Shown here: piece by piece, positions 1 to 64,000 of the stretch
Position numbering within the stretch: position 1 is the first letter of the stretch
Layout of the letters: the number at the start of each line of letters is the position of its first letter
Assembly (NCBI GenBank): GCA_020425605.1
Contig: JAGQRH010000003.1
Location: 1 to 64,000 of the forward strand
Length of the DNA: 64,000 nucleotides
Reading direction: 5' to 3'
DNA from: Planctomycetota bacterium
GTDB taxonomy: Bacteria; Planctomycetota; UBA8742; UBA2392
The notes under the pieces: model-generated
The model's input: the letters and a program-made list of their open reading frames with translations, nothing else
What the model was told of the DNA's origin: nothing
Databases searched by the model: none
Made by a program: the position numbers and the translations under genes

Positions 1-1063
<1,063 letters not shown>

Positions 1064-1358
1064 CAAAAATTTGATCTCGGTCACATTCTCTGGGCATTGG
1101 GCAATGGTCCCAAAATGATTACGGGTCATTACTTCAATGCTAAAAGATGTGACTGATTGTTTTGATTGGCGCCCCTGCCTAAGCAGGAGCAGATCAAAGG
1201 TACCCGACTCGGCCGAAGCCGAACCAGGCGCAGAAGTCTTCCTCGCACCCCCGCCGGTATGGCGGCTGACGTCTGACCCACTGGGCCGTCTGTCAGGAGC
1301 TGTGCTCATCGCGCGATTGCAGTCTCCTACAATCACATCCTCTTCTTGCTGGCTATTC

Positions 1359-1373
1359 AGTTTTCAAAGAACA
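1359..1373 (-). promoter_or_regulatory. boxA-like rRNA antitermination site
   Basis: The minus strand reads TGTTCTTTGAAAACT, which matches the boxA-type element found in rRNA leaders and spacers that bind NusB/NusE. It sits about 300 bases upstream of the 16S 5' end, inside the leader, which is the expected place. The match is by motif and position only. Confidence 0.7.
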
Positions 1374-1670
1374 GTGGTCTTCAGGCACTCGCCATTTTCA
1401 AAACTGGCACTACCCAAAAACACACCGGCACCTACTTCCCTGATTCAGGGCAGGCACCGGGCGTTTGAGGCCGGAAGGCCTCAGGCGCTCAGCGCCAATC
1501 TCCTGCTTCGCAGAGACAGTTGGTTCCACGACACGGATATGTGTCGGGCCCCTCAATGTATCCGGAGTATTTCTCTGGTCAACCCCGGGAACCCAAGTTT
1601 TCGCCGAAACGCCTTGCTTTCGGGCTTCCGTCACGCCTCCCGGCCTGACCTCCCCTTTGTGGGGCGCGCA

Positions 1671-1698
1671 AAAGTAGCGCGTTTCTTTCCGGAGTCAA
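1671..1698 (-). promoter_or_regulatory. Candidate rrn promoter
   Basis: On the minus strand TTGACT (complement of 1693-1698) and TACTTT (complement of 1671-1676) are separated by 16 bases. Transcription would start near 1664 and give a leader of about 600 bases that includes the boxA. The spacing is acceptable for a sigma-70-type promoter, but other promoters in the leader cannot be excluded. Confidence 0.35.
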
Positions 1699-1840
1699 GC
1701 CCCGATGAAGATCTTTTTTCTACAGGGCGAAAATACCCGTCTTGCCAGTGCAACCAACCAACGAAATCCGGTTTCAAGCGACACGGAAAACGAACGACGA
1801 CACCCGTTTCTTCCCGCCCGCGAAGCCCCGTCCGAAGCCA

Positions 1841-2356
1841 CTAGTACGTGACCAGGCTCAGCACGTTCCGGTCGGCGAGCTTCTCGCGCCCGTTGAGGAA
1901 CAGCAACTCGACAACAAACCCCACGGCCGCGACGGACGCGCCCAGGCGCTCGACCAGCTCGCACGACGCCGCGGCGGTTCCACCTGTCGCGAGAAGGTCG
2001 TCGATCACGATCACGCGATCGTCGCTGCCGACGCCGTCGCTGTGCATCTCCAGCGTTCCCTCGCCATACTCAAGTGTGTAGCTGACGCTGATCTTGTCGT
2101 ACGGAAGCTTGCCCGGCTTGCGAATCGGCGTGAACGGCAACTCCATCTGCGCGGCCAGCACGGCGCCGAAGATGAACCCGCGCGATTCTATGCCTACGAT
2201 GCGCGTCGGCTTCAGCGATTCAAACTCGCGCTCAAATGCGCCGCAGATGCGCGCCATCGCGGCCGGATCGCCGAGGATCGGCGTGATGTCCTTGAAGATA
2301 ATGCCCGGCTTCGGAAAGTCCGGGATGTCGCGAATCAAGCGCTTGATCGAGTCCAT
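1841..2356 (-). CDS. apt: Adenine phosphoribosyltransferase
   Basis: Makes AMP from adenine and PRPP in cytoplasmic purine salvage. The 171-residue protein has the family's usual length and start (MDSIKRLIRDIPDFPKPGI), the FKDITPIL segment, and the PRPP-binding loop VIVIDDLLATGGTAAA. A longer in-frame start exists at 2488, but the ATG at 2354-2356 is preceded by AGGGGGAG at good spacing and gives the standard N-terminus, so it is preferred. The gene reads in the same direction as the rRNA operon that follows it, and its stop codon is about 140 bases before the candidate rrn promoter. The upstream gene (2416-3165) is on the same strand 59 bases away, so the two may share a transcript. Confidence 0.95.
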   Translation of the reverse strand: MDSIKRLIRDIPDFPKPGIIFKDITPILGDPAAMARICGAFEREFESLKPTRIVGIESRGFIFGAVLAAQMELPFTPIRKPGKLPYDKISVSYTLEYGEGTLEMHSDGVGSDDRVIVIDDLLATGGTAAASCELVERLGASVAAVGFVVELLFLNGREKLADRNVLSLVTY

Positions 2357-2415
2357 GGCCGCTCCCCCTTGAGTGCCTTGTAGGTCGGGGTGCCCTCGGC
2401 GGCAAGCGTTCGCGG

Positions 2416-3165
2416 CTACAGACGGCCAACCAGCTTCAACACTGCCACGAGGGCGCACATCGCGACAACCGGTCCAGAGAACCACCATCCAGACATGAAC
2501 AACATGACGGTTGCGATCGCACCAAGCTTGTGCCCCCGCGCTACGCTGCGAGTGTTTCTCCAGACCTCAAGCGGAGCGGTGAGAATCCCGGGGAAACCGA
2601 TGAAGCCTGCGATTGACGTATATGCATTCCACTTGAGGCAAGCTCGAACTGCATGCCGGCGGCACAGCAGCCTGCGAAACGGCCTGCGCACGTAGGCTCC
2701 GACGATGGGCATCACGCCGATGCTGCCAACGTATGCCAGGTCGATCACGGCGGCCGGTGCGCTTCCGCATTTCTCGCAAGACGGCACGCGGCCGCCTGCA
2801 CCGGAAGCCAGGGATGCCAGGAAGTCTTCGACCTTGCCTGCGCGTGCACGGGAATCCGTCAGTGCATTCGCAAGCGCCCACACGCGCTCTTGGTCAACCT
2901 TGCCGAGCAATGAAAAGGCCGTGAGCCCGACTTGCTCGTGTTTGTCGGCAAGCGCGTTGTAGTACGTAATGCGAACGACGCGATCACCGGCCGTCTCGAT
3001 ATCGGTGATTGTCGCCAAGGGAATCGAGAGGTTGTCGTTCAGCCAAAGGTAGTCGTATGAGACTGCAACCCTCAGGTTTTCTTCAGATAGACCGCCATCA
3101 AACCGGAACTCCCCCTGATACGCGATCCCCGCAGACGGACGGCGAATGCGGTACGGGTTCGACAT
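2416..3165 (-). CDS. Membrane protein with a zinc-ribbon-like Cys cluster, function unknown
   Basis: The 249-residue product begins with a soluble domain of about 130 residues that looks all-beta (PH-like on inspection), followed by CEKCG (roughly residue 154), a hydrophobic stretch, then LLCRRHAVRAC. The spaced Cys and His pairs could bind a metal. Two further hydrophobic segments occupy the C-terminal third (IAGFIGFPGILTAPLEVW and VMLFMSGWWFSGPVVAMCAL), so the protein is probably anchored in the inner membrane with the N-terminal domain in the cytoplasm. The start at 3163-3165 is chosen because GAGG precedes it; an upstream in-frame start at 3249 would add 28 basic residues of low quality. 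I do not recognise a named family. Confidence 0.75.
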   Translation of the reverse strand: MSNPYRIRRPSAGIAYQGEFRFDGGLSEENLRVAVSYDYLWLNDNLSIPLATITDIETAGDRVVRITYYNALADKHEQVGLTAFSLLGKVDQERVWALANALTDSRARAGKVEDFLASLASGAGGRVPSCEKCGSAPAAVIDLAYVGSIGVMPIVGAYVRRPFRRLLCRRHAVRACLKWNAYTSIAGFIGFPGILTAPLEVWRNTRSVARGHKLGAIATVMLFMSGWWFSGPVVAMCALVAVLKLVGRL

Positions 3166-3301
3166 GGCCGACCTCGTTCGGTTTTCTGTATGGTCGGCCT
3201 CTCCCAAGAACTTGTCAACGAAACATCGAGAATACGCGCGAGTGCGCACTTTCGTTTGCTAGCGGCTTGAACCTTGCGGCGTTCCATCCGAAAAGGGCGG
3301 C

Positions 3302-5404
3302 ATGGAAAGTCGCTACTCAGATGAAAAGGCCGCCGCGTTTCTTGATCGTTTCGCGGCAGCGGGCGAAGACGTTGCGATGCGCGTCTACACGTCGCAGCTG
3401 ATTGGCGGCGACCCCGATCTTGTGATGCACGGCGGCGGCAACACGAGCGTGAAGGGGGAGTTCAAGAACATCCTGGGCGAGACCGTTCCCGCGATTTTCG
3501 TGAAGGGCAGCGGCTGGAACCTCGACAGCATCGAGCCGCCCGGGCTGCCGGGGCTGGACCTTGAGTACCTGAAGAAGTTGCGCGCGCTGGACTCACTCTC
3601 TGACGAGGAGATGGTCAGCCAGCTTCGCACGCACTTGTTCGATGCCTCGGCGCCGAACCCGAGTGTCGAGACACTGCTGCACGCATTCCTGCCGCACAAG
3701 TTCATCGATCACAGTCACGCAGACGCGATCCTCGCTATCACCAACCGTCCCAACGGCGAAGAGCTGGTGCGCGAAATCTTCGGCGAGCGCGTCGGCATCG
3801 TACGCTACGTGATGCCCGGCTTTGAATTGGCCAAGGTGTGTGCCGAGGTCTACGAACAAAATGAAAGCGTCGAGGGACTCGTACTGTTGAAGCACGGGTT
3901 GTTCACGTTCGGCGCGACCGGCAGGGAAAGCTACGAGCGGCACATTGAACTTGTCAGCCTCGCCGAAGACTGGCTGCGCGACGAAAAGGCCAAGGGCCGA
4001 CGCCTGAAGGAAGCTTTTGACGCGCCCGACCCGCCCGAAGCGCTCGCGCCGGAGATCGCCCCGCTGCTGCGCAGGCTGCTCGCAGAGGCTACCGGCGACC
4101 CGGATGCGCCTTACAAGCGCATGGTGCTGGAATGGCGCGACAGCGACGAGATTCTGGACTTCGTGAATTCCGCCGAGCTTGCGACGCTGGCCCTGACCGG
4201 CCCGCTGACGCCCGACCACGTAATCCGCACCAAGGCGTTGCCGCTTGTGCTGTTCGCACCTGAGTTCGACGACCCGGCCGAACAACTCGGCCACGCAGTC
4301 ACGGCGTATCGCCGCGCCTACGACAGTTACTTCAAGACGATGATCTACCAGAAGGGCGTTGAGCGTGTGCGGCTAGACGACTACCCGCGCATCGTACTGG
4401 TGCCGGGCGTAGGCCTCATGGCGTGGGGCGAAAGCAAGAAGGCAGCACGCATTGCGGCCGACATCTATGAGCACACCATCCGCGTCAAGTCGTTGGTGTA
4501 CGCGACGGGCGAATACGAAGCCCTGCCGGAAACCGACTTGTTCGATGTCGAGTACTGGCCGCTCGAGCAGGCCAAGCTCGGCAAGAACAAGCCGAAGCCT
4601 CTACAGGGGCAGGTCGCCGTAGTGACTGGCGCGGCCGGCGCGATCGGCAGCGCCGTGGCGCAGAGCCTGATCGAGGCAGGCGCGCATGTCGTATTGAGCG
4701 ACGTCAACGCCGAGCGCCTGGAAGCGACTTGCGAAGCACTGGGTGCAAAGTACGGCCGGGATTCGCGGCGCGGCGTGGTGAGCGACGTGACCGATGAGCG
4801 CAGCGTGCAAGCCCTGTTTGAAGAGGCTTCGCGCCAGTACGGCGGCGTGGACATTGTAGTGCCCAACGCCGGCATCGCGCACTCACGCCCGCTGGAAGAG
4901 CTAGATACTGACGACTGGCAACGCGTGATGGACGTCAACGTGAAGGGCTACTTCCTGGTGATGCGGGAAGCCGCGCGCCTCATGAAGAAGCAGGGCACGG
5001 GCGGGCACATCATCGCGATCGGCAGCAAGAACGTAATGGCGCCGGGCGCCGAGTTCTCGGCTTACTCGGCCAGCAAGGCGGCCGTCCACCAGCTGGCGAA
5101 AGTTACGGCGATGGAGCTGGCCAAGGACGGGATTCGCGTCAACGTGCTCGCGCCCGACGCGGTATTCGGCGATGACAGGAACCCAAGCGGCTTGTGGGAT
5201 GAAGTCGGCCCGGACCGCGCAAAGGCCCACGGCATCGAGTTCAAGCAGCTCGAGGAGCACTACCGCAACCGCAACCTGCTGCACGCGCGCGTCACCGGCC
5301 GTCACGTGGGCAACGCCGTGGTTTTCTTCGCGACAAACCAGACGCCCACCACGGGCGCCACGCTGCCGATCGACGGCGGCATCGCCAACGCATTCCCGCG
5401 GTAG
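3302..5404 (+). CDS. Bifunctional class II aldolase / short-chain dehydrogenase (rhamnulose-1-phosphate aldolase type)
   Basis: A 700-residue fusion. The N-terminal class II aldolase domain (about 20-245) has GGGNTSVK, the zinc-binding HSHAD (near 137) and a third ligand in LLKHGLFTFG. The C-terminal short-chain dehydrogenase domain (about 437-698) has the nucleotide loop TGAAGAIG and the YSASK catalytic pair near 587, with the partner serine in AIGSKN. Fusions of this length cleave rhamnulose-1-phosphate or a related sugar phosphate to dihydroxyacetone phosphate and lactaldehyde, then oxidise the aldehyde to lactate; they occur in PVC bacteria that degrade deoxysugars. No rhamnose isomerase or kinase is nearby, so the substrate is inferred from family only. 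An AGGGCGG ribosome site precedes the ATG. Confidence 0.88.
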   Translation: MESRYSDEKAAAFLDRFAAAGEDVAMRVYTSQLIGGDPDLVMHGGGNTSVKGEFKNILGETVPAIFVKGSGWNLDSIEPPGLPGLDLEYLKKLRALDSLSDEEMVSQLRTHLFDASAPNPSVETLLHAFLPHKFIDHSHADAILAITNRPNGEELVREIFGERVGIVRYVMPGFELAKVCAEVYEQNESVEGLVLLKHGLFTFGATGRESYERHIELVSLAEDWLRDEKAKGRRLKEAFDAPDPPEALAPEIAPLLRRLLAEATGDPDAPYKRMVLEWRDSDEILDFVNSAELATLALTGPLTPDHVIRTKALPLVLFAPEFDDPAEQLGHAVTAYRRAYDSYFKTMIYQKGVERVRLDDYPRIVLVPGVGLMAWGESKKAARIAADIYEHTIRVKSLVYATGEYEALPETDLFDVEYWPLEQAKLGKNKPKPLQGQVAVVTGAAGAIGSAVAQSLIEAGAHVVLSDVNAERLEATCEALGAKYGRDSRRGVVSDVTDERSVQALFEEASRQYGGVDIVVPNAGIAHSRPLEELDTDDWQRVMDVNVKGYFLVMREAARLMKKQGTGGHIIAIGSKNVMAPGAEFSAYSASKAAVHQLAKVTAMELAKDGIRVNVLAPDAVFGDDRNPSGLWDEVGPDRAKAHGIEFKQLEEHYRNRNLLHARVTGRHVGNAVVFFATNQTPTTGATLPIDGGIANAFPR

Positions 5405-5578
5405 CTTGATCTCAAACTGCGTTTCGCACAGAGCCGCGTGGGCAGTGCGCGTTCTGCGTGAGATTTGCTGTTGCCGAATCGGTAGCGCGGGATCGAATTG
5501 CAGCCTGAATTGCGGGTGAAACCGGGGTTGGCGACGTGTTAATGGTGAGTAGATTGCACGCCCAGAGAGCGAGAGAAC

Positions 5579-7300
5579 ATGGCAACCGACACGCTGGAAC
5601 AGCTACCGAAACAGTACCCGCGCACCTTTGTGCCGGCCGACCTCATCGTGCGCGGCTTTGAAGACGTACGCGCGCTCTACGATCAATTGCTGGACGCTGA
5701 GCTGGATTCCGCCGAAGCGCTAGAGGCATGGATGCTGCAGCGCTCGGAGCTCGAGGCAGTGATCCAGGAAGTTACCTCGCGCATCTACATCCGCAGCACG
5801 GTTGACACCACAAACCTTGACTACAAGCAGGCCTTCCTTGACTGGGTCGAGGAAGTTGAGCCGAAGATCAAGCCGATCAGCCACAAGCTAAACCTGAAGT
5901 TCCGCGACTGCCCCGCACGCGCGCAGCTCGATAAGTCCGTCTACGGCATCTACGAGCGGAGTGTCCTGACCTCGCTTGAGTTGTTCAGTGAAAAGAACGT
6001 GCCCCTTGAGACGGCACTCTCCAAGCTCACCAACAAGTACGAGGAAATCCAGGGCGGTATTGCGATCGAATTCGAGGGCGAGCAGCGCACACCGCAGCAG
6101 ATGTCGAAATTCCAGCTTGAGCCCGATCGCGCCGTCCGTGAAGCAGCCTGGCGCGCGACTTCTGAGCGCCGTCTCGAGGAAGCCTCGAAGCTGGACGAGT
6201 TGTTTGACAAGCAGCTGCGCCTGCGCGAGCAGGTCGCTGCCAACGCCGGCCTGGAGAACTTCCGCGACTTCCAGTTCAAGTCGTTCCTGCGTTTCGACTA
6301 CACGCCCGCAGACTGCGACAAGTTTGCCGCAGCGGTGGAAAGCGTTGCGCTCCCGGCCGTCGAGCGTGTGCTGGCGCGTCGCAGAAGCGAAATGAGGCTC
6401 GACAGCCTGCGGCCGTGGGACACCAGTGTGGACCCGCAAGGCCGCAGCGCACTAAAGCCGTTCGAAGACGTCGAAGAGTTGAAAGCCGGCTGCAGCCGCA
6501 TATTCCACAAGGTAGACGGCGAGCTTGGTGCGCAGTTCGACAACATGCGCGACCTTGGATTGCTCGACCTCGACAACCGCCGAGGCAAGGCGCCGGGCGG
6601 CTACCAGAGCACGCTGGACGAAGTGCGCCTGCCGTTCATTTTCATGAACGCCGTCGGCATTGACGGCGACCTCCGCACACTGCTGCACGAGGGCGGCCAC
6701 GCCTTCCACGCCTACGCGAGCGCGAGCCAGCCACTGATTCAGTACCGCAGCGCGCCGATGGAATTCTGCGAAGTGGCGAGCATGAGCATGGAGCTGCTCG
6801 GTCTGCCGCATATGGATGAGTTCTACAGCGGCGAAGAGCTTGCACGGGCACGGCGAGAATTCCTGGAAGGCGTAATCGAGTACTTCCCATGGTACGCGAT
6901 CATCGACCAGTTCCAGCACTGGGTCTACACGAACGCAGGCTGCACCGTTCAGCAGCGTGAAGACAAGTGGCTTGAGTTGAATGAACGCTACAGCGCAGGC
7001 GTCGACTGGAGCGGACTGGAGAAGTACCGCCGCAACGGCTGGCAGCGGATCGGCCACATCTTCTTTGCGCCGTTCTATTTCATCGAGTACGCGATCGCGC
7101 AGATCGGCGCGCTGCAAGTGTGGCTGAACAGCAAGAAGAACGGGCCCACTGCGCTTGAGCAGTATAGGCACGCACTGAGCCTCGGCGGCAGCGCAACCCT
7201 GCCGGAGCTGTTCAAGGCCGCCGGCGGCAAGTTCGGCATGGGCGCAGATACCATCAAGCCCCTGATGGACGCGCTTGAGAATGAACTTGCGTCGCTGTAG
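5579..7300 (+). CDS. M3 family oligoendopeptidase
   Basis: A cytoplasmic zinc metallopeptidase of the thimet oligopeptidase/PepF family (573 residues; PepF-type proteins are usually 560-610). The zinc motif HEGGHAFH begins at residue 370, and the downstream EFCEVASMSMELLGL supplies the third ligand, as expected. It cleaves short peptides and probably takes part in peptide turnover. The ATG at 5579 follows GAGAGAAC. It stands alone, with a 174-base gap upstream that shows no gene and a long stem-loop just after the stop. Confidence 0.93.
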   Translation: MATDTLEQLPKQYPRTFVPADLIVRGFEDVRALYDQLLDAELDSAEALEAWMLQRSELEAVIQEVTSRIYIRSTVDTTNLDYKQAFLDWVEEVEPKIKPISHKLNLKFRDCPARAQLDKSVYGIYERSVLTSLELFSEKNVPLETALSKLTNKYEEIQGGIAIEFEGEQRTPQQMSKFQLEPDRAVREAAWRATSERRLEEASKLDELFDKQLRLREQVAANAGLENFRDFQFKSFLRFDYTPADCDKFAAAVESVALPAVERVLARRRSEMRLDSLRPWDTSVDPQGRSALKPFEDVEELKAGCSRIFHKVDGELGAQFDNMRDLGLLDLDNRRGKAPGGYQSTLDEVRLPFIFMNAVGIDGDLRTLLHEGGHAFHAYASASQPLIQYRSAPMEFCEVASMSMELLGLPHMDEFYSGEELARARREFLEGVIEYFPWYAIIDQFQHWVYTNAGCTVQQREDKWLELNERYSAGVDWSGLEKYRRNGWQRIGHIFFAPFYFIEYAIAQIGALQVWLNSKKNGPTALEQYRHALSLGGSATLPELFKAAGGKFGMGADTIKPLMDALENELASL

Positions 7301-7333
7301 TAACTGCTCGCGCGAAGACTCGAAATTCAAACG

Positions 7334-7371
7334 AAGACGCGAAGAAGACCCCGGCGGTTCTTCGCGTCTTT
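7334..7371 (+). terminator. Stem-loop terminator after the M3 peptidase
   Basis: A perfect 13-base stem (7334-7346 with 7358-7370, based on AAGACGCGAAGAA) closes an 11-base loop and is followed by TTTGCTC. The T run is short, so it may be a weak terminator. The sequence also belongs to the dispersed GACGCGAAG-type intergenic words seen elsewhere in the window. Confidence 0.55.
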
Positions 7372-7395
7372 GCTCATATTCGCGCAAGGTAGTTG

Positions 7396-8370
7396 ATGGT
7401 GCCCACGGAAGAACATCAGGCAAAGCGAACACGGCGGATCGCGACCGCCGCGTTGATGTCCGTCTGCCTGTTCTGGGGCGCGACGTTTCTGTGGATGGAG
7501 CAGGGAACCGATGCCCTGCAGCGCATTTATGGTGAAGAAAACCGCGCGGCCATCGGCGCGTTCTTCCTGCTGTGGCGTTTCGTCATTGCGGCGCTGCTCA
7601 TGCCATTGCTGGTGCCCCGCAGCTTGAAGCGGCTCGACAAGCTGGCGCTCAAGTGGGGCTTCTGGCTCAGCCTGCCGTTTGCGCTCGGCTTCTTGCTGCA
7701 GATATTCGGCTTGACGCAGGCGGACGTGCAACCCGGGCAGTCGGCGTTCCTGACTTCGCTGTACGTGGTCGCGACACCGATCCTGGCAGCGATCATCTGG
7801 CGCCGTTTGCCGCCACGCGGCGTGGCGCTGGGTGTTGTGCTGGCGGTGATCGGCGCGGCCTACATGAAGGGGCCACCGCATGGGGGTCTGAGCCTCGGCG
7901 CCTGGAGCACGATTGCATGCGCCGTAGTGTTCGGCGCGCACATCCTGCTGACCGACTACGCCACCAAGCGCGCCGACCCAATGGCGATCACGCTGGTGAT
8001 GTTCCTGTTCAGCATCCTCTGGAACGGGCTGGCGCTGTTGGCCGCGCCCGGCGGGCCGGCGATGTTCGAGCCCGGCTTGCTCGCACAATCGTTTGCGGAC
8101 CTGACGTTTGTCGGCACCGAGATCGCCTGCGCGCTGTTCGCCACCGTGATCGCCGTCAGCGTGCTTAACCGCTGGCAGAAAGAGCTTGCGCCGTCGCGCG
8201 CTGCCATCGTCTACACGGCCGAGCCGGTGCTGGCGGCTCTGATCAGCGTGTTCGCCGGGCGGGACGTGATCGACGGCTGGCTGTTGTTCGGCGCGACGAT
8301 GATCCTGCTCGCGAACCTTAGCGCGGAGTTCCTGCGCAAACGGCCTAAGCTTGCCCCACCCGTCGCGTAG
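7396..8370 (+). CDS. EamA/DMT family transporter
   Basis: A 324-residue inner-membrane protein with about ten hydrophobic helices arranged as two five-helix EamA halves. The first half opens with LFWGATFLWMEQGT and includes the PGQSAFLTSLYVV stretch; the second includes AAIVYTAEPVLAALISV, typical of the drug/metabolite transporter superfamily. The substrate cannot be told from sequence. The ATG at 7396 is chosen over an adjacent in-frame TTG (7393) because AAGG sits six bases upstream. It faces the minus-strand gene 8420-9955 across a strong hairpin. Confidence 0.9.
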   Translation: MVPTEEHQAKRTRRIATAALMSVCLFWGATFLWMEQGTDALQRIYGEENRAAIGAFFLLWRFVIAALLMPLLVPRSLKRLDKLALKWGFWLSLPFALGFLLQIFGLTQADVQPGQSAFLTSLYVVATPILAAIIWRRLPPRGVALGVVLAVIGAAYMKGPPHGGLSLGAWSTIACAVVFGAHILLTDYATKRADPMAITLVMFLFSILWNGLALLAAPGGPAMFEPGLLAQSFADLTFVGTEIACALFATVIAVSVLNRWQKELAPSRAAIVYTAEPVLAALISVFAGRDVIDGWLLFGATMILLANLSAEFLRKRPKLAPPVA

Positions 8371-8376
8371 CGCAAA

Positions 8377-8398
8377 CGGCCCGGCTTTCGCCGGGCCG
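8377..8398. terminator. Terminator-like hairpin between convergent genes
   Basis: CGGCCCGGC (8377-8385) and GCCGGGCCG (8390-8398) form a perfect 9-base stem with a TTTC loop between the EamA stop and the stop of the minus-strand gene. There is no T tract on either strand, so its termination role is by position only. Confidence 0.45.
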
Positions 8399-8419
8399 CC
8401 GTGAGCGACTGTCGTTAAG

Positions 8420-9955
8420 CTATTTGAATTTGATGTCCCAGTCATCAAGTTCGTAGACGACCATCGTGCCGCCGAATTTCACGTACACGGCTACCAGCCA
8501 CTTGTACTTGGTCGTGCTGCTGGCCTTGTCCCACCACTCGGTGAGGCTCGGCACGTAGCTGGGCACCTTGAGTTTGCTGAGGTCCTGCTTGCCGAGTTTC
8601 GGCGCATCCTTCTTGCCGCTGTCGTCGTCGCCGCCGTCCCTGCCCAGGGCACGCTCAATGGCCTTCTTGATGTCGTCAGGGCTGATCCCGTCCGGAATGG
8701 GAATCCCATCCGGCTTTTCCTGAAACCCGTCGGCCGGGTCGTTGACGCCGTCGCCATCGCGCCCACCGCCGCGGCGCCCGTTGTCGCGCGGATTGTTCGG
8801 TGTTGCGTTCGGGTCGTCCGTGGGCTTTTTGCCGGCGATCGGAAGGTGGCCGCCGACGATCTGGTAGAAGCCGTCTTCGCCGAAGGTGGCCTTCTTGGTG
8901 CTCAGGCGGTGGATCTTGGCCTCATCGAGGTCGAAGCGCTGCTGGAACCGGTTCTTGATGTCGTTGGCGTCGCTGCCTCCGACCATGCCGGCGATCTTTT
9001 CGGCAATCGCCACATCCATCTGTCGGCGGGCCCAGTTCAGTGCCTCAGTGACCGAGGCTTCCTTGTTGTCCTTGTCGCGGATGTAGTCGCGTGCGACCGG
9101 CTTCATCTGCTTGTACCACTCGTTGATCACGTACTTCGTGAAGTCCAGGTCGATCTCGGCGTAGGTATCGTCCACCTTGCTGAGCACCGGGCCGGTCGGA
9201 CTGTAGCTGTCCTTTGCCTCGTCCAGGATGTTCAGCGCGCCCTGATACACGTGCTTCTTCGCCTGTTTGCGGGCTTCGACCAGCAGCGTAAGCACGGCCG
9301 CCTGGCGAATCAGCTCATCAAGTTCGGTTTCATACTCGGTGAGGCGCGCCTGCAGCTTGCTGTCCGGCGAACTGGCGAGTGCGAGCGATACGTAGTCCTT
9401 TGCCTCAGGATACAGCCCGAGCTTGTCGGCGATGCGGGCAAGCTCGTAATACTGCTTGGCGGTTTCCAACGGCTCGCGCTGGCTTTCCGCAAGGCGAAGC
9501 ACGTCCGGCTCAGCCATCATCACGGATGCGTCGATCAGGATGTCCTTGACGAAGCCTTCTTCGATGACTTCGTCATCGGGGATCACCTTGCCATTGGTCA
9601 AGTCGAAGTTCTTGACGCGGTAGCCGTTTGCGACCTGGGTGATCTCGCCTTCCATCACGCTGCCGTCGATCAGCTCAAGCCGTGCACCCTCGACCATGAC
9701 TTCAAGATTCAGGCCCTCATCCGGGTCCTGGGCGTTGGTGAGGCGCTTTTTGAGGCCTTCATCGACCTGGTTCCAGCGCAGGAAGACCTGCCCGCCGGAC
9801 TCCGTCAGCTTGAACGTGAAGCCGTCTTCTTTCACTTCGACAACATCGCCCTGCAGGAAACGCCCGTCAGCAAGACGAATCTGTTCGGCACTCACAAAAT
9901 TTACGCTGAGCAACAGGCCAAGAACCAAGGCCGGCAGCCACTTGAGCATGCGCAT
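8420..9955 (-). CDS. Secreted protein with an N-terminal beta domain and acidic linker, function unknown
   Basis: A 511-residue exported protein. The start at 9953-9955 follows GGGAG and gives a clear signal peptide (MRMLKWLPALVLGLLLSVNF, cleavage probably after VSA). Next comes a small beta domain (IRLADGRFLQGDVVEVKEDG) that occurs again in looser form near residue 85 (LELIDGSVMEGEITQVANG), as in secreted PVC proteins with Sm- or SH3-like barrels. The middle (about 140-330) is helical and TPR-like. A Gly/Asp/Asn-rich linker of about 100 residues follows, then a C-terminal block with WWDKASSTTKYKWLVAVYVKF. The Asp-rich linker contains DGDGVND, which resembles a calcium-binding loop. Nothing shows an enzymatic active site. 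Confidence 0.8.
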   Translation of the reverse strand: MRMLKWLPALVLGLLLSVNFVSAEQIRLADGRFLQGDVVEVKEDGFTFKLTESGGQVFLRWNQVDEGLKKRLTNAQDPDEGLNLEVMVEGARLELIDGSVMEGEITQVANGYRVKNFDLTNGKVIPDDEVIEEGFVKDILIDASVMMAEPDVLRLAESQREPLETAKQYYELARIADKLGLYPEAKDYVSLALASSPDSKLQARLTEYETELDELIRQAAVLTLLVEARKQAKKHVYQGALNILDEAKDSYSPTGPVLSKVDDTYAEIDLDFTKYVINEWYKQMKPVARDYIRDKDNKEASVTEALNWARRQMDVAIAEKIAGMVGGSDANDIKNRFQQRFDLDEAKIHRLSTKKATFGEDGFYQIVGGHLPIAGKKPTDDPNATPNNPRDNGRRGGGRDGDGVNDPADGFQEKPDGIPIPDGISPDDIKKAIERALGRDGGDDDSGKKDAPKLGKQDLSKLKVPSYVPSLTEWWDKASSTTKYKWLVAVYVKFGGTMVVYELDDWDIKFK

Positions 9956-10216
9956 GGAGACTCCCTTTGGAGGCAATTCTTCCGCAGAATACTGTCGTAG
10001 AGGTTAGTGGTCCTGCGCCATTACGCAAAGGACAAAGGGCGCAAAGGGGCCTTCGGTCGATATTGCCTTCCCCGTTTCGCGAAAAAATTTCGGGCTGTGT
10101 GCGCTTCCGGGATGACTTTCAACCAACCGGTCGTTTAATTAGAGCAGCACCGATGAGCCGGGTTGCTCGCCCGCCCGATACCCGGCTTATCCGCTTCAAG
10201 ATGTGCAACTGGGTAA

Positions 10217-11224
10217 CTACGGCGCCGCGGATTCGTCTGCGGCGTCCGTAGTTTCAGGCGGGGCCTGATGCGACGTGATGATCTTTCGCTTCAGCAGCTT
10301 TGACCAGCGAATGCCGCCAAGTTCATCGGTCGTTTCCGGCGGCTCATCCTGCTCGCGCTGGAATGCATTCATCTTGGCATCCAGCATCTCGATTGTGTGA
10401 ACGACCAGTGCCTCCGGCGTCATCGGCGGCTTAGGACTGCCCCATTCCTGCAGCCCGTGGTGGCTGAGGATGATGTGCTTCAGCAACACGCCCTTGCGGT
10501 GCGGGAAGTCTTCCAGGCCCTGCAGTTTGCGGTCCAGCAGGTTGATTCCGATCGTGATATGCCCCAGCAACTCACCCTCAAGCGAGTACCCGGGTGCTTC
10601 TTCCCCCACCAGCTCGATCACTTTGCCACTGTCGTGCAGGAAGAGTCCTAGGATCACCATCGAGCGGTCGATCCACGGATAGTGCTCACACATCTGCACG
10701 CCAAGCCGCATCACTGAATGCACATGCTCAAGCAGCCCGAAGCGGTACGGGTGGTGCATCTTCTGCGCCGCCGGCCCAACTTCGAACCGCCCCATGAACT
10801 GCTCATCGTCGAGATACGCCTCGGCCAGGCGGCGCAAATCCGCATCCGGCATGCCGATCAGCATGTCGCGCACCTGTGCCTGCAATTCGGCCGGATCGAA
10901 CGAAGGCGTGTGCTCAAACGCGTTTCGGTCAATATGTTCTTCTTCAGGTGTGCGCAACGCGCCGATGATGATCTGGGGCGCGTTGCGGTACAGCTCAACT
11001 TCGCCCTGGATCTCGACGTAGCTGCCGGCTCTCGCCAGAGCGACCTCGTCATCACTCACGTCCCAGCGCTTGGCACCGATGCTGCCCGTGTTGTCCTTTA
11101 GCGTCAGCGCCAGGTACGGCTTGCCGTTGCGGGTGGTCAGCCGCCGTGCGTCTTCAACCAGGTAGATCGCGTGGATCACCCCGGGCTCAAGGTCCGCAAC
11201 GTAGATGTGCCCGTCTTCGAGCAT
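10217..11224 (-). CDS. YhaM-like 3'-5' exoribonuclease (OB fold + HD domain)
   Basis: The 335-residue protein joins an N-terminal OB-fold nucleic-acid domain (about 10-100, including LTLKDNTGSIGAKRWD) to an HD hydrolase domain (about 160-300). Visible metal ligands are HVHSVMRLG, FLHDSGK (the HD pair) and the later ILSHHGLQEWG. This order is characteristic of YhaM/Cbf1-type 3'-5' exonucleases that trim RNA or single-stranded DNA. The start at 11224 gives the family-like MLEDGHIYV; an upstream GTG at 11242 has a GGGA about six bases before it and is a real alternative. It is divergent from the CHASE2 cyclase gene, with only 80 bases between the two starts. Confidence 0.87.
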   Translation of the reverse strand: MLEDGHIYVADLEPGVIHAIYLVEDARRLTTRNGKPYLALTLKDNTGSIGAKRWDVSDDEVALARAGSYVEIQGEVELYRNAPQIIIGALRTPEEEHIDRNAFEHTPSFDPAELQAQVRDMLIGMPDADLRRLAEAYLDDEQFMGRFEVGPAAQKMHHPYRFGLLEHVHSVMRLGVQMCEHYPWIDRSMVILGLFLHDSGKVIELVGEEAPGYSLEGELLGHITIGINLLDRKLQGLEDFPHRKGVLLKHIILSHHGLQEWGSPKPPMTPEALVVHTIEMLDAKMNAFQREQDEPPETTDELGGIRWSKLLKRKIITSHQAPPETTDAADESAAP

Positions 11225-11304
11225 GGGCGCAGCATAGCGCACGGACTTTCCCGAATCACCACGGGACTTTCACTCCGGACTCCCGACGCAGGACTCAGGA
11301 CACT

Positions 11305-14268
11305 ATGGTGTCCCGCATGGGTGACCAGAACACAGTCGACCGCGCGGCATCCGGGCTCGGCAGCACCATGGTGCGCGCCGGCGAGTTGCTCAAACGCGTA
11401 CGCAAGGACTTTGGCCATGCCCATGAGCCGAAGCGGCGACTGCTCACAGCAGTGGTAGCTATGTTCGCGGCCGCGATGGCGACCGGGCTGCTGGTCTTCC
11501 GTTGGGGCGAGGCGGGCGCGCTCGATTACGCTGAGTTGCCGACACGCGACCTGCGCGTGAACCTGCTGGAGACCAACGAAGCCCGCGACCCCGACATCAT
11601 GATCATCAACATCGACGAAGGTGCGCTGGCCTACGGCGACTCCTGGAGCGACACCGGCAATGAGACGGCCGCGACCGAGCGTTTCGCCTGGCCGTGGCCC
11701 CGGCACGTCCACAACAAGATCATCCGCTACTGCCGCGAAGGCGGCGCGCGCGCAATCGTGTTCGACTTGACGTTCAAGGAAACCGGGCCGAACACGAATC
11801 AGGTCCTGCTCGATCGCGAGGTCGGCGGAAAGCTGACGCGTGTCTGGACGTTTGACAAGGCGGGCGACGACCTGTTCGCACTTGAGGCCACGGCTCGCGA
11901 CGATGTCGCGCTGGCGCTGGTGCTCGGCGGCACGGACCGGGGCCGCGAAGTCCGCGACAACCTGCTGCCGAAGTATGCCCGCCCGGTCGAAGGACCCGGC
12001 GCGGAGCAATTGTTGCTCGAGGAAGGCGCCCGCTACGCGCCCTACCGCAGCGCCGAGGTGCCATTCGCCGCGCTGATGGATGGCTGGCCGAGCATCGTCG
12101 AGGAGGGTCGACGCGGCGACGAAAAAGCAGAACGCAAACTTGCCGGTCTGCGCAAGAAAGTGAACAACGACGAGTTCATGCTGTCGTCCACCCGCTACCG
12201 CTCGATTCTTCCGCTGACGGAGCCGACCGAACGCCACGGGGTCGCGGCACTCGGTGTAGTAACCGGATTCAACGATGTGGACAGCGTCCAACGTCGCTTT
12301 GACGTAGTTGCCACTTATGACGGCAATACTTACCTGTGCCTGCCGCTCGAAGTCTGGCGCATCTACGTACTCTCATTTGCGCGCGAGGCGCTCGCAGATC
12401 CTGCCAGACGGGCCCGATTTGCGGAGCGTTTTGAGGGCCTGGCCGTGACGGACAAGGGCCTCGAATACGACGGCGCCGTATACGACCTCGCCAACAAGTT
12501 GCAGGACGTGCCCCTGAAAGTAGACGGCCGCACGGCGCACTACCTCGGGCGCAGCATGCCGCTGGACGAAACCGGCCGTGTTGAGTTGCGCTATCGCAAC
12601 TTCCTGCCGATCGACGACAACCTGGATTGGGCCTACATGACCGAGGCCCAGCGCGAGGCCGTTCGCGGCCACAACCCGGACGGTGAGCTATTCGCGATCT
12701 ACCCACAGGTTTCGGCCGCCGACATCCTGCGCGACTGGGACATGATCAACGAGAATCGCTACAAGGCAAATGAGACCGCACGTCTCAATATCCGCCGCGA
12801 TGAGTTGAATGACGAGCTGAAGAACGCCGGCGAAGACGAACGAGAGGCACTCGAGACCGAGTTGGCCGACGTGCGCATGCGACTCAGCGCCGTCGAGGCG
12901 CAGCCCGTGCGCGAGCTCGCACTGGGCAAACCCGGTGAGATGGTAAAGGACAAGGTCGTGCTGATCTCAAGCACCGCGTCCGTGCTGATTGACCGGCACC
13001 GCACACCGCTGGCCCCTAACACTCCCGGCACCTGGGTACTCGCAACTTACTTCGACAACCTGAAGAGCAACGACTTCATGCACTCGCTGCCACGCTGGTT
13101 TGACTGGCTGCTGGCAATCGGCCTGGCCGTCCTCACTGTCGCCGCCGTGCTGTACTCGGGCCGCTTGCGCAATGGTCTCGTGCTGACGCTGCTGCTCGGT
13201 GTGCTGGTGATAGTCGCGTGCTGGGCGGCATTCAGTCAGCAGCTGTGGTTCCCGCTGATGGCGCCGCTGGTGGGGCTGGTTGCGGGCTTCTCGAACGGCG
13301 CACTCGCCAAGGCTTTGACTGAGGGCCACCAGCGCCGACAGCGCGAACACTTCGCCCGCCAGTACATGGGCAAAGAGCTGGTCGACCACGTCATCAATAA
13401 CCCGGCCAGCCTGAAGTTGGGCGGCGAAAACCGCCCGATGACCATGTACTTCAGCGATGTCGCGGGCTTCACAACCGTGACTGAGACTCTGGGTCCCAAC
13501 AACCCCGAGCGACTTGTCGAGCTGCTGAACATCTACCTCGAGCGCATGACCGACCTGATGCTCGGCACCGGCGGCGTAATCGACAAGTACATCGGCGACG
13601 CGATCATGTGCTTCTGGGGCGCGCCGATGGCGCAGGAAGACCACGCAATCCGCGCCTGCCGCGGTGCGCTGGACTGCCGCGCCGAATTGCAGCGCATGCA
13701 GCCGTTGTTCGCAGACGCCGTGCGCGGTATCGCACCGCAGTTGATCAAACCGGACGGCAGCGTGCTGTACGCGCGCGCAGGCATCAACAGCGGCATTGTG
13801 ACGGTCGGCAACATGGGCAGCAGCAAGCGCTTCGCCTACACGGTGATGGGCGATGCAGTGAACCTGGCCGCGCGTCTTGAGCCCCAGTGCAAGAGTTACG
13901 GAACGGACATCCTGATCGGCGAAAAGACCGAAGAGCTGGTTCGGAGTGAGTTCACCCTGCGTCGCATCGACCTGATGGTGGTGAAGGGCAAAACGCAGCC
14001 GGTGCAGGTGTTTGAGCTGATGGGCGACAAGAACGTCCCGCAGTTCGTGAAGGACCTGCTGGAGCATTTTGAGATGGGCATCGACCTGTTCCGCGACAGG
14101 CAGTTCCAAGCCGCGCTGGAGGCTTTCAAGAACGCCGAGCACCACGAGGCCGTGACCGACGAAGACGCCCTCAACCCCAGCCGCCTCTACATTGAGCGCT
14201 GCGAGGCGTACCTGAAAGAGCCGCCGCCGCCGGAGTGGAACGGCGTCGTGGTCAAGACCAGCAAGTAA
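11305..14268 (+). CDS. CHASE2-domain adenylate/guanylate cyclase
   Basis: A 987-residue membrane receptor cyclase. One transmembrane helix (about 45-65) precedes a large extracytoplasmic CHASE2 sensor (about 75-590, beginning DLRVNLLETNEARDPDIMI). Three further helices (about 598-662) lead to a class III cyclase domain (about 705-890). Catalytic features are visible: metal aspartates in YFSDVAGFT and KYIGDAIMCFWG, the base-selecting lysine in the latter, and TVMGDAVNLAAR with the transition-state Asn and Arg. Residue choice fits ATP as substrate. The C-terminal 90 residues are helical and TPR-like. The ATG at 11305 follows AGGA; the frame is open to 11146 but the extra N-terminus overlaps the divergent gene and is low complexity. 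Confidence 0.92.
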   Translation: MVSRMGDQNTVDRAASGLGSTMVRAGELLKRVRKDFGHAHEPKRRLLTAVVAMFAAAMATGLLVFRWGEAGALDYAELPTRDLRVNLLETNEARDPDIMIINIDEGALAYGDSWSDTGNETAATERFAWPWPRHVHNKIIRYCREGGARAIVFDLTFKETGPNTNQVLLDREVGGKLTRVWTFDKAGDDLFALEATARDDVALALVLGGTDRGREVRDNLLPKYARPVEGPGAEQLLLEEGARYAPYRSAEVPFAALMDGWPSIVEEGRRGDEKAERKLAGLRKKVNNDEFMLSSTRYRSILPLTEPTERHGVAALGVVTGFNDVDSVQRRFDVVATYDGNTYLCLPLEVWRIYVLSFAREALADPARRARFAERFEGLAVTDKGLEYDGAVYDLANKLQDVPLKVDGRTAHYLGRSMPLDETGRVELRYRNFLPIDDNLDWAYMTEAQREAVRGHNPDGELFAIYPQVSAADILRDWDMINENRYKANETARLNIRRDELNDELKNAGEDEREALETELADVRMRLSAVEAQPVRELALGKPGEMVKDKVVLISSTASVLIDRHRTPLAPNTPGTWVLATYFDNLKSNDFMHSLPRWFDWLLAIGLAVLTVAAVLYSGRLRNGLVLTLLLGVLVIVACWAAFSQQLWFPLMAPLVGLVAGFSNGALAKALTEGHQRRQREHFARQYMGKELVDHVINNPASLKLGGENRPMTMYFSDVAGFTTVTETLGPNNPERLVELLNIYLERMTDLMLGTGGVIDKYIGDAIMCFWGAPMAQEDHAIRACRGALDCRAELQRMQPLFADAVRGIAPQLIKPDGSVLYARAGINSGIVTVGNMGSSKRFAYTVMGDAVNLAARLEPQCKSYGTDILIGEKTEELVRSEFTLRRIDLMVVKGKTQPVQVFELMGDKNVPQFVKDLLEHFEMGIDLFRDRQFQAALEAFKNAEHHEAVTDEDALNPSRLYIERCEAYLKEPPPPEWNGVVVKTSK

Positions 14269-14372
14269 GCTCGCTACGCACGAAGCCCCTGTATCCCCGT
14301 GACTAAATTCTTATCCTGCGGCCACTTCCAATGTTTCTGGTTGTGAAGCCACTCAACACAGGAGAAGTCCCG

Positions 14373-14948
14373 ATGGATCGCTGGAAGAAGTTCCCCTGGC
14401 GCAGACTGCTGGCCCTGGTGCTGGCTATGGCCGCGCTCATTTTCGCCTCAACCTATTCAAAGGGCGAGGACATGTACGTAAAGGTCGCGTCGAGCAACCC
14501 GGATGCGGTCGTGCTAAGCAGCACGGATTTCTTCGAATCTGAGCCGCTGGGCAATCTCAAACAGAATCAGTCGGTCGAGATGCTCGACAAGACCGACGGC
14601 GAATACGTGAAGATTAGTGCGACGGTCGACGGCAAGAAGGTGGAGGGCTGGGTCAAGAAGGTCATTCTTCAGAAGAAGCCGCTCGAAAATTCCCCCCGTG
14701 TTTCCGAGTCCGGAGCCGTGGACAATGCGTCATTCGCTGCGCCTGGTTTCGACAAAGAGATCGAGAATGGCATGCGCAAGGAAAGTCCGGAAATGGACAA
14801 GGCACTGACCCAGCTCCAGGACTTCGAGAAGAAGCGCGCCAGACTGATGGGCCTGAAAGAGTCCGACGACCCCGACTTCGAGCAGGACCCCACGCCGATG
14901 CTGAACAGTTATCGTGACTTCGCCAATTCTGGCGGTCTAAAGAACTAG
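14373..14948 (+). CDS. Membrane-anchored SH3-like (SH3b) protein, paralogue A
   Basis: A 191-residue protein with an N-terminal signal or anchor (RRLLALVLAMAALIFAS) and an SH3b-like domain at about 33-105 (KVASSNPDAVVLSSTDFF ... GEYVKISATVDGKKVEGWV), a fold often used to bind peptidoglycan or peptides. The C-terminal third is charged and helical and ends FANSGGLKN. The gene at 16021-16596 has the same order and a matching end (FGEVGGLSDD), so the pair look like paralogues. AGGAGAAG precedes the ATG. The M48 protease gene starts 11 bases after the stop, indicating one transcript and probably a shared envelope role. Confidence 0.8.
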   Translation: MDRWKKFPWRRLLALVLAMAALIFASTYSKGEDMYVKVASSNPDAVVLSSTDFFESEPLGNLKQNQSVEMLDKTDGEYVKISATVDGKKVEGWVKKVILQKKPLENSPRVSESGAVDNASFAAPGFDKEIENGMRKESPEMDKALTQLQDFEKKRARLMGLKESDDPDFEQDPTPMLNSYRDFANSGGLKN

Positions 14949-14959
14949 GAGCCGGAACC

Positions 14960-15913
14960 ATGAAGACGAACAAGATCAACGTCTGGGTTACCCGGCTGAT
15001 GTTGGGTGCCCTTGTATTCAGCTTTACTGGCTGTGCCTTCTTGATGGCAGCCAATGATGCTCTGAAGGAAGGCAAGCTCGTAGACAACCTCGAGCCGAGC
15101 GAGGAGTACTATCTTGGGCGAGGCGTTTCGGCAGTCATCATCCAGAATTACGAGCCCATCAAGATCGACACTCCAAAGCAGGAAACTCAGATCAAGTACC
15201 TGAACGATATGGCGGGCTACATCGAGAAGGCCGCGCAGGGCGTGACACGCAGCGCGCGCAAGCTCGGCGATCACACTGACCGCAGTTACGATCAGCAAGA
15301 GCACGTCTACAATCTGGCCCTGCACAAGGGCATTCAGGTCGGAATCCTGAACACCGAGGAAGTCGCGGCACACGGAACACCGGGCGGCTTCCTCTGGCTT
15401 TCATACGGCGCGATCCACATGTGCAAGAACGAGGATGAGTTGGCGGCGCTGGTTGCGCACGAGATGTCCCACATCATCCTGGACCACGGCATGGCCAACT
15501 ACCGAAGCGCCCACAAGAGCCAGATTGCAAGCTCGTTTGCTTCGGACCACATGTTCCCCGGTGACAGCAAGTTCTCCAACTTCGGGCGCCTGTGCGTCAC
15601 CGGATTCGAGAGCATGCGAAACGGATACAACCCAGGGCAGGAGTTCGAGGCAGACAACTGGGGCACTCGTGCGCTCGCAGTGTCGGGCTACAAACCGGAA
15701 GCAATGGTAGAAGTGCTTACACGCGTCGAAGAATTCGAGAAGGCGCACGAAGTCAAGCCCGAAGACTATCTCGCACACCACCCACCGATCCACAAGCGCA
15801 TCGACACCGTCAAGGAACTGATCAAGACCGAGAAGCTGACGGTGAACCCCAAGAGCCAAACGGCAGAGGCAATCAAGGCTCGTAGTGATCGCTTCGCAGC
15901 GGCATTCAAGTAG
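14960..15913 (+). CDS. M48 family metalloprotease lipoprotein
   Basis: A 317-residue exported zinc protease. The signal ends in the lipobox FTGC, so the protein should be lipid-anchored in the envelope. The catalytic zinc motif HEMSH lies near 168-172 (ALVAHEMSHIILDHG), and the downstream EFEADNWG supplies the third ligand, as in M48 (HtpX/Oma1/BepA-type) enzymes. There is no TPR extension like that of BepA. It sits between the two SH3-like paralogues, with AGGAGCCGG before the ATG, and is followed by a strong terminator. A role in envelope protein quality control is inferred. Confidence 0.92.
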   Translation: MKTNKINVWVTRLMLGALVFSFTGCAFLMAANDALKEGKLVDNLEPSEEYYLGRGVSAVIIQNYEPIKIDTPKQETQIKYLNDMAGYIEKAAQGVTRSARKLGDHTDRSYDQQEHVYNLALHKGIQVGILNTEEVAAHGTPGGFLWLSYGAIHMCKNEDELAALVAHEMSHIILDHGMANYRSAHKSQIASSFASDHMFPGDSKFSNFGRLCVTGFESMRNGYNPGQEFEADNWGTRALAVSGYKPEAMVEVLTRVEEFEKAHEVKPEDYLAHHPPIHKRIDTVKELIKTEKLTVNPKSQTAEAIKARSDRFAAAFK

Positions 15914-15931
15914 TTTGAGCCGAATCAAAAA

Positions 15932-15960
15932 GGGGCGCCTTCGGGCGCCCCGGTTTTTTT
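15932..15960 (+). terminator. Rho-independent terminator after the M48 protease
   Basis: GGGGCGCC (15932-15939), a TTCG loop and GGCGCCCC (15944-15951) form a perfect 8-base stem, followed by a run of seven T at 15954-15960. This is a canonical intrinsic terminator. Confidence 0.93.
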
Positions 15961-16020
15961 GCGGACCTGACGTCTGTGGGGTAAACTGCCATCTCGCTCA
16001 GCCCAATACCCGAGACCCAA

Positions 16021-16596
16021 ATGATCCGTTTGCCATCTTTCGCGGCGATGTTGCTTGCATGCCTCTTGTGCGGCTGCGGCACTACGCCGAGACGCCCGGA
16101 CAGGCCGAACGTCGTTCAAGGCACGGGGGAATTCCAGTACCGCAAGTACTGGCGCGAAGGAGAGTCCGTGTACGTCCGAATCACCTCCGAGGCGCCAGCT
16201 GCGCTGATTCTTGCCGCGCCAGACCCTTGGGCTGAACCCGTCGCGGTTCTCGAACTCGGGCAGGAGTTAAGAGTGCTAGACCCCAGTTCGGGCACTTACG
16301 TTCGAGTGCGTACCGTGGGTATGGGATTTGATGCTGAGGGGTGGGTATGGCGGCCGGCCGTCGGAAAGAAGAAGCCCGCGGATAACGCCGATACTCGGGA
16401 AGAGTGGCAGCGTGAAGGAGCCACCTCAGCGGCGCGAGATACCGGTCAGCCCACGGTTAATCCATCCGAGTTGGAGGCCGCCCTCCAGCGGCTAGGCAAC
16501 TTCGAGCAGAGTCGCGCCGACGTTTCAGGCGGAGCTGCGGAATTGGTACGTCGCTTCCGCAGGTTTGGCGAAGTCGGCGGACTCTCTGACGACTGA
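16021..16596 (+). CDS. SH3-like lipoprotein, paralogue B
   Basis: A 191-residue lipoprotein with the lipobox LCGC near residue 19, followed by an SH3-like domain (about 43-120, including GTYVRVRTVGMGFDAEGWVW) and a helical tail ending FRRFGEVGGLSDD. It is the same length as the protein at 14373-14948 and shares its domain order and C-terminal F-x-x-F-x-x-x-GGL signature, although the anchor differs (lipid rather than helix). It lies past the terminator of the M48 unit, so it has its own promoter, which I could not locate. No catalytic residues are seen. Confidence 0.8.
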   Translation: MIRLPSFAAMLLACLLCGCGTTPRRPDRPNVVQGTGEFQYRKYWREGESVYVRITSEAPAALILAAPDPWAEPVAVLELGQELRVLDPSSGTYVRVRTVGMGFDAEGWVWRPAVGKKKPADNADTREEWQREGATSAARDTGQPTVNPSELEAALQRLGNFEQSRADVSGGAAELVRRFRRFGEVGGLSDD

Positions 16597-16655
16597 CCCG
16601 CACGCTTGCACATTGGCGCTCAATCCCTGATCATTGGCGGCGAGGAGTACGCCAC

Positions 16656-18503
16656 ATGTTTCAGCGCGAGCGCAGCCCCGAGGCGCTGCTGTCACGCCCG
16701 ATCCCCGAGCGCTACCGGCTCGCGGGGGCGCTGGTCAAGCGCGCACTGGCACTGCTGGACAAGCCCGCCGGCGACAACGAGCGCGCGGCCGCGCTGCTGA
16801 GCGCAATCGAATCCAACCTGGATGACCCCACCGACGTCGAAACGCTCGATGACGCAGTCGAGCGCTGTGTGGACGCACTGAGCGCCGACCCGCAGCACGT
16901 GCCCGCACTGGTCGCGGCCGGGAACGCACTGATTCAGTACGGCTATGTCGATGACTGGACCTACCACGCCCGCCCGCTGCGCGACGCGCGCAAGTTGCTG
17001 GAGCGCGCGCTTGAGATCGCGCCGCGCCACCCGGCGGCCTACTCGGCACTGGTGCGCTGCGAGTTGCTGGCCCGACGATTTGAGCCCGCACAGGACCTGC
17101 TGAACGACATCAAGGAAGACGCGGCGCTCGCCTACGTCCACATGCTCGGGCGCGGCTACTGGTTCGCGCTGCACGAAAACTGGAAGCTGGCAGAGGACTG
17201 GTTCAGCCAGGCGGCCAAAGCGACCGAAAATGCCGAAGACAGAAGCTGGGCGCTGGTGCACCTCGGCGACGTCCTCGCGCGGCAGCAGAACCTGCAGCTC
17301 GCTGATGCCCGCATGGGCGAGGGCGTACTGACCGGCGCGCCGCACCGGCTGCGGTTGCACCTGTGGTCAAAGCTGAAGTACCTGCGCGCCCGCTATGACG
17401 AAGCGTGGGAGCTCAACCGCCGCTCGCTGACTTTCGGCCGATTCGAGCCGGGCCAGCTCTGGCGCCAGGAACTGCTGGTGTACTTCCGGAGGCTGTCGTT
17501 CGTGCCCGGGCAGCGCTTTTCACTGCCCGAGGAGAAGGCCAAGGAGATCGACGGGCCATTTCGCCTCGTGGGCGGCGACTATGCTGACACCGGCGACGTC
17601 GACGACCGCCACGATGACGAAGACGAGTTCGTGCCCACCTTCCGCGCGAACCTGTTTCTCGAAGGCGAAAACCTGCCCGTTGTAAGCGAGATTGCAGACC
17701 CGGGTGCAAGCTGGGAGGGGCGCGCAAAACTCAGTGTCCGCGTGCTCGACCCCCGGACTTTCGAGAAGCTCCCGCTGAACCCTGGTGAGCGATTCAAGCC
17801 CGGCCAGTACGTCATGACGGACGAGAAGGCGGGCACCGTCTTCCACGTGCTGCTGATGCGCCGCCACAACCTGCACAACCCGTATCTCGACCTGCCGGAC
17901 GACGCGCGCAGCGTCTTCGACTTTGACCGCACAGCCATGCAGAAGTTCGAGAATGCGCCGTGGGACATCCGGTTGATGCTGGCCGACCACGGCTTTGACC
18001 CGCTGCTCGGCGCGCTGGCGACCTGCAAGCTGTGCGACGCGTTCATCCGGTTTGCCGGCGGCATCGGCGTCGACCTTGAGACCGGCTTTGCCGTGCAGGC
18101 CGGCGACTGGCGCAATGAAGGGCCGCAAGGCATGGACATCCGCAAGCACGTGATCGTTCGCGCCACCGAAACGGGAAAAGGCCGCTACCACCTTCGAACC
18201 TGGGGCCTGTGCAAATTCCGCCGCTCGGAATTGGAAGTGCGCGAGTTGCCGTTTGAGTTGGTGGAAGGCGCGCGTTCGCTGTTGATGGAAGCGGCCGAAG
18301 AAGCTGCGCAGGGCGCAATCTATCACGAGGGCGACCTCGTCGGGTCACCACGCCAGCCGATGATGTTAATCAGCGCACGGGAAAATCCCGACGAAGGCGC
18401 GCCACGAGACGTATTGGAACTGGTAGACGTGAACGCCGGGCGCGAGCCTGTGCAGTCCGGCGCATTGCGCGGCATCCAGGCATTGATGCACATCAGGAAG
18501 TGA
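16656..18503 (+). CDS. Large TPR-containing protein, function unknown
   Basis: A 615-residue protein without a signal peptide, so probably cytoplasmic. The N-terminal half (about 45-280) is a helical repeat solenoid of TPR type (for example RKLLERALEIAPRHPAAYSA). The middle is acidic, and the C-terminal 200 residues form a mixed domain with TCKLCDAF and YHLRTWGLCKFRRSELEV, which recalls DUF4261-like domains; that resemblance is weak. GAGGAG precedes the ATG. Its stop codon overlaps the start of the next TPR gene, and the solenoids of the two proteins resemble each other around the ADP-x-(17)-RAL-IDP-type repeat. Confidence 0.75.
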   Translation: MFQRERSPEALLSRPIPERYRLAGALVKRALALLDKPAGDNERAAALLSAIESNLDDPTDVETLDDAVERCVDALSADPQHVPALVAAGNALIQYGYVDDWTYHARPLRDARKLLERALEIAPRHPAAYSALVRCELLARRFEPAQDLLNDIKEDAALAYVHMLGRGYWFALHENWKLAEDWFSQAAKATENAEDRSWALVHLGDVLARQQNLQLADARMGEGVLTGAPHRLRLHLWSKLKYLRARYDEAWELNRRSLTFGRFEPGQLWRQELLVYFRRLSFVPGQRFSLPEEKAKEIDGPFRLVGGDYADTGDVDDRHDDEDEFVPTFRANLFLEGENLPVVSEIADPGASWEGRAKLSVRVLDPRTFEKLPLNPGERFKPGQYVMTDEKAGTVFHVLLMRRHNLHNPYLDLPDDARSVFDFDRTAMQKFENAPWDIRLMLADHGFDPLLGALATCKLCDAFIRFAGGIGVDLETGFAVQAGDWRNEGPQGMDIRKHVIVRATETGKGRYHLRTWGLCKFRRSELEVRELPFELVEGARSLLMEAAEEAAQGAIYHEGDLVGSPRQPMMLISARENPDEGAPRDVLELVDVNAGREPVQSGALRGIQALMHIRK

Positions 18504-19648
18504 ACGTGCTGCAAGACGGTGAAGACCACATCAAGGCCCGCATCCTGGAAGCTGAAATGGCTCTCGGGTCGGCCGCGCCGTTCCTGGAGATGTCGATTGA
18601 AGACCTCTCGGCGGGTGTTCGAACCCAGGCTGAGGCATTCCTTGCCAACGCGCCGAGCCTGTACGGCTATGAGCGCGACACCGAGCGCATCTTCATGGTG
18701 CTGGATCTCGCGGTCTCGGCCATCCAGGCTGACCCGACCTATGGCGGCGGCTACTCACTGGCAGCCTCCTGCATCTATCGCCTTGGCGTAATCGACGTGG
18801 ATATCTTTGACCCGCGCGCCCTAACGGTCGCAATCCCGTGGGCGTATCGCGCCATCAAGATGGACCCCGAATACGACATGGGCTGGGAAACCTATGTCGA
18901 GCTGCACTGCTTCAAGGGCGACTTCGCCACGGCCGAGAAGGCACTTGGTGAAATCTACACTCGCTTCGGCGACAACGACCTATATGCGCGCTGCGCGTTT
19001 CTTTACTTTCGTTTGCAAGGCGAAACCGCCCAAGCACTGAACTGGGGCGCGTTAGCCTGGCAGACCGAGTGGGATGACACGCGTCTGATACACACGCTCT
19101 TCTCGCTGGGCCAACTCTACCGCGACGTGGGCGAATGGCGAAAGGCTGCCGACGCATACCGCGTGATCACCGAAAGAGACCACGAGAATTCCTGGGCCTT
19201 CCATAACGCCGCGCAGTGCATGGCCCAACTCGGCGACTATGTCTCGGCACTTGAGCTGAACCAGACTGCAATCAGCCTCGGCGGGCTGCATGAATTCCGC
19301 GCCTTCCAGGAAGATCTCAAGCGCGCACAGGGTCGCTCGCGCATGGGTGGCGGCCGGATCACCAGCGTGCCGTCGAAACGCGGCACAGGCGTTCACCAGC
19401 GCCCGGCGTCCACGGTCGTGCCCGCCCCTCCGCCCGCATCCGGAAAGCTGGTTGCAGCGCCGCCCCCGGTCGGCAAGAAGGTCGTTGCCGCACCGCCGCC
19501 CGTCGGCAAGAAGGTCATCGCTGCGCCGCCGGCCGTGAGCCCGTCGAATCGGCCGCCGCCTGGCAAGAAAGTAGTGAAGGCGCCCCCGGCTGCGCCCGGC
19601 AAGGTTGTCAAACCGCCACCTCCCAGGCGACGGCCACCCGGCAAATAG
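18500..19648 (+). CDS. TPR protein with a proline/lysine-rich C-terminal tail
   Basis: The 382-residue product is a TPR-like solenoid to about residue 275, then a low-complexity basic tail (about 300-382) made of repeats such as APPPVGKKVV and PPPGKKVVKAPP. The GTG start at 18500 overlaps the previous stop (GTGA), which implies translational coupling to the 615-residue TPR protein. The two solenoids look like divergent copies of one gene. The tail is unlike anything else in the window and could bind nucleic acid, SH3-type domains or a negatively charged surface; none of that is shown by the sequence. A hairpin without a T tract follows. Confidence 0.75.
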   Translation: MNVLQDGEDHIKARILEAEMALGSAAPFLEMSIEDLSAGVRTQAEAFLANAPSLYGYERDTERIFMVLDLAVSAIQADPTYGGGYSLAASCIYRLGVIDVDIFDPRALTVAIPWAYRAIKMDPEYDMGWETYVELHCFKGDFATAEKALGEIYTRFGDNDLYARCAFLYFRLQGETAQALNWGALAWQTEWDDTRLIHTLFSLGQLYRDVGEWRKAADAYRVITERDHENSWAFHNAAQCMAQLGDYVSALELNQTAISLGGLHEFRAFQEDLKRAQGRSRMGGGRITSVPSKRGTGVHQRPASTVVPAPPPASGKLVAAPPPVGKKVVAAPPPVGKKVIAAPPAVSPSNRPPPGKKVVKAPPAAPGKVVKPPPPRRRPPGK

Positions 19649-19651
19649 ACA

Positions 19652-19676
19652 CGGGGACGGGCCGATCCCGTCCCCG
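19652..19676. terminator. Terminator-like hairpin between convergent genes
   Basis: CGGGGACGGG (19652-19661) pairs perfectly with CCCGTCCCCG (19667-19676) over a 5-base loop, between the TPR gene stop and the convergent membrane protein gene. No T tract follows on either strand, so the role is inferred from position. Confidence 0.45.
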
Positions 19677-19712
19677 CTCCGCCGCTGCGCCCGACGCGTG
19701 GACTACGTGGGG

Positions 19713-20192
19713 TTAGTGGGCAAGCGACAGAAATATCAGTCCGAACAGGGCAACCCAGACAAGCAGCAGTGGAATGCTCCAGACGATCGAGATCCATGAC
19801 AGGATCCGTACCGAGGTGATTGTGCTGCTATCGGTCTGAGGACGACGCCCATTGCGGATCAACTCCTGCACCCGATCGGCGCGTTTGAGGGCGGACGGCC
19901 CGGTGAACAGTCCCAGCGGGATGCCCACGAAGGTCGTCACGATCAGACCGACCAGCGCAAGCGTCATCATCGAGTTGTCGGCCGGCACGTAATGCGGGCG
20001 GGCACCGTAAGGCCGGACAGGATTCTGCGGCGCATAGGGCACGTAGGCCTGCGGCGCCTGCTGGGGGGCATTCTTGTAGTACACGTTGTCAGTGCCCGTC
20101 TCTTCCTGCAGCGGCTTCTGCGTAATCATGCGTCCGCGCGGCAGCGAGGCGGTCCTGGGAAGTCTGCGGTTGGTGCTTGCGGCGATTGTCAT
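19713..20192 (-). CDS. Small two-helix membrane protein (DUF4190-like)
   Basis: A 159-residue protein with a disordered, Pro/Tyr/Gln-rich N-terminal 70 residues (APQAYVPYAPQNPVRPYG) and two C-terminal transmembrane helices (LALVGLIVTTFVGIPLGLF and ISIVWSIPLLLVWVALFGLI) separated by a basic, polar loop containing GPSALKRADRV. This layout resembles DUF4190-type membrane proteins. The start at 20190-20192 is set by a GGAGG ribosome site; the upstream in-frame start adds a poor extension. Function unknown. Confidence 0.7.
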   Translation of the reverse strand: MTIAASTNRRLPRTASLPRGRMITQKPLQEETGTDNVYYKNAPQQAPQAYVPYAPQNPVRPYGARPHYVPADNSMMTLALVGLIVTTFVGIPLGLFTGPSALKRADRVQELIRNGRRPQTDSSTITSVRILSWISIVWSIPLLLVWVALFGLIFLSLAH

Positions 20193-20290
20193 CAGCGTTC
20201 CTCCGTATCGTTCACGCACATATTGAACGACACGCAGGCACACGCCGCGATTACGATGCACCCGAACGTTTGTAAGGCCCGGTCAAGCCA

Positions 20291-20683
20291 TCAAGGCATG
20301 GTCGGCGCAGGCGATTCCAGGCCGGGGTTGTAGCTGTCCATGAATGCCAATACGGAACCGGCCGCCCACAAGATCGCAAACGCGAACATAAAGATCGCGA
20401 GCATCGAGCCCACATTGTGCTGCCGACGCCCGACTTTGGTGATTGCCAACGCGACGATCCACGTGAACACGGGAATCACGTACGCGCCGGTTGCGGTCGA
20501 GACATAGAACTGGGCGAGCCCTGAGAGCTCGCGCCCGAAGTCGCGCGCCAGCTCCACCCCTTGCCCTACCGACATCGAAACAAAGATGCACCCGCCAACA
20601 CCTGCCAGCATCCCCAGCGTCAGGAACAGCAGCAGGCCGCGGGTCTGTTGCGGCGGTCGTTTCTCCGGAGGCACGTCCGACAT
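20291..20683 (-). CDS. Small membrane protein downstream of radA, function unknown
   Basis: A 130-residue protein with three predicted membrane helices (LLLFLTLGMLAGVGGCIFV, AYVIPVFTWIVALAI, MLAIFMFAFAILWAAGSVLA). The ATG at 20681-20683 is five bases after GGAG; a GTG overlapping the radA stop also exists but is too close to that site. The gene begins just beyond the radA stop on the same strand, so it is probably the second gene of a radA transcript. No family is recognised. Confidence 0.7.
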   Translation of the reverse strand: MSDVPPEKRPPQQTRGLLLFLTLGMLAGVGGCIFVSMSVGQGVELARDFGRELSGLAQFYVSTATGAYVIPVFTWIVALAITKVGRRQHNVGSMLAIFMFAFAILWAAGSVLAFMDSYNPGLESPAPTMP

Positions 20684-20685
20684 GC

Positions 20686-22062
20686 TCACTCCACCAGGTA
20701 GAATTTTTCCAGCCCTTCGCGCAGGTTGCTGATCTGGATCAGACGGAAGTCCTTCGGTGCGCGCACGTTTTCGCCGCGCAGCTTGGGCACCACCGCCTGC
20801 TGGAAACCCAGCTTAGCTGCTTCATCCAGACGTTGCTGCATGTGAGTCACGCTGCGCACTTCGCCGGCGAGACCGACTTCGCCTATGAATACCGTCGCGG
20901 GCGGCAGCTTCACTTCCTGCGATGAACTCGCGACCGCAAAGCAGGCCGCAAGATCCGCCCCCGGCTCATCCACCATCACGCCGCCTACGATATTCAGGTA
21001 GACCTCAAGCTGGCTCAAACGCAGCCCTGCGCGCCGCTCCAGCACGGCCAGCAGCATGTGGGCGCGGTTCTGCTCGAGCCCGGTGAATCGGCGACGCGGC
21101 GATGACATCGGGCTGGGGCTTACCAGCGCTTGCACTTCCACCAGCAGTACGCGCGTGCCCTCGGCCGCGGGCAGGATCGCGCAGCCGCTGCGAGAGTTGT
21201 CGTATTCGTCGAGAAACACTTTGGACGCGTTCTCAACTTCCACCAGACCTTCCTGGCGCATCTCGAACACGCCCAGCTCACCGGTGCTGCCAAAGCGATT
21301 CTTGCTCGCGCGCAGCAGCCGGAACGACTGGAACTTCTCGCCCTCGAAGTTGAGAACCGTGTCCACCATGTGCTCCAGCGTGCGAGGGCCCGCGACCGTG
21401 CCTTCCTTGGTGACGTGGCCGACAAGGATCACAGGCATATGCAATGACTTCGCCTGCATGATGATGCCCGCGGCACACTCACGCACCTGGCCGACGCTTC
21501 CGGGCGCGCTTGGCAGGTCCGAGTCATACAGCGTTTGCACGGAGTCGATGATGCACAGCGCGGGCTCCAGCTCCTTGATGTGGTTGCGAATCGCGTCCAG
21601 CATCGTCTCCGCGACCACAAAGAGTTCGTTGCCGAGGCAGCCCAGCCGCTCGGCGCGCAGCTTCACCTGCTCTGCCGACTCTTCGCCGGTCACGTACAGC
21701 ACGGCCTTACCCGTAGACGCTCCGAATTTCGCGGCAGCCTGCAGGACCAGAGTACTCTTGCCGATGCCAGGGTCGCCCGCCAGCAGCACGGCCGAGCCGG
21801 GCACAAAGCCGCCGCCGAGAACGCGATCCAGCTCACCTATACCGGTGCGCACACGCGACGATTCCAGCGGCGTAACGTCCTTGACGCGTTGGGGCTTGGT
21901 GGGTGTATTCAGCGCGGCGCGCCGTGACGGGCGCACCTTTGACACGTCAAGTTCTTCGACCAGCGTATTCCACGCATTACAGCCCGGGCATTTGCCCAGC
22001 CACTTCGGCGAGTTGTACCCACACTCGCGGCATGCAAAAACCATCTTGGTCTTTTTGGCCAT
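20686..22062 (-). CDS. radA: DNA repair protein RadA
   Basis: A 458-residue RecA-related ATPase that processes branched recombination intermediates. Domains in order: a zinc finger (CRECGY and CPGCNAW, residues 10-30), a RecA-like core with Walker A GDPGIGKST (about 96-104), the RadA-specific KNRFGSTGELGVFEM motif, and a C-terminal Lon-protease-like domain whose catalytic serine is not expected to act. Length and motif order are standard for the family. The ATG at 22060-22062 begins MAKKTKMVFAC. The RAYT element lies directly upstream. Confidence 0.97.
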   Translation of the reverse strand: MAKKTKMVFACRECGYNSPKWLGKCPGCNAWNTLVEELDVSKVRPSRRAALNTPTKPQRVKDVTPLESSRVRTGIGELDRVLGGGFVPGSAVLLAGDPGIGKSTLVLQAAAKFGASTGKAVLYVTGEESAEQVKLRAERLGCLGNELFVVAETMLDAIRNHIKELEPALCIIDSVQTLYDSDLPSAPGSVGQVRECAAGIIMQAKSLHMPVILVGHVTKEGTVAGPRTLEHMVDTVLNFEGEKFQSFRLLRASKNRFGSTGELGVFEMRQEGLVEVENASKVFLDEYDNSRSGCAILPAAEGTRVLLVEVQALVSPSPMSSPRRRFTGLEQNRAHMLLAVLERRAGLRLSQLEVYLNIVGGVMVDEPGADLAACFAVASSSQEVKLPPATVFIGEVGLAGEVRSVTHMQQRLDEAAKLGFQQAVVPKLRGENVRAPKDFRLIQISNLREGLEKFYLVE

Positions 22063-22126
22063 GGGCGGATGTTAGCGAGCCACACGAAAGTCCGAAGTGC
22101 GAAGTTCGAAGTTGGGGTGCACCGAC

Positions 22127-22218
22127 TGCAGTTGGCCGCATCGCGGCCAAGGCACTTAGCCCACGGCTTCAGCCGTGGGTATCCCGGCACCAAAACCACA
22201 GGCGCCCCGTAGGGGCGC
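22127..22218 (+). repeat. Left inverted-repeat end with three palindromes
   Basis: Contains three hairpins: TTGGCCGC/GCGGCCAA (22132-22150, loop ATC), CCCACGGCT/AGCCGTGGG (22160-22179) and GCGCCCC/GGGGCGC (22202-22218). Their order is mirrored at the right end. Confidence 0.85.
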
Positions 22219-22222
22219 TGCT

Positions 22223-22675
22223 TCAGTCCCAGAGATAGCGTTCATCGTAGTCCGTTCCATGACGCTTCAGGAAGTCGATCAGTTCTTCCTTGAAACCTAC
22301 GTTGCGGTGGTGTTCCTCTTGTTCGGCAATGTAGCGCCCCACATTCGGCGTCTTCGACTGACTTACGCTGAAGGCCGCATACCCTGTCTGCCACGCGAAC
22401 TTGTTGCCGGGCTTCAACTCTTCATTCGCCCACTTGGATGAGCTTCCCTTGATCTGCCTCAACGCATCGGCCAGGGAGACAGCCGTGCCCAGGCGGCAAA
22501 GGATGTGTACATGGTCGTCGACACCGCCGATTGCGAGCATCTCGCCTTTCACTTCCCGGATGATCCCGCCGACATAGGCATACAGGCGCGGTCTCAAGGA
22601 CGACGTAATCAGAGGTGCGCGGTCCTTGGTACTGAACACGAGGTGGTAATTGAGATTCGTGTACGTGTGTCCCAT
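22223..22675 (-). CDS. REP-associated tyrosine transposase (IS200/Y1 family)
   Basis: A 150-residue single-strand DNA transposase. The metal-binding HUH motif is HVHIL (near 54-58), and the nucleophilic tyrosine is probably in GRYIAEQEEHH. The opening TYTNLNYHLVFSTKDRAP is typical of Y1 transposases, and the length fits. It appears intact. The ATG at 22673-22675 lies just inside the right hairpin. The protein would nick and rejoin the flanking palindromes; whether the element still moves cannot be judged from one copy. Confidence 0.93.
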   Translation of the reverse strand: MGHTYTNLNYHLVFSTKDRAPLITSSLRPRLYAYVGGIIREVKGEMLAIGGVDDHVHILCRLGTAVSLADALRQIKGSSSKWANEELKPGNKFAWQTGYAAFSVSQSKTPNVGRYIAEQEEHHRNVGFKEELIDFLKRHGTDYDERYLWD

Positions 22676-22693
22676 GGCGCTTCTCCCTGTGCA

Positions 22694-22788
22694 GCGCCCC
22701 TACGGGGCGCGGACGCTTTCGGGACCCATGGTACCCACGGCTGAAGCCGTGGGCTAAATTCCAAGGCCCCTGTCGGGGGCCAACTGCA
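22694..22788 (-). repeat. Right inverted-repeat end with three palindromes
   Basis: Mirror image of the left end: GCGCCCC/GGGGCGC (22694-22710), CCCACGGCT/AGCCGTGGG (22734-22753) and a GGCCCC/GGGGCC hairpin (22765-22781), ending in GGCCAACTGCA. The outer hairpin has diverged in sequence but keeps its pairing. Confidence 0.85.
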
Positions 22789-22802
22789 ACTCGCCCCGCC
22801 GG

Positions 22803-23960
22803 CTACTGCCCCTGGTAGCCCTTCCAATAGCCGCTCGGGCTCGGGCCGGACTCGGTCGGGTAGACCACGTTGCCTTCAATTACCACGTCGGGGCCGACGG
22901 TGCGGGTCTTCACGTTGTCGAATGTGATCGCGCGCTCAACATCCGGGATGCCGGGGCCTTCCACGGGCGTGGTGGCCGACTCGCCGCCGAAAATCTTGGG
23001 CGCGAGGTAGATCTTCACCCGGTCAATCGCGCGCTCCTGGAAGGCTGTCGCAAACAGGCCACCGCCTCCTTCGATGATCGCGCTCGTCACGCCCCGGTCG
23101 CCCAGATCGTGCAGAATTTCCATCCAGCGCAGCTGCCCGCCTTGGCTCGGCAGCAGAATCAGATACACCCCGGCAGCCTCGAGCTGCTTCTGCTTCTCCT
23201 CAGGGGCGTCCTCGGAGCAGTAGATGAAAACCGGGAAATCACCCGCCGTCTTCACCAGGCTGCGATCCATGCCGATGCGCAGGTCCCGGTCAATCACTAC
23301 CCGAAGCGGCTGGCGGCCGACGTCGCCGCGCGCAGTCAGTTGCGGGTCGTCGCGCTCGACTGTGCCGGTGCCGACAATCAGCGCGCCGGTGCAGCCGCGG
23401 TCGTAGTGAACTTCACGCCGCGAGGCCTCACTGCTGATCCAGCGCGCGTCGCCGGTGCGTGTCGCGATCTTGCCGTCAAACGTCATCGCCCACTTGGCGG
23501 TCACCAACGGGCGCCCGCGGCGCACGTGAAGGAAGAACGCAGCATTCAACTCTGCCGCTTCGTCGAGACATTCGCCCACTGCCACGTCGATCCCGGCCGC
23601 GGCCAGCGCCTTGATGCCATTGCCTGCCACCTTCGGGTGTGGGTCCTGCACGGCGACCACGACGCGCGAAAGCCCGGCCGCTGCAATCTGCGGCACGCAG
23701 GGCGGAGTCTTCTTGCCGTCGTATGCTTCGCAGCAGGGCTCAAGCGACACGTACATTGTCGCGCCTTTGGCCTTGTCGCCTGCCATCCGGATGGCGTTTG
23801 CCTCGGCGTGCGCGCCGCCGAACTCTTCGTGGAAACCTTCGCCGACGATCTGGCCGTCTTTGACGATCACGGCGCCAACCATGGGGTTGGGTGCGACGTA
23901 AGGCTGGCCCCTGCGAGCAAGCTCAAGGGCCCGCCACATGAATCGACGGTCCTGTGCCAT
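22803..23960 (-). CDS. ribD: Bifunctional riboflavin deaminase/reductase RibD
   Basis: Catalyses the second and third steps of riboflavin synthesis: deamination of the pyrimidine intermediate, then reduction of the ribosyl chain with NADPH. The 385-residue protein has a deaminase domain (about 1-150) with the zinc ligands in HAEANAI and a PC ... TPPC pair, here spaced EPCCEAYDGKKTPPC, and a C-terminal reductase domain with AKWAMTFDGKIATRTGD. Start at 23958-23960 gives MAQDRRFMWRALELAR; the longer frame has no support. No other rib gene and no FMN riboswitch signature is seen beside it. Confidence 0.95.
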   Translation of the reverse strand: MAQDRRFMWRALELARRGQPYVAPNPMVGAVIVKDGQIVGEGFHEEFGGAHAEANAIRMAGDKAKGATMYVSLEPCCEAYDGKKTPPCVPQIAAAGLSRVVVAVQDPHPKVAGNGIKALAAAGIDVAVGECLDEAAELNAAFFLHVRRGRPLVTAKWAMTFDGKIATRTGDARWISSEASRREVHYDRGCTGALIVGTGTVERDDPQLTARGDVGRQPLRVVIDRDLRIGMDRSLVKTAGDFPVFIYCSEDAPEEKQKQLEAAGVYLILLPSQGGQLRWMEILHDLGDRGVTSAIIEGGGGLFATAFQERAIDRVKIYLAPKIFGGESATTPVEGPGIPDVERAITFDNVKTRTVGPDVVIEGNVVYPTESGPSPSGYWKGYQGQ

Positions 23961-24050
23961 GGTGCGTTCCGGACGGGGCCTGCAATGTAGCGCGTACCGC
24001 GATACAGGCATAGGGCTTGGGGGTGATTGAAGGCCCCCCGTCGTAATGCC

Positions 24051-25325
24051 CTAGTCAGTCGATCGCAGCTTGACGAACGTCAGGCCGACCATGCCGCACA
24101 CCGCACCGCAAGCGCCGCCGATCACGAACAACTCCCGCGGGCCGATCCAGCCGAGTGCGAGCCCCGTGGTCAGCGCCGACAGCGCCGTGAAACCCTGCAC
24201 GGTGATCGTCACCAGTGCGAAGATTCGCCCGAGGCGCTCACGCGGGTAGTGGCGCTGGATCAGCGTCGTTCGGCCGACCGTGATCAGCGGAATCGTAAGC
24301 CCGTGCAGGAAGATCGCGACCAGGAATTGCGGAAACGTGTTCAGCCATAAGAACGGCACGTAGGTGATGCCGTCCATGAACATGCCAAAGATGACCAGTC
24401 TGCCGGTCCTTACGCGCGTGCCGAAGCGCGCGATCAGCAACGTGCCGATGAACCAACCTAGGCCCAGCATCGCCTCGAACACGCCGTAGGCCCAGGTCTC
24501 CAGCTTCAGGTGCGATTTAATGAGGAACATGCCGCCGACGATCGCCGGGCCCATGATGAAGAAATTGTCCACGGCCGTGAGGAACAGCAGCGCGCGCAGG
24601 CGAGTGTCTTTCCAGGCGTTGGCGAGGCTCTCGCGCAACTCATGCAGTGAGCCCGGACGCGAGCCGGGCTCGGCCAGCGTCTTTCGAGGTGCCTGGATCA
24701 GCAGGATGCACACGAAGCTGACCACAAAGCTCGCCGCGTCGGCCACCAGCAGCCAGACGATGCCGGTCGGGCCGGGCGGGCTGCTGCCGTACAGATCCGG
24801 CCACAACAGAATGCCCACCAGCCCAGCGCCCAGGATCACCGCGAGTTGCTGACTGGTCTGGAAGATGCTGTTCACCCGCAGCAGGTTCGCGCCTTCGGCG
24901 AGGTCCGGTATCAGCGCGTCGCGCGCCGGGTTGAACACGGTCGCGAACAGGTAGCTGGCAAAAGCCACAACCGGCAGCATCCACCACGCCAGCACGTCAG
25001 CGAAGAACAGCACCGGGACACAACCCACGACCAGCGCCCGGACGATATCGGAGATCAGCATCATCCCGCGGCGCGAGAAGCGATCCACCAGCACGCCCGC
25101 ATAGGCGCCGAACAGCAGGAAGGGCAGCGCATCCATCATGCGCGTCAGCCCAACTTCAACGCCGGCATCCCGGCCGATCAGGTAGATGACCAGAAAGCCA
25201 ATGCAGGTGGAAAACGCCGAATCGCCGGTGCCCGAAACAAACTGAGCCACCCAGAGCAGAAACAGGTTCCGCCCACGCCTCGGCGAAGCGGGCGATGCAT
25301 CCACAGGCTCAGCGACCTCAGTCAT
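24051..25325 (-). CDS. MFS transporter (enterobactin-exporter/MefA-like subgroup)
   Basis: A 424-residue inner-membrane carrier with about twelve helices. It begins with the cytosolic start and first helix NLFLLWVAQFVSGTGDSAF and has the loop DRFSRRGMMLISD between helices 2 and 3, as in the MFS_3/MefA-like branch. The substrate is not evident. It is encoded upstream of ribD on the same strand with a 90-base gap. The start at 25323-25325 is the first available. Confidence 0.88.
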   Translation of the reverse strand: MTEVAEPVDASPASPRRGRNLFLLWVAQFVSGTGDSAFSTCIGFLVIYLIGRDAGVEVGLTRMMDALPFLLFGAYAGVLVDRFSRRGMMLISDIVRALVVGCVPVLFFADVLAWWMLPVVAFASYLFATVFNPARDALIPDLAEGANLLRVNSIFQTSQQLAVILGAGLVGILLWPDLYGSSPPGPTGIVWLLVADAASFVVSFVCILLIQAPRKTLAEPGSRPGSLHELRESLANAWKDTRLRALLFLTAVDNFFIMGPAIVGGMFLIKSHLKLETWAYGVFEAMLGLGWFIGTLLIARFGTRVRTGRLVIFGMFMDGITYVPFLWLNTFPQFLVAIFLHGLTIPLITVGRTTLIQRHYPRERLGRIFALVTITVQGFTALSALTTGLALGWIGPRELFVIGGACGAVCGMVGLTFVKLRSTD

Positions 25326-25366
25326 GCGCCGGAGTGTAGGTTTGCCGGCGGATAATTCGACTCAGG

Positions 25367-27100
25367 CTAGTCGCCCGGCGAATAGTCGATGTCCGCCTTC
25401 GGAAGAGACTCCCGAAGGCCATCCATCGCTTTCTCGTGCTTCGACTTGGTGTCGGATACCCGCAGACTCGTCAGCTTTGCCAGCCGAGAGAGGCCCGCCA
25501 CGGCCGCGTTTGTCGCATCCGGCGCGATGCTGACCCAGAGCTCTTCCAGCGACTCCAGCCCGGCTACTTCCGCGAGCGCCTTGTCTGAAAGCCCTCCAAG
25601 TGTACTCATGCCGAGGACACGCAATGCTTTGAACGTGCGCAGACCTGACGCGGACTTGCTCAAGTTCTTCGCCCCGTGAAGGTCCAGCACCTCGAGTTCC
25701 GTAAGCTTCTCCAGACACAACAAGCCCGAGTTCGAAACCCGGGACTCCGTGACTCTCAACTCTCGCAGTGAGGTCAGGTCGGCGAGATGCTCGAATGCGC
25801 CGTCGCCGATTCGACCGGCGTCCATCAGATCAAGCACGCGAAGTTGCTTGAGCGCTGCCAGCCCCGCAAAAGACTCGTTGGTCAGTTCGCTTGCTACCCA
25901 TGTCGAGATCACTTCCAGGCCCGTCGCATCGCAGATTGCCAGGAAAGCCTCTGGCGTGATCCTCTGGCAGCCGAGGTAAATTTCTCGCAAATTAATGGCG
26001 CTCGCGAGATGGCGGAAGCCGTCCACAGACAGCTCCCCACAACCTTCCACGTGAAGCACTCGCAGTCGTGGCAAGCGGCAGATCGCCTCGAAGCCGACGT
26101 CGTCCACGCCGGAGTAGTCTCTCAGATTGAGCACCTCAAGCTTCGAGTCGGCGCCAAAAGCGTCAAACCCATGGCCGCGCATCCCTTCATAGTCAACATT
26201 GTGCGCCCACAGCTCTCGCAACTGCGGTAACGCGGCCAGGTGGCGGATACCCGCATCGGTAAGGTAGTCGCAGTAGCTGATGCCTAGAGTTTCGAGAGTC
26301 GTGATCTTGGCCAGCGTCTTGCAGTCGTCGTCCGTCAGCGCGGGCGTGCCCTGAAGGTTCAGCAACTTCAGATGCTTCAGCTTGGCGAGGTGTTTCAATC
26401 CGGCCCCCGTCCAAGCGTTCCAGTGCACTGACGTGAAGCAGGCAGGCACCCAGACCCACGCGTCGAGATTCAACACTTCGAGACGCTCAAGCGCCGATAT
26501 CTGCTCCAGCGCACCGTCCGAAAGCCCCTCGCACTCGGCGAGATCCAGCTCGCGCAGCTTCGGCATCTTGGCCAGCACGGCGAGGTCGTCATCTTTCAGA
26601 TCGTTGCATCGTGGCAGCGCCAGCGCTTCAAGGTTTGGTAGTGCGGCAATGCGCGCGAGACCCTCGGCCGTGAATTCACACATCGTCAGCCGCAACCGGC
26701 GCAGATTCGATAGTTTCTCGACAAAGCCCAGCTGCTCATCGTTGCAGGCCGTCCAGTGGTCGATGTAAAGCTCTTCCAAGGCGGTCAACCCAGCCAGCCA
26801 GTGGAGTTCCTCGCCGGTGATGTTTGACCATGAATCGAACGTGAGGCTTTTGAGGCTCTTGAGCGCCGCAAGGCTTTTCCAGCCCGCGTCGTCCAAGTCC
26901 ATGTCGTAGAACTCCACCACCTCAAGCTGCTTGAAGCGGGCGAGCTGCGCCATCGACTCCGCATTGGGCCAGCTAATGGACAAATTACGCGTATCGGCCG
27001 GAAGCGAGTTCAGCCTTGCAATGGTAGGGCTCGGCGGCGGCTCGACGGCCAAACAGCCGGAGGACGCAACCAGCAACACAGCAATCAACAGGCGTGACAA
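25367..27100 (-). CDS. Leucine-rich-repeat lipoprotein (cysteine-containing LRR)
   Basis: A 577-residue exported protein built of about twenty 24-residue leucine-rich repeats (for example LRELDLAECEGLSDGALEQI), of the cysteine-containing AMN1-like type common in Planctomycetota. A TTG start at 27098-27100 is chosen: GGGAGG lies eight bases before it and the product then begins with a lipoprotein signal (SRLLIAVLLVASSGC). A GTG at 27166 is possible but would put 22 polar residues ahead of the signal. LRR surfaces normally bind proteins; a cell-surface role is inferred. Confidence 0.88.
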   Translation of the reverse strand: MSRLLIAVLLVASSGCLAVEPPPSPTIARLNSLPADTRNLSISWPNAESMAQLARFKQLEVVEFYDMDLDDAGWKSLAALKSLKSLTFDSWSNITGEELHWLAGLTALEELYIDHWTACNDEQLGFVEKLSNLRRLRLTMCEFTAEGLARIAALPNLEALALPRCNDLKDDDLAVLAKMPKLRELDLAECEGLSDGALEQISALERLEVLNLDAWVWVPACFTSVHWNAWTGAGLKHLAKLKHLKLLNLQGTPALTDDDCKTLAKITTLETLGISYCDYLTDAGIRHLAALPQLRELWAHNVDYEGMRGHGFDAFGADSKLEVLNLRDYSGVDDVGFEAICRLPRLRVLHVEGCGELSVDGFRHLASAINLREIYLGCQRITPEAFLAICDATGLEVISTWVASELTNESFAGLAALKQLRVLDLMDAGRIGDGAFEHLADLTSLRELRVTESRVSNSGLLCLEKLTELEVLDLHGAKNLSKSASGLRTFKALRVLGMSTLGGLSDKALAEVAGLESLEELWVSIAPDATNAAVAGLSRLAKLTSLRVSDTKSKHEKAMDGLRESLPKADIDYSPGD

Positions 27101-27212
27101 TGTACTGCCTCCCGGGGCGGGAGAGGGGACGCGACCATTATCAAGTTTCAGCGGGCGCGACGCCACCCGAAATCGCTTGTCGGGGTGTTGGGGCTAGCTA
27201 GCCTTGCCGCCC

Positions 27213-27797
27213 ATGGGTGATCCGAACATGGAACGGGCGCAGCAGGCCTTTGGCCGCATGGTGGACGAGCTCTACAAGCGCGAGGCCACCGGCCGCGCCG
27301 TGCTTGCGTTTGAGCTTTCCGAGGAAGTCATCGCGGCAACCGTGCAGAGCGGCGCCGGCGAGCAGAACGAAGCCGAGATATCCGACGTGAAGCTGCAACT
27401 CTTCCCTGATGCCGCGCTGTTCTCGGCGCGCATCAAGGTGAAGGGCAAGGCCTGGCCGCCGCGCCCGCCGGTGGACACAAAAATCGAATTCGGCGTACGC
27501 GAAATCACTCACAGCGAAGCGGGGAAGTCGGGCTCCGTGCTCTTTCGCGTAGAAAAGCCGCTGACCTTCAGCAGCACGTTCGCCGACATCGTAATGGGCC
27601 TGCTCGGCAAGCTGATGCGCGGCGGACCGGTCAGCCTCGATTCGCTGCGCCACAAGGACGCGTTGATCACGCTGGACTTCGCCAAGCTGCTGGCAATGCT
27701 TCGACCGGACATGGCCGGCAATGCGGGCCAGATGCGCCTTTACAACATGAAGGTCGAGCAGGCGCGCGTGCGTTTCGAATTGGGTTTCCTGAGATAA
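27213..27797 (+). CDS. Conserved hypothetical protein, no recognised domain
   Basis: A protein of about 194 residues, predicted mostly beta with a short N-terminal helix (ERAQQAFGRMVDELYKRE) and no signal peptide. Two starts are plausible: ATG 27213, used here, and ATG 27228, which has GGGTGA before it. It is 10 bases upstream of the antiporter gene and probably co-transcribed with it. The alternating LRVEKPLTFSS-like strands recall lipid- or membrane-binding domains such as DUF2993, but this is only an impression. Confidence 0.65.
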   Translation: MGDPNMERAQQAFGRMVDELYKREATGRAVLAFELSEEVIAATVQSGAGEQNEAEISDVKLQLFPDAALFSARIKVKGKAWPPRPPVDTKIEFGVREITHSEAGKSGSVLFRVEKPLTFSSTFADIVMGLLGKLMRGGPVSLDSLRHKDALITLDFAKLLAMLRPDMAGNAGQMRLYNMKVEQARVRFELGFLR

Positions 27798-27807
27798 CCG
27801 GGACGCG

Positions 27808-28779
27808 GTGGACATCTTCCTGATCATCCTGCAGTTGGCATTCGGCGTCGTTGGTCTTCACTTCGGCGCGGAGTGGCTGGTTTCCGGAAGCTCCCGGCTC
27901 GCACTCACGTTTGGCGTGAAGCCGCTCGTGATCGGGCTGACGCTGGTCGCATTCGGCACCAGCGCGCCGGAGCTTACCGTCAGCATGGCCGGTGCAATCG
28001 GCGGCCAGCCTGACGTCAGCGTCGGCAACGTGATCGGCAGCAACATCGCGAACATCGGGCTGGTGCTTGGGCTGAGCGCGACAATCCGCCCGATCAACGT
28101 CGACCCCGAGGTCTTCCGCCGCGACCTGCCTGCCATGCTGTTCGCCGCGCTGCTGATCGCCGTGTTGCCGTTCATCGGCGGGCCCATTGAAACGGGCGAC
28201 GGCGCGGGCTTCATGCTGGACCGCTGGAAGGCCGTGATCCTGCTTGTCACGATCGCGGTCATCCTGTTCCTGATGTTCCGCGGCTCCCGCGGCGGTGACG
28301 AACCGCGTGAGCACACGCCGCGGCGCCACAGGGCAGGGCTGGTATTGCTGACCATCTTCGGTCTCGCGGCGCTGCTGGTTGGCGGCAAGCTGTTCGTGGA
28401 CGGGGCGGTCGACGCGGCGCAGCGGCTGGGAATTCCGCAGCTGGTGATCGGACTGACCGTCGTCGCTGTCGGCACCAGCCTGCCGGAGCTTGCAACCAGC
28501 ATCGTGGCGATCATCCGGGGCGAGAGTGCCATCAGCCTCGGCAACGTCGTCGGCAGCAACATCTTCAACATCTGCCTTGTGCTGGGTCTGGTCTCGCTGG
28601 TGCACCCGCTGGTGATCGACGCGCGGGTCATGAAAATGGACATGATCGTAATGCTGGGCTTCTCGGCCGGGGTCACGGCACTGGCATGGCGCGGCAAACG
28701 ACTCAGCCGGCCGGAAGGACTGCTGCTGCTTTCGGCCTACGGGCTCTACATCACGAACCTGTTCGTCGGCTGGGTCTAG
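27808..28779 (+). CDS. Calcium/sodium antiporter, CaCA family (YrbG-like)
   Basis: A 323-residue inner-membrane exchanger with about ten helices in two inverted halves. Each half has the alpha-repeat signature: GTSAPELTVSM with GNVIGSNIANIGLVLG, and GTSLPELATSI with GNVVGSNIFNICLVLG, where the Glu residues coordinate the cation. A cytosolic loop (about 140-170) separates the halves. It starts with GTG after GGGACGCG. It likely exchanges Ca2+ or another cation for Na+ or H+. Confidence 0.93.
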   Translation: MDIFLIILQLAFGVVGLHFGAEWLVSGSSRLALTFGVKPLVIGLTLVAFGTSAPELTVSMAGAIGGQPDVSVGNVIGSNIANIGLVLGLSATIRPINVDPEVFRRDLPAMLFAALLIAVLPFIGGPIETGDGAGFMLDRWKAVILLVTIAVILFLMFRGSRGGDEPREHTPRRHRAGLVLLTIFGLAALLVGGKLFVDGAVDAAQRLGIPQLVIGLTVVAVGTSLPELATSIVAIIRGESAISLGNVVGSNIFNICLVLGLVSLVHPLVIDARVMKMDMIVMLGFSAGVTALAWRGKRLSRPEGLLLLSAYGLYITNLFVGWV

Positions 28780-28859
28780 GCCGAATAATTCATCGAATTA
28801 CCCGTAACGCAGAGCCGATTGCTGCCGTAGCCTAGTTGGTGCGGAAACGGAGACGGTTC

Positions 28860-30305
28860 ATGAAGAGCTCGAGCCTGCTGGCAGGTCTGCTGGCTTTGCT
28901 GATTGCCTGCGGCGCTTCATTCGGCGCGGGATACTACGTGGCGCGTGACCAGGCGGCTGAAACGCCGAACTCGCGCCCAATCGTGGCGGCCGGCGAGACC
29001 CTGGACGAAAAGCTTGCATCGAATGACACGCCACTCACGGCACCGGACAAAACGGACGGCGAGACGGATACTCCGCCGGAAGATAAGCCGGACATCAACA
29101 ACAAGCACGTCGAGCCTGAGACCAAGCCGGACAGCTCGGCGCCGACCGCCGAGACCAAGCCCGGCGAAGGCGCGCCCGGCACCGAAACCGTTGAGGCCAA
29201 GCCAATTCCCGGCCGGCCGACGGAAGACGAGAAGAAAGCACTCGAAGACCAGCTCAAGGACCTGAAAGACAAGATCAAGGACCTCAAGGTCGAGACACCT
29301 GAAGACTTCGACGACATCTTCAACGGCCCCAAGGTCGATTTCGCCGCCACAGTGACCGGGCAGGTCGTCGATGCCAGCGGAACGCCGGTCGCCGGGGCTT
29401 CTGTTCACGGCCAGTACAACGAGAATTACTCCAGCGAAAGCGGCGGCGGGCGCATGAGCTTCGTCGTCTCAGCGGGCAGCGACGCGGGCCCCGCAATCGC
29501 TACCACTGATGCGAGCGGCTACTTCACGGCCAGCATCAGCCGCAAGATCTCCGAGAAGGCCAGCCTGCAGGTCAACCTGACCGCGACAGCCGACAAGTTC
29601 GCCGAGAGCAAGAAGGAATCTTTCACGCTCAAGAACGGCGACGCCAAGGAGGGCATCAAGCTGGTACTGCGCGGCGCCGGCAGCGTCTCAGGGCGCGTCG
29701 TGGACAGCAGCGGCGCGGGCGTAGAAGGCGTGACCGTCAGCCTGAACCCGGCCGGGAACGGCGGTTTTGGCGGTGAAGGCATGGATTTTGACTTCAATGT
29801 CGGTGGAAAAGGCAGATACAACGCGACGACGGACATCAGCGGCGAGTTCGTGATTGAAGGCGTGCCCGAGGGCCGTCACAAGTTCAAGCTGTCCGGCGCG
29901 GGTTATCGCCAGATCGCCGGCCCGACCGAAATCGACGTCAAGAGCGGGCAGAACCAGCGCGCCGCCACCGACTTCCAGGTCGCGATCACCGCCAGCGTCG
30001 CCGCCAAATTCCAGGACACAGAGGGCAAGCCCGTCCGCGGCTGGGCAACCATCAACTTCAAGGACGACAACGGCAAGAACGTGAAAAGCCTCAGCGGCCC
30101 GGTGGATGCAGACGGCGGCTTCGAGAAGAACGACCCGCCGGCCGGCGCATACAACATTGAAGTGCGCGTCTGGGGCTACAAGCCGTACACCACCCGCGCA
30201 ACGCTGCTGGAAGGCCAGCGCTACGACTTCGGCCCCATCACTCTGGAACAGGACGAAACCCCCAGTGGCGGCGGCACAGTCATCATACCCAGCGAAGATG
30301 AATAG
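28860..30305 (+). CDS. Exported protein with repeated carboxypeptidase-regulatory-like domains
   Basis: A 481-residue protein with an N-terminal membrane segment that could be a lipobox (LLIAC) or an uncleaved anchor. An acidic, Pro/Thr-rich spacer (about 30-150) containing a short coiled coil leads to three beta-sandwich repeats: TGQVVDASGTPVAGASVHG, SGRVVDSSGAGVEGVTVSL and ASVAAKFQDTEGKPVRGWA. These match carboxypeptidase-regulatory/Cna-B-like folds used as structural or binding modules on envelope proteins. GGAGACGG precedes the ATG, and a terminator follows. Confidence 0.82.
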   Translation: MKSSSLLAGLLALLIACGASFGAGYYVARDQAAETPNSRPIVAAGETLDEKLASNDTPLTAPDKTDGETDTPPEDKPDINNKHVEPETKPDSSAPTAETKPGEGAPGTETVEAKPIPGRPTEDEKKALEDQLKDLKDKIKDLKVETPEDFDDIFNGPKVDFAATVTGQVVDASGTPVAGASVHGQYNENYSSESGGGRMSFVVSAGSDAGPAIATTDASGYFTASISRKISEKASLQVNLTATADKFAESKKESFTLKNGDAKEGIKLVLRGAGSVSGRVVDSSGAGVEGVTVSLNPAGNGGFGGEGMDFDFNVGGKGRYNATTDISGEFVIEGVPEGRHKFKLSGAGYRQIAGPTEIDVKSGQNQRAATDFQVAITASVAAKFQDTEGKPVRGWATINFKDDNGKNVKSLSGPVDADGGFEKNDPPAGAYNIEVRVWGYKPYTTRATLLEGQRYDFGPITLEQDETPSGGGTVIIPSEDE

Positions 30306-30323
30306 CAGTCCTAAGTGCATTGA

Positions 30324-30349
30324 CCGGACGCCTTTAGGCGTCCGGTTTT
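30324..30349 (+). terminator. Rho-independent terminator
   Basis: CCGGACGCC (30324-30332), loop TTTA, GGCGTCCGG (30337-30345), then TTTT. Perfect 9-base stem. Confidence 0.88.
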
Positions 30350-30419
30350 GATTTGGGAAAGTCGGAACCCCGGGCCGTGGTCACGCGTCATACAATGACC
30401 CAGAACCGAGGAAGAGACG

Positions 30420-31709
30420 ATGCGGATTCGAAGTGTGATTCCAATGGCGGCCGTGCTGATGCTCGGGCTTGCAGTAACCGTCCAGGCCCAGAACGCCGGG
30501 CGTGTGAAGATCGGCGGCAACGCCGCCAAGGACCAACCCGACAAAGAGGCCGAACGCAAGAGCCGCGAATCGAGCCCCGAAGCCAAGTCCGACCGCGACC
30601 AGCCCGAATTGCCCACGCTGAAAGTCTACGAATGGGGCGTTGCGACCATGAACTGGGACGGCAGCGATGAGGGCGCTGACGACGTTCCCGCGTTCTACTA
30701 CGACGCGAGCGAAGTACCTGTCGAGGCCGCGCCGGTCGCTGAGCCCAAGCCACAACCCGACGACGGTCCCGCACCAGTTCGTCCGCCAATCAAGATCCGT
30801 AAGCCGGTGGTCTATTTCGAGTGCGACAGGGACCTGGTGTTCGACCTCGATGTCCACTTCACGAAGGGCAAGTTGACCTGGATGTTCCCCAAGCCGAATC
30901 GGCTGACGGACGCCTCGACCGTTCAGTGGGACAACATCAAGCTCTACTCCGACGAGCTGCCCCGCGACAAATTCGCCCCGCCCGAATTGCACGACGTGGA
31001 CGCCAGCCACTGGGCCGGTTTCAGCCGCGACGGCAGCACATCCAGCCTGGTCGTCAACGACGAGCACGAACGCTTTCTCTTCTATGAAGGCACACAGGAC
31101 GGCCTGCCCGACGCCGACATTTTCCGCGACGCCGACGGCAACATCATCGTCCGAAACTACACCGCCCACGAGCTGCTGGACCTGCGCATCCACTTCGGCG
31201 ACGACTACTGGCACGCACCCGCAGTGCCGGCCGCCAGCGGCGACAAACCCGGCAGCCTGACGCTGACCGAAGCCATGCTGCTGGACGAAGCCAGCGGCAC
31301 CCTCACCGCGGAAACCGCCAAGGCCGGTCTGACGGAAGCCCAGGCGAAGGTCTTCGAGCGCGCCTGGCACAACGATTTCATGGCCGACAACAGCATGTCA
31401 TGGCGGCGCACGCCCGAGGCGCTCGACGAGCTGATGCAGTTGAAGCTGACCCTGCCCGCGGGCATGGGCAGCGAAGTCCACCGCGTAGGCTACGTGATGG
31501 TGAAGAACATCGACCTGACAAAGCAGCCCGAAATGGACGAGCTGGTAACGAAAGCGGTCGACGGCGACGCCGAGGCAGAGAAGAAGCTGCGCGCCTCCGG
31601 CATGGCCGGGGCAGGCGCCCTGCGCCGCGCCGTCGGCCAGGAGGGCGTTGACCTGAAGCTCAGGCTCAAGCTCGCCAAGATCCTCGGAGAAATAGGCGCC
31701 AGCCGCTAA
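30420..31709 (+). CDS. Secreted protein of unknown function
   Basis: A 429-residue protein with a clean signal peptide (IPMAAVLMLGLAVTVQAQ). A charged spacer leads into a beta-rich domain (LPTLKVYEWGVATMNWDG ... VVYFECDRDLVFDLDVHF) and a helical C-terminus (about 300-429). The phrase KVYEWGV followed by a conserved KPVVYFE-type strand is a pattern I associate with uncharacterised planctomycete exported proteins. No catalytic site is visible. It stands alone between two terminators. Confidence 0.78.
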   Translation: MRIRSVIPMAAVLMLGLAVTVQAQNAGRVKIGGNAAKDQPDKEAERKSRESSPEAKSDRDQPELPTLKVYEWGVATMNWDGSDEGADDVPAFYYDASEVPVEAAPVAEPKPQPDDGPAPVRPPIKIRKPVVYFECDRDLVFDLDVHFTKGKLTWMFPKPNRLTDASTVQWDNIKLYSDELPRDKFAPPELHDVDASHWAGFSRDGSTSSLVVNDEHERFLFYEGTQDGLPDADIFRDADGNIIVRNYTAHELLDLRIHFGDDYWHAPAVPAASGDKPGSLTLTEAMLLDEASGTLTAETAKAGLTEAQAKVFERAWHNDFMADNSMSWRRTPEALDELMQLKLTLPAGMGSEVHRVGYVMVKNIDLTKQPEMDELVTKAVDGDAEAEKKLRASGMAGAGALRRAVGQEGVDLKLRLKLAKILGEIGASR

Positions 31710-31734
31710 CCCAACCGAGAAAGCCATCGACACG

Positions 31735-31758
31735 CCCCGCCCGAAATGGGCGGGGTTT
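31735..31758 (+). terminator. Rho-independent terminator
   Basis: CCCCGCCC (31735-31742), loop GAAAT, GGGCGGGG (31748-31755), then TTTGCTTTG. It follows the secreted protein gene by about 25 bases. Confidence 0.8.
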
Positions 31759-31917
31759 GCTTTGCACTGCCAAAGGCAATCTCGCACAGAGAGCACAGAG
31801 ACGGCAGAGAACCGCCAAACCAATCACTGTGAACTGCCTGCTCTCGGTGCGAGTCGCAATTGCCCTGAATTCCGGGCTTTTACGAAACGTCAGCCCCTGA
31901 ACTGATATATTCAATTC

Positions 31918-32343
31918 ATGGGCAGACTCTGTTTCATCCTGCTGTACGTACTGACCCTCGCCGCCTGCGGCAAGGACGAGCGCACGGCCACGGCGCCTCA
32001 CATTCCGGCCCCAACCACGGCGCCCACTGCCAAGGAACCCACTCCGCCGAAGGCCACGCCTGTCAAAGCGGAAGAACTGCTGGGCTCGCCACAGATTCAC
32101 ACGCAGCCACAGCCACCGACGCCTGTGATCGGCTTCGACTTCATCGCCGAGGCCCGACGCTGCCTGGCAGACGGTGACACAAGGGGCTATCAGACTGCGA
32201 TCGACCGCTACAACTCTGTGCTCAAGCACGAGGATTCACCTTTCACGGTGGTCCGTCTCACGGCCAACACCATCACGTACCTCACCTCGGACGGAAAAGA
32301 ACTGACCGTGAATGGCTGGACCGATGCCATGCCGGGGGGCTAG
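31918..32343 (+). CDS. Small lipoprotein, function unknown
   Basis: A 141-residue lipoprotein with lipobox LAAC near residue 17, a Pro/Thr/Lys-rich linker (about 20-70) and a small C-terminal domain (FIAEARRCLADGDTRGY ... TANTITYLTSDGKELTVNG). No ribosome site precedes the ATG; instead TATATT (31906-31911) ends six bases before it, which suggests a leaderless mRNA. The next gene begins four bases after the stop, and its C-terminal strand pattern resembles this one, so they may work together at the membrane. Confidence 0.75.
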   Translation: MGRLCFILLYVLTLAACGKDERTATAPHIPAPTTAPTAKEPTPPKATPVKAEELLGSPQIHTQPQPPTPVIGFDFIAEARRCLADGDTRGYQTAIDRYNSVLKHEDSPFTVVRLTANTITYLTSDGKELTVNGWTDAMPGG

Positions 32344-32347
32344 AGCC

Positions 32348-32992
32348 ATGGAGAAGTATGAACGCATCGGCGTCTTCACATTCCTCGCGCTCGTCGCACT
32401 CCTGGCTGCACTCGTGGCCGGTCGTGCGTTAACAGACAAGTACGACCCGACACGCAACCCATCCTCGGTCGCGACTCTCGCGCCAGTGTCGGCCGATCTG
32501 CCGGTGCCGGATGAATTGACCACCACCCAGCCCAAGTCGGAGTGGCAGCCATCGAGCGACTTCGACCCCTTGGATGTGAAGAACATTGACGTCAGCAATC
32601 CCACCCGCGCGCGCTGGCGCTTTGAGCTGCCGCCCGCAACGCTGGAGTCCGTCTGGGACGACAGCGGGCTTGGGATCTGGTGCCTGCAGCTAGGGGAGCT
32701 GAAGGAATCCGGCAAGACTGACGAGTACAAGCGCATGCTTGAGGACGCTAATGACTTCCTCGCCGCCAAGGTACCTGGCTGCAAGATCACGGACGTCAAC
32801 GATGATGGGGCTCATGTGCGGGACGAACAGGGCAACATCCGGGTCATGTCAATGACGTCTGCGCAGGAGACCTCCGTGAACGAAGCCGTTGAGCGCTATC
32901 GCCGGTACAAGTCTTCGGGCCGGTTGGCACCGGAATTATTGCCAGCCGTGCCTCCCGGCTACATGCCGCCTGCCACACCGCAGGCGCACTGA
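32348..32992 (+). CDS. Single-pass membrane protein, function unknown
   Basis: A 214-residue protein with one N-terminal helix (FTFLALVALLAALVAG) and a periplasmic domain with LGIWCLQLGELKESGK and a C-terminal part (KITDVNDDGAHVRDEQGNI) reminiscent of the small beta domain of pilus-alignment proteins; the resemblance is weak. It begins just after the stop of the lipoprotein gene, and the frame upstream of ATG 32348 overlaps that gene, so this start is preferred. Confidence 0.72.
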   Translation: MEKYERIGVFTFLALVALLAALVAGRALTDKYDPTRNPSSVATLAPVSADLPVPDELTTTQPKSEWQPSSDFDPLDVKNIDVSNPTRARWRFELPPATLESVWDDSGLGIWCLQLGELKESGKTDEYKRMLEDANDFLAAKVPGCKITDVNDDGAHVRDEQGNIRVMSMTSAQETSVNEAVERYRRYKSSGRLAPELLPAVPPGYMPPATPQAH

Positions 32993-33097
32993 CTGAAAAC
33001 TGCAATCGTGAGGATGAACAGGGATCAAGTTGACCGGTTAACTCGCGGCCCGCGCACGGCCCGAACCCATGTCCGCTGGCCAGCTGAACATGCTGAC

Positions 33098-33129
33098 AAA
33101 CGAACAGGCCGCCGGTGGCGGCCTGTTCG
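33098..33129 (-). terminator. Terminator for thyX
   Basis: CGAACAGGCCGCC (33101-33113) pairs with GGCGGCCTGTTCG (33117-33129) as a perfect 13-base stem with a 3-base loop, followed on the minus strand by TTTG. It lies 16 bases after the thyX stop. Confidence 0.7.
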
Positions 33130-33145
33130 CTGAAGTGTGCTGGGC

Positions 33146-34087
33146 TCAGACTTTTCGATGAGTTGTGCGCGTACGTTCGCTGCCGTCGGGGAGCTTGACG
33201 ATTTCGTAGTCGCCGAACAAGTTGGGCGCTTCCTTCTTCATCACGCGTGCGATGTCGCACGCGAGCGCGCGGATTTCGGCCTCGGCGTGGATGTCGCCGC
33301 GCAGCTCGATGAAGTGCCGCCACGAGCGCACGTTGCCGGTCACGAAAATCTTCGTCTCCGTAGCGTTCGGCAGCACCGAGCGCGCAGCCTCGCGGGCTGA
33401 CTTGCGACGCCCTCGGATCGTCTTCTTCTTGAAGTACTTTGCGACGGCCTCTGACTCGGCCACACGCGAGCGCCATTCGTCGATGCTCAGGTTGTCGTGG
33501 CCGTCGACAGCTTCACCGAAGGTGAACTTTCCGGTTTCACCCTCGGTGAGCTGTTCTTCCCGCAGTGCAAAGTCCACCAGGCCTTCCGGTGTGGCGTACT
33601 TCTCTGCAAGTTTGTCGGTGAGATCGCCGTAGACCTTCAGTGTGGCGTCACAGTGGTCTTTCAGCAGCTTCTCGAGCTCGGGATCGCCCTGCACGGCCGG
33701 CGGAATCACGAACTGTGCCTCGGATTCATCAACATAGCGCTGGCTGAGCTGGCTGTAGGCGAATCCCGCGCGGTGGCGCACCAGCTCATGGGTCAGGCTG
33801 CGGCTTACGCCGGTCAGCAACAGGCTGAAGACCGCATGCTCAAGCACGCTGCCGTGGCCGACCTGCATAATGTGCCCGAGGTAGCTGGCGTTGTCCTTGC
33901 GCCCCTGCTTTTCGCCGAAGCTCATGTAGCAGATGCGCCCTGCCAGCTCGGGAATGCGCTGGGCCGGGTTGTCGGTGTCCGTCAGCCAGACGTCGGCTTC
34001 GGTATCGAGGAAGCGCTGCACTTCCTCAGCAGGCATGACCTGCTTGCCGACCAGATAGATGTTCGCACGCGTAAAGTATTTCTGCAT
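33146..34087 (-). CDS. thyX: FAD-dependent thymidylate synthase ThyX
   Basis: Makes dTMP from dUMP with methylene-tetrahydrofolate, NADPH and FAD. The 313-residue protein carries the ThyX motif as RHRAGFAYSQLS (residues 104-115), where eight residues separate RHR from the serine; ThyX proteins have seven or eight. The dUMP- and FAD-binding GHGSVLEHAVF and the C-terminal RSWRHFIELR are present. The start at 34085-34087 gives MQKYFTRANIYLVG; upstream codons fall in the structured region. No clear ribosome site precedes it. No thyA is seen here. Confidence 0.95.
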   Translation of the reverse strand: MQKYFTRANIYLVGKQVMPAEEVQRFLDTEADVWLTDTDNPAQRIPELAGRICYMSFGEKQGRKDNASYLGHIMQVGHGSVLEHAVFSLLLTGVSRSLTHELVRHRAGFAYSQLSQRYVDESEAQFVIPPAVQGDPELEKLLKDHCDATLKVYGDLTDKLAEKYATPEGLVDFALREEQLTEGETGKFTFGEAVDGHDNLSIDEWRSRVAESEAVAKYFKKKTIRGRRKSAREAARSVLPNATETKIFVTGNVRSWRHFIELRGDIHAEAEIRALACDIARVMKKEAPNLFGDYEIVKLPDGSERTRTTHRKV

Positions 34088-34147
34088 GCACGGGACAATA
34101 CAAACGCCCGCGACACGAGCGGCAGTGTGGATAGGTGTCGGAAAACA

Positions 34148-34244
34148 AGAGCCCCGGCCGAAAGCCCGGGGAGTTCGCGAAGCGAACAATTTCGATTCGT
34201 CCGCAAACGCCTGCGGGCGTCCCCGGCATTTCCGCCTGGGCTCT
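34148..34244 (-). other. Putative structured RNA or palindromic repeat upstream of thyX
   Basis: A closing stem AGAGCCC/GGGCTCT (34148-34154 with 34238-34244) encloses three hairpins: CCCC-type (34152-34171), GTTCGC/GCGAAC (34173-34187) and ACGCC/GGCGT (34207-34220). The 97-base unit lies between a minus-strand gene's stop and the thyX start, with no open frame of merit. It could be a structured leader of thyX, a terminator cluster, or a miniature element mobilised by a RAYT. Confidence 0.45.
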
Positions 34245-34247
34245 AAC

Positions 34248-34739
34248 TCACATTAACATCGGGTCCACGTCGTCGTGGTCGGGTGAAAGACCGGTGTCTT
34301 CGGCCGGCGCGAGTTCGGCGCCCTCTTCGGGGCCTTCGGTCACGGTGAAGTCCCGGGTGGACTTTTCGATTTCGTCAAACTTGTCGAGCGCCGGCTTGGT
34401 CTTCGCGGCGTCGTTCGGGTTCATGGCTTCGAAGAAGCGGATCTGTGCGGAAAAGTCCTGCGCCGCGCGCGCGACTTCCACCATGGCCGTCTCGATCCGC
34501 CCGCGCACGTGCCGTATGTCTCCGGCTTCCAGCGCGCGGTCTTTCTCCAGCCCGGCATTGAGCTTCTTCAACTCCGCCAGGGTCTGTTCCATCTCTTTGA
34601 CGATCTGCATGAAGTCAGCTGACAGGTCGTCCGGCGTAACCGGCTCAGAGCCCGTTGCGAACGGCTCCGTGATAGAGGCACAAAGGCGTGACGCCTCAAC
34701 GCGCTTTTCAAGGAACAGAAGCGTCAATTCTGCAGACAT
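34248..34739 (-). CDS. Coiled-coil protein, function unknown
   Basis: A 163-residue soluble protein that is helical and charged through residues 35-135 (for example MEQTLAELKKLNAGLEKD), likely a coiled coil, with an acidic C-terminal tail ending SPDHDDVDPMLM. GGGG precedes the ATG at 34737-34739. No family is recognised. It is upstream of thyX on the same strand but separated by the structured element. Confidence 0.65.
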   Translation of the reverse strand: MSAELTLLFLEKRVEASRLCASITEPFATGSEPVTPDDLSADFMQIVKEMEQTLAELKKLNAGLEKDRALEAGDIRHVRGRIETAMVEVARAAQDFSAQIRFFEAMNPNDAAKTKPALDKFDEIEKSTRDFTVTEGPEEGAELAPAEDTGLSPDHDDVDPMLM

Positions 34740-34876
34740 GAAATCCCCGTTTCATTCAGCCATCGCACGACACGGCGCATGATAACCAAACGCAAGTCGT
34801 TGCTGAACCCTTTACGTTTTGTGGGGAAAACTTGGCACGTCGGGTCTGATGTGGGACAATCTCTCCGGAGGCCCCA

Positions 34877-35215
34877 ATGCCGTATGTGTTCTATGACCTG
34901 CCGGCCGATTCGGCTGAGCTTGAGACCTACAACGGCTACCAGGTAAGCCGCATCGTCCACAAAGCCGGCGGCAGCCTGGTCAAACGCCCAGACCCCTCCG
35001 CTCCTCCGGCCGAGCTGATCCTGCAAGGCCCGCGCCGCCCGTGGTTTGAACCGGTACTTGCGCGCATGCCTGCGACACCCGGCCGCAGCATGGTGCGCCG
35101 CTCGCCCAGCCGTGCCTGGTGCACCCGCGGCTTCATCAGCGCAAGGGCACTTGCGTCATTGTTGTGCGTGCCATCCTTCTGCTTTGCCATCGGCTGGCTG
35201 ATGGGCCGCATCTAG
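34877..35215 (+). CDS. Small protein with C-terminal membrane helix
   Basis: A 112-residue protein with a polar N-terminal 85 residues and one C-terminal helix (LASLLCVPSFCFAIGWLMG), so probably tail-anchored. It is supported mainly by a GGAGG ribosome site eight bases before the ATG and by its closeness to the next gene (22 bases). No family is recognised. Confidence 0.55.
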   Translation: MPYVFYDLPADSAELETYNGYQVSRIVHKAGGSLVKRPDPSAPPAELILQGPRRPWFEPVLARMPATPGRSMVRRSPSRAWCTRGFISARALASLLCVPSFCFAIGWLMGRI

Positions 35216-35237
35216 CCCTCACTTACCAAGGACCCCA

Positions 35238-36254
35238 ATGATCTCGTTCTGCCGACTCAGCATTGCCGCGCTCGTCATCCTGACGCTGGCCGTATCCGTT
35301 TCTGCACAGGACCAGCCCGCGCCAAAGGAGGAAAAGAAGACCGAGGCCGACGCCCCGGCCTACCGGCTTGCCTGGGATATGGCCAAGGGCGCCGAGCTAG
35401 AGTACCGGCAGTCGCAGACCATTGAGCAGGACTTGTTCGGCACCAAGATCAAGAACGTCAACACTACAGACTACACCCTGCGCTGCCTCGGCTTCAGCGA
35501 AGAGGGGAGCGTGCAACTCGAATACGAATATGACCGTGTAGCGCTGAAGGTGGAAACCGACGGCATCGACCTCGACTACGACTCGGCCGACCCGGACCCT
35601 GCCGAGTTGGAGAAGCTGCCGGAACTCAAGGGCACCGCCGCGCTGGTAGGCAACAAGTTCACCTACGAAATCACGCTGGAGTTGAAAGTCGAAAACCTCA
35701 GAGGCTGGGACAAGATACGCGAGCAAGTGCTGAAGGAATTCAGTGCAGACATGCGCGATGCACTGGAGCCTACCTACAGCGACGCCGCGCGCATTAGCCA
35801 GCTTGAGGCCGGATTGCGAAGCTTGCCAACGAAAAAGGTCAAAGTGGGCGATGAATGGACCAATGCCTTTGACGAGCCCGCGGGACAAGTCGGATTGGTC
35901 AAGCACGATTGGACCCTGAAGCTGGCCAGCGTTGAGACAAAGGACGATCACCGGCTGGCGACAATCACCACGACTTCCAAGCTCAAGTTCGAGCAGTACG
36001 CCGACGGCCCATACAAGGACATGAAAATAGTTCTCAGGGATGCAAAAGAAGACGCCACCGAAGTCTTCGACATGGACAGAGGCATCACCCTCAAGCAGCT
36101 GAGTAGCGTTGAGATGACCATGGAATTCCAGGTGGGCAAGGAAGTGCTGACGCAGGTCATGTCGATCGAAACTACCGTTGAGTTGCTGCCGGAAGACACG
36201 GAAAACAAGGATCCGGAAGACGGCGCAGAACCCAAGGAAACCAAGCCGGACTGA
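35238..36254 (+). CDS. Secreted DUF6263-like protein
   Basis: A 338-residue exported protein with a signal peptide ending VSVSAQ. The body (about 40-315) is beta-rich with the pattern of lipoprotein-carrier-like or DUF6263 proteins: AWDMAKGAELEYRQSQTIEQ early, and VKVGDEWTNAF followed by DMDRGITLKQLSSVEMTM later. The C-terminal 25 residues are acidic and probably disordered. AAGGA precedes the ATG. A binding rather than catalytic role is inferred. Confidence 0.75.
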   Translation: MISFCRLSIAALVILTLAVSVSAQDQPAPKEEKKTEADAPAYRLAWDMAKGAELEYRQSQTIEQDLFGTKIKNVNTTDYTLRCLGFSEEGSVQLEYEYDRVALKVETDGIDLDYDSADPDPAELEKLPELKGTAALVGNKFTYEITLELKVENLRGWDKIREQVLKEFSADMRDALEPTYSDAARISQLEAGLRSLPTKKVKVGDEWTNAFDEPAGQVGLVKHDWTLKLASVETKDDHRLATITTTSKLKFEQYADGPYKDMKIVLRDAKEDATEVFDMDRGITLKQLSSVEMTMEFQVGKEVLTQVMSIETTVELLPEDTENKDPEDGAEPKETKPD

Positions 36255-36310
36255 CCCATGCATTCCGCCTTCCCGTTGCCATTCCGGCACGAGCAGGCAC
36301 GCTGGGCACA

Positions 36311-37378
36311 ATGAGCGACTTCGCGCTTCATCGACACCTGCCCCAACTGGAGCTCCCGCACATCCAGCTGGGCGAGTATCCGACGCCAATTGAGCACTTG
36401 CCCGCGCTGGGCGATGTCTGGCTGAAGCGCGAAGACCTTTCGTCGCCCATCTATGGCGGCAACAAGATCCGTACTCTCGAGACGCTGTTCGCCGACTCGC
36501 AGGCGCGCGGCATGCGACGCGTCCAGACCCTCGGCGCTTACGGCAGCAACCAGGCCGTGGCCTGTATTCTTCACGGCAGACGACTCGGGCTCGACACCGG
36601 TGCCGTACTGTTCCCGCAGCGCGCCACCCCCACCGCGGCCGAGAATATGCGCGTGATCCTGAGCGAGTGCGAACACGTCAGGATGCTGCGCAGTATTCTC
36701 ACCTTCCCGGCACACTGGCTCGCCCTGCGCAGCTCGAAGGACACCTATCTGGTGCCGCCCGGCGGCGCGAACCCGCTGGGCGCTCTCGGCCATTCCGCCA
36801 ATGCACTCGAGATCGCCGAGCAGCTTCATGCGGGCACCATGCCAACACCGAAGCATCTGGTGGTCGCGATCGGCAGCACCTGCACCACGGCCGGGTTGCT
36901 GGTCGGGCTGCCGCTGGCACAGAAACTGGGTCTCTGGCCGGGTGAGTTGCCGCAGATCCATGCCGTGCGGGTGACGCCCTGGCCGGTCACGGCGCGCTCG
37001 CAAGTGATGAAGCTGGCGAAGGCGACGGCGCGCTATCTTGAGCAGGTCGGCGGACCAAGAATCGAGCCGGACCCAAAGCTGCTGGTGCTGAACACAAAGC
37101 ACTTCGGCTGGGGCTACGCGCGCGTTACGCAGGGCGGTTTGGCGGCCGCGAAGCATTTCGCAGAGCTGACCGCCCCGCCGCTGGATACAACCTACGCCGC
37201 CAAGTCCGGCGCCGCACTGCTTGAGCTGGCGCGTGAAACCGAGGGCCCGTTTCTGTTCTGGTGCACGAAGTCGAGCGCTGCGTTGCCACAGGTCGATGAG
37301 GCCAGGATCGCACGCGCTCCCGGCCACATACGGCGCTGGCTGCAACGGGCAGACAAGCACAAGGCGTTCGCGCCCTAG
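36311..37378 (+). CDS. PLP-dependent D-cysteine desulfhydrase/ACC-deaminase-like enzyme
   Basis: A 355-residue fold-type II PLP enzyme. The Schiff-base lysine is K52 in YGGNKIR, preceded by KREDL as in the family, with the AYGSNQAVA and PPGGANPLGALGHSANA phosphate-binding loops. Relatives remove sulfide and ammonia from D-cysteine or act on ACC; which substrate is used here is open. It ends before a repeat-rich gap and the gbsR-like regulator and is not obviously part of that unit. Confidence 0.87.
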   Translation: MSDFALHRHLPQLELPHIQLGEYPTPIEHLPALGDVWLKREDLSSPIYGGNKIRTLETLFADSQARGMRRVQTLGAYGSNQAVACILHGRRLGLDTGAVLFPQRATPTAAENMRVILSECEHVRMLRSILTFPAHWLALRSSKDTYLVPPGGANPLGALGHSANALEIAEQLHAGTMPTPKHLVVAIGSTCTTAGLLVGLPLAQKLGLWPGELPQIHAVRVTPWPVTARSQVMKLAKATARYLEQVGGPRIEPDPKLLVLNTKHFGWGYARVTQGGLAAAKHFAELTAPPLDTTYAAKSGAALLELARETEGPFLFWCTKSSAALPQVDEARIARAPGHIRRWLQRADKHKAFAP

Positions 37379-37420
37379 CCCGCGCCCCTACGCCTTTGTC
37401 GAACTCACATCCACCAATCT

Positions 37421-37468
37421 CCACGAATCGACACGGAATGCTTCGTGAAGATTCGTGCGAATTCGTGG
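37421..37468. repeat. CCACGAAT-type intergenic repeat
   Basis: CCACGAAT (37421-37428) and ATTCGTGG (37461-37468) form the ends of a run of degenerate TTCGTG words. It is one of several short, stuttering word families in intergenic parts of this window. Confidence 0.6.
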
Positions 37469-37476
37469 ACACAAAT

Positions 37477-37505
37477 TTGCCTCTACGCCGACCGGACTGT
37501 ATTGT
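37477..37505 (+). promoter_or_regulatory. Candidate promoter of the GbsR-family gene
   Basis: TTGCCT (37477-37482) and TATTGT (37500-37505) are 17 bases apart, placing the start near 37512. The operator palindrome at 37504-37519 overlaps the -10 region and start, as expected for autorepression. Confidence 0.5.
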
Positions 37506-37519
37506 CAGTTTAGACTGAC
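37504..37519. promoter_or_regulatory. Operator palindrome, copy 1
   Basis: GTCAGT-TTAG-ACTGAC, a perfect 6-base inverted repeat with a 4-base spacer, overlapping the candidate promoter of the regulator gene. The same arms and spacing recur at 38128-38145. Confidence 0.72.
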
Positions 37520-37537
37520 GTCTCAGACGGTGCTGAA

Positions 37538-38110
37538 ATGAATGAGCCTGCCGACATCCGGGACCCCCAGCGCGAGGTCGAAGACCGCTTCATCGAGGTC
37601 TGGTCCGACATCAGCCAGCTCTGGGGCGTCAACAAGTCTGTCGGGCGCGTCCACGCGCTCCTGTACCTGACCCCCGATTCCCTCGACATCGACTCGCTGG
37701 CTGAGCGCCTGCAGATCAGCCACGGCAACGCCAGCACCAGCATCCGCGACCTGATGGCATGGGGCGTCGTGCGCCGCGTGACCAAGCCCGGCGACCGAAA
37801 GACCTATTTCGAGGCCGAGAAGGACCCCTGGACCTGGTTTCACACCACCATCCGCGAGCGCCGGCGCCGCGAAGTGGTACCGGTCATGGAGCGGCTGCAC
37901 GAGGCCGCGGGCTTTGCCGAGGGGGCGTCCAAGGGCTCCAAGGGGGCCGAGCGCAAACAGCTCGAGGAGCTGCACGGCAAGATCGAGAAGTTCGCCGACT
38001 TCGCCCACGAGTTCGTGGACCTGATTGACGTATTCCTCGCCATGGGGCACGGGCGCATGGCCAAGGTGTTCCGCACCGCGGCCAAGCTGTTCCCAAAGGG
38101 CGGAAGTTAG
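37538..38110 (+). CDS. GbsR/MarR-family transcriptional regulator
   Basis: A 190-residue winged-helix regulator. The HTH region (about 30-100) has LWGVNKSVGRVHALLYL and the recognition-helix region LQISHGNASTSIRDLMAWGVVRRV, typical of GbsR-like proteins; a C-terminal helical part (about 105-185) would form the dimer. GbsR of Bacillus responds to choline, but GbsR-like proteins elsewhere sense other ligands. Two matching palindromes flank the gene, one at its own promoter and one before the membrane operon, so it probably represses both. A run of similar residues GFAEGASKGSKGAER interrupts the helical part and may be a flexible insert. Confidence 0.88.
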   Translation: MNEPADIRDPQREVEDRFIEVWSDISQLWGVNKSVGRVHALLYLTPDSLDIDSLAERLQISHGNASTSIRDLMAWGVVRRVTKPGDRKTYFEAEKDPWTWFHTTIRERRRREVVPVMERLHEAAGFAEGASKGSKGAERKQLEELHGKIEKFADFAHEFVDLIDVFLAMGHGRMAKVFRTAAKLFPKGGS

Positions 38111-38127
38111 TTCTATTTCGGAGCATC

Positions 38128-38145
38128 CGTCAGTTTGTACTGACG
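38128..38145. promoter_or_regulatory. Operator palindrome, copy 2 (before the membrane operon)
   Basis: CGTCAGT-TTGT-ACTGACG, a perfect 7-base inverted repeat with a 4-base spacer, 28 bases before the ATG of the first membrane gene. It shares both arms and the spacing with the site at 37504-37519. The matching promoter could not be placed with confidence. Confidence 0.75.
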
Positions 38146-38173
38146 AAAACGATGTGACGGATTGAGGTGAGCC

Positions 38174-38725
38174 ATGACGAACTACAGCACCATCATCCGC
38201 AGCGGGGCGCTGTACCCGATACGCATCCACAACGCCGACGATCGCCTCCCCGAAGACAGCGGCGAGTGGCACCCCGTGCCGGCGAATTTCCGACAACTGC
38301 CGATCGAGCCCTGCGACGGGCATCAGCACGCTGAGCACGTGCCGCGCCACAAACTGCGGGTCGCGGCGACATTGCTCCCGTTGCTCCAACTGGTCACAGG
38401 GCTTGGCATTCTGTACGTGAGCTACGGCTCGAACTGCAGCACGTCCTGGTGGTTCATCACCCCCTTCGTCATCGGGGTCTTCACCAGTCTCGTCGCCTCA
38501 TGCATCGCCGTGTCCGGCACCGAGCTTCGCATACCCGACGCGCTCGGCGGCATCATGCTCGGGCAGTTGTACTGGCTGGGGTTGTTGCTGATTCCGTGCT
38601 ACGGCTGGGGCCTGCTGATCGTCTGCGTGCCGATGTGCGTGCTCGGGACCGCGCTTGGCACACTGATGGGCGCGGGCATGCAGACCATGGAAGGTCCAAC
38701 TGGGAGCGGGCATGGAAGTGCTTGA
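38174..38725 (+). CDS. Membrane protein, first gene of GbsR-linked operon
   Basis: A 183-residue protein with a polar N-terminal 60 residues rich in His (EPCDGHQHAEHVPRHK) and three or four membrane helices (LLPLLQLVTGLGILYVSYG, WWFITPFVIGVFTSLVASC, IMLGQLYWLGLLLIP, GLLIVCVPMCVLGTALGTL). The His-rich stretch could bind metal. GAGGTGAGCC precedes the ATG, and the 3' end overlaps the next gene by 14 bases. The palindrome at 38128 is just upstream. No family is recognised. Confidence 0.75.
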   Translation: MTNYSTIIRSGALYPIRIHNADDRLPEDSGEWHPVPANFRQLPIEPCDGHQHAEHVPRHKLRVAATLLPLLQLVTGLGILYVSYGSNCSTSWWFITPFVIGVFTSLVASCIAVSGTELRIPDALGGIMLGQLYWLGLLLIPCYGWGLLIVCVPMCVLGTALGTLMGAGMQTMEGPTGSGHGSA

Positions 38726-39137
38726 GTGGACCCTTCGCGCAGCCGGCATCGGCCACTTCATGCTCGTGGCCGCGAGCACGCGCGCGCCGAAAGCACTCGG
38801 CTGGAAGGCTGAGCTGGCGACACTGCGCCCGCTGACACGCCAGATCTTCACGACACAGGCCGCCTATATTCTCGTGATCAACTTCCTCATCGGCCTGCTG
38901 GCGGTTGCCGCACCGGGCCTGCTGCTGGATGCATCGCCGCTGGCAACCATCGTCGTCTGCTTCATCTTCGCCTACTGGGCTGTGCGCGTGATCCTGCAGC
39001 TCACCTACTTCGACCCGACCGATGCCCCGCAAGGCTTGAAATACAAGGTCGCCGAGTGGGGCTTTCTCGGGCTGTTCATCTTCTTTGCGGCTGCGTTCGG
39101 CTGGGCGGCCGTGAACAACTTCATGGAGATGCCGTGA
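38712..39137 (+). CDS. Small four-helix membrane protein
   Basis: A 141-residue protein with four helices (near 8-24, 50-68, 76-98 and 117-135). The sequence FDPTDAPQGLKYKVAEW between helices 3 and 4 is the only strongly polar internal segment. It begins within the previous gene and its stop overlaps the next start (GTGA), so translation is coupled on both sides. Proteins of this size and layout accompany wax-synthase-like acyltransferase genes, an association I recall only loosely. Confidence 0.75.
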   Translation: MEVLEWTLRAAGIGHFMLVAASTRAPKALGWKAELATLRPLTRQIFTTQAAYILVINFLIGLLAVAAPGLLLDASPLATIVVCFIFAYWAVRVILQLTYFDPTDAPQGLKYKVAEWGFLGLFIFFAAAFGWAAVNNFMEMP

Positions 39138-40012
39138 GCGCAGACACGGCCAGGCTGACGCACCGCGGCGGGGGCCTGCCCCTCCGGCTCGCGGCGTGGA
39201 GTGTCGGCCCGCCGTCCGTCGCGCTGGTTCACTGGCTGCTGCTCGATGCCAACCCGATTGTTCGCATGTGCGCGTTTATCGGAGTGCTGTTCTTGTGGAT
39301 GAAAGCTGTCGTCCTGGCCGAGCAGCGCGCGGCCGGAAAGGCCCTGCCCCCACCTCTCCGTCTACTCGCATGGCTGTTCCTCTGGCCCGGCATGCGGCCG
39401 CAAGCAGTGGCACGGACGTCCTCGCCCGTGGCCGCAGGCGGCACGGCCGCGCGTGGACTGCTCAGTGTCGCTGCCGGCGCCGGCTTGATCATGCTCGCGC
39501 GCTGGGCTTGGGCCGAGACGCACAGCCTGTGGGCCTTCGCGCCGCCCGCGCTGGTGGGCTTCAGCCTGGTCCTGCACTACGGCCTGTTTACTTTGCTCAC
39601 GGTGAGCTGGCGCATCGCGGGCTTCGACGTCGGGCCGTTGTTCCGAAACCCGTTCGCCTCGCGCAGTCTGAGCGATTTCTGGACATGCCGCTGGAACCTC
39701 GCCTACACCGAGATGTGCCAGGAAACGGTGCTGCGCGCCACGCGCCCTTGGCACCGGCGGGCATCGACCTTCGCCGTGTTCCTGTTCTCCGGGCTCCTGC
39801 ATGAAGTTGCGATCAGCCTGCCGGTGGACGCGGGCTACGGACTGCCGACGCTCTACTTCGCAATCAACGGCGCTGCCATGCAGGCACCATTCAAGCCCGG
39901 CACGCTTGTGGCACGTACATGGGCCGTGTTCTGGGTTGTCGCACCGCTGCCGCTGCTATTCCACCCATGGTTCATCCGCGGAATCGTCATGCTCGCACTG
40001 GGGGTCTCATGA
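39134..40012 (+). CDS. MBOAT-family (wax-synthase-like) acyltransferase
   Basis: A 292-residue membrane acyltransferase with about seven helices. The family signature is clear: NPFASRSLSDFWTCRWNL, then FLFSGLLHEVAI carrying the presumed catalytic histidine, as in wax-synthase-type MBOAT_2 proteins that move an acyl chain from acyl-CoA to an alcohol or lipid head group. GTG at 39134 overlaps the previous stop, with GGAG just upstream; the longer frame from 39056 runs inside the preceding gene and is rejected. The lipid acceptor is unknown; in this operon a membrane-lipid modification is likely. Confidence 0.85.
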   Translation: MSADTARLTHRGGGLPLRLAAWSVGPPSVALVHWLLLDANPIVRMCAFIGVLFLWMKAVVLAEQRAAGKALPPPLRLLAWLFLWPGMRPQAVARTSSPVAAGGTAARGLLSVAAGAGLIMLARWAWAETHSLWAFAPPALVGFSLVLHYGLFTLLTVSWRIAGFDVGPLFRNPFASRSLSDFWTCRWNLAYTEMCQETVLRATRPWHRRASTFAVFLFSGLLHEVAISLPVDAGYGLPTLYFAINGAAMQAPFKPGTLVARTWAVFWVVAPLPLLFHPWFIRGIVMLALGVS

Positions 40013-40629
40013 CCACTCGGCGCAACAACCTGCCGGTCGCGCTGGGGCTCACGTTTGGTGGGCTGGGGTTGATGTGGGCTTTGACCGAGGCCGTCGGCAA
40101 CGTCTGGCACCGGATGGCGTTGTTCTACCTGATTGCCGTGCCGGTGGCGCTGCTGGGTGTGAAGCTGGAGTGGACGTCGATCTTCAGGCCGTCAGCGCGC
40201 TTGATGGGCGTCGGGCTGATTGCCGCTGGCATGCTGTACGGTGCGGGCTGGCTGGGATCGCTGCTGCTGCGCGAGATCTGGCCGGACATGGGCGAGCAGG
40301 TGACCGGCAGCTACTCGCTGCTCGACTCCGCACCCGGCTGGCAGGTCTGGCCGTTGCTGGTGTGGATCATTGTCGGCGAAGAGATCGTCTGGCGCCTGGC
40401 CGTCACGCTGTCATTCACCGAACGCTGGCGCGGCTGGGGCGTGCCGCTGGGCGGGCTGGCCTTTGCGCTCGTCCACCTGCCGTGGGGACCGCCGCTACTG
40501 CTGGTTGCGGCCGTGGTGTTCGGCTCGGCGTGGAGCTTCATTGCATTCAAGACACGCTCGTTCTGGGCGTCGTTTGTCGCGCACCTTGGCTGGGACATCC
40601 TGGTCATGTTCGTCGCCAGATACTCATAG
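40009..40629 (+). CDS. CPBP-family intramembrane metalloprotease
   Basis: A 206-residue CAAX-protease/Rce1-like protein with about six helices. The three conserved motifs are present: GEEIVWRLA (the EExxxR motif, near 119), ALVHLPWG and FVAHLGWD, whose Glu and His residues bind the catalytic metal. The ATG at 40009 overlaps the previous stop (ATGA). In bacteria these proteins act in membrane-protein or peptide processing; its role within the acyltransferase operon is unknown. Confidence 0.87.
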   Translation: MTTRRNNLPVALGLTFGGLGLMWALTEAVGNVWHRMALFYLIAVPVALLGVKLEWTSIFRPSARLMGVGLIAAGMLYGAGWLGSLLLREIWPDMGEQVTGSYSLLDSAPGWQVWPLLVWIIVGEEIVWRLAVTLSFTERWRGWGVPLGGLAFALVHLPWGPPLLLVAAVVFGSAWSFIAFKTRSFWASFVAHLGWDILVMFVARYS

Positions 40630-40639
40630 GGTTCATTCG

Positions 40640-41662
40640 ATGTCGGAGCCGGCCATAACACTTACCCCCGCACAAGCGCCGGCTCCGGCGTCGTTTCTTC
40701 GTGGGCGCGCGTGGTTGCGAGCGCTGGTGGGCCTGACGGCATGGGCGCTGGCGTACTTCTCGCTTCAGCCGGACTGGCCGCTGGCGCTGCTTTGGCTGGG
40801 TGCTCTCGTACACGTGCCGTTCGCGCTTTCGCTGATATTGACGAGTCAAGATCACCACCCGCGGACGGACGCGATTCTGAATTTCGCCGCATGGGCGCAA
40901 GCGCCCGCCGCGCTTCTGCTGGTTGCGGCAGGCACCAGTGAGCTGGCGGGCATCTGGCTCGCGCTGCCATGGATTGCGCTTACGGGTGCCTGCGGGCTGG
41001 CCGGCGCGTGGCGCATCATCGCGCTGGGGCTGCGACGCCCGGGCGCACTGGCAGACTTTGGGCTGATCTGGTTCAGCGTCAGTGGCGCGTGGGCCGGCGC
41101 GGCGGCGATGCGCTGGGAGGCATTCGGGTTTGCGCCGATCATGGTGCTGCTGGCGGCCGTGCACCAGATGTACGCCGGGTTGGTGCTGCACGTGGTTGCC
41201 TCGCGCGTCGTGGCGGCGCGACCAGGACGCCTGCCGTGTCTGGCAGCGATCGGCGTGTCACTTGGCAACCCGCTGGTGGCGCTTGGCATCACGACCTCTC
41301 ACATGGGGGCCCCGGTCTGGATCGAAGTCGCTTGCGCATGCTTCTTCGCCACATGCGTGATTGTGCTTGGCTGGATGCAGCTGTATCTGGCGTTTGCACC
41401 GAGTTCGCGCCTGCCGCTGGCTTCAAGGGTCCTGCTGGTGCTGGCGGACCTTGCGCTTGGCACGGCCATGACGCTCGCGATCATCTTTGCCTGGGGCACA
41501 CTGCGCGGCGTGCCGACGCTGATGATCACAGACATGATCACCTGGCATGGGACGCTGAACGCCTTCGGCTTCGGGCTTTGTGCGTTGGTTGGCTGGATGG
41601 TTGCGAGGCCCCCCACGCAAAACCCCGGCCTTGCGGCCGGGGCAGAGCGTGTAAGTTCATAG
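40640..41662 (+). CDS. YndJ-like polytopic membrane protein
   Basis: A 340-residue protein with about nine helices. The C-terminal segment MITDMITWHGTLNAFGFGL carries the WHG-x-LNA-x-GF motif typical of YndJ-type proteins of Bacillus. YndJ has no settled function. The ATG at 40640 is 10 bases after the CPBP stop; the larger frame from 40370 runs through that gene and is rejected. The last codons lie inside a hairpin that also serves as the terminator of the convergent S41 gene. Confidence 0.8.
   Translation: MSEPAITLTPAQAPAPASFLRGRAWLRALVGLTAWALAYFSLQPDWPLALLWLGALVHVPFALSLILTSQDHHPRTDAILNFAAWAQAPAALLLVAAGTSELAGIWLALPWIALTGACGLAGAWRIIALGLRRPGALADFGLIWFSVSGAWAGAAAMRWEAFGFAPIMVLLAAVHQMYAGLVLHVVASRVVAARPGRLPCLAAIGVSLGNPLVALGITTSHMGAPVWIEVACACFFATCVIVLGWMQLYLAFAPSSRLPLASRVLLVLADLALGTAMTLAIIFAWGTLRGVPTLMITDMITWHGTLNAFGFGLCALVGWMVARPPTQNPGLAAGAERVSS
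41619..41642 (-). terminator. Terminator of the S41 homologue, inside the yndJ-like 3' end
   Basis: CCCCGGCC (41623-41630), loop TTGC, GGCCGGGG (41635-41642) is followed by TTTT on the minus strand (complement of 41619-41622). It lies 27 bases past the minus-strand stop codon and within the last 15 codons of the plus-strand gene. Confidence 0.72.
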
Positions 41663-41668
41663 CAGCTC

Positions 41669-43987
41669 TTACTTGCTGATCATTCGGTATTCGGGAATCT
41701 CGGACAGGTCGATGCCCGCGGCCTTGGCAGCTTCCTTCACCGCGCCGACGAACACTGTGTCTTCCTGAAGGTCCACCCTGTTGAGATCAACGCCGTCTGC
41801 TGCCAGCCGCTTGCGCAGCTCGGCGCGCACCAGGTAGCGCACGTCCTCCTTGGTCAGGTGCGTGGCGACGGCCTTGGCGTACATCTCATCGAAACCGGCG
41901 TAGCCGTCCGTCTTGTGGCCGTCGGAGCGGGCAAGCTGCTTCAGCTTGTCCTTGTCACCATCAGTGACCAGCTTGTCGATGTACGTGCCGATCACGTTGT
42001 CATCGCCCAGCTTCTCGAACGCGTCGTAGACCCAGCTCTCGAACAAGTTCGCCTTGAGCTCAACGTCTGCCTCGACGCCGCGGTCGTAGTAGTACTGCTC
42101 GCTCTTCGGCCCGTAGTAGCGCGCGACGGTCAGCAGCAACGCGGCCTGCTTGCCGTCTTCTTCCAGCTCGCTGGCGCGGATCGGGATCAACTCCTGGACA
42201 ATTGCCCGGCCGAAGGTCTTCGTTCCCGCGGTCTTCGCGCGCTTGTGCTGACGCAGGGCGCCGGCCAACACTTCTCCGGCGTCGGCCGTGCCGCCGTTGA
42301 TGAGAACGGTCAGCGGCGTAGTGGTATCCGGTGCCTCGTTGCTGGTTGTGTACTTCACGGTGGCGGCCAGCTCTTCGCTGCGCCCACTGCTGTAGGTGAC
42401 GAGCGTATCCTTGGGCAGGAACAGGCCCGCGACCTGGGTTGCAGCCTCGACGCTCCCGCCGGCCGAGTTGCGCAGGTCCAGGATGATCGCCTTGACTTCG
42501 CCTTCCTTGAGCTTGTCCATCGCCTCTTTGACCCGCGCCGGCGATGCCGACGAAAGCTCGGCCACGTGAATCATGCCGAGCTTGCCGGGCAGCAGCTCAA
42601 AGCTGACTGCATCGGTGTCGGGCTCGGTGTGCGTAACGTGAACCCAGCGCGAAAGCAGCCAGCCGTCGCGCATGATGTTCATGCCGACCATGCTACCGAG
42701 TGTGCCGTGGAACTGGCTGATCGCCTCATCGAGCGGAAGGGTCTGGAACGGGTGCTTTTCATCGGGAAGGTCACTGCTGTCGATGCGCAGCTTGTGGATC
42801 TGCTGTTCCGTCACGCCCCGCAAAACACGGTAGATACGATCACCGGGGCGAATGCCTACCTGGTCGGCCGGCCCGCCTGGACGCACCGACAAGACACGAA
42901 TCAGGCGCACTTCGCGCTTGGGGTCCATCTTCGAGCTGCCGAGCATGATGCCCAGTGTCGGCACGGCAAAGCGCCGAATCTCGCCGGCGTCGCGCAGCTG
43001 GCTGTCCTCAAGCAGGCAGGTGTAGGGATCGAGACCTTCCAGCATGCCGCTGGCGGCCGCGTAGAGCAGCTTGCGACCTGCGACAGCGTCGGCGTAGATG
43101 TAGCGTTCCTTGATCATCTTCTCGATGCTGTCGAGCAGCTTCGTGTCGATCTTCTCGACCTTCTCCTGACCCGGCAGCTTGTGCTCGAGTGCCGCCTCGA
43201 AGCGCTTGATTGCGCGCTCGTAGTCAAGTGCGCGCTTGGCCGTGCGCCCGCGCAGGGTGGGCTCATCGGCGACGATCTCAAGGATTTCCTTGGCGTCTGC
43301 AGTCAGCTGGTTGATTTCACCGAGTGCCACCGCGGCCTGGATCTTGAAGCTGTCGTTCTCGCTGTTGAGCATCTCGCGCAGGACCTTCGTCGCGTCGGTT
43401 TCCTTGGCGCTGCGCCAGAGCGCAACTGCGAGCTGCACCTTCACCTCGGGCGTGAACACCTGCTCATTCAATGCCTTGCGCAGCTTGTCGGCGTGACGCG
43501 TGCTGGCAACGGCGCCCAGAACCTCGGCGGCCGCCACGCGATTTTCCACGGCGCCTTCGCCGGTGATGATCGCGAGCAGACCGTCAACGCCCGTGTCCCA
43601 GCCGTTGTTGTTGATCGATCCGAGCGTCCAGACCGCGCGCCAGCCCGCGATGCGCGGCAGCTCAGGCAGCGTTTTCACGCCGGCGATCAGCTCCGGCGCG
43701 ATGTCACGGCCGAGGTCTTCAATCGACTCGGCGATGCGGAATGACTCGTTGAGGTCCTTGGCCTTGCCCAGCTGATCCAGCAGCCCGTTCAGTTCCTTGA
43801 GCTGGCTTTCGTGCGTGGCCTTCTTGGCGACTTCGCCCTGGCCTGAATTGTCGTCCTGGACGACGTAGTGGTCGAGATCAACGCGGTCGGCGCCGGGCTG
43901 CGGCGCGGGCGCGGGCTGCTCCTGCTGCGAGCAGGCGACAACAGCCAGCACAAAGGCCATCAGGGCTAACATCCGGGTGAACTTCAT
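41669..43987 (-). CDS. S41 (C-terminal processing) protease homologue, probably inactive
   Basis: A 772-residue lipoprotein (lipobox VVAC at about 19). A helical HEAT-like region (about 60-255) precedes a PDZ domain (about 340-405, VLSVRPGGPADQVGIRPGD) and a C-terminal S41 fold (about 450-610) with LDLRNSAGG. In active enzymes the core reads S-A-[S]-A-S-E with the catalytic lysine 25 residues later in TFGK. Here the core is T-A-D-A-G-E (567-572) and the later residue is arginine (TFGRA, R594). Serine is therefore D569 and lysine R594, exactly 25 apart. The glutamate E572 and the fold are retained. A scaffold or substrate-sensing role in the envelope is likely. GGAG precedes the ATG. Confidence 0.9.
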   Translation of the reverse strand: MKFTRMLALMAFVLAVVACSQQEQPAPAPQPGADRVDLDHYVVQDDNSGQGEVAKKATHESQLKELNGLLDQLGKAKDLNESFRIAESIEDLGRDIAPELIAGVKTLPELPRIAGWRAVWTLGSINNNGWDTGVDGLLAIITGEGAVENRVAAAEVLGAVASTRHADKLRKALNEQVFTPEVKVQLAVALWRSAKETDATKVLREMLNSENDSFKIQAAVALGEINQLTADAKEILEIVADEPTLRGRTAKRALDYERAIKRFEAALEHKLPGQEKVEKIDTKLLDSIEKMIKERYIYADAVAGRKLLYAAASGMLEGLDPYTCLLEDSQLRDAGEIRRFAVPTLGIMLGSSKMDPKREVRLIRVLSVRPGGPADQVGIRPGDRIYRVLRGVTEQQIHKLRIDSSDLPDEKHPFQTLPLDEAISQFHGTLGSMVGMNIMRDGWLLSRWVHVTHTEPDTDAVSFELLPGKLGMIHVAELSSASPARVKEAMDKLKEGEVKAIILDLRNSAGGSVEAATQVAGLFLPKDTLVTYSSGRSEELAATVKYTTSNEAPDTTTPLTVLINGGTADAGEVLAGALRQHKRAKTAGTKTFGRAIVQELIPIRASELEEDGKQAALLLTVARYYGPKSEQYYYDRGVEADVELKANLFESWVYDAFEKLGDDNVIGTYIDKLVTDGDKDKLKQLARSDGHKTDGYAGFDEMYAKAVATHLTKEDVRYLVRAELRKRLAADGVDLNRVDLQEDTVFVGAVKEAAKAAGIDLSEIPEYRMISK

Positions 43988-44125
43988 TGCGGCTCCATAC
44001 TTTCGGCCCTCAGCTTATCAGACGGGCTTGCCTGTGCTTATACGGAAGTAGCGCGCAGGGTGGGCGGGCGATTTTACTGGAATCCGGAGTTAACTACGGC
44101 GTTACTGTCGAGGCAGGAGCAACGA

Positions 44126-46363
44126 ATGGATGCGCCCGCAGCACAACAACTGAATCTCAAGGTGGACGGCATGACGTGCGCCCACTGCGCCCGCGCCGTC
44201 GAGAAATCTCTGAAGGGCGTCGAAGGCATCACGACGGCCGAGGCGGACTTCGCCTCCGGCAGCGTCACGGTCAGCTATGTCGGGGCAAGGCCAGAGTATG
44301 CCTCACTAGACCCGGCCGTGCGCAAGGGCGGCTACACGCTGGTTAAAGAGGAAGTAGCAGCCACGCGCGACCCGGCCGATGTCGCGCGCAAGGAGCAACG
44401 CCGCAACCTGATCCTGCTGATCGTCGGCGCGGTGCTGGTCTTGCCGGTCATGCTGCCGCACTGGCTTGGGCTGATGGGCCGGGGCTGGGACTGGGCTGCG
44501 CTGGGACTGGCCGTGCTGATCCAGGCGACCGTCGGGTTCGACTTCTACAAGGGCGCGGTTGCCGGCATCCGAAACCGCAACCTCGGTATGGACGTGCTGG
44601 TCAGCATCGGTATGGCGAGCGGGCTGCTGTTCGGCGCGGGCGTCGTCATTTTCCACTGGCGCCTGCCGGTGGGCCTGGACAAGCACGTCTACTTCGAGGC
44701 CGCGACACTGCTGGTCGTGTTCCTGCGGCTCGGCAAGTACGTCGAGGCGCGCGCACGAGGCAACGCGCTGGGCGCACTGCGCAGCCTGCTGCAGCTCGCG
44801 CCGGACAAGGCACAGGTCAAGCGCCACGGAAACAACACTACGATCGATGCGGCCGACGTCAGGCTCGGCGACATCTGCCTCGTGAATGCAGGCGGGCGCA
44901 TCCCGGTCGATGGCGAAGTCGTCAGCGGCGAGAGCGACGTCGACGAGGCCATGCTGACCGGCGAGCCCGTGCCGGTCGCGCGCAAGGTCGGCGACGTGGT
45001 GCGCGCCGGCACCATTGCAACGAACGGAACGCTCGAGGTGCGCGCGACAGCGGTAGGCACGGGCACCGCCCTGGCCAACATCGTGCGTCTGGTCGAGGAA
45101 GCCCAGCGCACCAAGGCGCCGATCCAGCGGTTTGCGGACAAGGTCAGCAACTGGTTCGTTCCGATCGTCGTGGGTATCGCCGTCGTCACCGCAGGCGCAT
45201 GGATGATCGGTGGCGCCGGCTTCGGCCGAGCGGCGACGCAGGCGATTGCCGTGCTCGTCATCGCGTGCCCGTGCGCGCTGGGGATCGCGGTGCCGGCCGC
45301 GGTCATGATCGGAAGCGGCGCCGCACTCAAACGCAATATCCTGGTCAAGAACGGCGCGGCGCTGGAACGAATCTCGCATGCCAGCGTGTTCGCCTTCGAC
45401 AAGACCGGCACGCTGACGGAAGGCAAGCCCAGCGTCGCGGCGGTTGAATATGCTGACGGAGTAAATGAGTCGGCCGTGCTGGAAGCGTTGGCCGTGGTAG
45501 CGCAAGCATCGCAGCACCCCTTCACCCGGGCCGCCGGCGAGTGGCTCGCCACCCGCGGCAATCCGGAATCCCAACTCCAAAATCCGAAGTCTACCGAACA
45601 AGCCGGCAAGGGAGTCATCGCCGAGACCGAAGGGCACAAGTACGTCTTCGGCACGGCCGCATTGTTGAACGAGCAGGGTGTCGCGGTCGAGGCGCTGCAA
45701 GCCAAGGCCGACGCGCTTCGAGAAAGGGGCGACAGCGTCAGCCTGCTGGCCGCCGACGGCGTGCTGCTCGCCGCGTTCGGCTTCGAGGACGCACTGCGCG
45801 AAGATGCCAAGGAAGTCATCGAGCAGCTGAACAAAGCCGGCGCCAAGACCGTGCTGATCACCGGCGACCACGAGGCCGCCGCATTGCGCGTCGCAACTGC
45901 GCTCGGCATCGAGGACTTCCACGCCGGAGTCAGCCCCGAGCGCAAACTGATGCTGATCGACCGGCTGAAGGACTTCCACATCGTCGCCATGGTCGGCGAC
46001 GGCATCAACGACGCGCCGGCACTTGCTCGGGCCGACGTGGGCATAGCGATTGGCGGAGGCAGCGACGTCGCCAAGGAAACCGGCGACCTGGTGCTGATGT
46101 CCGGGCGTCTCACGGACCTGCCGCTGGCCATCGACTTCGGCCGCCGCACGTTACGGGCGATCCGCCAGAACCTGTTCTTGAGCCTGTGCTACAACGCGAT
46201 CGGAATCCCACTCGCGGCCGGGGCGATGGTATGGGCCGGAGTATTCCTCCCGCCCAGCTACGCCGCGCTGGCAATGGTAGTCAGCGACCTAAGCGTAGCC
46301 ATCAACTCCGCCCGCCTCGCGGCAGAGTTAAGAAAGCTGAAACCAGCGCACGAACAAAGATAG
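44126..46363 (+). CDS. copA: Copper-translocating P-type ATPase
   Basis: A 745-residue P1B-type ATPase that exports Cu(I). One N-terminal metal-binding domain has GMTCAHC; the membrane metal site is CPC at 381-383, with YN and MVVSDLS in the last helices as expected for copper. The phosphorylation motif DKTGTLT begins at D425, the SQHPF motif is present, and GDGINDAPAL holds the hinge. A short stretch in the nucleotide domain (residues about 479-490, NPESQLQNPKST) is coded by a degenerate AATCCGAA-type repeat. The ATG at 44126 follows AGGAG. No CsoR or chaperone gene is adjacent. Confidence 0.95.
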   Translation: MDAPAAQQLNLKVDGMTCAHCARAVEKSLKGVEGITTAEADFASGSVTVSYVGARPEYASLDPAVRKGGYTLVKEEVAATRDPADVARKEQRRNLILLIVGAVLVLPVMLPHWLGLMGRGWDWAALGLAVLIQATVGFDFYKGAVAGIRNRNLGMDVLVSIGMASGLLFGAGVVIFHWRLPVGLDKHVYFEAATLLVVFLRLGKYVEARARGNALGALRSLLQLAPDKAQVKRHGNNTTIDAADVRLGDICLVNAGGRIPVDGEVVSGESDVDEAMLTGEPVPVARKVGDVVRAGTIATNGTLEVRATAVGTGTALANIVRLVEEAQRTKAPIQRFADKVSNWFVPIVVGIAVVTAGAWMIGGAGFGRAATQAIAVLVIACPCALGIAVPAAVMIGSGAALKRNILVKNGAALERISHASVFAFDKTGTLTEGKPSVAAVEYADGVNESAVLEALAVVAQASQHPFTRAAGEWLATRGNPESQLQNPKSTEQAGKGVIAETEGHKYVFGTAALLNEQGVAVEALQAKADALRERGDSVSLLAADGVLLAAFGFEDALREDAKEVIEQLNKAGAKTVLITGDHEAAALRVATALGIEDFHAGVSPERKLMLIDRLKDFHIVAMVGDGINDAPALARADVGIAIGGGSDVAKETGDLVLMSGRLTDLPLAIDFGRRTLRAIRQNLFLSLCYNAIGIPLAAGAMVWAGVFLPPSYAALAMVVSDLSVAINSARLAAELRKLKPAHEQR

Positions 46364-46372
46364 ACTTGGGGC

Positions 46373-47683
46373 ATGGCGATCGACTCCCAGACGCCCCACA
46401 GCAGCAACCCGCCCATGGGCTGGTTGTGGTTTCACAGAGCGGCGTTCGTCTATATATGCGGTGTCGTAGTCGCCTTCGCTGGGCTGGCCGCCTACGGCGC
46501 CATTCAGGCTAGCCGCCATACGGGCCTCGAAGGACTGGCCCAGCCCCATGGCCAAACAATCTGGTGGCTGATTGGGATCGCATTCAGCGCGGCGACCTAC
46601 TTCTGGGGCACCATTATTGTTACGGGCCTGCTTCGGGTCTTAGCCCAGCGTCAGAAGACCAGCAGCTGGGCCTTGCCGAGGCGCGAGTCAATCACCGGGC
46701 CATGGGCCGCAGCGTCCAGATTCGTTACTCGGCGGATCGCGTTCGGCGCCGTCATCTATGCCGCCGTCCTGGTTTCCGCGATCGTCGCTTCTTTCGTGGT
46801 GCTTCCGCGGCCCGAATACTCGGTAACCGATCGCGACGGGGAGTACGTGTTCCAGGAGAGCAGAGGGGATCGCCGCGAACACATCGTCGGACCAGCCACC
46901 GAGGCAGACTTTGCCATGCAGCAATGGGGCGCCATGACGGTGTTTCCCCTATTCTTCCTGATCCCGGTAGGGCTCGGCCTGTTCGTGAGCGCCTGTGCGT
47001 GCAGCTACCACTCTGCGAAGGTCTACGGTGAGCACGGCTCGAAAGAATCGCTGGGAGCTCGCCCTCCGCCGGGAACACCTTACAGTCAAGCGTCCGCGCG
47101 TCGCCCGGTTCTGCCTCGCGCGCTGAGCGCGCCGATGTTTGCGTCCTGCGTCAGCGTGCTGGCGGCTTCGATCGCCGTGTACGTCACCGGCTGGACCGGC
47201 CCGGCACTCTTCCTCGAGTACCCTTCTCTGAGGATCGCGCTGTTCATGACGAACATGGGCTGCACCATTGTGACGATCATTTCCTTGTTTGCCGCTGTTC
47301 AGGGCGTTCCCAAAGACCTCCTGATGTCGATGAAAAAACACTCCTTTCGTCTTGCACGAAGTCTGCGACCCAAGGCCGCAAGGATTTTCCTCGTGATGGC
47401 TTTCGTGGGCTGGTGCGGCGCGGCGCTGCCGATCATTTTTGCGGTCGCCTCGGGGTCGGCTCAGTCCAGCGGCACTGCCAACTCGAGCCAGCGCGACGAA
47501 GGCGCAAACAAAACCTACGACAAGGCCGAGGCGGCAAGGGGAGAGGCCATCTTCATGTCAGCCATCATGGGGGCATTTGCGTCCATGTGTTCCGCGTTCT
47601 GGTGCGTCGTGCTGTTCGGCGACGTGGACATGACCGAATTTGCCGACCAAATGCAGCGCAACAAGCCGGGCACCCCGAGCTGA
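46373..47683 (+). CDS. Polytopic membrane protein, function unknown
   Basis: A 436-residue protein with eight or so hydrophobic helices spread along its length (for example AFVYICGVVVAFAGLAAYGA, VIYAAVLVSAIVASFVVLP and VFPLFFLIPVGLGLFVSACA) and a polar loop (about 150-185) with YSVTDRDGEYVFQE. It starts nine bases after the copA stop, so it may share a transcript, but no transport or copper-binding motif is evident. Confidence 0.75.
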   Translation: MAIDSQTPHSSNPPMGWLWFHRAAFVYICGVVVAFAGLAAYGAIQASRHTGLEGLAQPHGQTIWWLIGIAFSAATYFWGTIIVTGLLRVLAQRQKTSSWALPRRESITGPWAAASRFVTRRIAFGAVIYAAVLVSAIVASFVVLPRPEYSVTDRDGEYVFQESRGDRREHIVGPATEADFAMQQWGAMTVFPLFFLIPVGLGLFVSACACSYHSAKVYGEHGSKESLGARPPPGTPYSQASARRPVLPRALSAPMFASCVSVLAASIAVYVTGWTGPALFLEYPSLRIALFMTNMGCTIVTIISLFAAVQGVPKDLLMSMKKHSFRLARSLRPKAARIFLVMAFVGWCGAALPIIFAVASGSAQSSGTANSSQRDEGANKTYDKAEAARGEAIFMSAIMGAFASMCSAFWCVVLFGDVDMTEFADQMQRNKPGTPS

Positions 47684-47788
47684 GTAGCTATTAGACCTCT
47701 GGCGGGCGGAGCACTAGTTCGCCCGAAGCCGCTCTGCACCCCCCAATGTGACACCAGTCCGGGTGCGATTTCCTCGTCAAACCGCTCG

Positions 47789-47816
47789 TTGACCCGAAGG
47801 TCTTCGCCTCTAGTAT
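47789..47816 (+). promoter_or_regulatory. Candidate icd promoter
   Basis: TTGACC (47789-47794) and TAGTAT (47811-47816) are separated by 16 bases, with a start expected near 47823 and the icd ATG at 47852. Confidence 0.55.
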
Positions 47817-47851
47817 GCCGGTCCGCATTTTGAGACCTGCGAGGGCACGCA

Positions 47852-49126
47852 ATGACCGACGCACCGAAGTTCAAGGACCTCAAGCCACCCGCCGAGGGCG
47901 AACGCATCACCTTCAAGGACGGCGAGCCTGTCGTCCCCGACAAGCCGATCGTTCCCTTCATCGAAGGCGACGGCATCGGGCGCGATATCTGGAAGGCTTC
48001 CGTGCGCGTGTTCGACGCGGCGGTGGAAAAGGCCTACGGCGGCAAGCGCAAGATTCAGTGGTTCGAAGTCTACGCCGGCGAAAAGGCCAACGACAAATAC
48101 GGCACCTGGCTGCCCGACGACACGAACGAAGCCATCAAACACTACGGCGTCGCCATCAAGGGCCCGCTGACAACGCCCGTCGGCGGCGGCATCCGCAGCC
48201 TGAATGTCGCTTTGCGCCAGATTCATGACCTGTACTCGTGCGTGCGCCCCGTCCGCTACTTCCACGGCGTGCCCAGCCCGATGAAGAAGCCCGAAGACGT
48301 CAACATTGTGATCTACCGTGAGAACACCGAAGACGTGTACTCCGGTGTCGAGTGGCGCGCCGAGACGCCCGAAGCCAAGAAGGTGATCAGCTTCCTGAAC
48401 GAGATGCTGTCGGCCGACCCGGCCTCCAAGGGCAAGAAAATCCTTGAGGCCAGCGGCGTCGGCATCAAGCCCGTCAGCAAGTTCCGCAGCCAGCGCCACA
48501 TGCGCCGCGCGGTTCGCTACGCGATCAAGCACAAGCTGCCCAGCGTGACCATCGTGCACAAGGGCAACATCATGAAGTACACGGAAGGCGCCTTCCGCGA
48601 CTGGTGCTATGAGTTGGCGACCACGGAGTTCCGCGACCACGTCATCACCGAAGACGAGCAGTGGGAAAAGCACGACGGCAAGGTCCCCGCGGGCAAGATC
48701 GTGATCAAGGACCGCATCGCCGACAGCGTCTTTCAGCAGATCCTGCTGCGCCCCGCCGAATACAGCGTACTCTGCACCATGAACCTGAACGGCGACTACC
48801 TCAGCGACGCGGCTGCCGCCCAGGTTGGTGGTTTGGGTCTGGCACCGGGTGCGAACATCGGCGACAACGCCGCGATCTTCGAGGCCACGCACGGCACGGC
48901 GCCGAAGTACGCCGACAAGAACGTGATCAACCCGAGCGCGGTCATCAACTCGGGCGTGATGATGTTCGAGTTCATGGGCTGGGACGAAGCCCGCGACCTG
49001 ATTCTCAAGGGCCTGCAGGCGGCGATTACCGACAAGCAGGTGACCTACGACCTGGAACGCCAGATCGAAGGCGCAACCAAGCTAGGCACCAAGGAATTCG
49101 GCGACGCGATCATTGCCAGAATGTAA
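47852..49126 (+). CDS. icd: Isocitrate dehydrogenase (NADP+)
   Basis: Oxidatively decarboxylates isocitrate to 2-oxoglutarate in the TCA cycle. The 424-residue protein is of the homodimeric E. coli type: substrate loop [12 protein letters not shown] with the regulatory serine, [11 protein letters not shown], and APKYADKN, whose Lys-Tyr pair marks NADP rather than NAD specificity. Length and motif spacing match the family. The first 30 residues ([15 protein letters not shown]) are as in E. coli-type enzymes. A terminator lies just after it. Confidence 0.97.
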
Positions 49127-49167
49127 TCGCCGAAGCTTCAGCGACGTTGGATTCGTTCAACCCACTC

Positions 49168-49192
49168 AAAGCCCGCCCTTGTGGCGGGCTTT
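49168..49192. terminator. Bidirectional terminator between icd and the convergent gene
   Basis: AAAGCCCGCC (49168-49177), loop CTTGT, GGCGGGCTTT (49183-49192) followed by CTATTTC. The A/T-flanked symmetrical stem can serve both strands and touches the minus-strand stop codon. Confidence 0.85.
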
Positions 49193-50350
49193 CTATTTCA
49201 AGAAGGCCGGCGGGACGTGCATTCCTTTGATGCCCATATCGCCGTCGCCGACGGTGAGGTCGACCAACGCGCCGTCCCGCAGAAGCGTGATGACAACCGG
49301 CGGCGTCAGCCCTTCAATATCTTCTGTGTACTCCACCAGCCTGCCCGCGGCCGTGAGGATTACGTCGCCAAGTTGAACGCCCGCAGCTGCAGCTGCTGAG
49401 TCAGGGTCCAACTCCATCACGTAGAGCCCTTCTTCAGTGATACTGCTGGCCTTGAGGTGATACTCGGCAGTCTCGCGCACTTTCTCGTGCGGGTCGTTGC
49501 GCGCAACGCGGGCGATGAATTCCCAGTCGTCCTGTTCGGCCATGCGCGCGATCACCCAGACGCAGCTGTGGCGCGGGGGCCAGTTCTCCGGGTCGTTGAC
49601 GGACTCGAGATACTTGCGGGCATAGGCGACGCTTTCTCGAGACGGCAAGAGCATGAGTGCATATCCAGCAGACTGTTTCATCCAACTCGCCTGCGAGCGC
49701 TTGTCGTCGAACAGCAGCGCATCGCCCGCGATTTCGATGCGCTCGTCGTCGCTGAAGCCCGGCGTTGAAGCGATTTCCTGAACAAACAGCATTCCGGGCA
49801 GCGCAGAGTCGGTCTTAAACACGGCGTACCTGATCAGCTCTGGCGTGAAAATAGACAGGTAAGACTCGAGCTTGCCCCAAGGCTCCAGCCCTACCTTACC
49901 GTCCGCGCCATCGCCATACCCGTAGGCTTTGAACAGATCTTCAGTCAGGTCCACGGCCGACTTCAAGCCCTGCTCGCCGCGAACCTGCAACTCGAGATAC
50001 GCGGCGCGGATGGTTTCGACGTCGTTGTCCTCAATCGCCTTGCTGATGACGCTCTTCAGCTCATCGATCGGTGTGTCGGCGTACTTCGGCTTGTCTTTCG
50101 GCTCCGGAACGTGGTCCGGTAAATCGGGTTCGGTTGCGGTATCCGTCTCAGCGGGCTCAATCGGCTTGAAACCACTATTTGCCTTCGGCACAGGGACAAA
50201 GCTGCCGGTCGTATTGCCGCAGGCGACGGGTGCAGGCGTCACATCGTTTTCGTGCTCGCCCGTATGCGGTGCGGAAAACCACAACGACACCGCAAAGATG
50301 GCGAACGCGCCGATCGAGATGATCCAAGGTCTGTGCTTGCGATAGTCCAT
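49193..50350 (-). CDS. Membrane-anchored HEAT-like/PDZ protein
   Basis: A 385-residue protein with an N-terminal helix (WIISIGAFAIFAVSLWF), an acidic linker, a helical HEAT-like middle (about 95-295) and a C-terminal PDZ-type domain (about 300-365, VMELDPDSAAAAAGVQLGD). No protease domain is attached. The design (anchor, helical solenoid, PDZ) echoes the N-terminal half of the S41 homologue at 41669-43987. Likely acts as a periplasmic adaptor; its partner is unknown. Confidence 0.8.
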   Translation of the reverse strand: MDYRKHRPWIISIGAFAIFAVSLWFSAPHTGEHENDVTPAPVACGNTTGSFVPVPKANSGFKPIEPAETDTATEPDLPDHVPEPKDKPKYADTPIDELKSVISKAIEDNDVETIRAAYLELQVRGEQGLKSAVDLTEDLFKAYGYGDGADGKVGLEPWGKLESYLSIFTPELIRYAVFKTDSALPGMLFVQEIASTPGFSDDERIEIAGDALLFDDKRSQASWMKQSAGYALMLLPSRESVAYARKYLESVNDPENWPPRHSCVWVIARMAEQDDWEFIARVARNDPHEKVRETAEYHLKASSITEEGLYVMELDPDSAAAAAGVQLGDVILTAAGRLVEYTEDIEGLTPPVVITLLRDGALVDLTVGDGDMGIKGMHVPPAFLK

Positions 50351-50417
50351 GCAGATTCACCAACAGCATACCTGCTGCGCCGCCGGGTGTGCCAGGAATG
50401 TCAAAGAGCGGGCCCCT

Positions 50418-50807
50418 TTAGCCGGTATAGGGCGGTTGCTCGACCGTCGCCCCCTCTCTGTTCTCGTGGGTCAGATCCGCCGTGAGGTTATATGCCCGTT
50501 CGACCTCCACCTCTTCGGCAGTCTCATCGGTGCCGTCTCCCGCGGCTGTCTCGTCAGCCTCATCCTCTTCGTAGCGCACCAGCAGCTCGCCAGCGCGCAG
50601 GGCCTGGCCGTAGCTGACGCGGGGCTTTTCTGCGCCGCTTGCCAGATCTTCGTAGGCTGCATCCACCATTGCTTCCAGCAGGCGTTTGACCTTGGTCTTT
50701 GCGGCCGACGTTGACTGTGTCGGCGACCGGCGGCCGGGCTGGTTGGCCGGGGTCGTTCCCGGGCGCAACAGCTTTCGCATACGCTTGTTTCTCGATTTCC
50801 GTCCCAT
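50418..50807 (-). CDS. Small protein with basic head and acidic tail
   Basis: A 129-residue protein with a very basic N-terminus (MGRKSRNKRMRKLLRPG), a helical middle (KRLLEAMVDAAYEDLASG) and an acidic C-terminal third. The start at 50805-50807 follows GAGGTG; longer in-frame starts up to 50867 are less likely. The charge pattern suggests nucleic-acid or ribosome binding, but I recognise no family. Confidence 0.6.
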   Translation of the reverse strand: MGRKSRNKRMRKLLRPGTTPANQPGRRSPTQSTSAAKTKVKRLLEAMVDAAYEDLASGAEKPRVSYGQALRAGELLVRYEEDEADETAAGDGTDETAEEVEVERAYNLTADLTHENREGATVEQPPYTG

Positions 50808-50984
50808 CTTGCACCTCATTGGTTTCAGTACCGGACGGCCATCCCGTCCGCACCAAAGACCATACAAGGCTATGCGACATCACTTTCGGCGGCGTGCGCC
50901 AGATTGCGCGTAACCCACCTTTGCGGATCGGGTTAGATGGCCGCAACCTGCGCGGTATCAGTAAACGGCAGCGATTAGCCGTCC

Positions 50985-51013
50985 TTGTCACAACACTGAA
51001 TTGCGCGTAGACT
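50985..51013 (+). promoter_or_regulatory. Candidate promoter of the FHA/PilMN cluster
   Basis: TTGTCA (50985-50990), 17-base spacer, TAGACT (51008-51013); the start would be near 51020 and the first ATG is at 51064. It is the only promoter seen for the packed six-gene run. Confidence 0.5.
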
Positions 51014-51063
51014 TGCGTCGAATAGCCCCCGTCAGACGACGATGACGCAGTCCGGCCTGCGAT

Positions 51064-54000
51064 ATGCCCCGAATTGTCTTCAAGAAGAATGAACACGGCC
51101 CCGTCGACCTCACTGAGGCCGTCACGCTGGGTCGTTCGGCGCAGCACTCCAACGTAGTCGTCCAGGACAACCGCCTGTCTCGCGCCCATTGCCGCTTTGA
51201 GCAGCGCGAAGACGGCTGGGCCATCGTCGATCTGCAGAGCCAGAACGGGACATTCCTCAACGGCCGCCGCATCCGCGAGGCAACCGTCAAGCCCGGCGAC
51301 GTTGTCACCATCGGCACCTGCGACATGCTGTTCGAGGAAACCGGCGGACCGGGCGGCAAGACTGTCATGGCGGGCGTGCAAAGCTCGCGCGGCACGGCGA
51401 GCCTGAATCTCGCTGACGAAAGCAACATCAGCCCCACCCGCGAGAACGTTGAGAGCACGCGCACCGTAGTAGCACCGGCGGCGCTGGTGATGGTCAAGGG
51501 CACGCTGATGGACAAGATCCATCCCATCACGGTCGACCCGTTCATCATCGGGCGCAAAACCGACTGCCAGCTGAACCTGACCAATGACGGCAAGGCCAGC
51601 GGCCACCACGCGCAGATCCGCCGCGACGGCCTGAACTACGTAATCGAAGACCTCAAGAGCACCAACGGCGTTGTCATCAACGGGCAGAAAATCGAAGGCC
51701 CGGTGGTGCTGAAGACCGGCATGAAGGTGCTGCTGGGCCAGCAACTGTTCAAGTTCGAGATGCAGGGCCGCGAGGCCCAGAGTACCGGCGTGACCGCGCC
51801 CAACATCGCGGCGGCCGAAATCCAGGCGCGCCTCAAGCCGCCCGGACAGGCAGGCGACGTCTCGGACCTTGATGAGCCTGAAGATGAAGACAACCCGGCC
51901 ACGATCGCGGCCACACCCGCTGAGCAAGCGGCCCTTAACGTAGAAGAAGACGACAAGGCGGCCCTCAGCCAGGAAATCAAGTTCAAGGGCGGCAGCGGTG
52001 GCCTGTTTGCGATCATCGAGATCGTAGTGGTGATCGCCATTGCGGGCGCGATCCTGTTCGCGGCCTGGACGATGATCAAGGACAACGGCCCCGGTACCGG
52101 CGGCGGCGAAGGCAACTACCCGCCATCGCGCGAAGGCGGCCTGCTTGCGACCAACCCCAGCTTTGACGACGTCGATGAAGGCGGCTACGCCCGCGACTGG
52201 AATTACATCGTCAGCGGCACCGACAGCTTCAACCTCGTGGAGGGCGCACACGGCGGCCAGTACGCGATGCAGATCTCACGCTTCGGGGCCGCCAATGAGG
52301 CAAGCTGGCTGATCAGCAAACGCGCCGACGCGCCGCCCGGCGGCATCAAGGTCAGCGCCTACGCCCTGAACACCGAGGCGTCAGCTGACAGGCTGGGCTC
52401 GGCTGTGATCAGCGTCTTCTGGTACGCCAACAAGCGCGACACGGAGCCGCTGCTGGTCACAACCGTCAACGCCCGCACCAACCTGCGCGAGTGGACCGAG
52501 CTGTCAGGCAGTGCGGCAACACCCCGCGGTGCCAAGCAGTATGCGGTTGCGCTCGGCATGTGCGGCACCCAGGGAAGCGTGGCCTTTGACGACGTGAACG
52601 TCAGCGCCGACGCCGCCGCACTCAGCTGGTTTGAGCCCAAAACTATCAGCACGGCCGAGGGCATGAGTTGGGATATCTCCGAGCAGGGCGACATTTCGCT
52701 GGTCGGCCCCGGCGGCATCTACCTGCGCGGCGGGCGCGTTCAGCTGTACCAGTCCGCGCAACGTCGCGACCCGCTGGAACTGCTCAACATGCTGGTCGAG
52801 AAGCCGAGCTTTGAGGCTTCCGACAACATGCTCTATGCCAAGTACAAGTACTTCGACCCGATGGCCGGCCATGCCGTGCAGCTGGCACTTGAACTGGGTA
52901 CCCGCGACCGGCAGACGGTTTTCACGGCTTCGGTCCAGCCGGCGGGCGACGGCACACTAGACAAGGCCGCACGCACGGTTGCGCTGCACGCGCTTGCAAC
53001 GCCGCTGTGGGTTCCATCTGAGCTGGTTCGGTTCGAGGAAGCTGGCGGCAAGGCCAGGGCCTACGCTTCCGAAATCGGCCTCGGGCGCGATGCGCGAAGC
53101 GAATTCGCCGTGCTGATGTCTGCGGATACGGCGGGTGGCAACAAGATCGTCGCCGGCAAGGGCAGCTCACCCAGTGTCACCGCCATGCGCCAGGCCAGCG
53201 GGCGCGAGTTAATGTTGCAGGACGAAGGCACACTGAGCCTCGCGTTCCTGCGCGGCCAGGGCGACGACGAGCTCTCCGAGCGCGTCTCGCAGATCGCCAC
53301 CGTGCAGCCTGGCGAAGACCAGCTTGACCGGGTGGAACGCGCGCTCAGCATCTTCAGCGATTACCTATATAACCAGGCGGAGGTCGCCTCGGCCGCCGCC
53401 GCCATCGACGCTGCCAGCCAGCACTACAGCCTGCGCCTGTTTGAGCTGCGCGACGGCATCAATGTCCCGCAGCTGACCCGAAACGAGAACCTTTACCGCG
53501 CGGCCATGGAAGAGGCCATCACCTCGGCCGACAAGCTTCGCGACGCGAGCGCCCACTGGAAGAGTGACTCACAGGCCATACTGCTGGCCGCCGACTCCGA
53601 CGAAATGCTTCCCCGTACGCGTGACTCGATTCGTACGGCCCGCAATGCGCTCGATGAGCTGATTGCTTCGGCCGAGGCATTTGAAGAACTCGCCAAGGGC
53701 GCGCGGCGTGCGTTGTTTACGCTTGAGATTGAAATCGAACAACGCGAGTCCGAGCCGTTCATGGTCAGCGCCCGCGACTTCCTCGACAGCGGCCAGTACG
53801 TGCAGGGCATGGTCAAGCTGCGCGCCGTTGTGATCAATTACCCGCGCTGCCTGCGCGGCATCGAGGCCAAGGAGCGCATGGTAGATGTCGCTGCCATCCT
53901 GCTCGATGAAATGGACGACTACGCCAACAAGCGCCTGCGCAACATCTCGCGCGACCGCGCGCTGCAGGCACGCGGGCTGCTCAGCCTGGTGCAAAGCAAG

Positions 54001-54174
54001 CTGCTGGTGACAATCCTGAGCGACATCGAAAAACAATGGCTCCGCGACCCGGGCCTCCCGCCCGAGCTGAAGACAAACGAATGGATTTCGCGCGAAGGCG
54101 CGCTGCTTACCCGCATCAACAAGCTGCGCCTGCGCCTGCCGAGTGATCTGCCGCCCGAAACCGAGGGAGACTAA
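51064..54174 (+). CDS. Two-FHA transmembrane protein heading the pilus-like cluster
   Basis: A 1036-residue protein. Two cytoplasmic FHA domains lie at about 5-95 (GRSAQHSN, LSRAHCRFE, NGTFLNGRR) and 140-235 (GRKTDCQL, SGHHAQIRR, TNGVVINGQ), then an acidic linker, one helix (about 314-338, IEIVVVIAIAGAILFAAW) and a long extracytoplasmic part. That part starts with a jelly-roll-like domain (about 357-520, NPSFDDVDEGGYARDW) and ends in helical segments. FHA domains read phosphothreonine, so kinase signals could be linked to the outside. The first FHA keeps the key R, S and N residues. It is the first gene of the run, and the next start directly abuts its stop. Confidence 0.87.
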   Translation: MPRIVFKKNEHGPVDLTEAVTLGRSAQHSNVVVQDNRLSRAHCRFEQREDGWAIVDLQSQNGTFLNGRRIREATVKPGDVVTIGTCDMLFEETGGPGGKTVMAGVQSSRGTASLNLADESNISPTRENVESTRTVVAPAALVMVKGTLMDKIHPITVDPFIIGRKTDCQLNLTNDGKASGHHAQIRRDGLNYVIEDLKSTNGVVINGQKIEGPVVLKTGMKVLLGQQLFKFEMQGREAQSTGVTAPNIAAAEIQARLKPPGQAGDVSDLDEPEDEDNPATIAATPAEQAALNVEEDDKAALSQEIKFKGGSGGLFAIIEIVVVIAIAGAILFAAWTMIKDNGPGTGGGEGNYPPSREGGLLATNPSFDDVDEGGYARDWNYIVSGTDSFNLVEGAHGGQYAMQISRFGAANEASWLISKRADAPPGGIKVSAYALNTEASADRLGSAVISVFWYANKRDTEPLLVTTVNARTNLREWTELSGSAATPRGAKQYAVALGMCGTQGSVAFDDVNVSADAAALSWFEPKTISTAEGMSWDISEQGDISLVGPGGIYLRGGRVQLYQSAQRRDPLELLNMLVEKPSFEASDNMLYAKYKYFDPMAGHAVQLALELGTRDRQTVFTASVQPAGDGTLDKAARTVALHALATPLWVPSELVRFEEAGGKARAYASEIGLGRDARSEFAVLMSADTAGGNKIVAGKGSSPSVTAMRQASGRELMLQDEGTLSLAFLRGQGDDELSERVSQIATVQPGEDQLDRVERALSIFSDYLYNQAEVASAAAAIDAASQHYSLRLFELRDGINVPQLTRNENLYRAAMEEAITSADKLRDASAHWKSDSQAILLAADSDEMLPRTRDSIRTARNALDELIASAEAFEELAKGARRALFTLEIEIEQRESEPFMVSARDFLDSGQYVQGMVKLRAVVINYPRCLRGIEAKERMVDVAAILLDEMDDYANKRLRNISRDRALQARGLLSLVQSKLLVTILSDIEKQWLRDPGLPPELKTNEWISREGALLTRINKLRLRLPSDLPPETEGD

Positions 54175-55848
54175 GTGGCCTACGGCTTCGACATTGAGAG
54201 CAACCTGAGCATCCTTGTGGGCTTGTCCCGCAAAGGTAGCCAGTACAGGCTGAAGAAAGCGCTGATCCTGCCCGGCTTCAAGGCCGACCCGGACCAGAAG
54301 CCCGAGATCTATGCCGGCGCGCCGCTCGGCAGCACGTACCGCGCGCTCAAGAACATGGGCGTCAAGGCCGGCAACCCGCACACGCTGGTGCCCGGGCGCG
54401 ACGTGTACTACCGCTTTGTCGTGGTCGCCAGCAACAACCCCAAGATGATCGAGCAGCAGGTTCGCATGGAAGCCGACGAGATCGGCGGCGAAGACGCGAA
54501 CATCCTGGCGGACTACATCAGTGGGTCCGACTTCGACTATGCGCCTGCCATCCACGTGGCGCTGGCGCGAGAAGAAGTGATCGACCACTTCGCCAACAGC
54601 CTCACCAATGCGGGCGTTGAAATCGGCCCGATGATCCCCGGCTGTTCGGCCCTGTACCAGGCCTACCTGATCAGCGGCGATACGGATTCTGAACACGTCC
54701 AGATGCACGCCAACATCGGCGACGACAGCACGGACGTGATCCTGGTGCGCGAAAGCCAGCTGCTGTACGCGCGCAGCATCAGCATCGGCGTCAACGACTT
54801 CATCACCCGCCTGCTGCCGGAATACGGCGGCGACCGTGACGCCATCCGCCAGGTGCTGTTCACGCAGATCGACCTTCGCCCAAGCGTGGCTGCGGACAAC
54901 CTCAGCGGCGACCGCGGTGTCGAGGCCGGCCAGGAAGTCGCCAGCCGCATCTTCCAGCAGATCACCAGCACGATCATGCTCGCCAAGGGCGCCATGAAAG
55001 CGCCGAAGCTGGATGCTCGAAAGATCATCCTGTCCGGCGCGGGCGCAGCCATACCCGGGCTGCGCGAGCTGATGATGAACCGCGTGCGCAAGACGGTCGA
55101 GGTGTTCGACCCGCTGCGCAACATCGACATCGAGGGCGTCGACGACCAGACGCAGGAGACCTGCCAGAGCTACCGCCCGGCGCTGGCGCTGGCAATCGGC
55201 CTTGCAGCCCAGGCCGGAGACCCGAAGTCTCAGACCAAGGCGGTCTTCGAGCCCGCAAGCGTTCGCCGCCGCCGCGAGTTCCTGCACAAGAGCCTGTTCC
55301 TGTACATGGCAGCCGCGCTGCTGATCGCGATTGTCCTGCCGCTGTATGTGCTGAGCCGCAACTCGCTCGCCGAGGCCGATGAGACGCTCAATGACCGGCT
55401 GCACGGCCCGATCGGCCGCTACCAGAACGCCAGCAGCGAAATCCCCACGCGCGAGGCCGCACAGGTGCGCGCCGAAAAGCGTTTCGAGGCGGGAGCGATT
55501 GCCTTGATGCCGGGGCGCGCGTCCACGGACGTGTTGACACAGTTCGCCGCCAAACGCCCGGACACGGTGCGCATCCGCTCTGTGGAGCTGCTGACCGACA
55601 CGACCAACCCGAGTAATGACAAGAATTTCAAGCCGCGCACGCTGTTGAAGATGAGCTTCTTCATCGAGAAGAAGCCGGGCGCGGACCCGCTGCAGGTTAA
55701 CGCCGAGCTGCGCAAGATCCTGCTCGGGCTCAAGGGCGTAAAGGCGGTAGTGCCGGGCGAGACCGTCAGCCACGAGACGCCTCCGGGCAACGACGTGACA
55801 CACACGGTCGAGCTTGACCTGTCACTGGAAGGAGCCCCCGCGAAATGA
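54175..55848 (+). CDS. PilM-PilN fusion protein
   Basis: A 557-residue protein. Residues 1-365 form an actin-like PilM domain: MHANIGDDSTDVILVRES, YARSISIGVNDF and the C-terminal ILSGAGAAIPGLRELM correspond to PilM motifs. After a basic linker and one helix (about 373-393) residues 395-557 match the PilN pattern, a coiled coil and small beta-alpha domain (LKMSFFIEKKPGA). PilM and PilN are normally separate, and the order resembles GspL. It starts at GTG directly after the previous stop with GAGGGAG upstream, and overlaps the next gene. Confidence 0.82.
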   Translation: MAYGFDIESNLSILVGLSRKGSQYRLKKALILPGFKADPDQKPEIYAGAPLGSTYRALKNMGVKAGNPHTLVPGRDVYYRFVVVASNNPKMIEQQVRMEADEIGGEDANILADYISGSDFDYAPAIHVALAREEVIDHFANSLTNAGVEIGPMIPGCSALYQAYLISGDTDSEHVQMHANIGDDSTDVILVRESQLLYARSISIGVNDFITRLLPEYGGDRDAIRQVLFTQIDLRPSVAADNLSGDRGVEAGQEVASRIFQQITSTIMLAKGAMKAPKLDARKIILSGAGAAIPGLRELMMNRVRKTVEVFDPLRNIDIEGVDDQTQETCQSYRPALALAIGLAAQAGDPKSQTKAVFEPASVRRRREFLHKSLFLYMAAALLIAIVLPLYVLSRNSLAEADETLNDRLHGPIGRYQNASSEIPTREAAQVRAEKRFEAGAIALMPGRASTDVLTQFAAKRPDTVRIRSVELLTDTTNPSNDKNFKPRTLLKMSFFIEKKPGADPLQVNAELRKILLGLKGVKAVVPGETVSHETPPGNDVTHTVELDLSLEGAPAK

Positions 55849-56771
55849 AATGGCTCAAGGCAAACATCAGGTTCCTCGTCGTCGCGGTGGTGCTGATCGC
55901 GCTTCTGGTACTCGCAAACGGTGAGTTTGGCGACATCGCGAAGTCACTGGACGCCAAGCAAAACCAGGCCAAGACCATGCTGACCGCCAACTACCGTGCG
56001 CTCTTCACCGACGCCGCCAAATTCAACGGCGACCCGGCCACAGTCGAAGGTCGCAAGATGCAGGACAGGACGCAGGTCACCAACGCGCTGACCACGCTGG
56101 TCAATGAGCGCATGACCTTCGAGACCGACCCGGCCTACACGCTGGATTCACTGCCGCAGGGCACATCGGTCGATGAGATGATCAACTTCCTGCGCAACGA
56201 AAAGAAGCCCGAGCTGCAGCGCGAGCTTGGCTTCCAGCGATACTTCGGCCCGGACGTTCGAGACGACAGCGCGTTCGGCTTCAAACTGCCGGCACAGGCG
56301 ACGCTGACCGAAGACCAGGTGCGCGACTATCTCCGCAAGCTCGACATGGTGCGCTGCGTGGCCCATTGCGTGGAACGCACGGGCGTACAGCGCCTCGACA
56401 AGCTCGACTTCAAGGCCATCAACGAAGACCTCAACACCCGCGGCGTCCCGACCCACGCCAGCGCCACCGGCGAACAGCCTTACTTCTCAGGCGAGGGCCT
56501 CGAGATCCGGGTCAGCGCCACGGAAGAGGCGCTCTACGACCTGCTGATTGAGCTGCAGAACCCCGACAAGGAAGGCCTGCACAACCGCTACCTCAGCGTG
56601 GAAACATTCAAGTTCGAGAAGCCCGACCTGCTGGACCCGCAGGACGCGCTGATCACCGCGAAGATCACACTGGTGGCCTACCGGGTGAACCCGGAATCAA
56701 GCTACCCGCCGGACGAGTCGCAGAAAGCCGTGCAGCAATCGAACGCCCGCGCACCGAGGCCGTTCCGCTAG
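55845..56771 (+). CDS. PilO/GspM-like bitopic membrane protein
   Basis: A 308-residue protein with one N-terminal helix (about 9-27, IRFLVVAVVLIALLVLANG) and a periplasmic domain with a leading coiled coil and a ferredoxin-like alternating pattern, as in PilO. Identity is based on position after PilM-PilN, topology and size; PilO sequences are hard to recognise. The ATG overlaps the previous stop (ATGA). Confidence 0.62.
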   Translation: MKWLKANIRFLVVAVVLIALLVLANGEFGDIAKSLDAKQNQAKTMLTANYRALFTDAAKFNGDPATVEGRKMQDRTQVTNALTTLVNERMTFETDPAYTLDSLPQGTSVDEMINFLRNEKKPELQRELGFQRYFGPDVRDDSAFGFKLPAQATLTEDQVRDYLRKLDMVRCVAHCVERTGVQRLDKLDFKAINEDLNTRGVPTHASATGEQPYFSGEGLEIRVSATEEALYDLLIELQNPDKEGLHNRYLSVETFKFEKPDLLDPQDALITAKITLVAYRVNPESSYPPDESQKAVQQSNARAPRPFR

Positions 56772-56779
56772 GAGAGAAC

Positions 56780-57277
56780 ATGGACCAGCTACTGCATCGC
56801 CTCAACGAGTGGAAAGAGAAAATTCTCTTCGTGCTCGCATTGCTGGTGACGCTGGCCATCGTGATGAAGGCCCGCCCGCTCGGCGGCGGCATCGTCGACA
56901 TCGACTCAGATCAGCGCCAGGCGCAGATCCAGGCGGCCGGTATCGACCAGGCCCAGGCCGAGAAAGTACTCACCAAGCTTGAGAAGCCGCCCACATGGGA
57001 CCCGGTTCAGCTCGACAGCCTTCGCATCGAGCGCCCGTTCTATGACGAGGGCGACGACTTCACTTCGCCACCCAACAAGGGCTCAAGCTGGAGCCTGTCG
57101 CAGGCGACCTACGAAAACCTGCCGCCGCTCCAGCTCAGCGTGCCGGGCTACGGCGCGTTGCCGGACTATGACATGCCCGCCGGGCCGCACCCGTCACTGA
57201 CCAAGGCGAACGGAAGCGTGCCCCGGGACGACCGCCCGGTGGGCCTCACCGAGCCTGAGACGGGAGAGTTCGACTAA
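56780..57277 (+). CDS. PilP/GspC-like small bitopic protein
   Basis: A 165-residue protein with one helix (about 15-31, ILFVLALLVTLAIVM) and a Pro-rich periplasmic tail (PPLQLSVPGYGALPDYDMP). Its position matches PilP, but the globular HR domain of PilP/GspC is not clear. Its stop shares a base with the next ATG (TAATG). Confidence 0.5.
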   Translation: MDQLLHRLNEWKEKILFVLALLVTLAIVMKARPLGGGIVDIDSDQRQAQIQAAGIDQAQAEKVLTKLEKPPTWDPVQLDSLRIERPFYDEGDDFTSPPNKGSSWSLSQATYENLPPLQLSVPGYGALPDYDMPAGPHPSLTKANGSVPRDDRPVGLTEPETGEFD

Positions 57278-60213
57278 TGCGCATACTCCCGGCCATGCTC
57301 GCGTTGCTTCTGCTTGCGCCTGCCCTGTGCGCGCAGGTTTCGATCGATGAAAAGCCGCGCCGCTACATGATCATCAAGGTCGACGGCGCAGCCAAGGAAT
57401 GGGAAATCCGCCCCTGGAAGGTCACCGACAAGGGCGGCCGCACCATGCAGGGTGCCAGCGAGGGCGACTTCAAGCTCGATGTCGAGCGCTGGGAACGCAC
57501 CGGCCTCTACAAGCGCTACAACACGAAGCTCTGGAAGCAGGCCGTCGCCGACTACCTGCGCGGCGGGCCGAAGGCGACCGACGGCAGCCGCTTCTACTTC
57601 TATGCAATCAACCCGCGCCAACCGCGTGCGGAGGGCGTCGTCAACCTGTTCGACGAGCGCAAGCACATCTACTGGGTGCCCGCCAACACCGTCGAGGTAA
57701 AGGGCTACCCGCAGACCTGGGTCGATGTGTACGAATCCTTCGTGACGCGCCAGGAAGGCGACGCGCGGCGCCAGGCGGTCAAGGACTGGGAAGCCGCTCA
57801 CCGTGACATCATCAAGAACCTCGAGGACTCTGAAGACGGCTTCTCGCCCGAAGAGCGCAACGAGTTTGCCCGCTTCTACCAGGCGCAGTTCGTCTACGTA
57901 CGCGACCAGAACCCGACACTGGCGGCCATCTACGACGAGCTCGCGGCCTTCCATCGCGAGCGCAATAACCTCGACGCCGAGCTGAGCACATATCTCGACG
58001 CGCTGCGCGCCGGCGTTGCAGGCGATGACCGGGAACGCTTCGCGCTGGCCGTCGGCCGCATCTTTGTGAACCGCCTGAACCTGCCTGGCGAGGCCATCCC
58101 CTACCTCACGCAGGCGCCGCACTACACCGAGGCGCTGTACCTGCTCTCGCATTGCTACATCGAAACCGAGCAATACGACCTCGCCCGTACGCAACTGAAC
58201 AATCTGACCGCAACTCTCACCGCGATGCCCGAGGGAACTGTGCTGGAGACCACGGCCGAAGAAGAACTGGGCCGCGCGTATCTGACCCTCGGCGAGCTTG
58301 AGTTCAAGCTGCTGAATCTCGTCGCGGCCAATGACGCCGTGGGCAAGATCGCCAAGGAGAACGCAAGCTGGGACGCCGGCCAGGTGCTGTTCTGCGCAAT
58401 GCTGCTGCAACGTAATGAGCCAAAGCGCGACGCCGACAAGAGCGATGCACAGAAGATTCGCGAAACACTCAAGACGCTCAGCTTCTGGCAGACAGCACAG
58501 GGCTACACCAACCCGCAGCCCGCCACGGACTTCCCGCTGGACCCGCTGATGGCCCAGGCGCTGGTGATCTATGCGCAGACGGACAGCCAGTACACGGCCG
58601 CCCGCCCGGACAAGACCGACCGCAAGCCGAGCGCCGAAGTCATCCGTTTCCTCACCGCCGCAAAGGCGCTAGATCCGCTATCCGCCGAGCCCTATCTGGC
58701 GGAGGGTCGCCTGTACCAGCGACTCGGGCAGTTCACCGAGGCACTGGCCGTTTATCGCGAAGGCCTCGATGTCGATCCGCGTCACGTGCTGCTGAATTTC
58801 GCGGTCGCCGACCTGAACCTGAAGGGCGGCGTGGTCAGCGTTGCCAAGGATCATCTGAGCCGCTGCCTGAAGTACTCGCCAAGCTTCTACCCCGCGCACA
58901 CGCTGCTGGGTGAAATGGCGCTGGACGAAGTCGAGCGCGTGCGCGCTTCCCTTATCCTGCGCATGAATGCAGGTGAAATGGTCGACTACGCCGGCGAGTT
59001 GGTACCGCCGATGAAAGAAGCCGCCGCGTTCTTCACCTCCTCGCTGTCGATCAATGGCGATCAACCGGCAACCAAGCTGGCACTGGCGACGCTCGACCTG
59101 CGACTGGCTGAAGTCGCGCCACTGGGAATCGCGGACCGCGACGACGCGGAATCCGTACGCAAGGCCTATATCGGCAAGGCTCGCGACCTTTCCAAGGAGT
59201 TGATCGACAAACTTGAGAAGTTCGCAGAGTCCGAGCAGCCCAAGAACATGAACGAGCGTGAGCTCGCACAGGTTCCGTCACTCGGCTGCTACAACATCTA
59301 TGCCTTCGCGCTGTATACGCTCGGCGACCATGACCGCTCGCTGGAAGCATTCCAGAAGCACATCGAAAACGCGCGCAAGAAAGAGTTCATCCCCGACAAC
59401 AAGGTCCGCAAGGAATACGAGATGTCGGCCTCGCTCGCGTACGCCCAGAACTGGGTGCAACGCATCGAGCAAAACCAGCGCCAATACTTCGAGACCGACG
59501 AATTCGACCACGACAGCACAAAGCCGTCCGGTGCGACCATCTGGTACAACGGCAACTGGACGATTCCCACCAAGCTCAAGCCGGACCTTGGCTTCACCAG
59601 TGACACCCGGATCGCCGGCGGCCGACTTAAGCTTGTGGTCGACCAGAAGGAATCGGGAGTAATGAGCCGCATCGAAGTCGAGAAGCCGCACGGCACGCTC
59701 TCGACGTTCGAGGCCGAGTTCACGCAGGTCAGCGACGTCGCCTTCGACCGCGGTGTGTTCATCACGAAAGTGGTAAAGGGCTCAGGCAGCGTCGATAGCG
59801 AAGCCGAGCCGAAGTGCAGCATCTTCCTCGGCATCGACTCGCAGGGCCGGGTATTCTGGGAAAGCCGCAAGTACGACATGGACGACAAAAACCAGGTTGA
59901 AAAGCGCGTCGGATACGGGCTTGTGGACATCAGCCTCTACGGCGGCGTCCCCCTAAACCCGGAAGACCGCCTCACGCTCAGCATCCGCCGCCAGCTCAGC
60001 AACGACCACAGTGACATCGAGTACATCGCCATCATCAACGGTTGGGAAACGAAGCTGCCGGTCGAGCTCGATGAGCTGACCCGCGTCGACTTCAACCAGA
60101 GCCGCTACGCCGTGCATTGCGGTTTCTTCACGCGTGCACTGACCGGCGTGAAGGGCACGGTCGAAGTTGACCGTGCGAAGTTCATCTACGACAGCGGGCA
60201 GACGAAGAAATAG
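57277..60213 (+). CDS. Large secreted TPR protein of the pilus-like cluster
   Basis: A 978-residue exported protein with a signal peptide (ILPAMLALLLLAPALCAQ). The region from about 180 to 700 is a TPR-type helical solenoid (for example EALAVYREGLDVDPRHVLLNFA), and the C-terminal 230 residues form a beta-rich domain (IWYNGNWTIPTKLKP onward) like a lectin-type jelly roll. In a type IV pilus context, secreted TPR proteins pilot or stabilise the secretin (PilF/Tgl-like), but this one is far larger and not obviously a lipoprotein. It starts on the previous stop and ends two bases before the pseudopilin gene. Confidence 0.8.
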   Translation: MRILPAMLALLLLAPALCAQVSIDEKPRRYMIIKVDGAAKEWEIRPWKVTDKGGRTMQGASEGDFKLDVERWERTGLYKRYNTKLWKQAVADYLRGGPKATDGSRFYFYAINPRQPRAEGVVNLFDERKHIYWVPANTVEVKGYPQTWVDVYESFVTRQEGDARRQAVKDWEAAHRDIIKNLEDSEDGFSPEERNEFARFYQAQFVYVRDQNPTLAAIYDELAAFHRERNNLDAELSTYLDALRAGVAGDDRERFALAVGRIFVNRLNLPGEAIPYLTQAPHYTEALYLLSHCYIETEQYDLARTQLNNLTATLTAMPEGTVLETTAEEELGRAYLTLGELEFKLLNLVAANDAVGKIAKENASWDAGQVLFCAMLLQRNEPKRDADKSDAQKIRETLKTLSFWQTAQGYTNPQPATDFPLDPLMAQALVIYAQTDSQYTAARPDKTDRKPSAEVIRFLTAAKALDPLSAEPYLAEGRLYQRLGQFTEALAVYREGLDVDPRHVLLNFAVADLNLKGGVVSVAKDHLSRCLKYSPSFYPAHTLLGEMALDEVERVRASLILRMNAGEMVDYAGELVPPMKEAAAFFTSSLSINGDQPATKLALATLDLRLAEVAPLGIADRDDAESVRKAYIGKARDLSKELIDKLEKFAESEQPKNMNERELAQVPSLGCYNIYAFALYTLGDHDRSLEAFQKHIENARKKEFIPDNKVRKEYEMSASLAYAQNWVQRIEQNQRQYFETDEFDHDSTKPSGATIWYNGNWTIPTKLKPDLGFTSDTRIAGGRLKLVVDQKESGVMSRIEVEKPHGTLSTFEAEFTQVSDVAFDRGVFITKVVKGSGSVDSEAEPKCSIFLGIDSQGRVFWESRKYDMDDKNQVEKRVGYGLVDISLYGGVPLNPEDRLTLSIRRQLSNDHSDIEYIAIINGWETKLPVELDELTRVDFNQSRYAVHCGFFTRALTGVKGTVEVDRAKFIYDSGQTKK

Positions 60214-60215
60214 CC

Positions 60216-60923
60216 ATGCGCCACTCAAGACACGGCTTCACACTGATCGAGATCATGATCGTCGTCGGGATCATCATCCTGCTGGCGGCTGTGCTGCTGG
60301 TCAGCTTCAGCGGCGTGTTCAGCAAGAGCAAGCAGGCCCAGACCAAGACCACCATCGAGACGCTCAAGGCCAACGTCGAGAGCTACCAGGCGAAGTGGGG
60401 TGTGCCCCCGCCAAGCAACCTGGCTGAATTGGGGATCCTCGCGGGCTATCCTGCGCTGGCTGACCCGAACAAGGAAAACATCGGCATCGAGGCCCTCGTG
60501 CTGGCACTGCGCAGCAAGCGCGAGCAGGGCCCATACCTTGATCCTGGCCTGCTTCAGGACGAGAAACGCCGCACGAACCTCGACATCGACACAGTACTGG
60601 AAGAGGCCGTCGCGCCCGAGAACCTGGATCTGGAAGAAGGCAGCGCGCGCGACCTGTTTGAGATCGCCGACGCCTGGGGCAATCCGCTGGTCTATGTCGA
60701 CATGAAGACCGTACGCGCGGGCAACTTCGCCTACGACATCACCATGGCCGACGGCAGCCGTACACGCATCGATGCGACCGCCTGTCAGGACGCCCTGCGC
60801 CACCCGGTCACCGGCCAGTACCCCACCGGCTACGTGATCTGGAGCTTCGGCGAAGACGGTATCAACGACTATGGCCGCGGCGACGACATCACCAGCTGGC
60901 CGAAGTACGAGGTCGAAGAGTAG
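60216..60923 (+). CDS. gspG: GspG-type major pseudopilin
   Basis: A 235-residue pseudopilin. A short basic leader with the prepilin-peptidase site HG-FTLIEIMIVVGII (cleavage after G7, Glu at +5) precedes the helix. The GspG signature AWGNPLVY appears at about 150, then the C-terminal end FGEDGINDYGRGDDITSW has the calcium-site-like Asp cluster found in GspG. The protein is longer than usual (about 140): roughly 90 extra residues sit between the helix and the WGNP motif, with many Leu/Glu/Asp. No prepilin peptidase is in the window. Confidence 0.9.
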   Translation: MRHSRHGFTLIEIMIVVGIIILLAAVLLVSFSGVFSKSKQAQTKTTIETLKANVESYQAKWGVPPPSNLAELGILAGYPALADPNKENIGIEALVLALRSKREQGPYLDPGLLQDEKRRTNLDIDTVLEEAVAPENLDLEEGSARDLFEIADAWGNPLVYVDMKTVRAGNFAYDITMADGSRTRIDATACQDALRHPVTGQYPTGYVIWSFGEDGINDYGRGDDITSWPKYEVEE

Positions 60924-60998
60924 GCCCCTACTTCCTGACACCAATCCAATATCGCTCCACTTCAACGCGCGCGTGCCTTTGCTCGCCACAATGCGTTT

Positions 60999-61985
60999 GT
61001 GGCGCACTACCGCACAATTCTGGGCATCGATGAAGCCGGGCTGGGGCCGATCCTTGGCCCGCTGACGCTGGGCTATGCCGCGTTCGGGCTGAGTCAGCCG
61101 CTGACCCCGGCGGGTGTGCTGGGCCTCGACATGTGGGACGCACTCGAGCTTGGCCGCGATGCCATCGAGCGCAAGAAACGCCCCGTGGTCTGCGACAGCA
61201 AGAAGCTGTATTCGCCCGCCAAGGGCGTACGCGCGCTGGAAGAAGAAGTGCTGGCCTGGGCTGCGCTGGCGGGCCACAACCCCGGCGATTTTGCCGCCTT
61301 TCGCGACGGCCTGTGCCCGCTCGCGCGCGAGAAGCCTGAGAACTACGACTGGTACGCCGCCCCGCCACAGCCGTTCCCGCTTGAAGCGAGCGCCGATCGC
61401 GCGGCGTTGCGGGGGCAGGCGCTCGGCCGTTCGCTGACGGCTGCAGGCTTTAGGCTGCAGGCCTTCGGCGTGAACCCAATTCTGGAAGGCGAACTGAACC
61501 AGCTGATCAATCGCACCGGCAACAAAGCCCGCGCCGAGTTCGACGCTATCGCCCGCATCATCGGCCCGATCTGGCAACAGCATCGCGAGTTGGCCGTCGT
61601 CTGCGACCGGCAGGGCGGCCGAACACGCTACGGCCGGTCGCTGGCCTCAGAATTCCCGGAAGCGCACATCGAGACGCTGCACGAGGCAAAAGAGATCAGC
61701 ACCTACGAGCTGACCATCCCCGAGGTCGAGGGCTGCCCGCGCATGTTCATAGCGTTCATGGAAAAGGGCGAGGGCCACCACCTGCCCATCGCGCTGGCCA
61801 GCATGGCCGCCAAATACATGCGCGAGTTGATGATGCACCAGTTCAACGCCTGGTTTCACAACTACGACGCCGACATCAAGCCCACCGCCGGCTACTACCA
61901 GGACGGCAAACGCTGGCTGGCCGACACCAACGAGATGCGCCGCAAAATCGGCGTCCCCGATGAGCGGCTGATCCGCAAGCGCTGA
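60999..61985 (+). CDS. Divergent RNase HII-like protein
   Basis: A 328-residue protein with the RNase HII order: GIDEAGLGPILGPL (D11, E12), CDSKKLYSPA (66-75), a third acid in VVCDRQGG (D203), and ASMAAKYMRELMM (E276 at the place of the last Asp). The usual arginine of DEAGRGP is leucine, and the last acid is Glu rather than Asp. It is also about 100 residues longer than RNase HII between the SKKL and VVCD blocks. RNA-DNA hybrid cleavage is therefore possible but not assured. The start is a GTG with no ribosome site. Not in an operon with neighbours. Confidence 0.72.
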   Translation: MAHYRTILGIDEAGLGPILGPLTLGYAAFGLSQPLTPAGVLGLDMWDALELGRDAIERKKRPVVCDSKKLYSPAKGVRALEEEVLAWAALAGHNPGDFAAFRDGLCPLAREKPENYDWYAAPPQPFPLEASADRAALRGQALGRSLTAAGFRLQAFGVNPILEGELNQLINRTGNKARAEFDAIARIIGPIWQQHRELAVVCDRQGGRTRYGRSLASEFPEAHIETLHEAKEISTYELTIPEVEGCPRMFIAFMEKGEGHHLPIALASMAAKYMRELMMHQFNAWFHNYDADIKPTAGYYQDGKRWLADTNEMRRKIGVPDERLIRKR

Positions 61986-62052
61986 TCGCGCTTGAGGCGG
62001 TTGCCCCTCCACACCCATTGAACAATCACCACCGATCACCGATCATCCGGCG

Positions 62053-62823
62053 ATGGCCGTCCTCAAGGGTGATCGGTTGACCAAGCGCTTTGGCGGGCGG
62101 ACCGTCGTGCGCGGCGTGAACATTGAGATCGGCGCCGGCGAAATTGTCGGCCTTCTGGGGCGCAACGGCGCCGGCAAGTCCACCACCTTCAAGATGCTGA
62201 TGGGCGTGCACAAGCCGAACGGCGGCAAGGTGATCCTTGATGGAAAAGACGTCACCAGCATGCCCATGTACAAGCGCGTGCGGCACGGGCTCGGCTATCT
62301 GCCCCAGGAAGACACCTACTTCAGCAAACTGACCGTCGAGGAGAACCTGCTGGCGATCCTCGAGACAACCAACCTGTCCCGCAGCGACCGCGGCAAGCGC
62401 CTTGAGGAGCTGATCGAGGAATTCGGCCTGCACAAGATCCGCACCAACCCGGCCGGCTCATGCAGCGGTGGAGAGAAGCGACGGCTGGAAATCGCCCGCA
62501 CGCTGATCGGCAACCCGAAAGTTATCCTGCTCGATGAGCCGTTCGCGGGCGTGGACCCGATCGCGATCCAGGATTTAAGGGAGTTGGTGGCGGGATTGGT
62601 TGCAAAGGGGATAGCCCTATTGCTGACCGACCACAACGTGCGCGAAGTGCTGCCGATGACCGATCGCAGCTACATCATCGTCGACGGCCAGGTCATCAAG
62701 GAAGGCCCGCCGCGCGAGATCGCCGGCGACGAAGTCGTGCGACAGGAGTACCTCGGCAGCCGCTTCAAGCTGGACACAGAGCTGATGCGCGCCGACGAAA
62801 TCCTCAAGCGCGGGCAGAACTAG
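62053..62823 (+). CDS. lptB: LPS-export ABC ATPase LptB-like
   Basis: A 256-residue ABC ATPase: Walker A GRNGAGKST, signature CSGGEKRRLEIAR, Walker B VILLDEPFAGVDP, and the LptB-like end with YLGSRFKL. LptB powers lipopolysaccharide extraction from the inner membrane, so its presence supports a diderm outer membrane with LPS or a related glycolipid. Branched-chain amino-acid ATPases (LivF/LivG) are close relatives, but the signature spacing and tail fit LptB better. No other lpt gene is in view. Confidence 0.85.
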   Translation: MAVLKGDRLTKRFGGRTVVRGVNIEIGAGEIVGLLGRNGAGKSTTFKMLMGVHKPNGGKVILDGKDVTSMPMYKRVRHGLGYLPQEDTYFSKLTVEENLLAILETTNLSRSDRGKRLEELIEEFGLHKIRTNPAGSCSGGEKRRLEIARTLIGNPKVILLDEPFAGVDPIAIQDLRELVAGLVAKGIALLLTDHNVREVLPMTDRSYIIVDGQVIKEGPPREIAGDEVVRQEYLGSRFKLDTELMRADEILKRGQN

Positions 62824-62843
62824 GCGCATGCCTCGAGATTGCC

Positions 62844-62849
62844 TATAAT
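62844..62849 (+). promoter_or_regulatory. Candidate -10 of the yebC promoter
   Basis: A perfect TATAAT, 27 bases before the yebC ATG, in a short intergenic gap. I see no good -35 partner, so this is a partial call. Confidence 0.4.
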
Positions 62850-62875
62850 CGAGCTTCTTTCACGAAGGGCAGGGA

Positions 62876-63628
62876 ATGGCCGGCCATAGCAAGTGGGCAA
62901 ACATCAAGCACCGCAAAGCCGCCGTCGACAAGAAGCGCGGCAAGATCTGGAGCAAGAAGGCGCACGCCATCATCGTGGCCGCGCGCCTGGGCGGCGGTGA
63001 TCCGGCCGCAAACAACCGCCTGGCCGACGCAATCGCAGATGCCCGCAAGGAAAACATGCCGGCAGTCAACATCGACCGCGCCATCAAACGCGGCACCGGC
63101 GAATCCGGCGACGCGGACCCCGAAGAGCTTGTGTACGAAGGCTACGCGCCGGGCGGCGTGGCGCTGATCGTCGAGGCGCTGACCGACAACCGCAAGCGCA
63201 CCGCGCCGGACATCAAGCACGCATTCGAGAAACATGGCGGCAACCTCGGTCAGACTGGCAGCGTGATGCACAGCTTCGACCGCAAGGGCATCGTGATCAT
63301 CGAGAAAGAGGGCGCGCCGCCGGAAGATGAGCTGCTTGAGCTGGTGGCCGAAGCCGGAGCCGAGGACCTTGAGGGCAGCGATGACGGGTTCACCATCACG
63401 ACGCCCGCCACGGAGCTGGAGGCCGTAAAGAAGGCGCTGGCCGCACGCGACATCAGCTGGGTGTCGGCGCAGCTGGAATACCTGCCGCACGCGCGCAACG
63501 AGGTCGATGAAGAGACGGCCCGCAAGGTGCAGAAGCTGATCGACGCGCTTGAGGACAACAATGACGTGCAGAACGTTTACACCAACCACGAACCTCCCGA
63601 ATCGCTCATCGCCGAGCTGTCGGAATAG
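62876..63628 (+). CDS. YebC/PmpR-family protein
   Basis: A 250-residue protein with the canonical start MAGHSKWANIKHRKAAVDKK and the later GGVALIVEALTDNRKRT, at standard length. Members help ribosomes through proline-rich stretches (YebC2-type) or act as transcription regulators (PmpR-type); which applies cannot be told. AGGGA precedes the ATG. The following FHA gene begins 11 bases after the stop, so the two are likely co-transcribed. Confidence 0.95.
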   Translation: MAGHSKWANIKHRKAAVDKKRGKIWSKKAHAIIVAARLGGGDPAANNRLADAIADARKENMPAVNIDRAIKRGTGESGDADPEELVYEGYAPGGVALIVEALTDNRKRTAPDIKHAFEKHGGNLGQTGSVMHSFDRKGIVIIEKEGAPPEDELLELVAEAGAEDLEGSDDGFTITTPATELEAVKKALAARDISWVSAQLEYLPHARNEVDEETARKVQKLIDALEDNNDVQNVYTNHEPPESLIAELSE

Positions 63629-63639
63629 ACGGGGCACCC

Positions 63640-64000
63640 ATGGGCGGCGAAATCCTCACGATCAAGCTGACCGGCATTGCCGGGTTCTCTAAGGGCAAGG
63701 AATTCACGATCGAGGAAGGCGGCGAGGCGGTGATCGGCCGCTCACGCGACTGCAGCTTCCGCATTGGTGAGCTCGATGAACCGGAGCCCGACCCGAACAA
63801 GCCCTTCAAAGGTACCGGCGGCAAGGACGATCATCTGCACACCGTCAGCCGGCACCACGTGAAACTCACGTTCCAGAACGCCAAGTCAATCTTCATCCAG
63901 GACCAGTCCAAGCACGGCACGTTCCTGAACGGCAACAGGATCGAGGGGCGCGACCAGATCATCGGCCTGCGCAAGGGCCCGATGGAGCTGCGGCTGGGCA
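63640..64000 (+). CDS. FHA-domain protein (partial, cut by window end)
   Basis: At least 120 residues are present. They form one FHA domain with AVIGRSRDCSFRI (the key Arg), TVSRHHVKL (the Ser-Arg-His-His contact) and KHGTFLNGNRI. An insertion rich in Pro, Asp and Lys (DEPEPDPNKPFKGTGGKDD) sits between the first two motifs, where other FHA domains have a short loop. What follows is outside the window. It is the second FHA gene here. Confidence 0.88.
   Translation, partial: MGGEILTIKLTGIAGFSKGKEFTIEEGGEAVIGRSRDCSFRIGELDEPEPDPNKPFKGTGGKDDHLHTVSRHHVKLTFQNAKSIFIQDQSKHGTFLNGNRIEGRDQIIGLRKGPMELRLG

Follow-up and report, generated by a model that had tools for sequence, protein, structure and literature searches.

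Type II secretion systems (T2SS) contain, in GspL, a single chain that unites what PilM and PilN represent (PMC4471445), and 96.5% of T2SS occupy one locus (PMC4793230). Here we analysed a window, a Planctomycetota stretch of 64,000 nucleotides, in which six genes encode an FHA-domain transmembrane (FHA-TM) protein, a PilM::PilN fusion, a PilO-like protein, two further proteins and a pseudopilin. Our verdict is that this cluster is a phylum-wide variant of the T2SS, with the FHA-TM gene in first position and its genes split among loci. We consider it reasonably probable that the operon specifies the inner-membrane platform and the major pseudopilin of a type IV filament machine that resembles a T2SS and occurs widely in the Planctomycetota. 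No description of such a system was found in the literature on Planctomycetes PilM/PilN, FHA, T2SS and the Verru_Chthon cassette.

The six-gene cluster and its products

ORF analysis places the six same-strand genes at 51064-60923 with spacings of 0, −4, +8, −1 and +2 bases, in agreement with a preliminary description that reported gaps or overlaps of at most eight bases. An RNase HII-like gene follows the pseudopilin gene at 60999. The search for orthologous clusters recovered the whole six-gene order in four other Planctomycetota assemblies (L021-L024; 57-80% identity), with an isocitrate dehydrogenase-like gene upstream in 4/4 and an RNase HII-like gene downstream in 3/4, as well as homologues in the wider phylum. 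Because the same gene order recurs in these four independent assemblies, an assembly error is ruled out as the source of the PilM-PilN fusion. Hydropathy analysis gives one membrane segment each for the FHA-TM protein (residue 314), the fusion (374), the PilO-like protein (6) and the small fourth protein (15). As the preliminary description had stated, the cluster contains no ATPase, GspF or secretin gene; the neighbourhoods sampled around related clusters showed none either.

The first gene (51064..54174, + strand) encodes the FHA-TM protein of 1036 aa, with two Pfam FHA matches (E 5.2e-35). Two N-terminal cytoplasmic FHA domains precede the membrane segment, and about 700 aa lie outside the membrane. 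The GR/S..H/NG residues are intact in both domains. Among 19 aligned homologues (14-44% identity), the membrane-proximal FHA domain keeps G-R, S..H and N-G in all 19; 8 of them lack the first domain, and some of the 11 that retain it show small changes there. An FHA ORF lies directly upstream of the fusion in 19/20 sampled loci outside the genus. Pfam and the homologue alignment bear out the proposal that a two-FHA transmembrane protein heads the operon and show its phosphothreonine-binding residues to be intact, and from them we infer that the platform may be under phosphothreonine control. PF00498 outscores PF16697 on this protein, and Yop-YscD_cpl matches too. Ser/Thr kinase genes lie within the same 20-kb stretch at 5 loci from 3 families, one of them (L084) with the kinase adjacent; as Ser/Thr kinases are common in Planctomycetota generally, we treat this proximity as a lead.

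The second gene (54175..55848, + strand, GTG start) encodes the GspL-like PilM::PilN fusion of 557 aa. An actin-like PilM part (residues 1-349) is followed by a joint motif (about 358-370), a membrane segment (374-392), a coiled coil and a ferredoxin-like PilN domain (465-547). Pfam PilM_2 covers residues 4-345 (E 5.5e-11), and Pfam and NCBIfam assign residues 3-345 to PilM. When a profile built from 30 phylum sequences was compared with the PDB, it matched Myxococcus PilM (3jc8) at 6.7e-43 over positions 1-349 and Myxococcus PilN (3jc8), from PilN residue 3, at 2.5e-6 over positions 357-473; the best GspL match was 4pht, with an E of only 0.041. The joint retains FEPASVRRRREFL (phylum consensus FLPxSVRKRREFL), which we read as the N-terminal PilM-binding motif of PilN; a second fused protein of the genome (L036) carries INLIPPE at the corresponding position. 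In the AlphaFold2 model (pLDDT 87.5), a long membrane-crossing helix joins an actin-like domain to a C-terminal domain of beta-beta-alpha-beta-beta topology, and the top fold matches are PilM, followed by FtsA and other actin-like proteins. Profile and AlphaFold2 model agree on a GspL-type architecture, namely a cytoplasmic actin-like and a periplasmic ferredoxin-like domain in one protein. Together with the preserved joint motif and the synteny, the PilM and PilN matches indicate that the reported fusion is real. The accompanying statement that PilM and PilN are normally separate holds for the type IVa pilus (T4aP) but not beyond it, as GspL and the L036 protein are fused too. Because T2SS GspL has the same architecture, the fusion is not unusual.

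The third gene (55845..56771, + strand) encodes a GspM/PilO-like protein of 308 aa. Its AlphaFold2 model (pLDDT 86.5) matches Amuc_1100 (1.7e-7), PilO in 3jc8 (2.0e-5) and PilO 2rjz (1.5e-3) in Foldseek, a fold that upholds the earlier PilO-like label. A GspM match is absent at the sequence level, and the assignment is by fold. The fourth gene (56780..57277, + strand) encodes a proline-rich protein of 165 aa, membrane-anchored according to hydropathy. It had been called PilP-like, an identity that we reject: Pfam and NCBIfam gave no match, PilP-type or other. The fifth gene (57277..60213, + strand) encodes an exported TPR protein of 978 aa. Its presence in the block is borne out by Pfam TPR matches and by its alignment with the TPR part of a membrane-TPR protein at the equivalent operon position elsewhere (hhalign 99.9%). 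The proline-rich part of the 165-aa protein shows a weak profile match (probability 75%) to the N-terminal part of these membrane-TPR proteins, of which it is probably the detached N-terminus. The membrane-TPR protein is therefore likely to be split in the window's family, one product being the 165-aa anchor and the other the exported TPR protein. Neither product has a sequence match to the GspC/PilP homology-region domain in Pfam or NCBIfam.

The sixth gene (60216..60923, + strand) encodes a GspG-type major pseudopilin of 235 aa (N_methyl 2.8e-6). Its C-terminal loop, WSFGEDG...GDDITSW, can be set beside the GspG family signature SxGxDGxxGTxDDITxW, and the family profile matches the loops of solved T2SS GspG structures (3g20, 3.1e-6; 29jd, 2.6e-4; 1t92, 1.6e-3; also 5wda). 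TIGR01710 matches the protein at 1.6e-9, under its cut-off. The N_methyl and calcium-loop matches support the GspG-type assignment made earlier.

Operon order across the phylum and displaced members

A profile search (1e-10) found homologues of the fusion in 169/392 Planctomycetota genomes. In the 20 neighbourhoods sampled beyond the genus the protein is fused without exception, and 18 of these fusions have a predicted membrane segment at about residue 352-383. Distant families show the order FHA, fusion, PilO-like, membrane-TPR, GspG, GspH-like, giant GspK-like, GspJ, GspI and a protein of about 500 aa, and an uninterrupted FHA-L-M-TPR-G-H-K-J-I operon occurs in several other families. Set against these intact operons, the six genes described earlier as a platform amount to only half of the full set.

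The genome's own H-K-J-I block lies on the window's contig, about 114 kb from the cluster (C98:174787-183027). Its products match the pseudopilins of the uninterrupted operon (K, 2.8e-15; J, 1e-22; I, 2.8e-11; H, 1.5e-6). NCBIfam scores 3.6e-6 for GspK and 1.7e-5 for GspJ, and the family models give 1.8e-3 for GspI and 4.2e-3 for GspH, all under their cut-offs, and comparison of the GspK and GspJ profiles with the PDB gave no GspK or GspJ match. The GspK-like protein has 1831 aa, and the GspI-like gene also matches PilV (5.4e-9). Within the window, a 511-aa protein (8420..9955, − strand) is homologous to what the gene after gspI encodes where other Planctomycetota have the operon uninterrupted (phmmer 1.1e-14 for L116, 1.9e-12 for L121 and 8.6e-11 for L117); by this homology, its gene is likely a displaced operon member. 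A GspJ gene was present in 16/16 genomes of family f1 that were searched, generally on a different contig from the fusion.

Motor, secretin and other filament machines of the genome

The preliminary description suggested that the motor is encoded elsewhere, and GspD, GspE and GspF were indeed located in the same genome; the interpretation that a motor had been lost is rejected accordingly. A lone GspD (L035:8840-10960), unlinked to the cluster, has three Secretin_N domains and a Secretin domain and scores 359 bits with TIGR02517, against an equivalog cut-off of 351.35. TIGR02533 is the best model for the ATPase on C78 (615.6, under the cut-off of 630.25), whose orthologue in relatives is the E gene of a D-E-F operon (46-55% identity versus at most 42% for others). 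The GspF on C85 matches through a single T2SSF domain only, and the F of the relatives' operon shares 46-59% with the C-terminal domain of this protein. The genome holds several PilB/GspE proteins, several T2SSF proteins and one prepilin peptidase match, and the components of the system are dispersed over C66, C78, C81, C85 and C98; a single locus is usual for a T2SS but not obligatory.

In relatives, the gspD-E-F operon lacks K, L and M and in most cases continues with a G, H, I and J that belong to it; its pilins match a second G-H-I-J set on C81 of the window's genome. The simpler reading of D-E-F as just the missing portion of the FHA operon is rejected, because the D-E-F operon comes with a G-H-I-J set. 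L, M and K are provided by the FHA operon, and D, E and F by the other. This complementarity, the chief argument for one machine, is suggestive of it. As the genes are unlinked, we infer the use of D, E and F by the platform from complementarity and orthology. A GspD-like secretin was found in 144/169 fusion-positive versus 139/223 fusion-negative genomes, counts that ignore phylogeny. Two genomes (G026, G028) have this D-E-F type and no FHA-linked fusion. One-locus T2SS operons occur in several sampled genomes without the FHA cluster, most clearly in G127, G185, G341, G220 and G310, where D is flanked by a short M-like gene and a membrane-spanning L-like gene (in some genomes weakly similar to PilM). 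These ordinary T2SS operons, whose L and M are putative, leave the cluster in the window unexplained.

The homologues of PilB, PilC and PilQ that the preliminary description proposed to look for are present. A T4aP-type set on C73 (L034) has PilM and PilQ, identified by profile, and PilN, PilO and PilP, identified by position and length, all unfused; PilB-PilT-PilC lies on C142 (L025). The latter is a less likely motor for the platform, the ATPase of the relatives' D-E-F operon being closest to the C78 gene. On C22 (L036) lies an Amuc_1098/1101-like set that has a secretin of its own and includes an Amuc_1101-type protein (3.5e-58). PilT-like genes occur on C142, C76, the end of C98 and C102, none of them near the cluster. 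The existence of separate T4aP and Amuc-type sets argues against the cluster being the genome's ordinary pilus.

Alternative readings and comparison with described systems

If the T2SS-like reading is right, a cytosolic GspE hexamer would dock on the PilM-like domain, by analogy with GspE on GspL, and ATP hydrolysis, acting via GspF and the GspL/M pair, would add GspG under a K-J-I(-H) tip. The growing pseudopilus could then drive periplasmic cargo out via the GspD secretin, with the TPR protein in the role of GspC, bridging platform, cargo or pore. By binding a partner phosphorylated on threonine, which might be GspE, the PilM domain or a Ser/Thr kinase, the FHA-TM protein may switch or anchor the platform. 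As a T2SS, the system would secrete folded periplasmic proteins. Planctomycetota are rich in polysaccharide-degrading enzymes.

Not all observations point to a T2SS. The PilM half is nearer to type IV pilus PilM than to GspL, and nearly all pseudopilin matches fall under curated cut-offs. One rival reading takes the filament for an extended type IV pilus on the cell surface that serves in adhesion or motility, not for a secretion pseudopilus. This is unlikely: the resemblance of the PilM half to T4aP PilM and of the GspI-like gene to PilV, the PilT-like ATPases of the genome and a LamG-bearing modular pilin in one relative, a design linked to adhesion (PMC8179133), are offset by the separate T4aP set already present, the GspG calcium loop of the pilin and the GspK-type subunits. 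That the cluster is the planctomycete counterpart of the Amuc_1098-1102 pilus locus of Akkermansia is more improbable still. The PilO-like fold is closest to Amuc_1100, and the fusion scores 2e-16 with the Amuc_1101 family, but this corresponds to 59.9 bits against a cut-off of 650; L036, with a better Amuc_1101-type protein and its own secretin, is the better candidate for that identity, and the cluster has no secretin alongside and adds FHA and GspG.

Two further alternatives, both possible but doubtful, concern parts of the T2SS-like reading. The second G-H-I-J set, which speaks against a single machine, could mean two filaments, with the FHA operon forming a second pseudopilus of its own (G'H'K'J'I') and relying on D-E-F-G-H-I-J for motor and secretin. 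Two pseudopilin sets beside a single D-E-F identified as T2SS-type, and the fact that either operon lacks what the other carries, are in line with one pore serving two exchangeable filaments; the second set may instead represent extra minor subunits of one pseudopilus. The FHA domains, for their part, could be structural, as in SctD/YscD of the type III secretion system (T3SS), with no phosphothreonine reading. The shared cytoplasmic-FHA, membrane and periplasmic layout and the Yop-YscD_cpl match agree with this, against which stand the higher PF00498 score and the binding residues kept in 19/19 homologues. SctD FHA-type domains are not known to carry phosphothreonine-binding residues. A combined picture, in which a T2SS platform is switched by Ser/Thr phosphorylation via an FHA ring protein and two pseudopili, one of them G'-H'-K'-J'-I' with giant tip subunits, share one motor and pore, is a speculative and rather unlikely extension.

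The T2SS-like reading matters in two respects. Surveys of secretion systems rest largely on single-locus models, and the split gene order makes this system findable phylum-wide. A conserved phosphothreonine reader as first platform gene also makes a possible Ser/Thr kinase control of secretion or pseudopilus assembly directly testable.

Compared with described machines, the cluster lies closest to the T2SS, so that the proposed distinct subtype is upheld, as a T2SS variant that begins with an FHA-TM gene and is divided among loci, and the generic pilus platform gives way to a T2SS-like one. With the T2SS it shares the GspL-type fusion, the GspM fold, the GspG calcium loop, and GspD, GspE and GspF in the genome, beside putative K/J/I/H-like minor pseudopilins. 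It differs in its distribution over several loci, the added FHA-TM and TPR proteins, the 1831-aa GspK, the second pseudopilin set and the lack of a detected GspC. The T4aP PilMNOP platform (Myxococcus 3jc8, Pseudomonas, Thermus) has in common with it the PilM and PilN similarity, the PilO fold and the PilN joint motif; in the window, by contrast, PilM and PilN are fused, PilP, PilT and PilQ are absent, and GspG replaces a PilA-type pilin. Amuc_1098-1102 of Akkermansia muciniphila provides the best fold match to the PilO-like protein (Amuc_1100) and a PilM-like protein of similar size (Amuc_1101), but that locus has its own PilQ, FHA, TPR and GspG are not described there, and its closer relative in this genome is L036. 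SctD/YscD of the T3SS likewise combines a cytoplasmic FHA-type domain, one membrane segment and a large periplasmic part, yet belongs to an unrelated machine, and in the window protein the phosphothreonine residues are intact.

Secretins and GspF-like genes

A set of genes resembling Amuc_1098/1101 is located on another contig of the same genome (C22:30955-43425; L036:4956-17426). It encodes a fused PilM of 688 aa, two membrane proteins, a TPR-secretin of 896 aa and a 1367-aa protein, followed by short genes whose sequences appear ExbD-like. The layout of a lone 894-aa secretin on C78 (L028:6690-9374), including the TPRs at its N-terminus, resembles that of the L036 secretin.

The GspF-like protein of C85 (L033:9121-10407) possesses just one T2SSF domain, its first half being a different, coiled-coil-like sequence. 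By contrast, the GspF of the gspD-E-F operon in relatives matches over a longer stretch. C120 carries a GspF-like gene with an FHA-GAF-sigma54 activator encoded a few genes away (both within L032:6891-14863), and an activator of the same type is found immediately upstream of the FHA operon in another Planctomycetota member (L076).

Further FHA proteins and neighbouring genes

A small single-FHA protein is encoded downstream of a YebC-like gene (window 63640-63999; it runs on to 147 aa in L039), and the syntenic relative L022 keeps it beside the same YebC-like gene. On C76, a PilT-PilB gene pair is located near an FHA protein with a trypsin-like domain (L026:12676-14559). The product of window 11305-14268 has an adenylate/guanylate cyclase domain fused to a CHASE2 domain.

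Within the operon of L022, a short gene (L022:13302-13766) separates the TPR gene from the small membrane gene. Its start is similar to window gene 22223-22675; judged by eye, both look REP-type transposase-like.

Phage-related matches of GspJ- and GspK-like proteins

GspJ-like and GspK-like genes are present on the window's contig (C98:175272-181867; L112:5272-11867), with homologues in L116-L125. The GspJ-like proteins, homologues included, have a short module, IGxEW...RGxRGTxPxxHxAGAxV, in common, and this module is matched by phage tail-tip proteins as well (8vjh, 7.2e-6; 8rk3, 0.0055). The giant GspK-like protein has a match to Rcc01698_C, a gene transfer agent family (6.1e-5).
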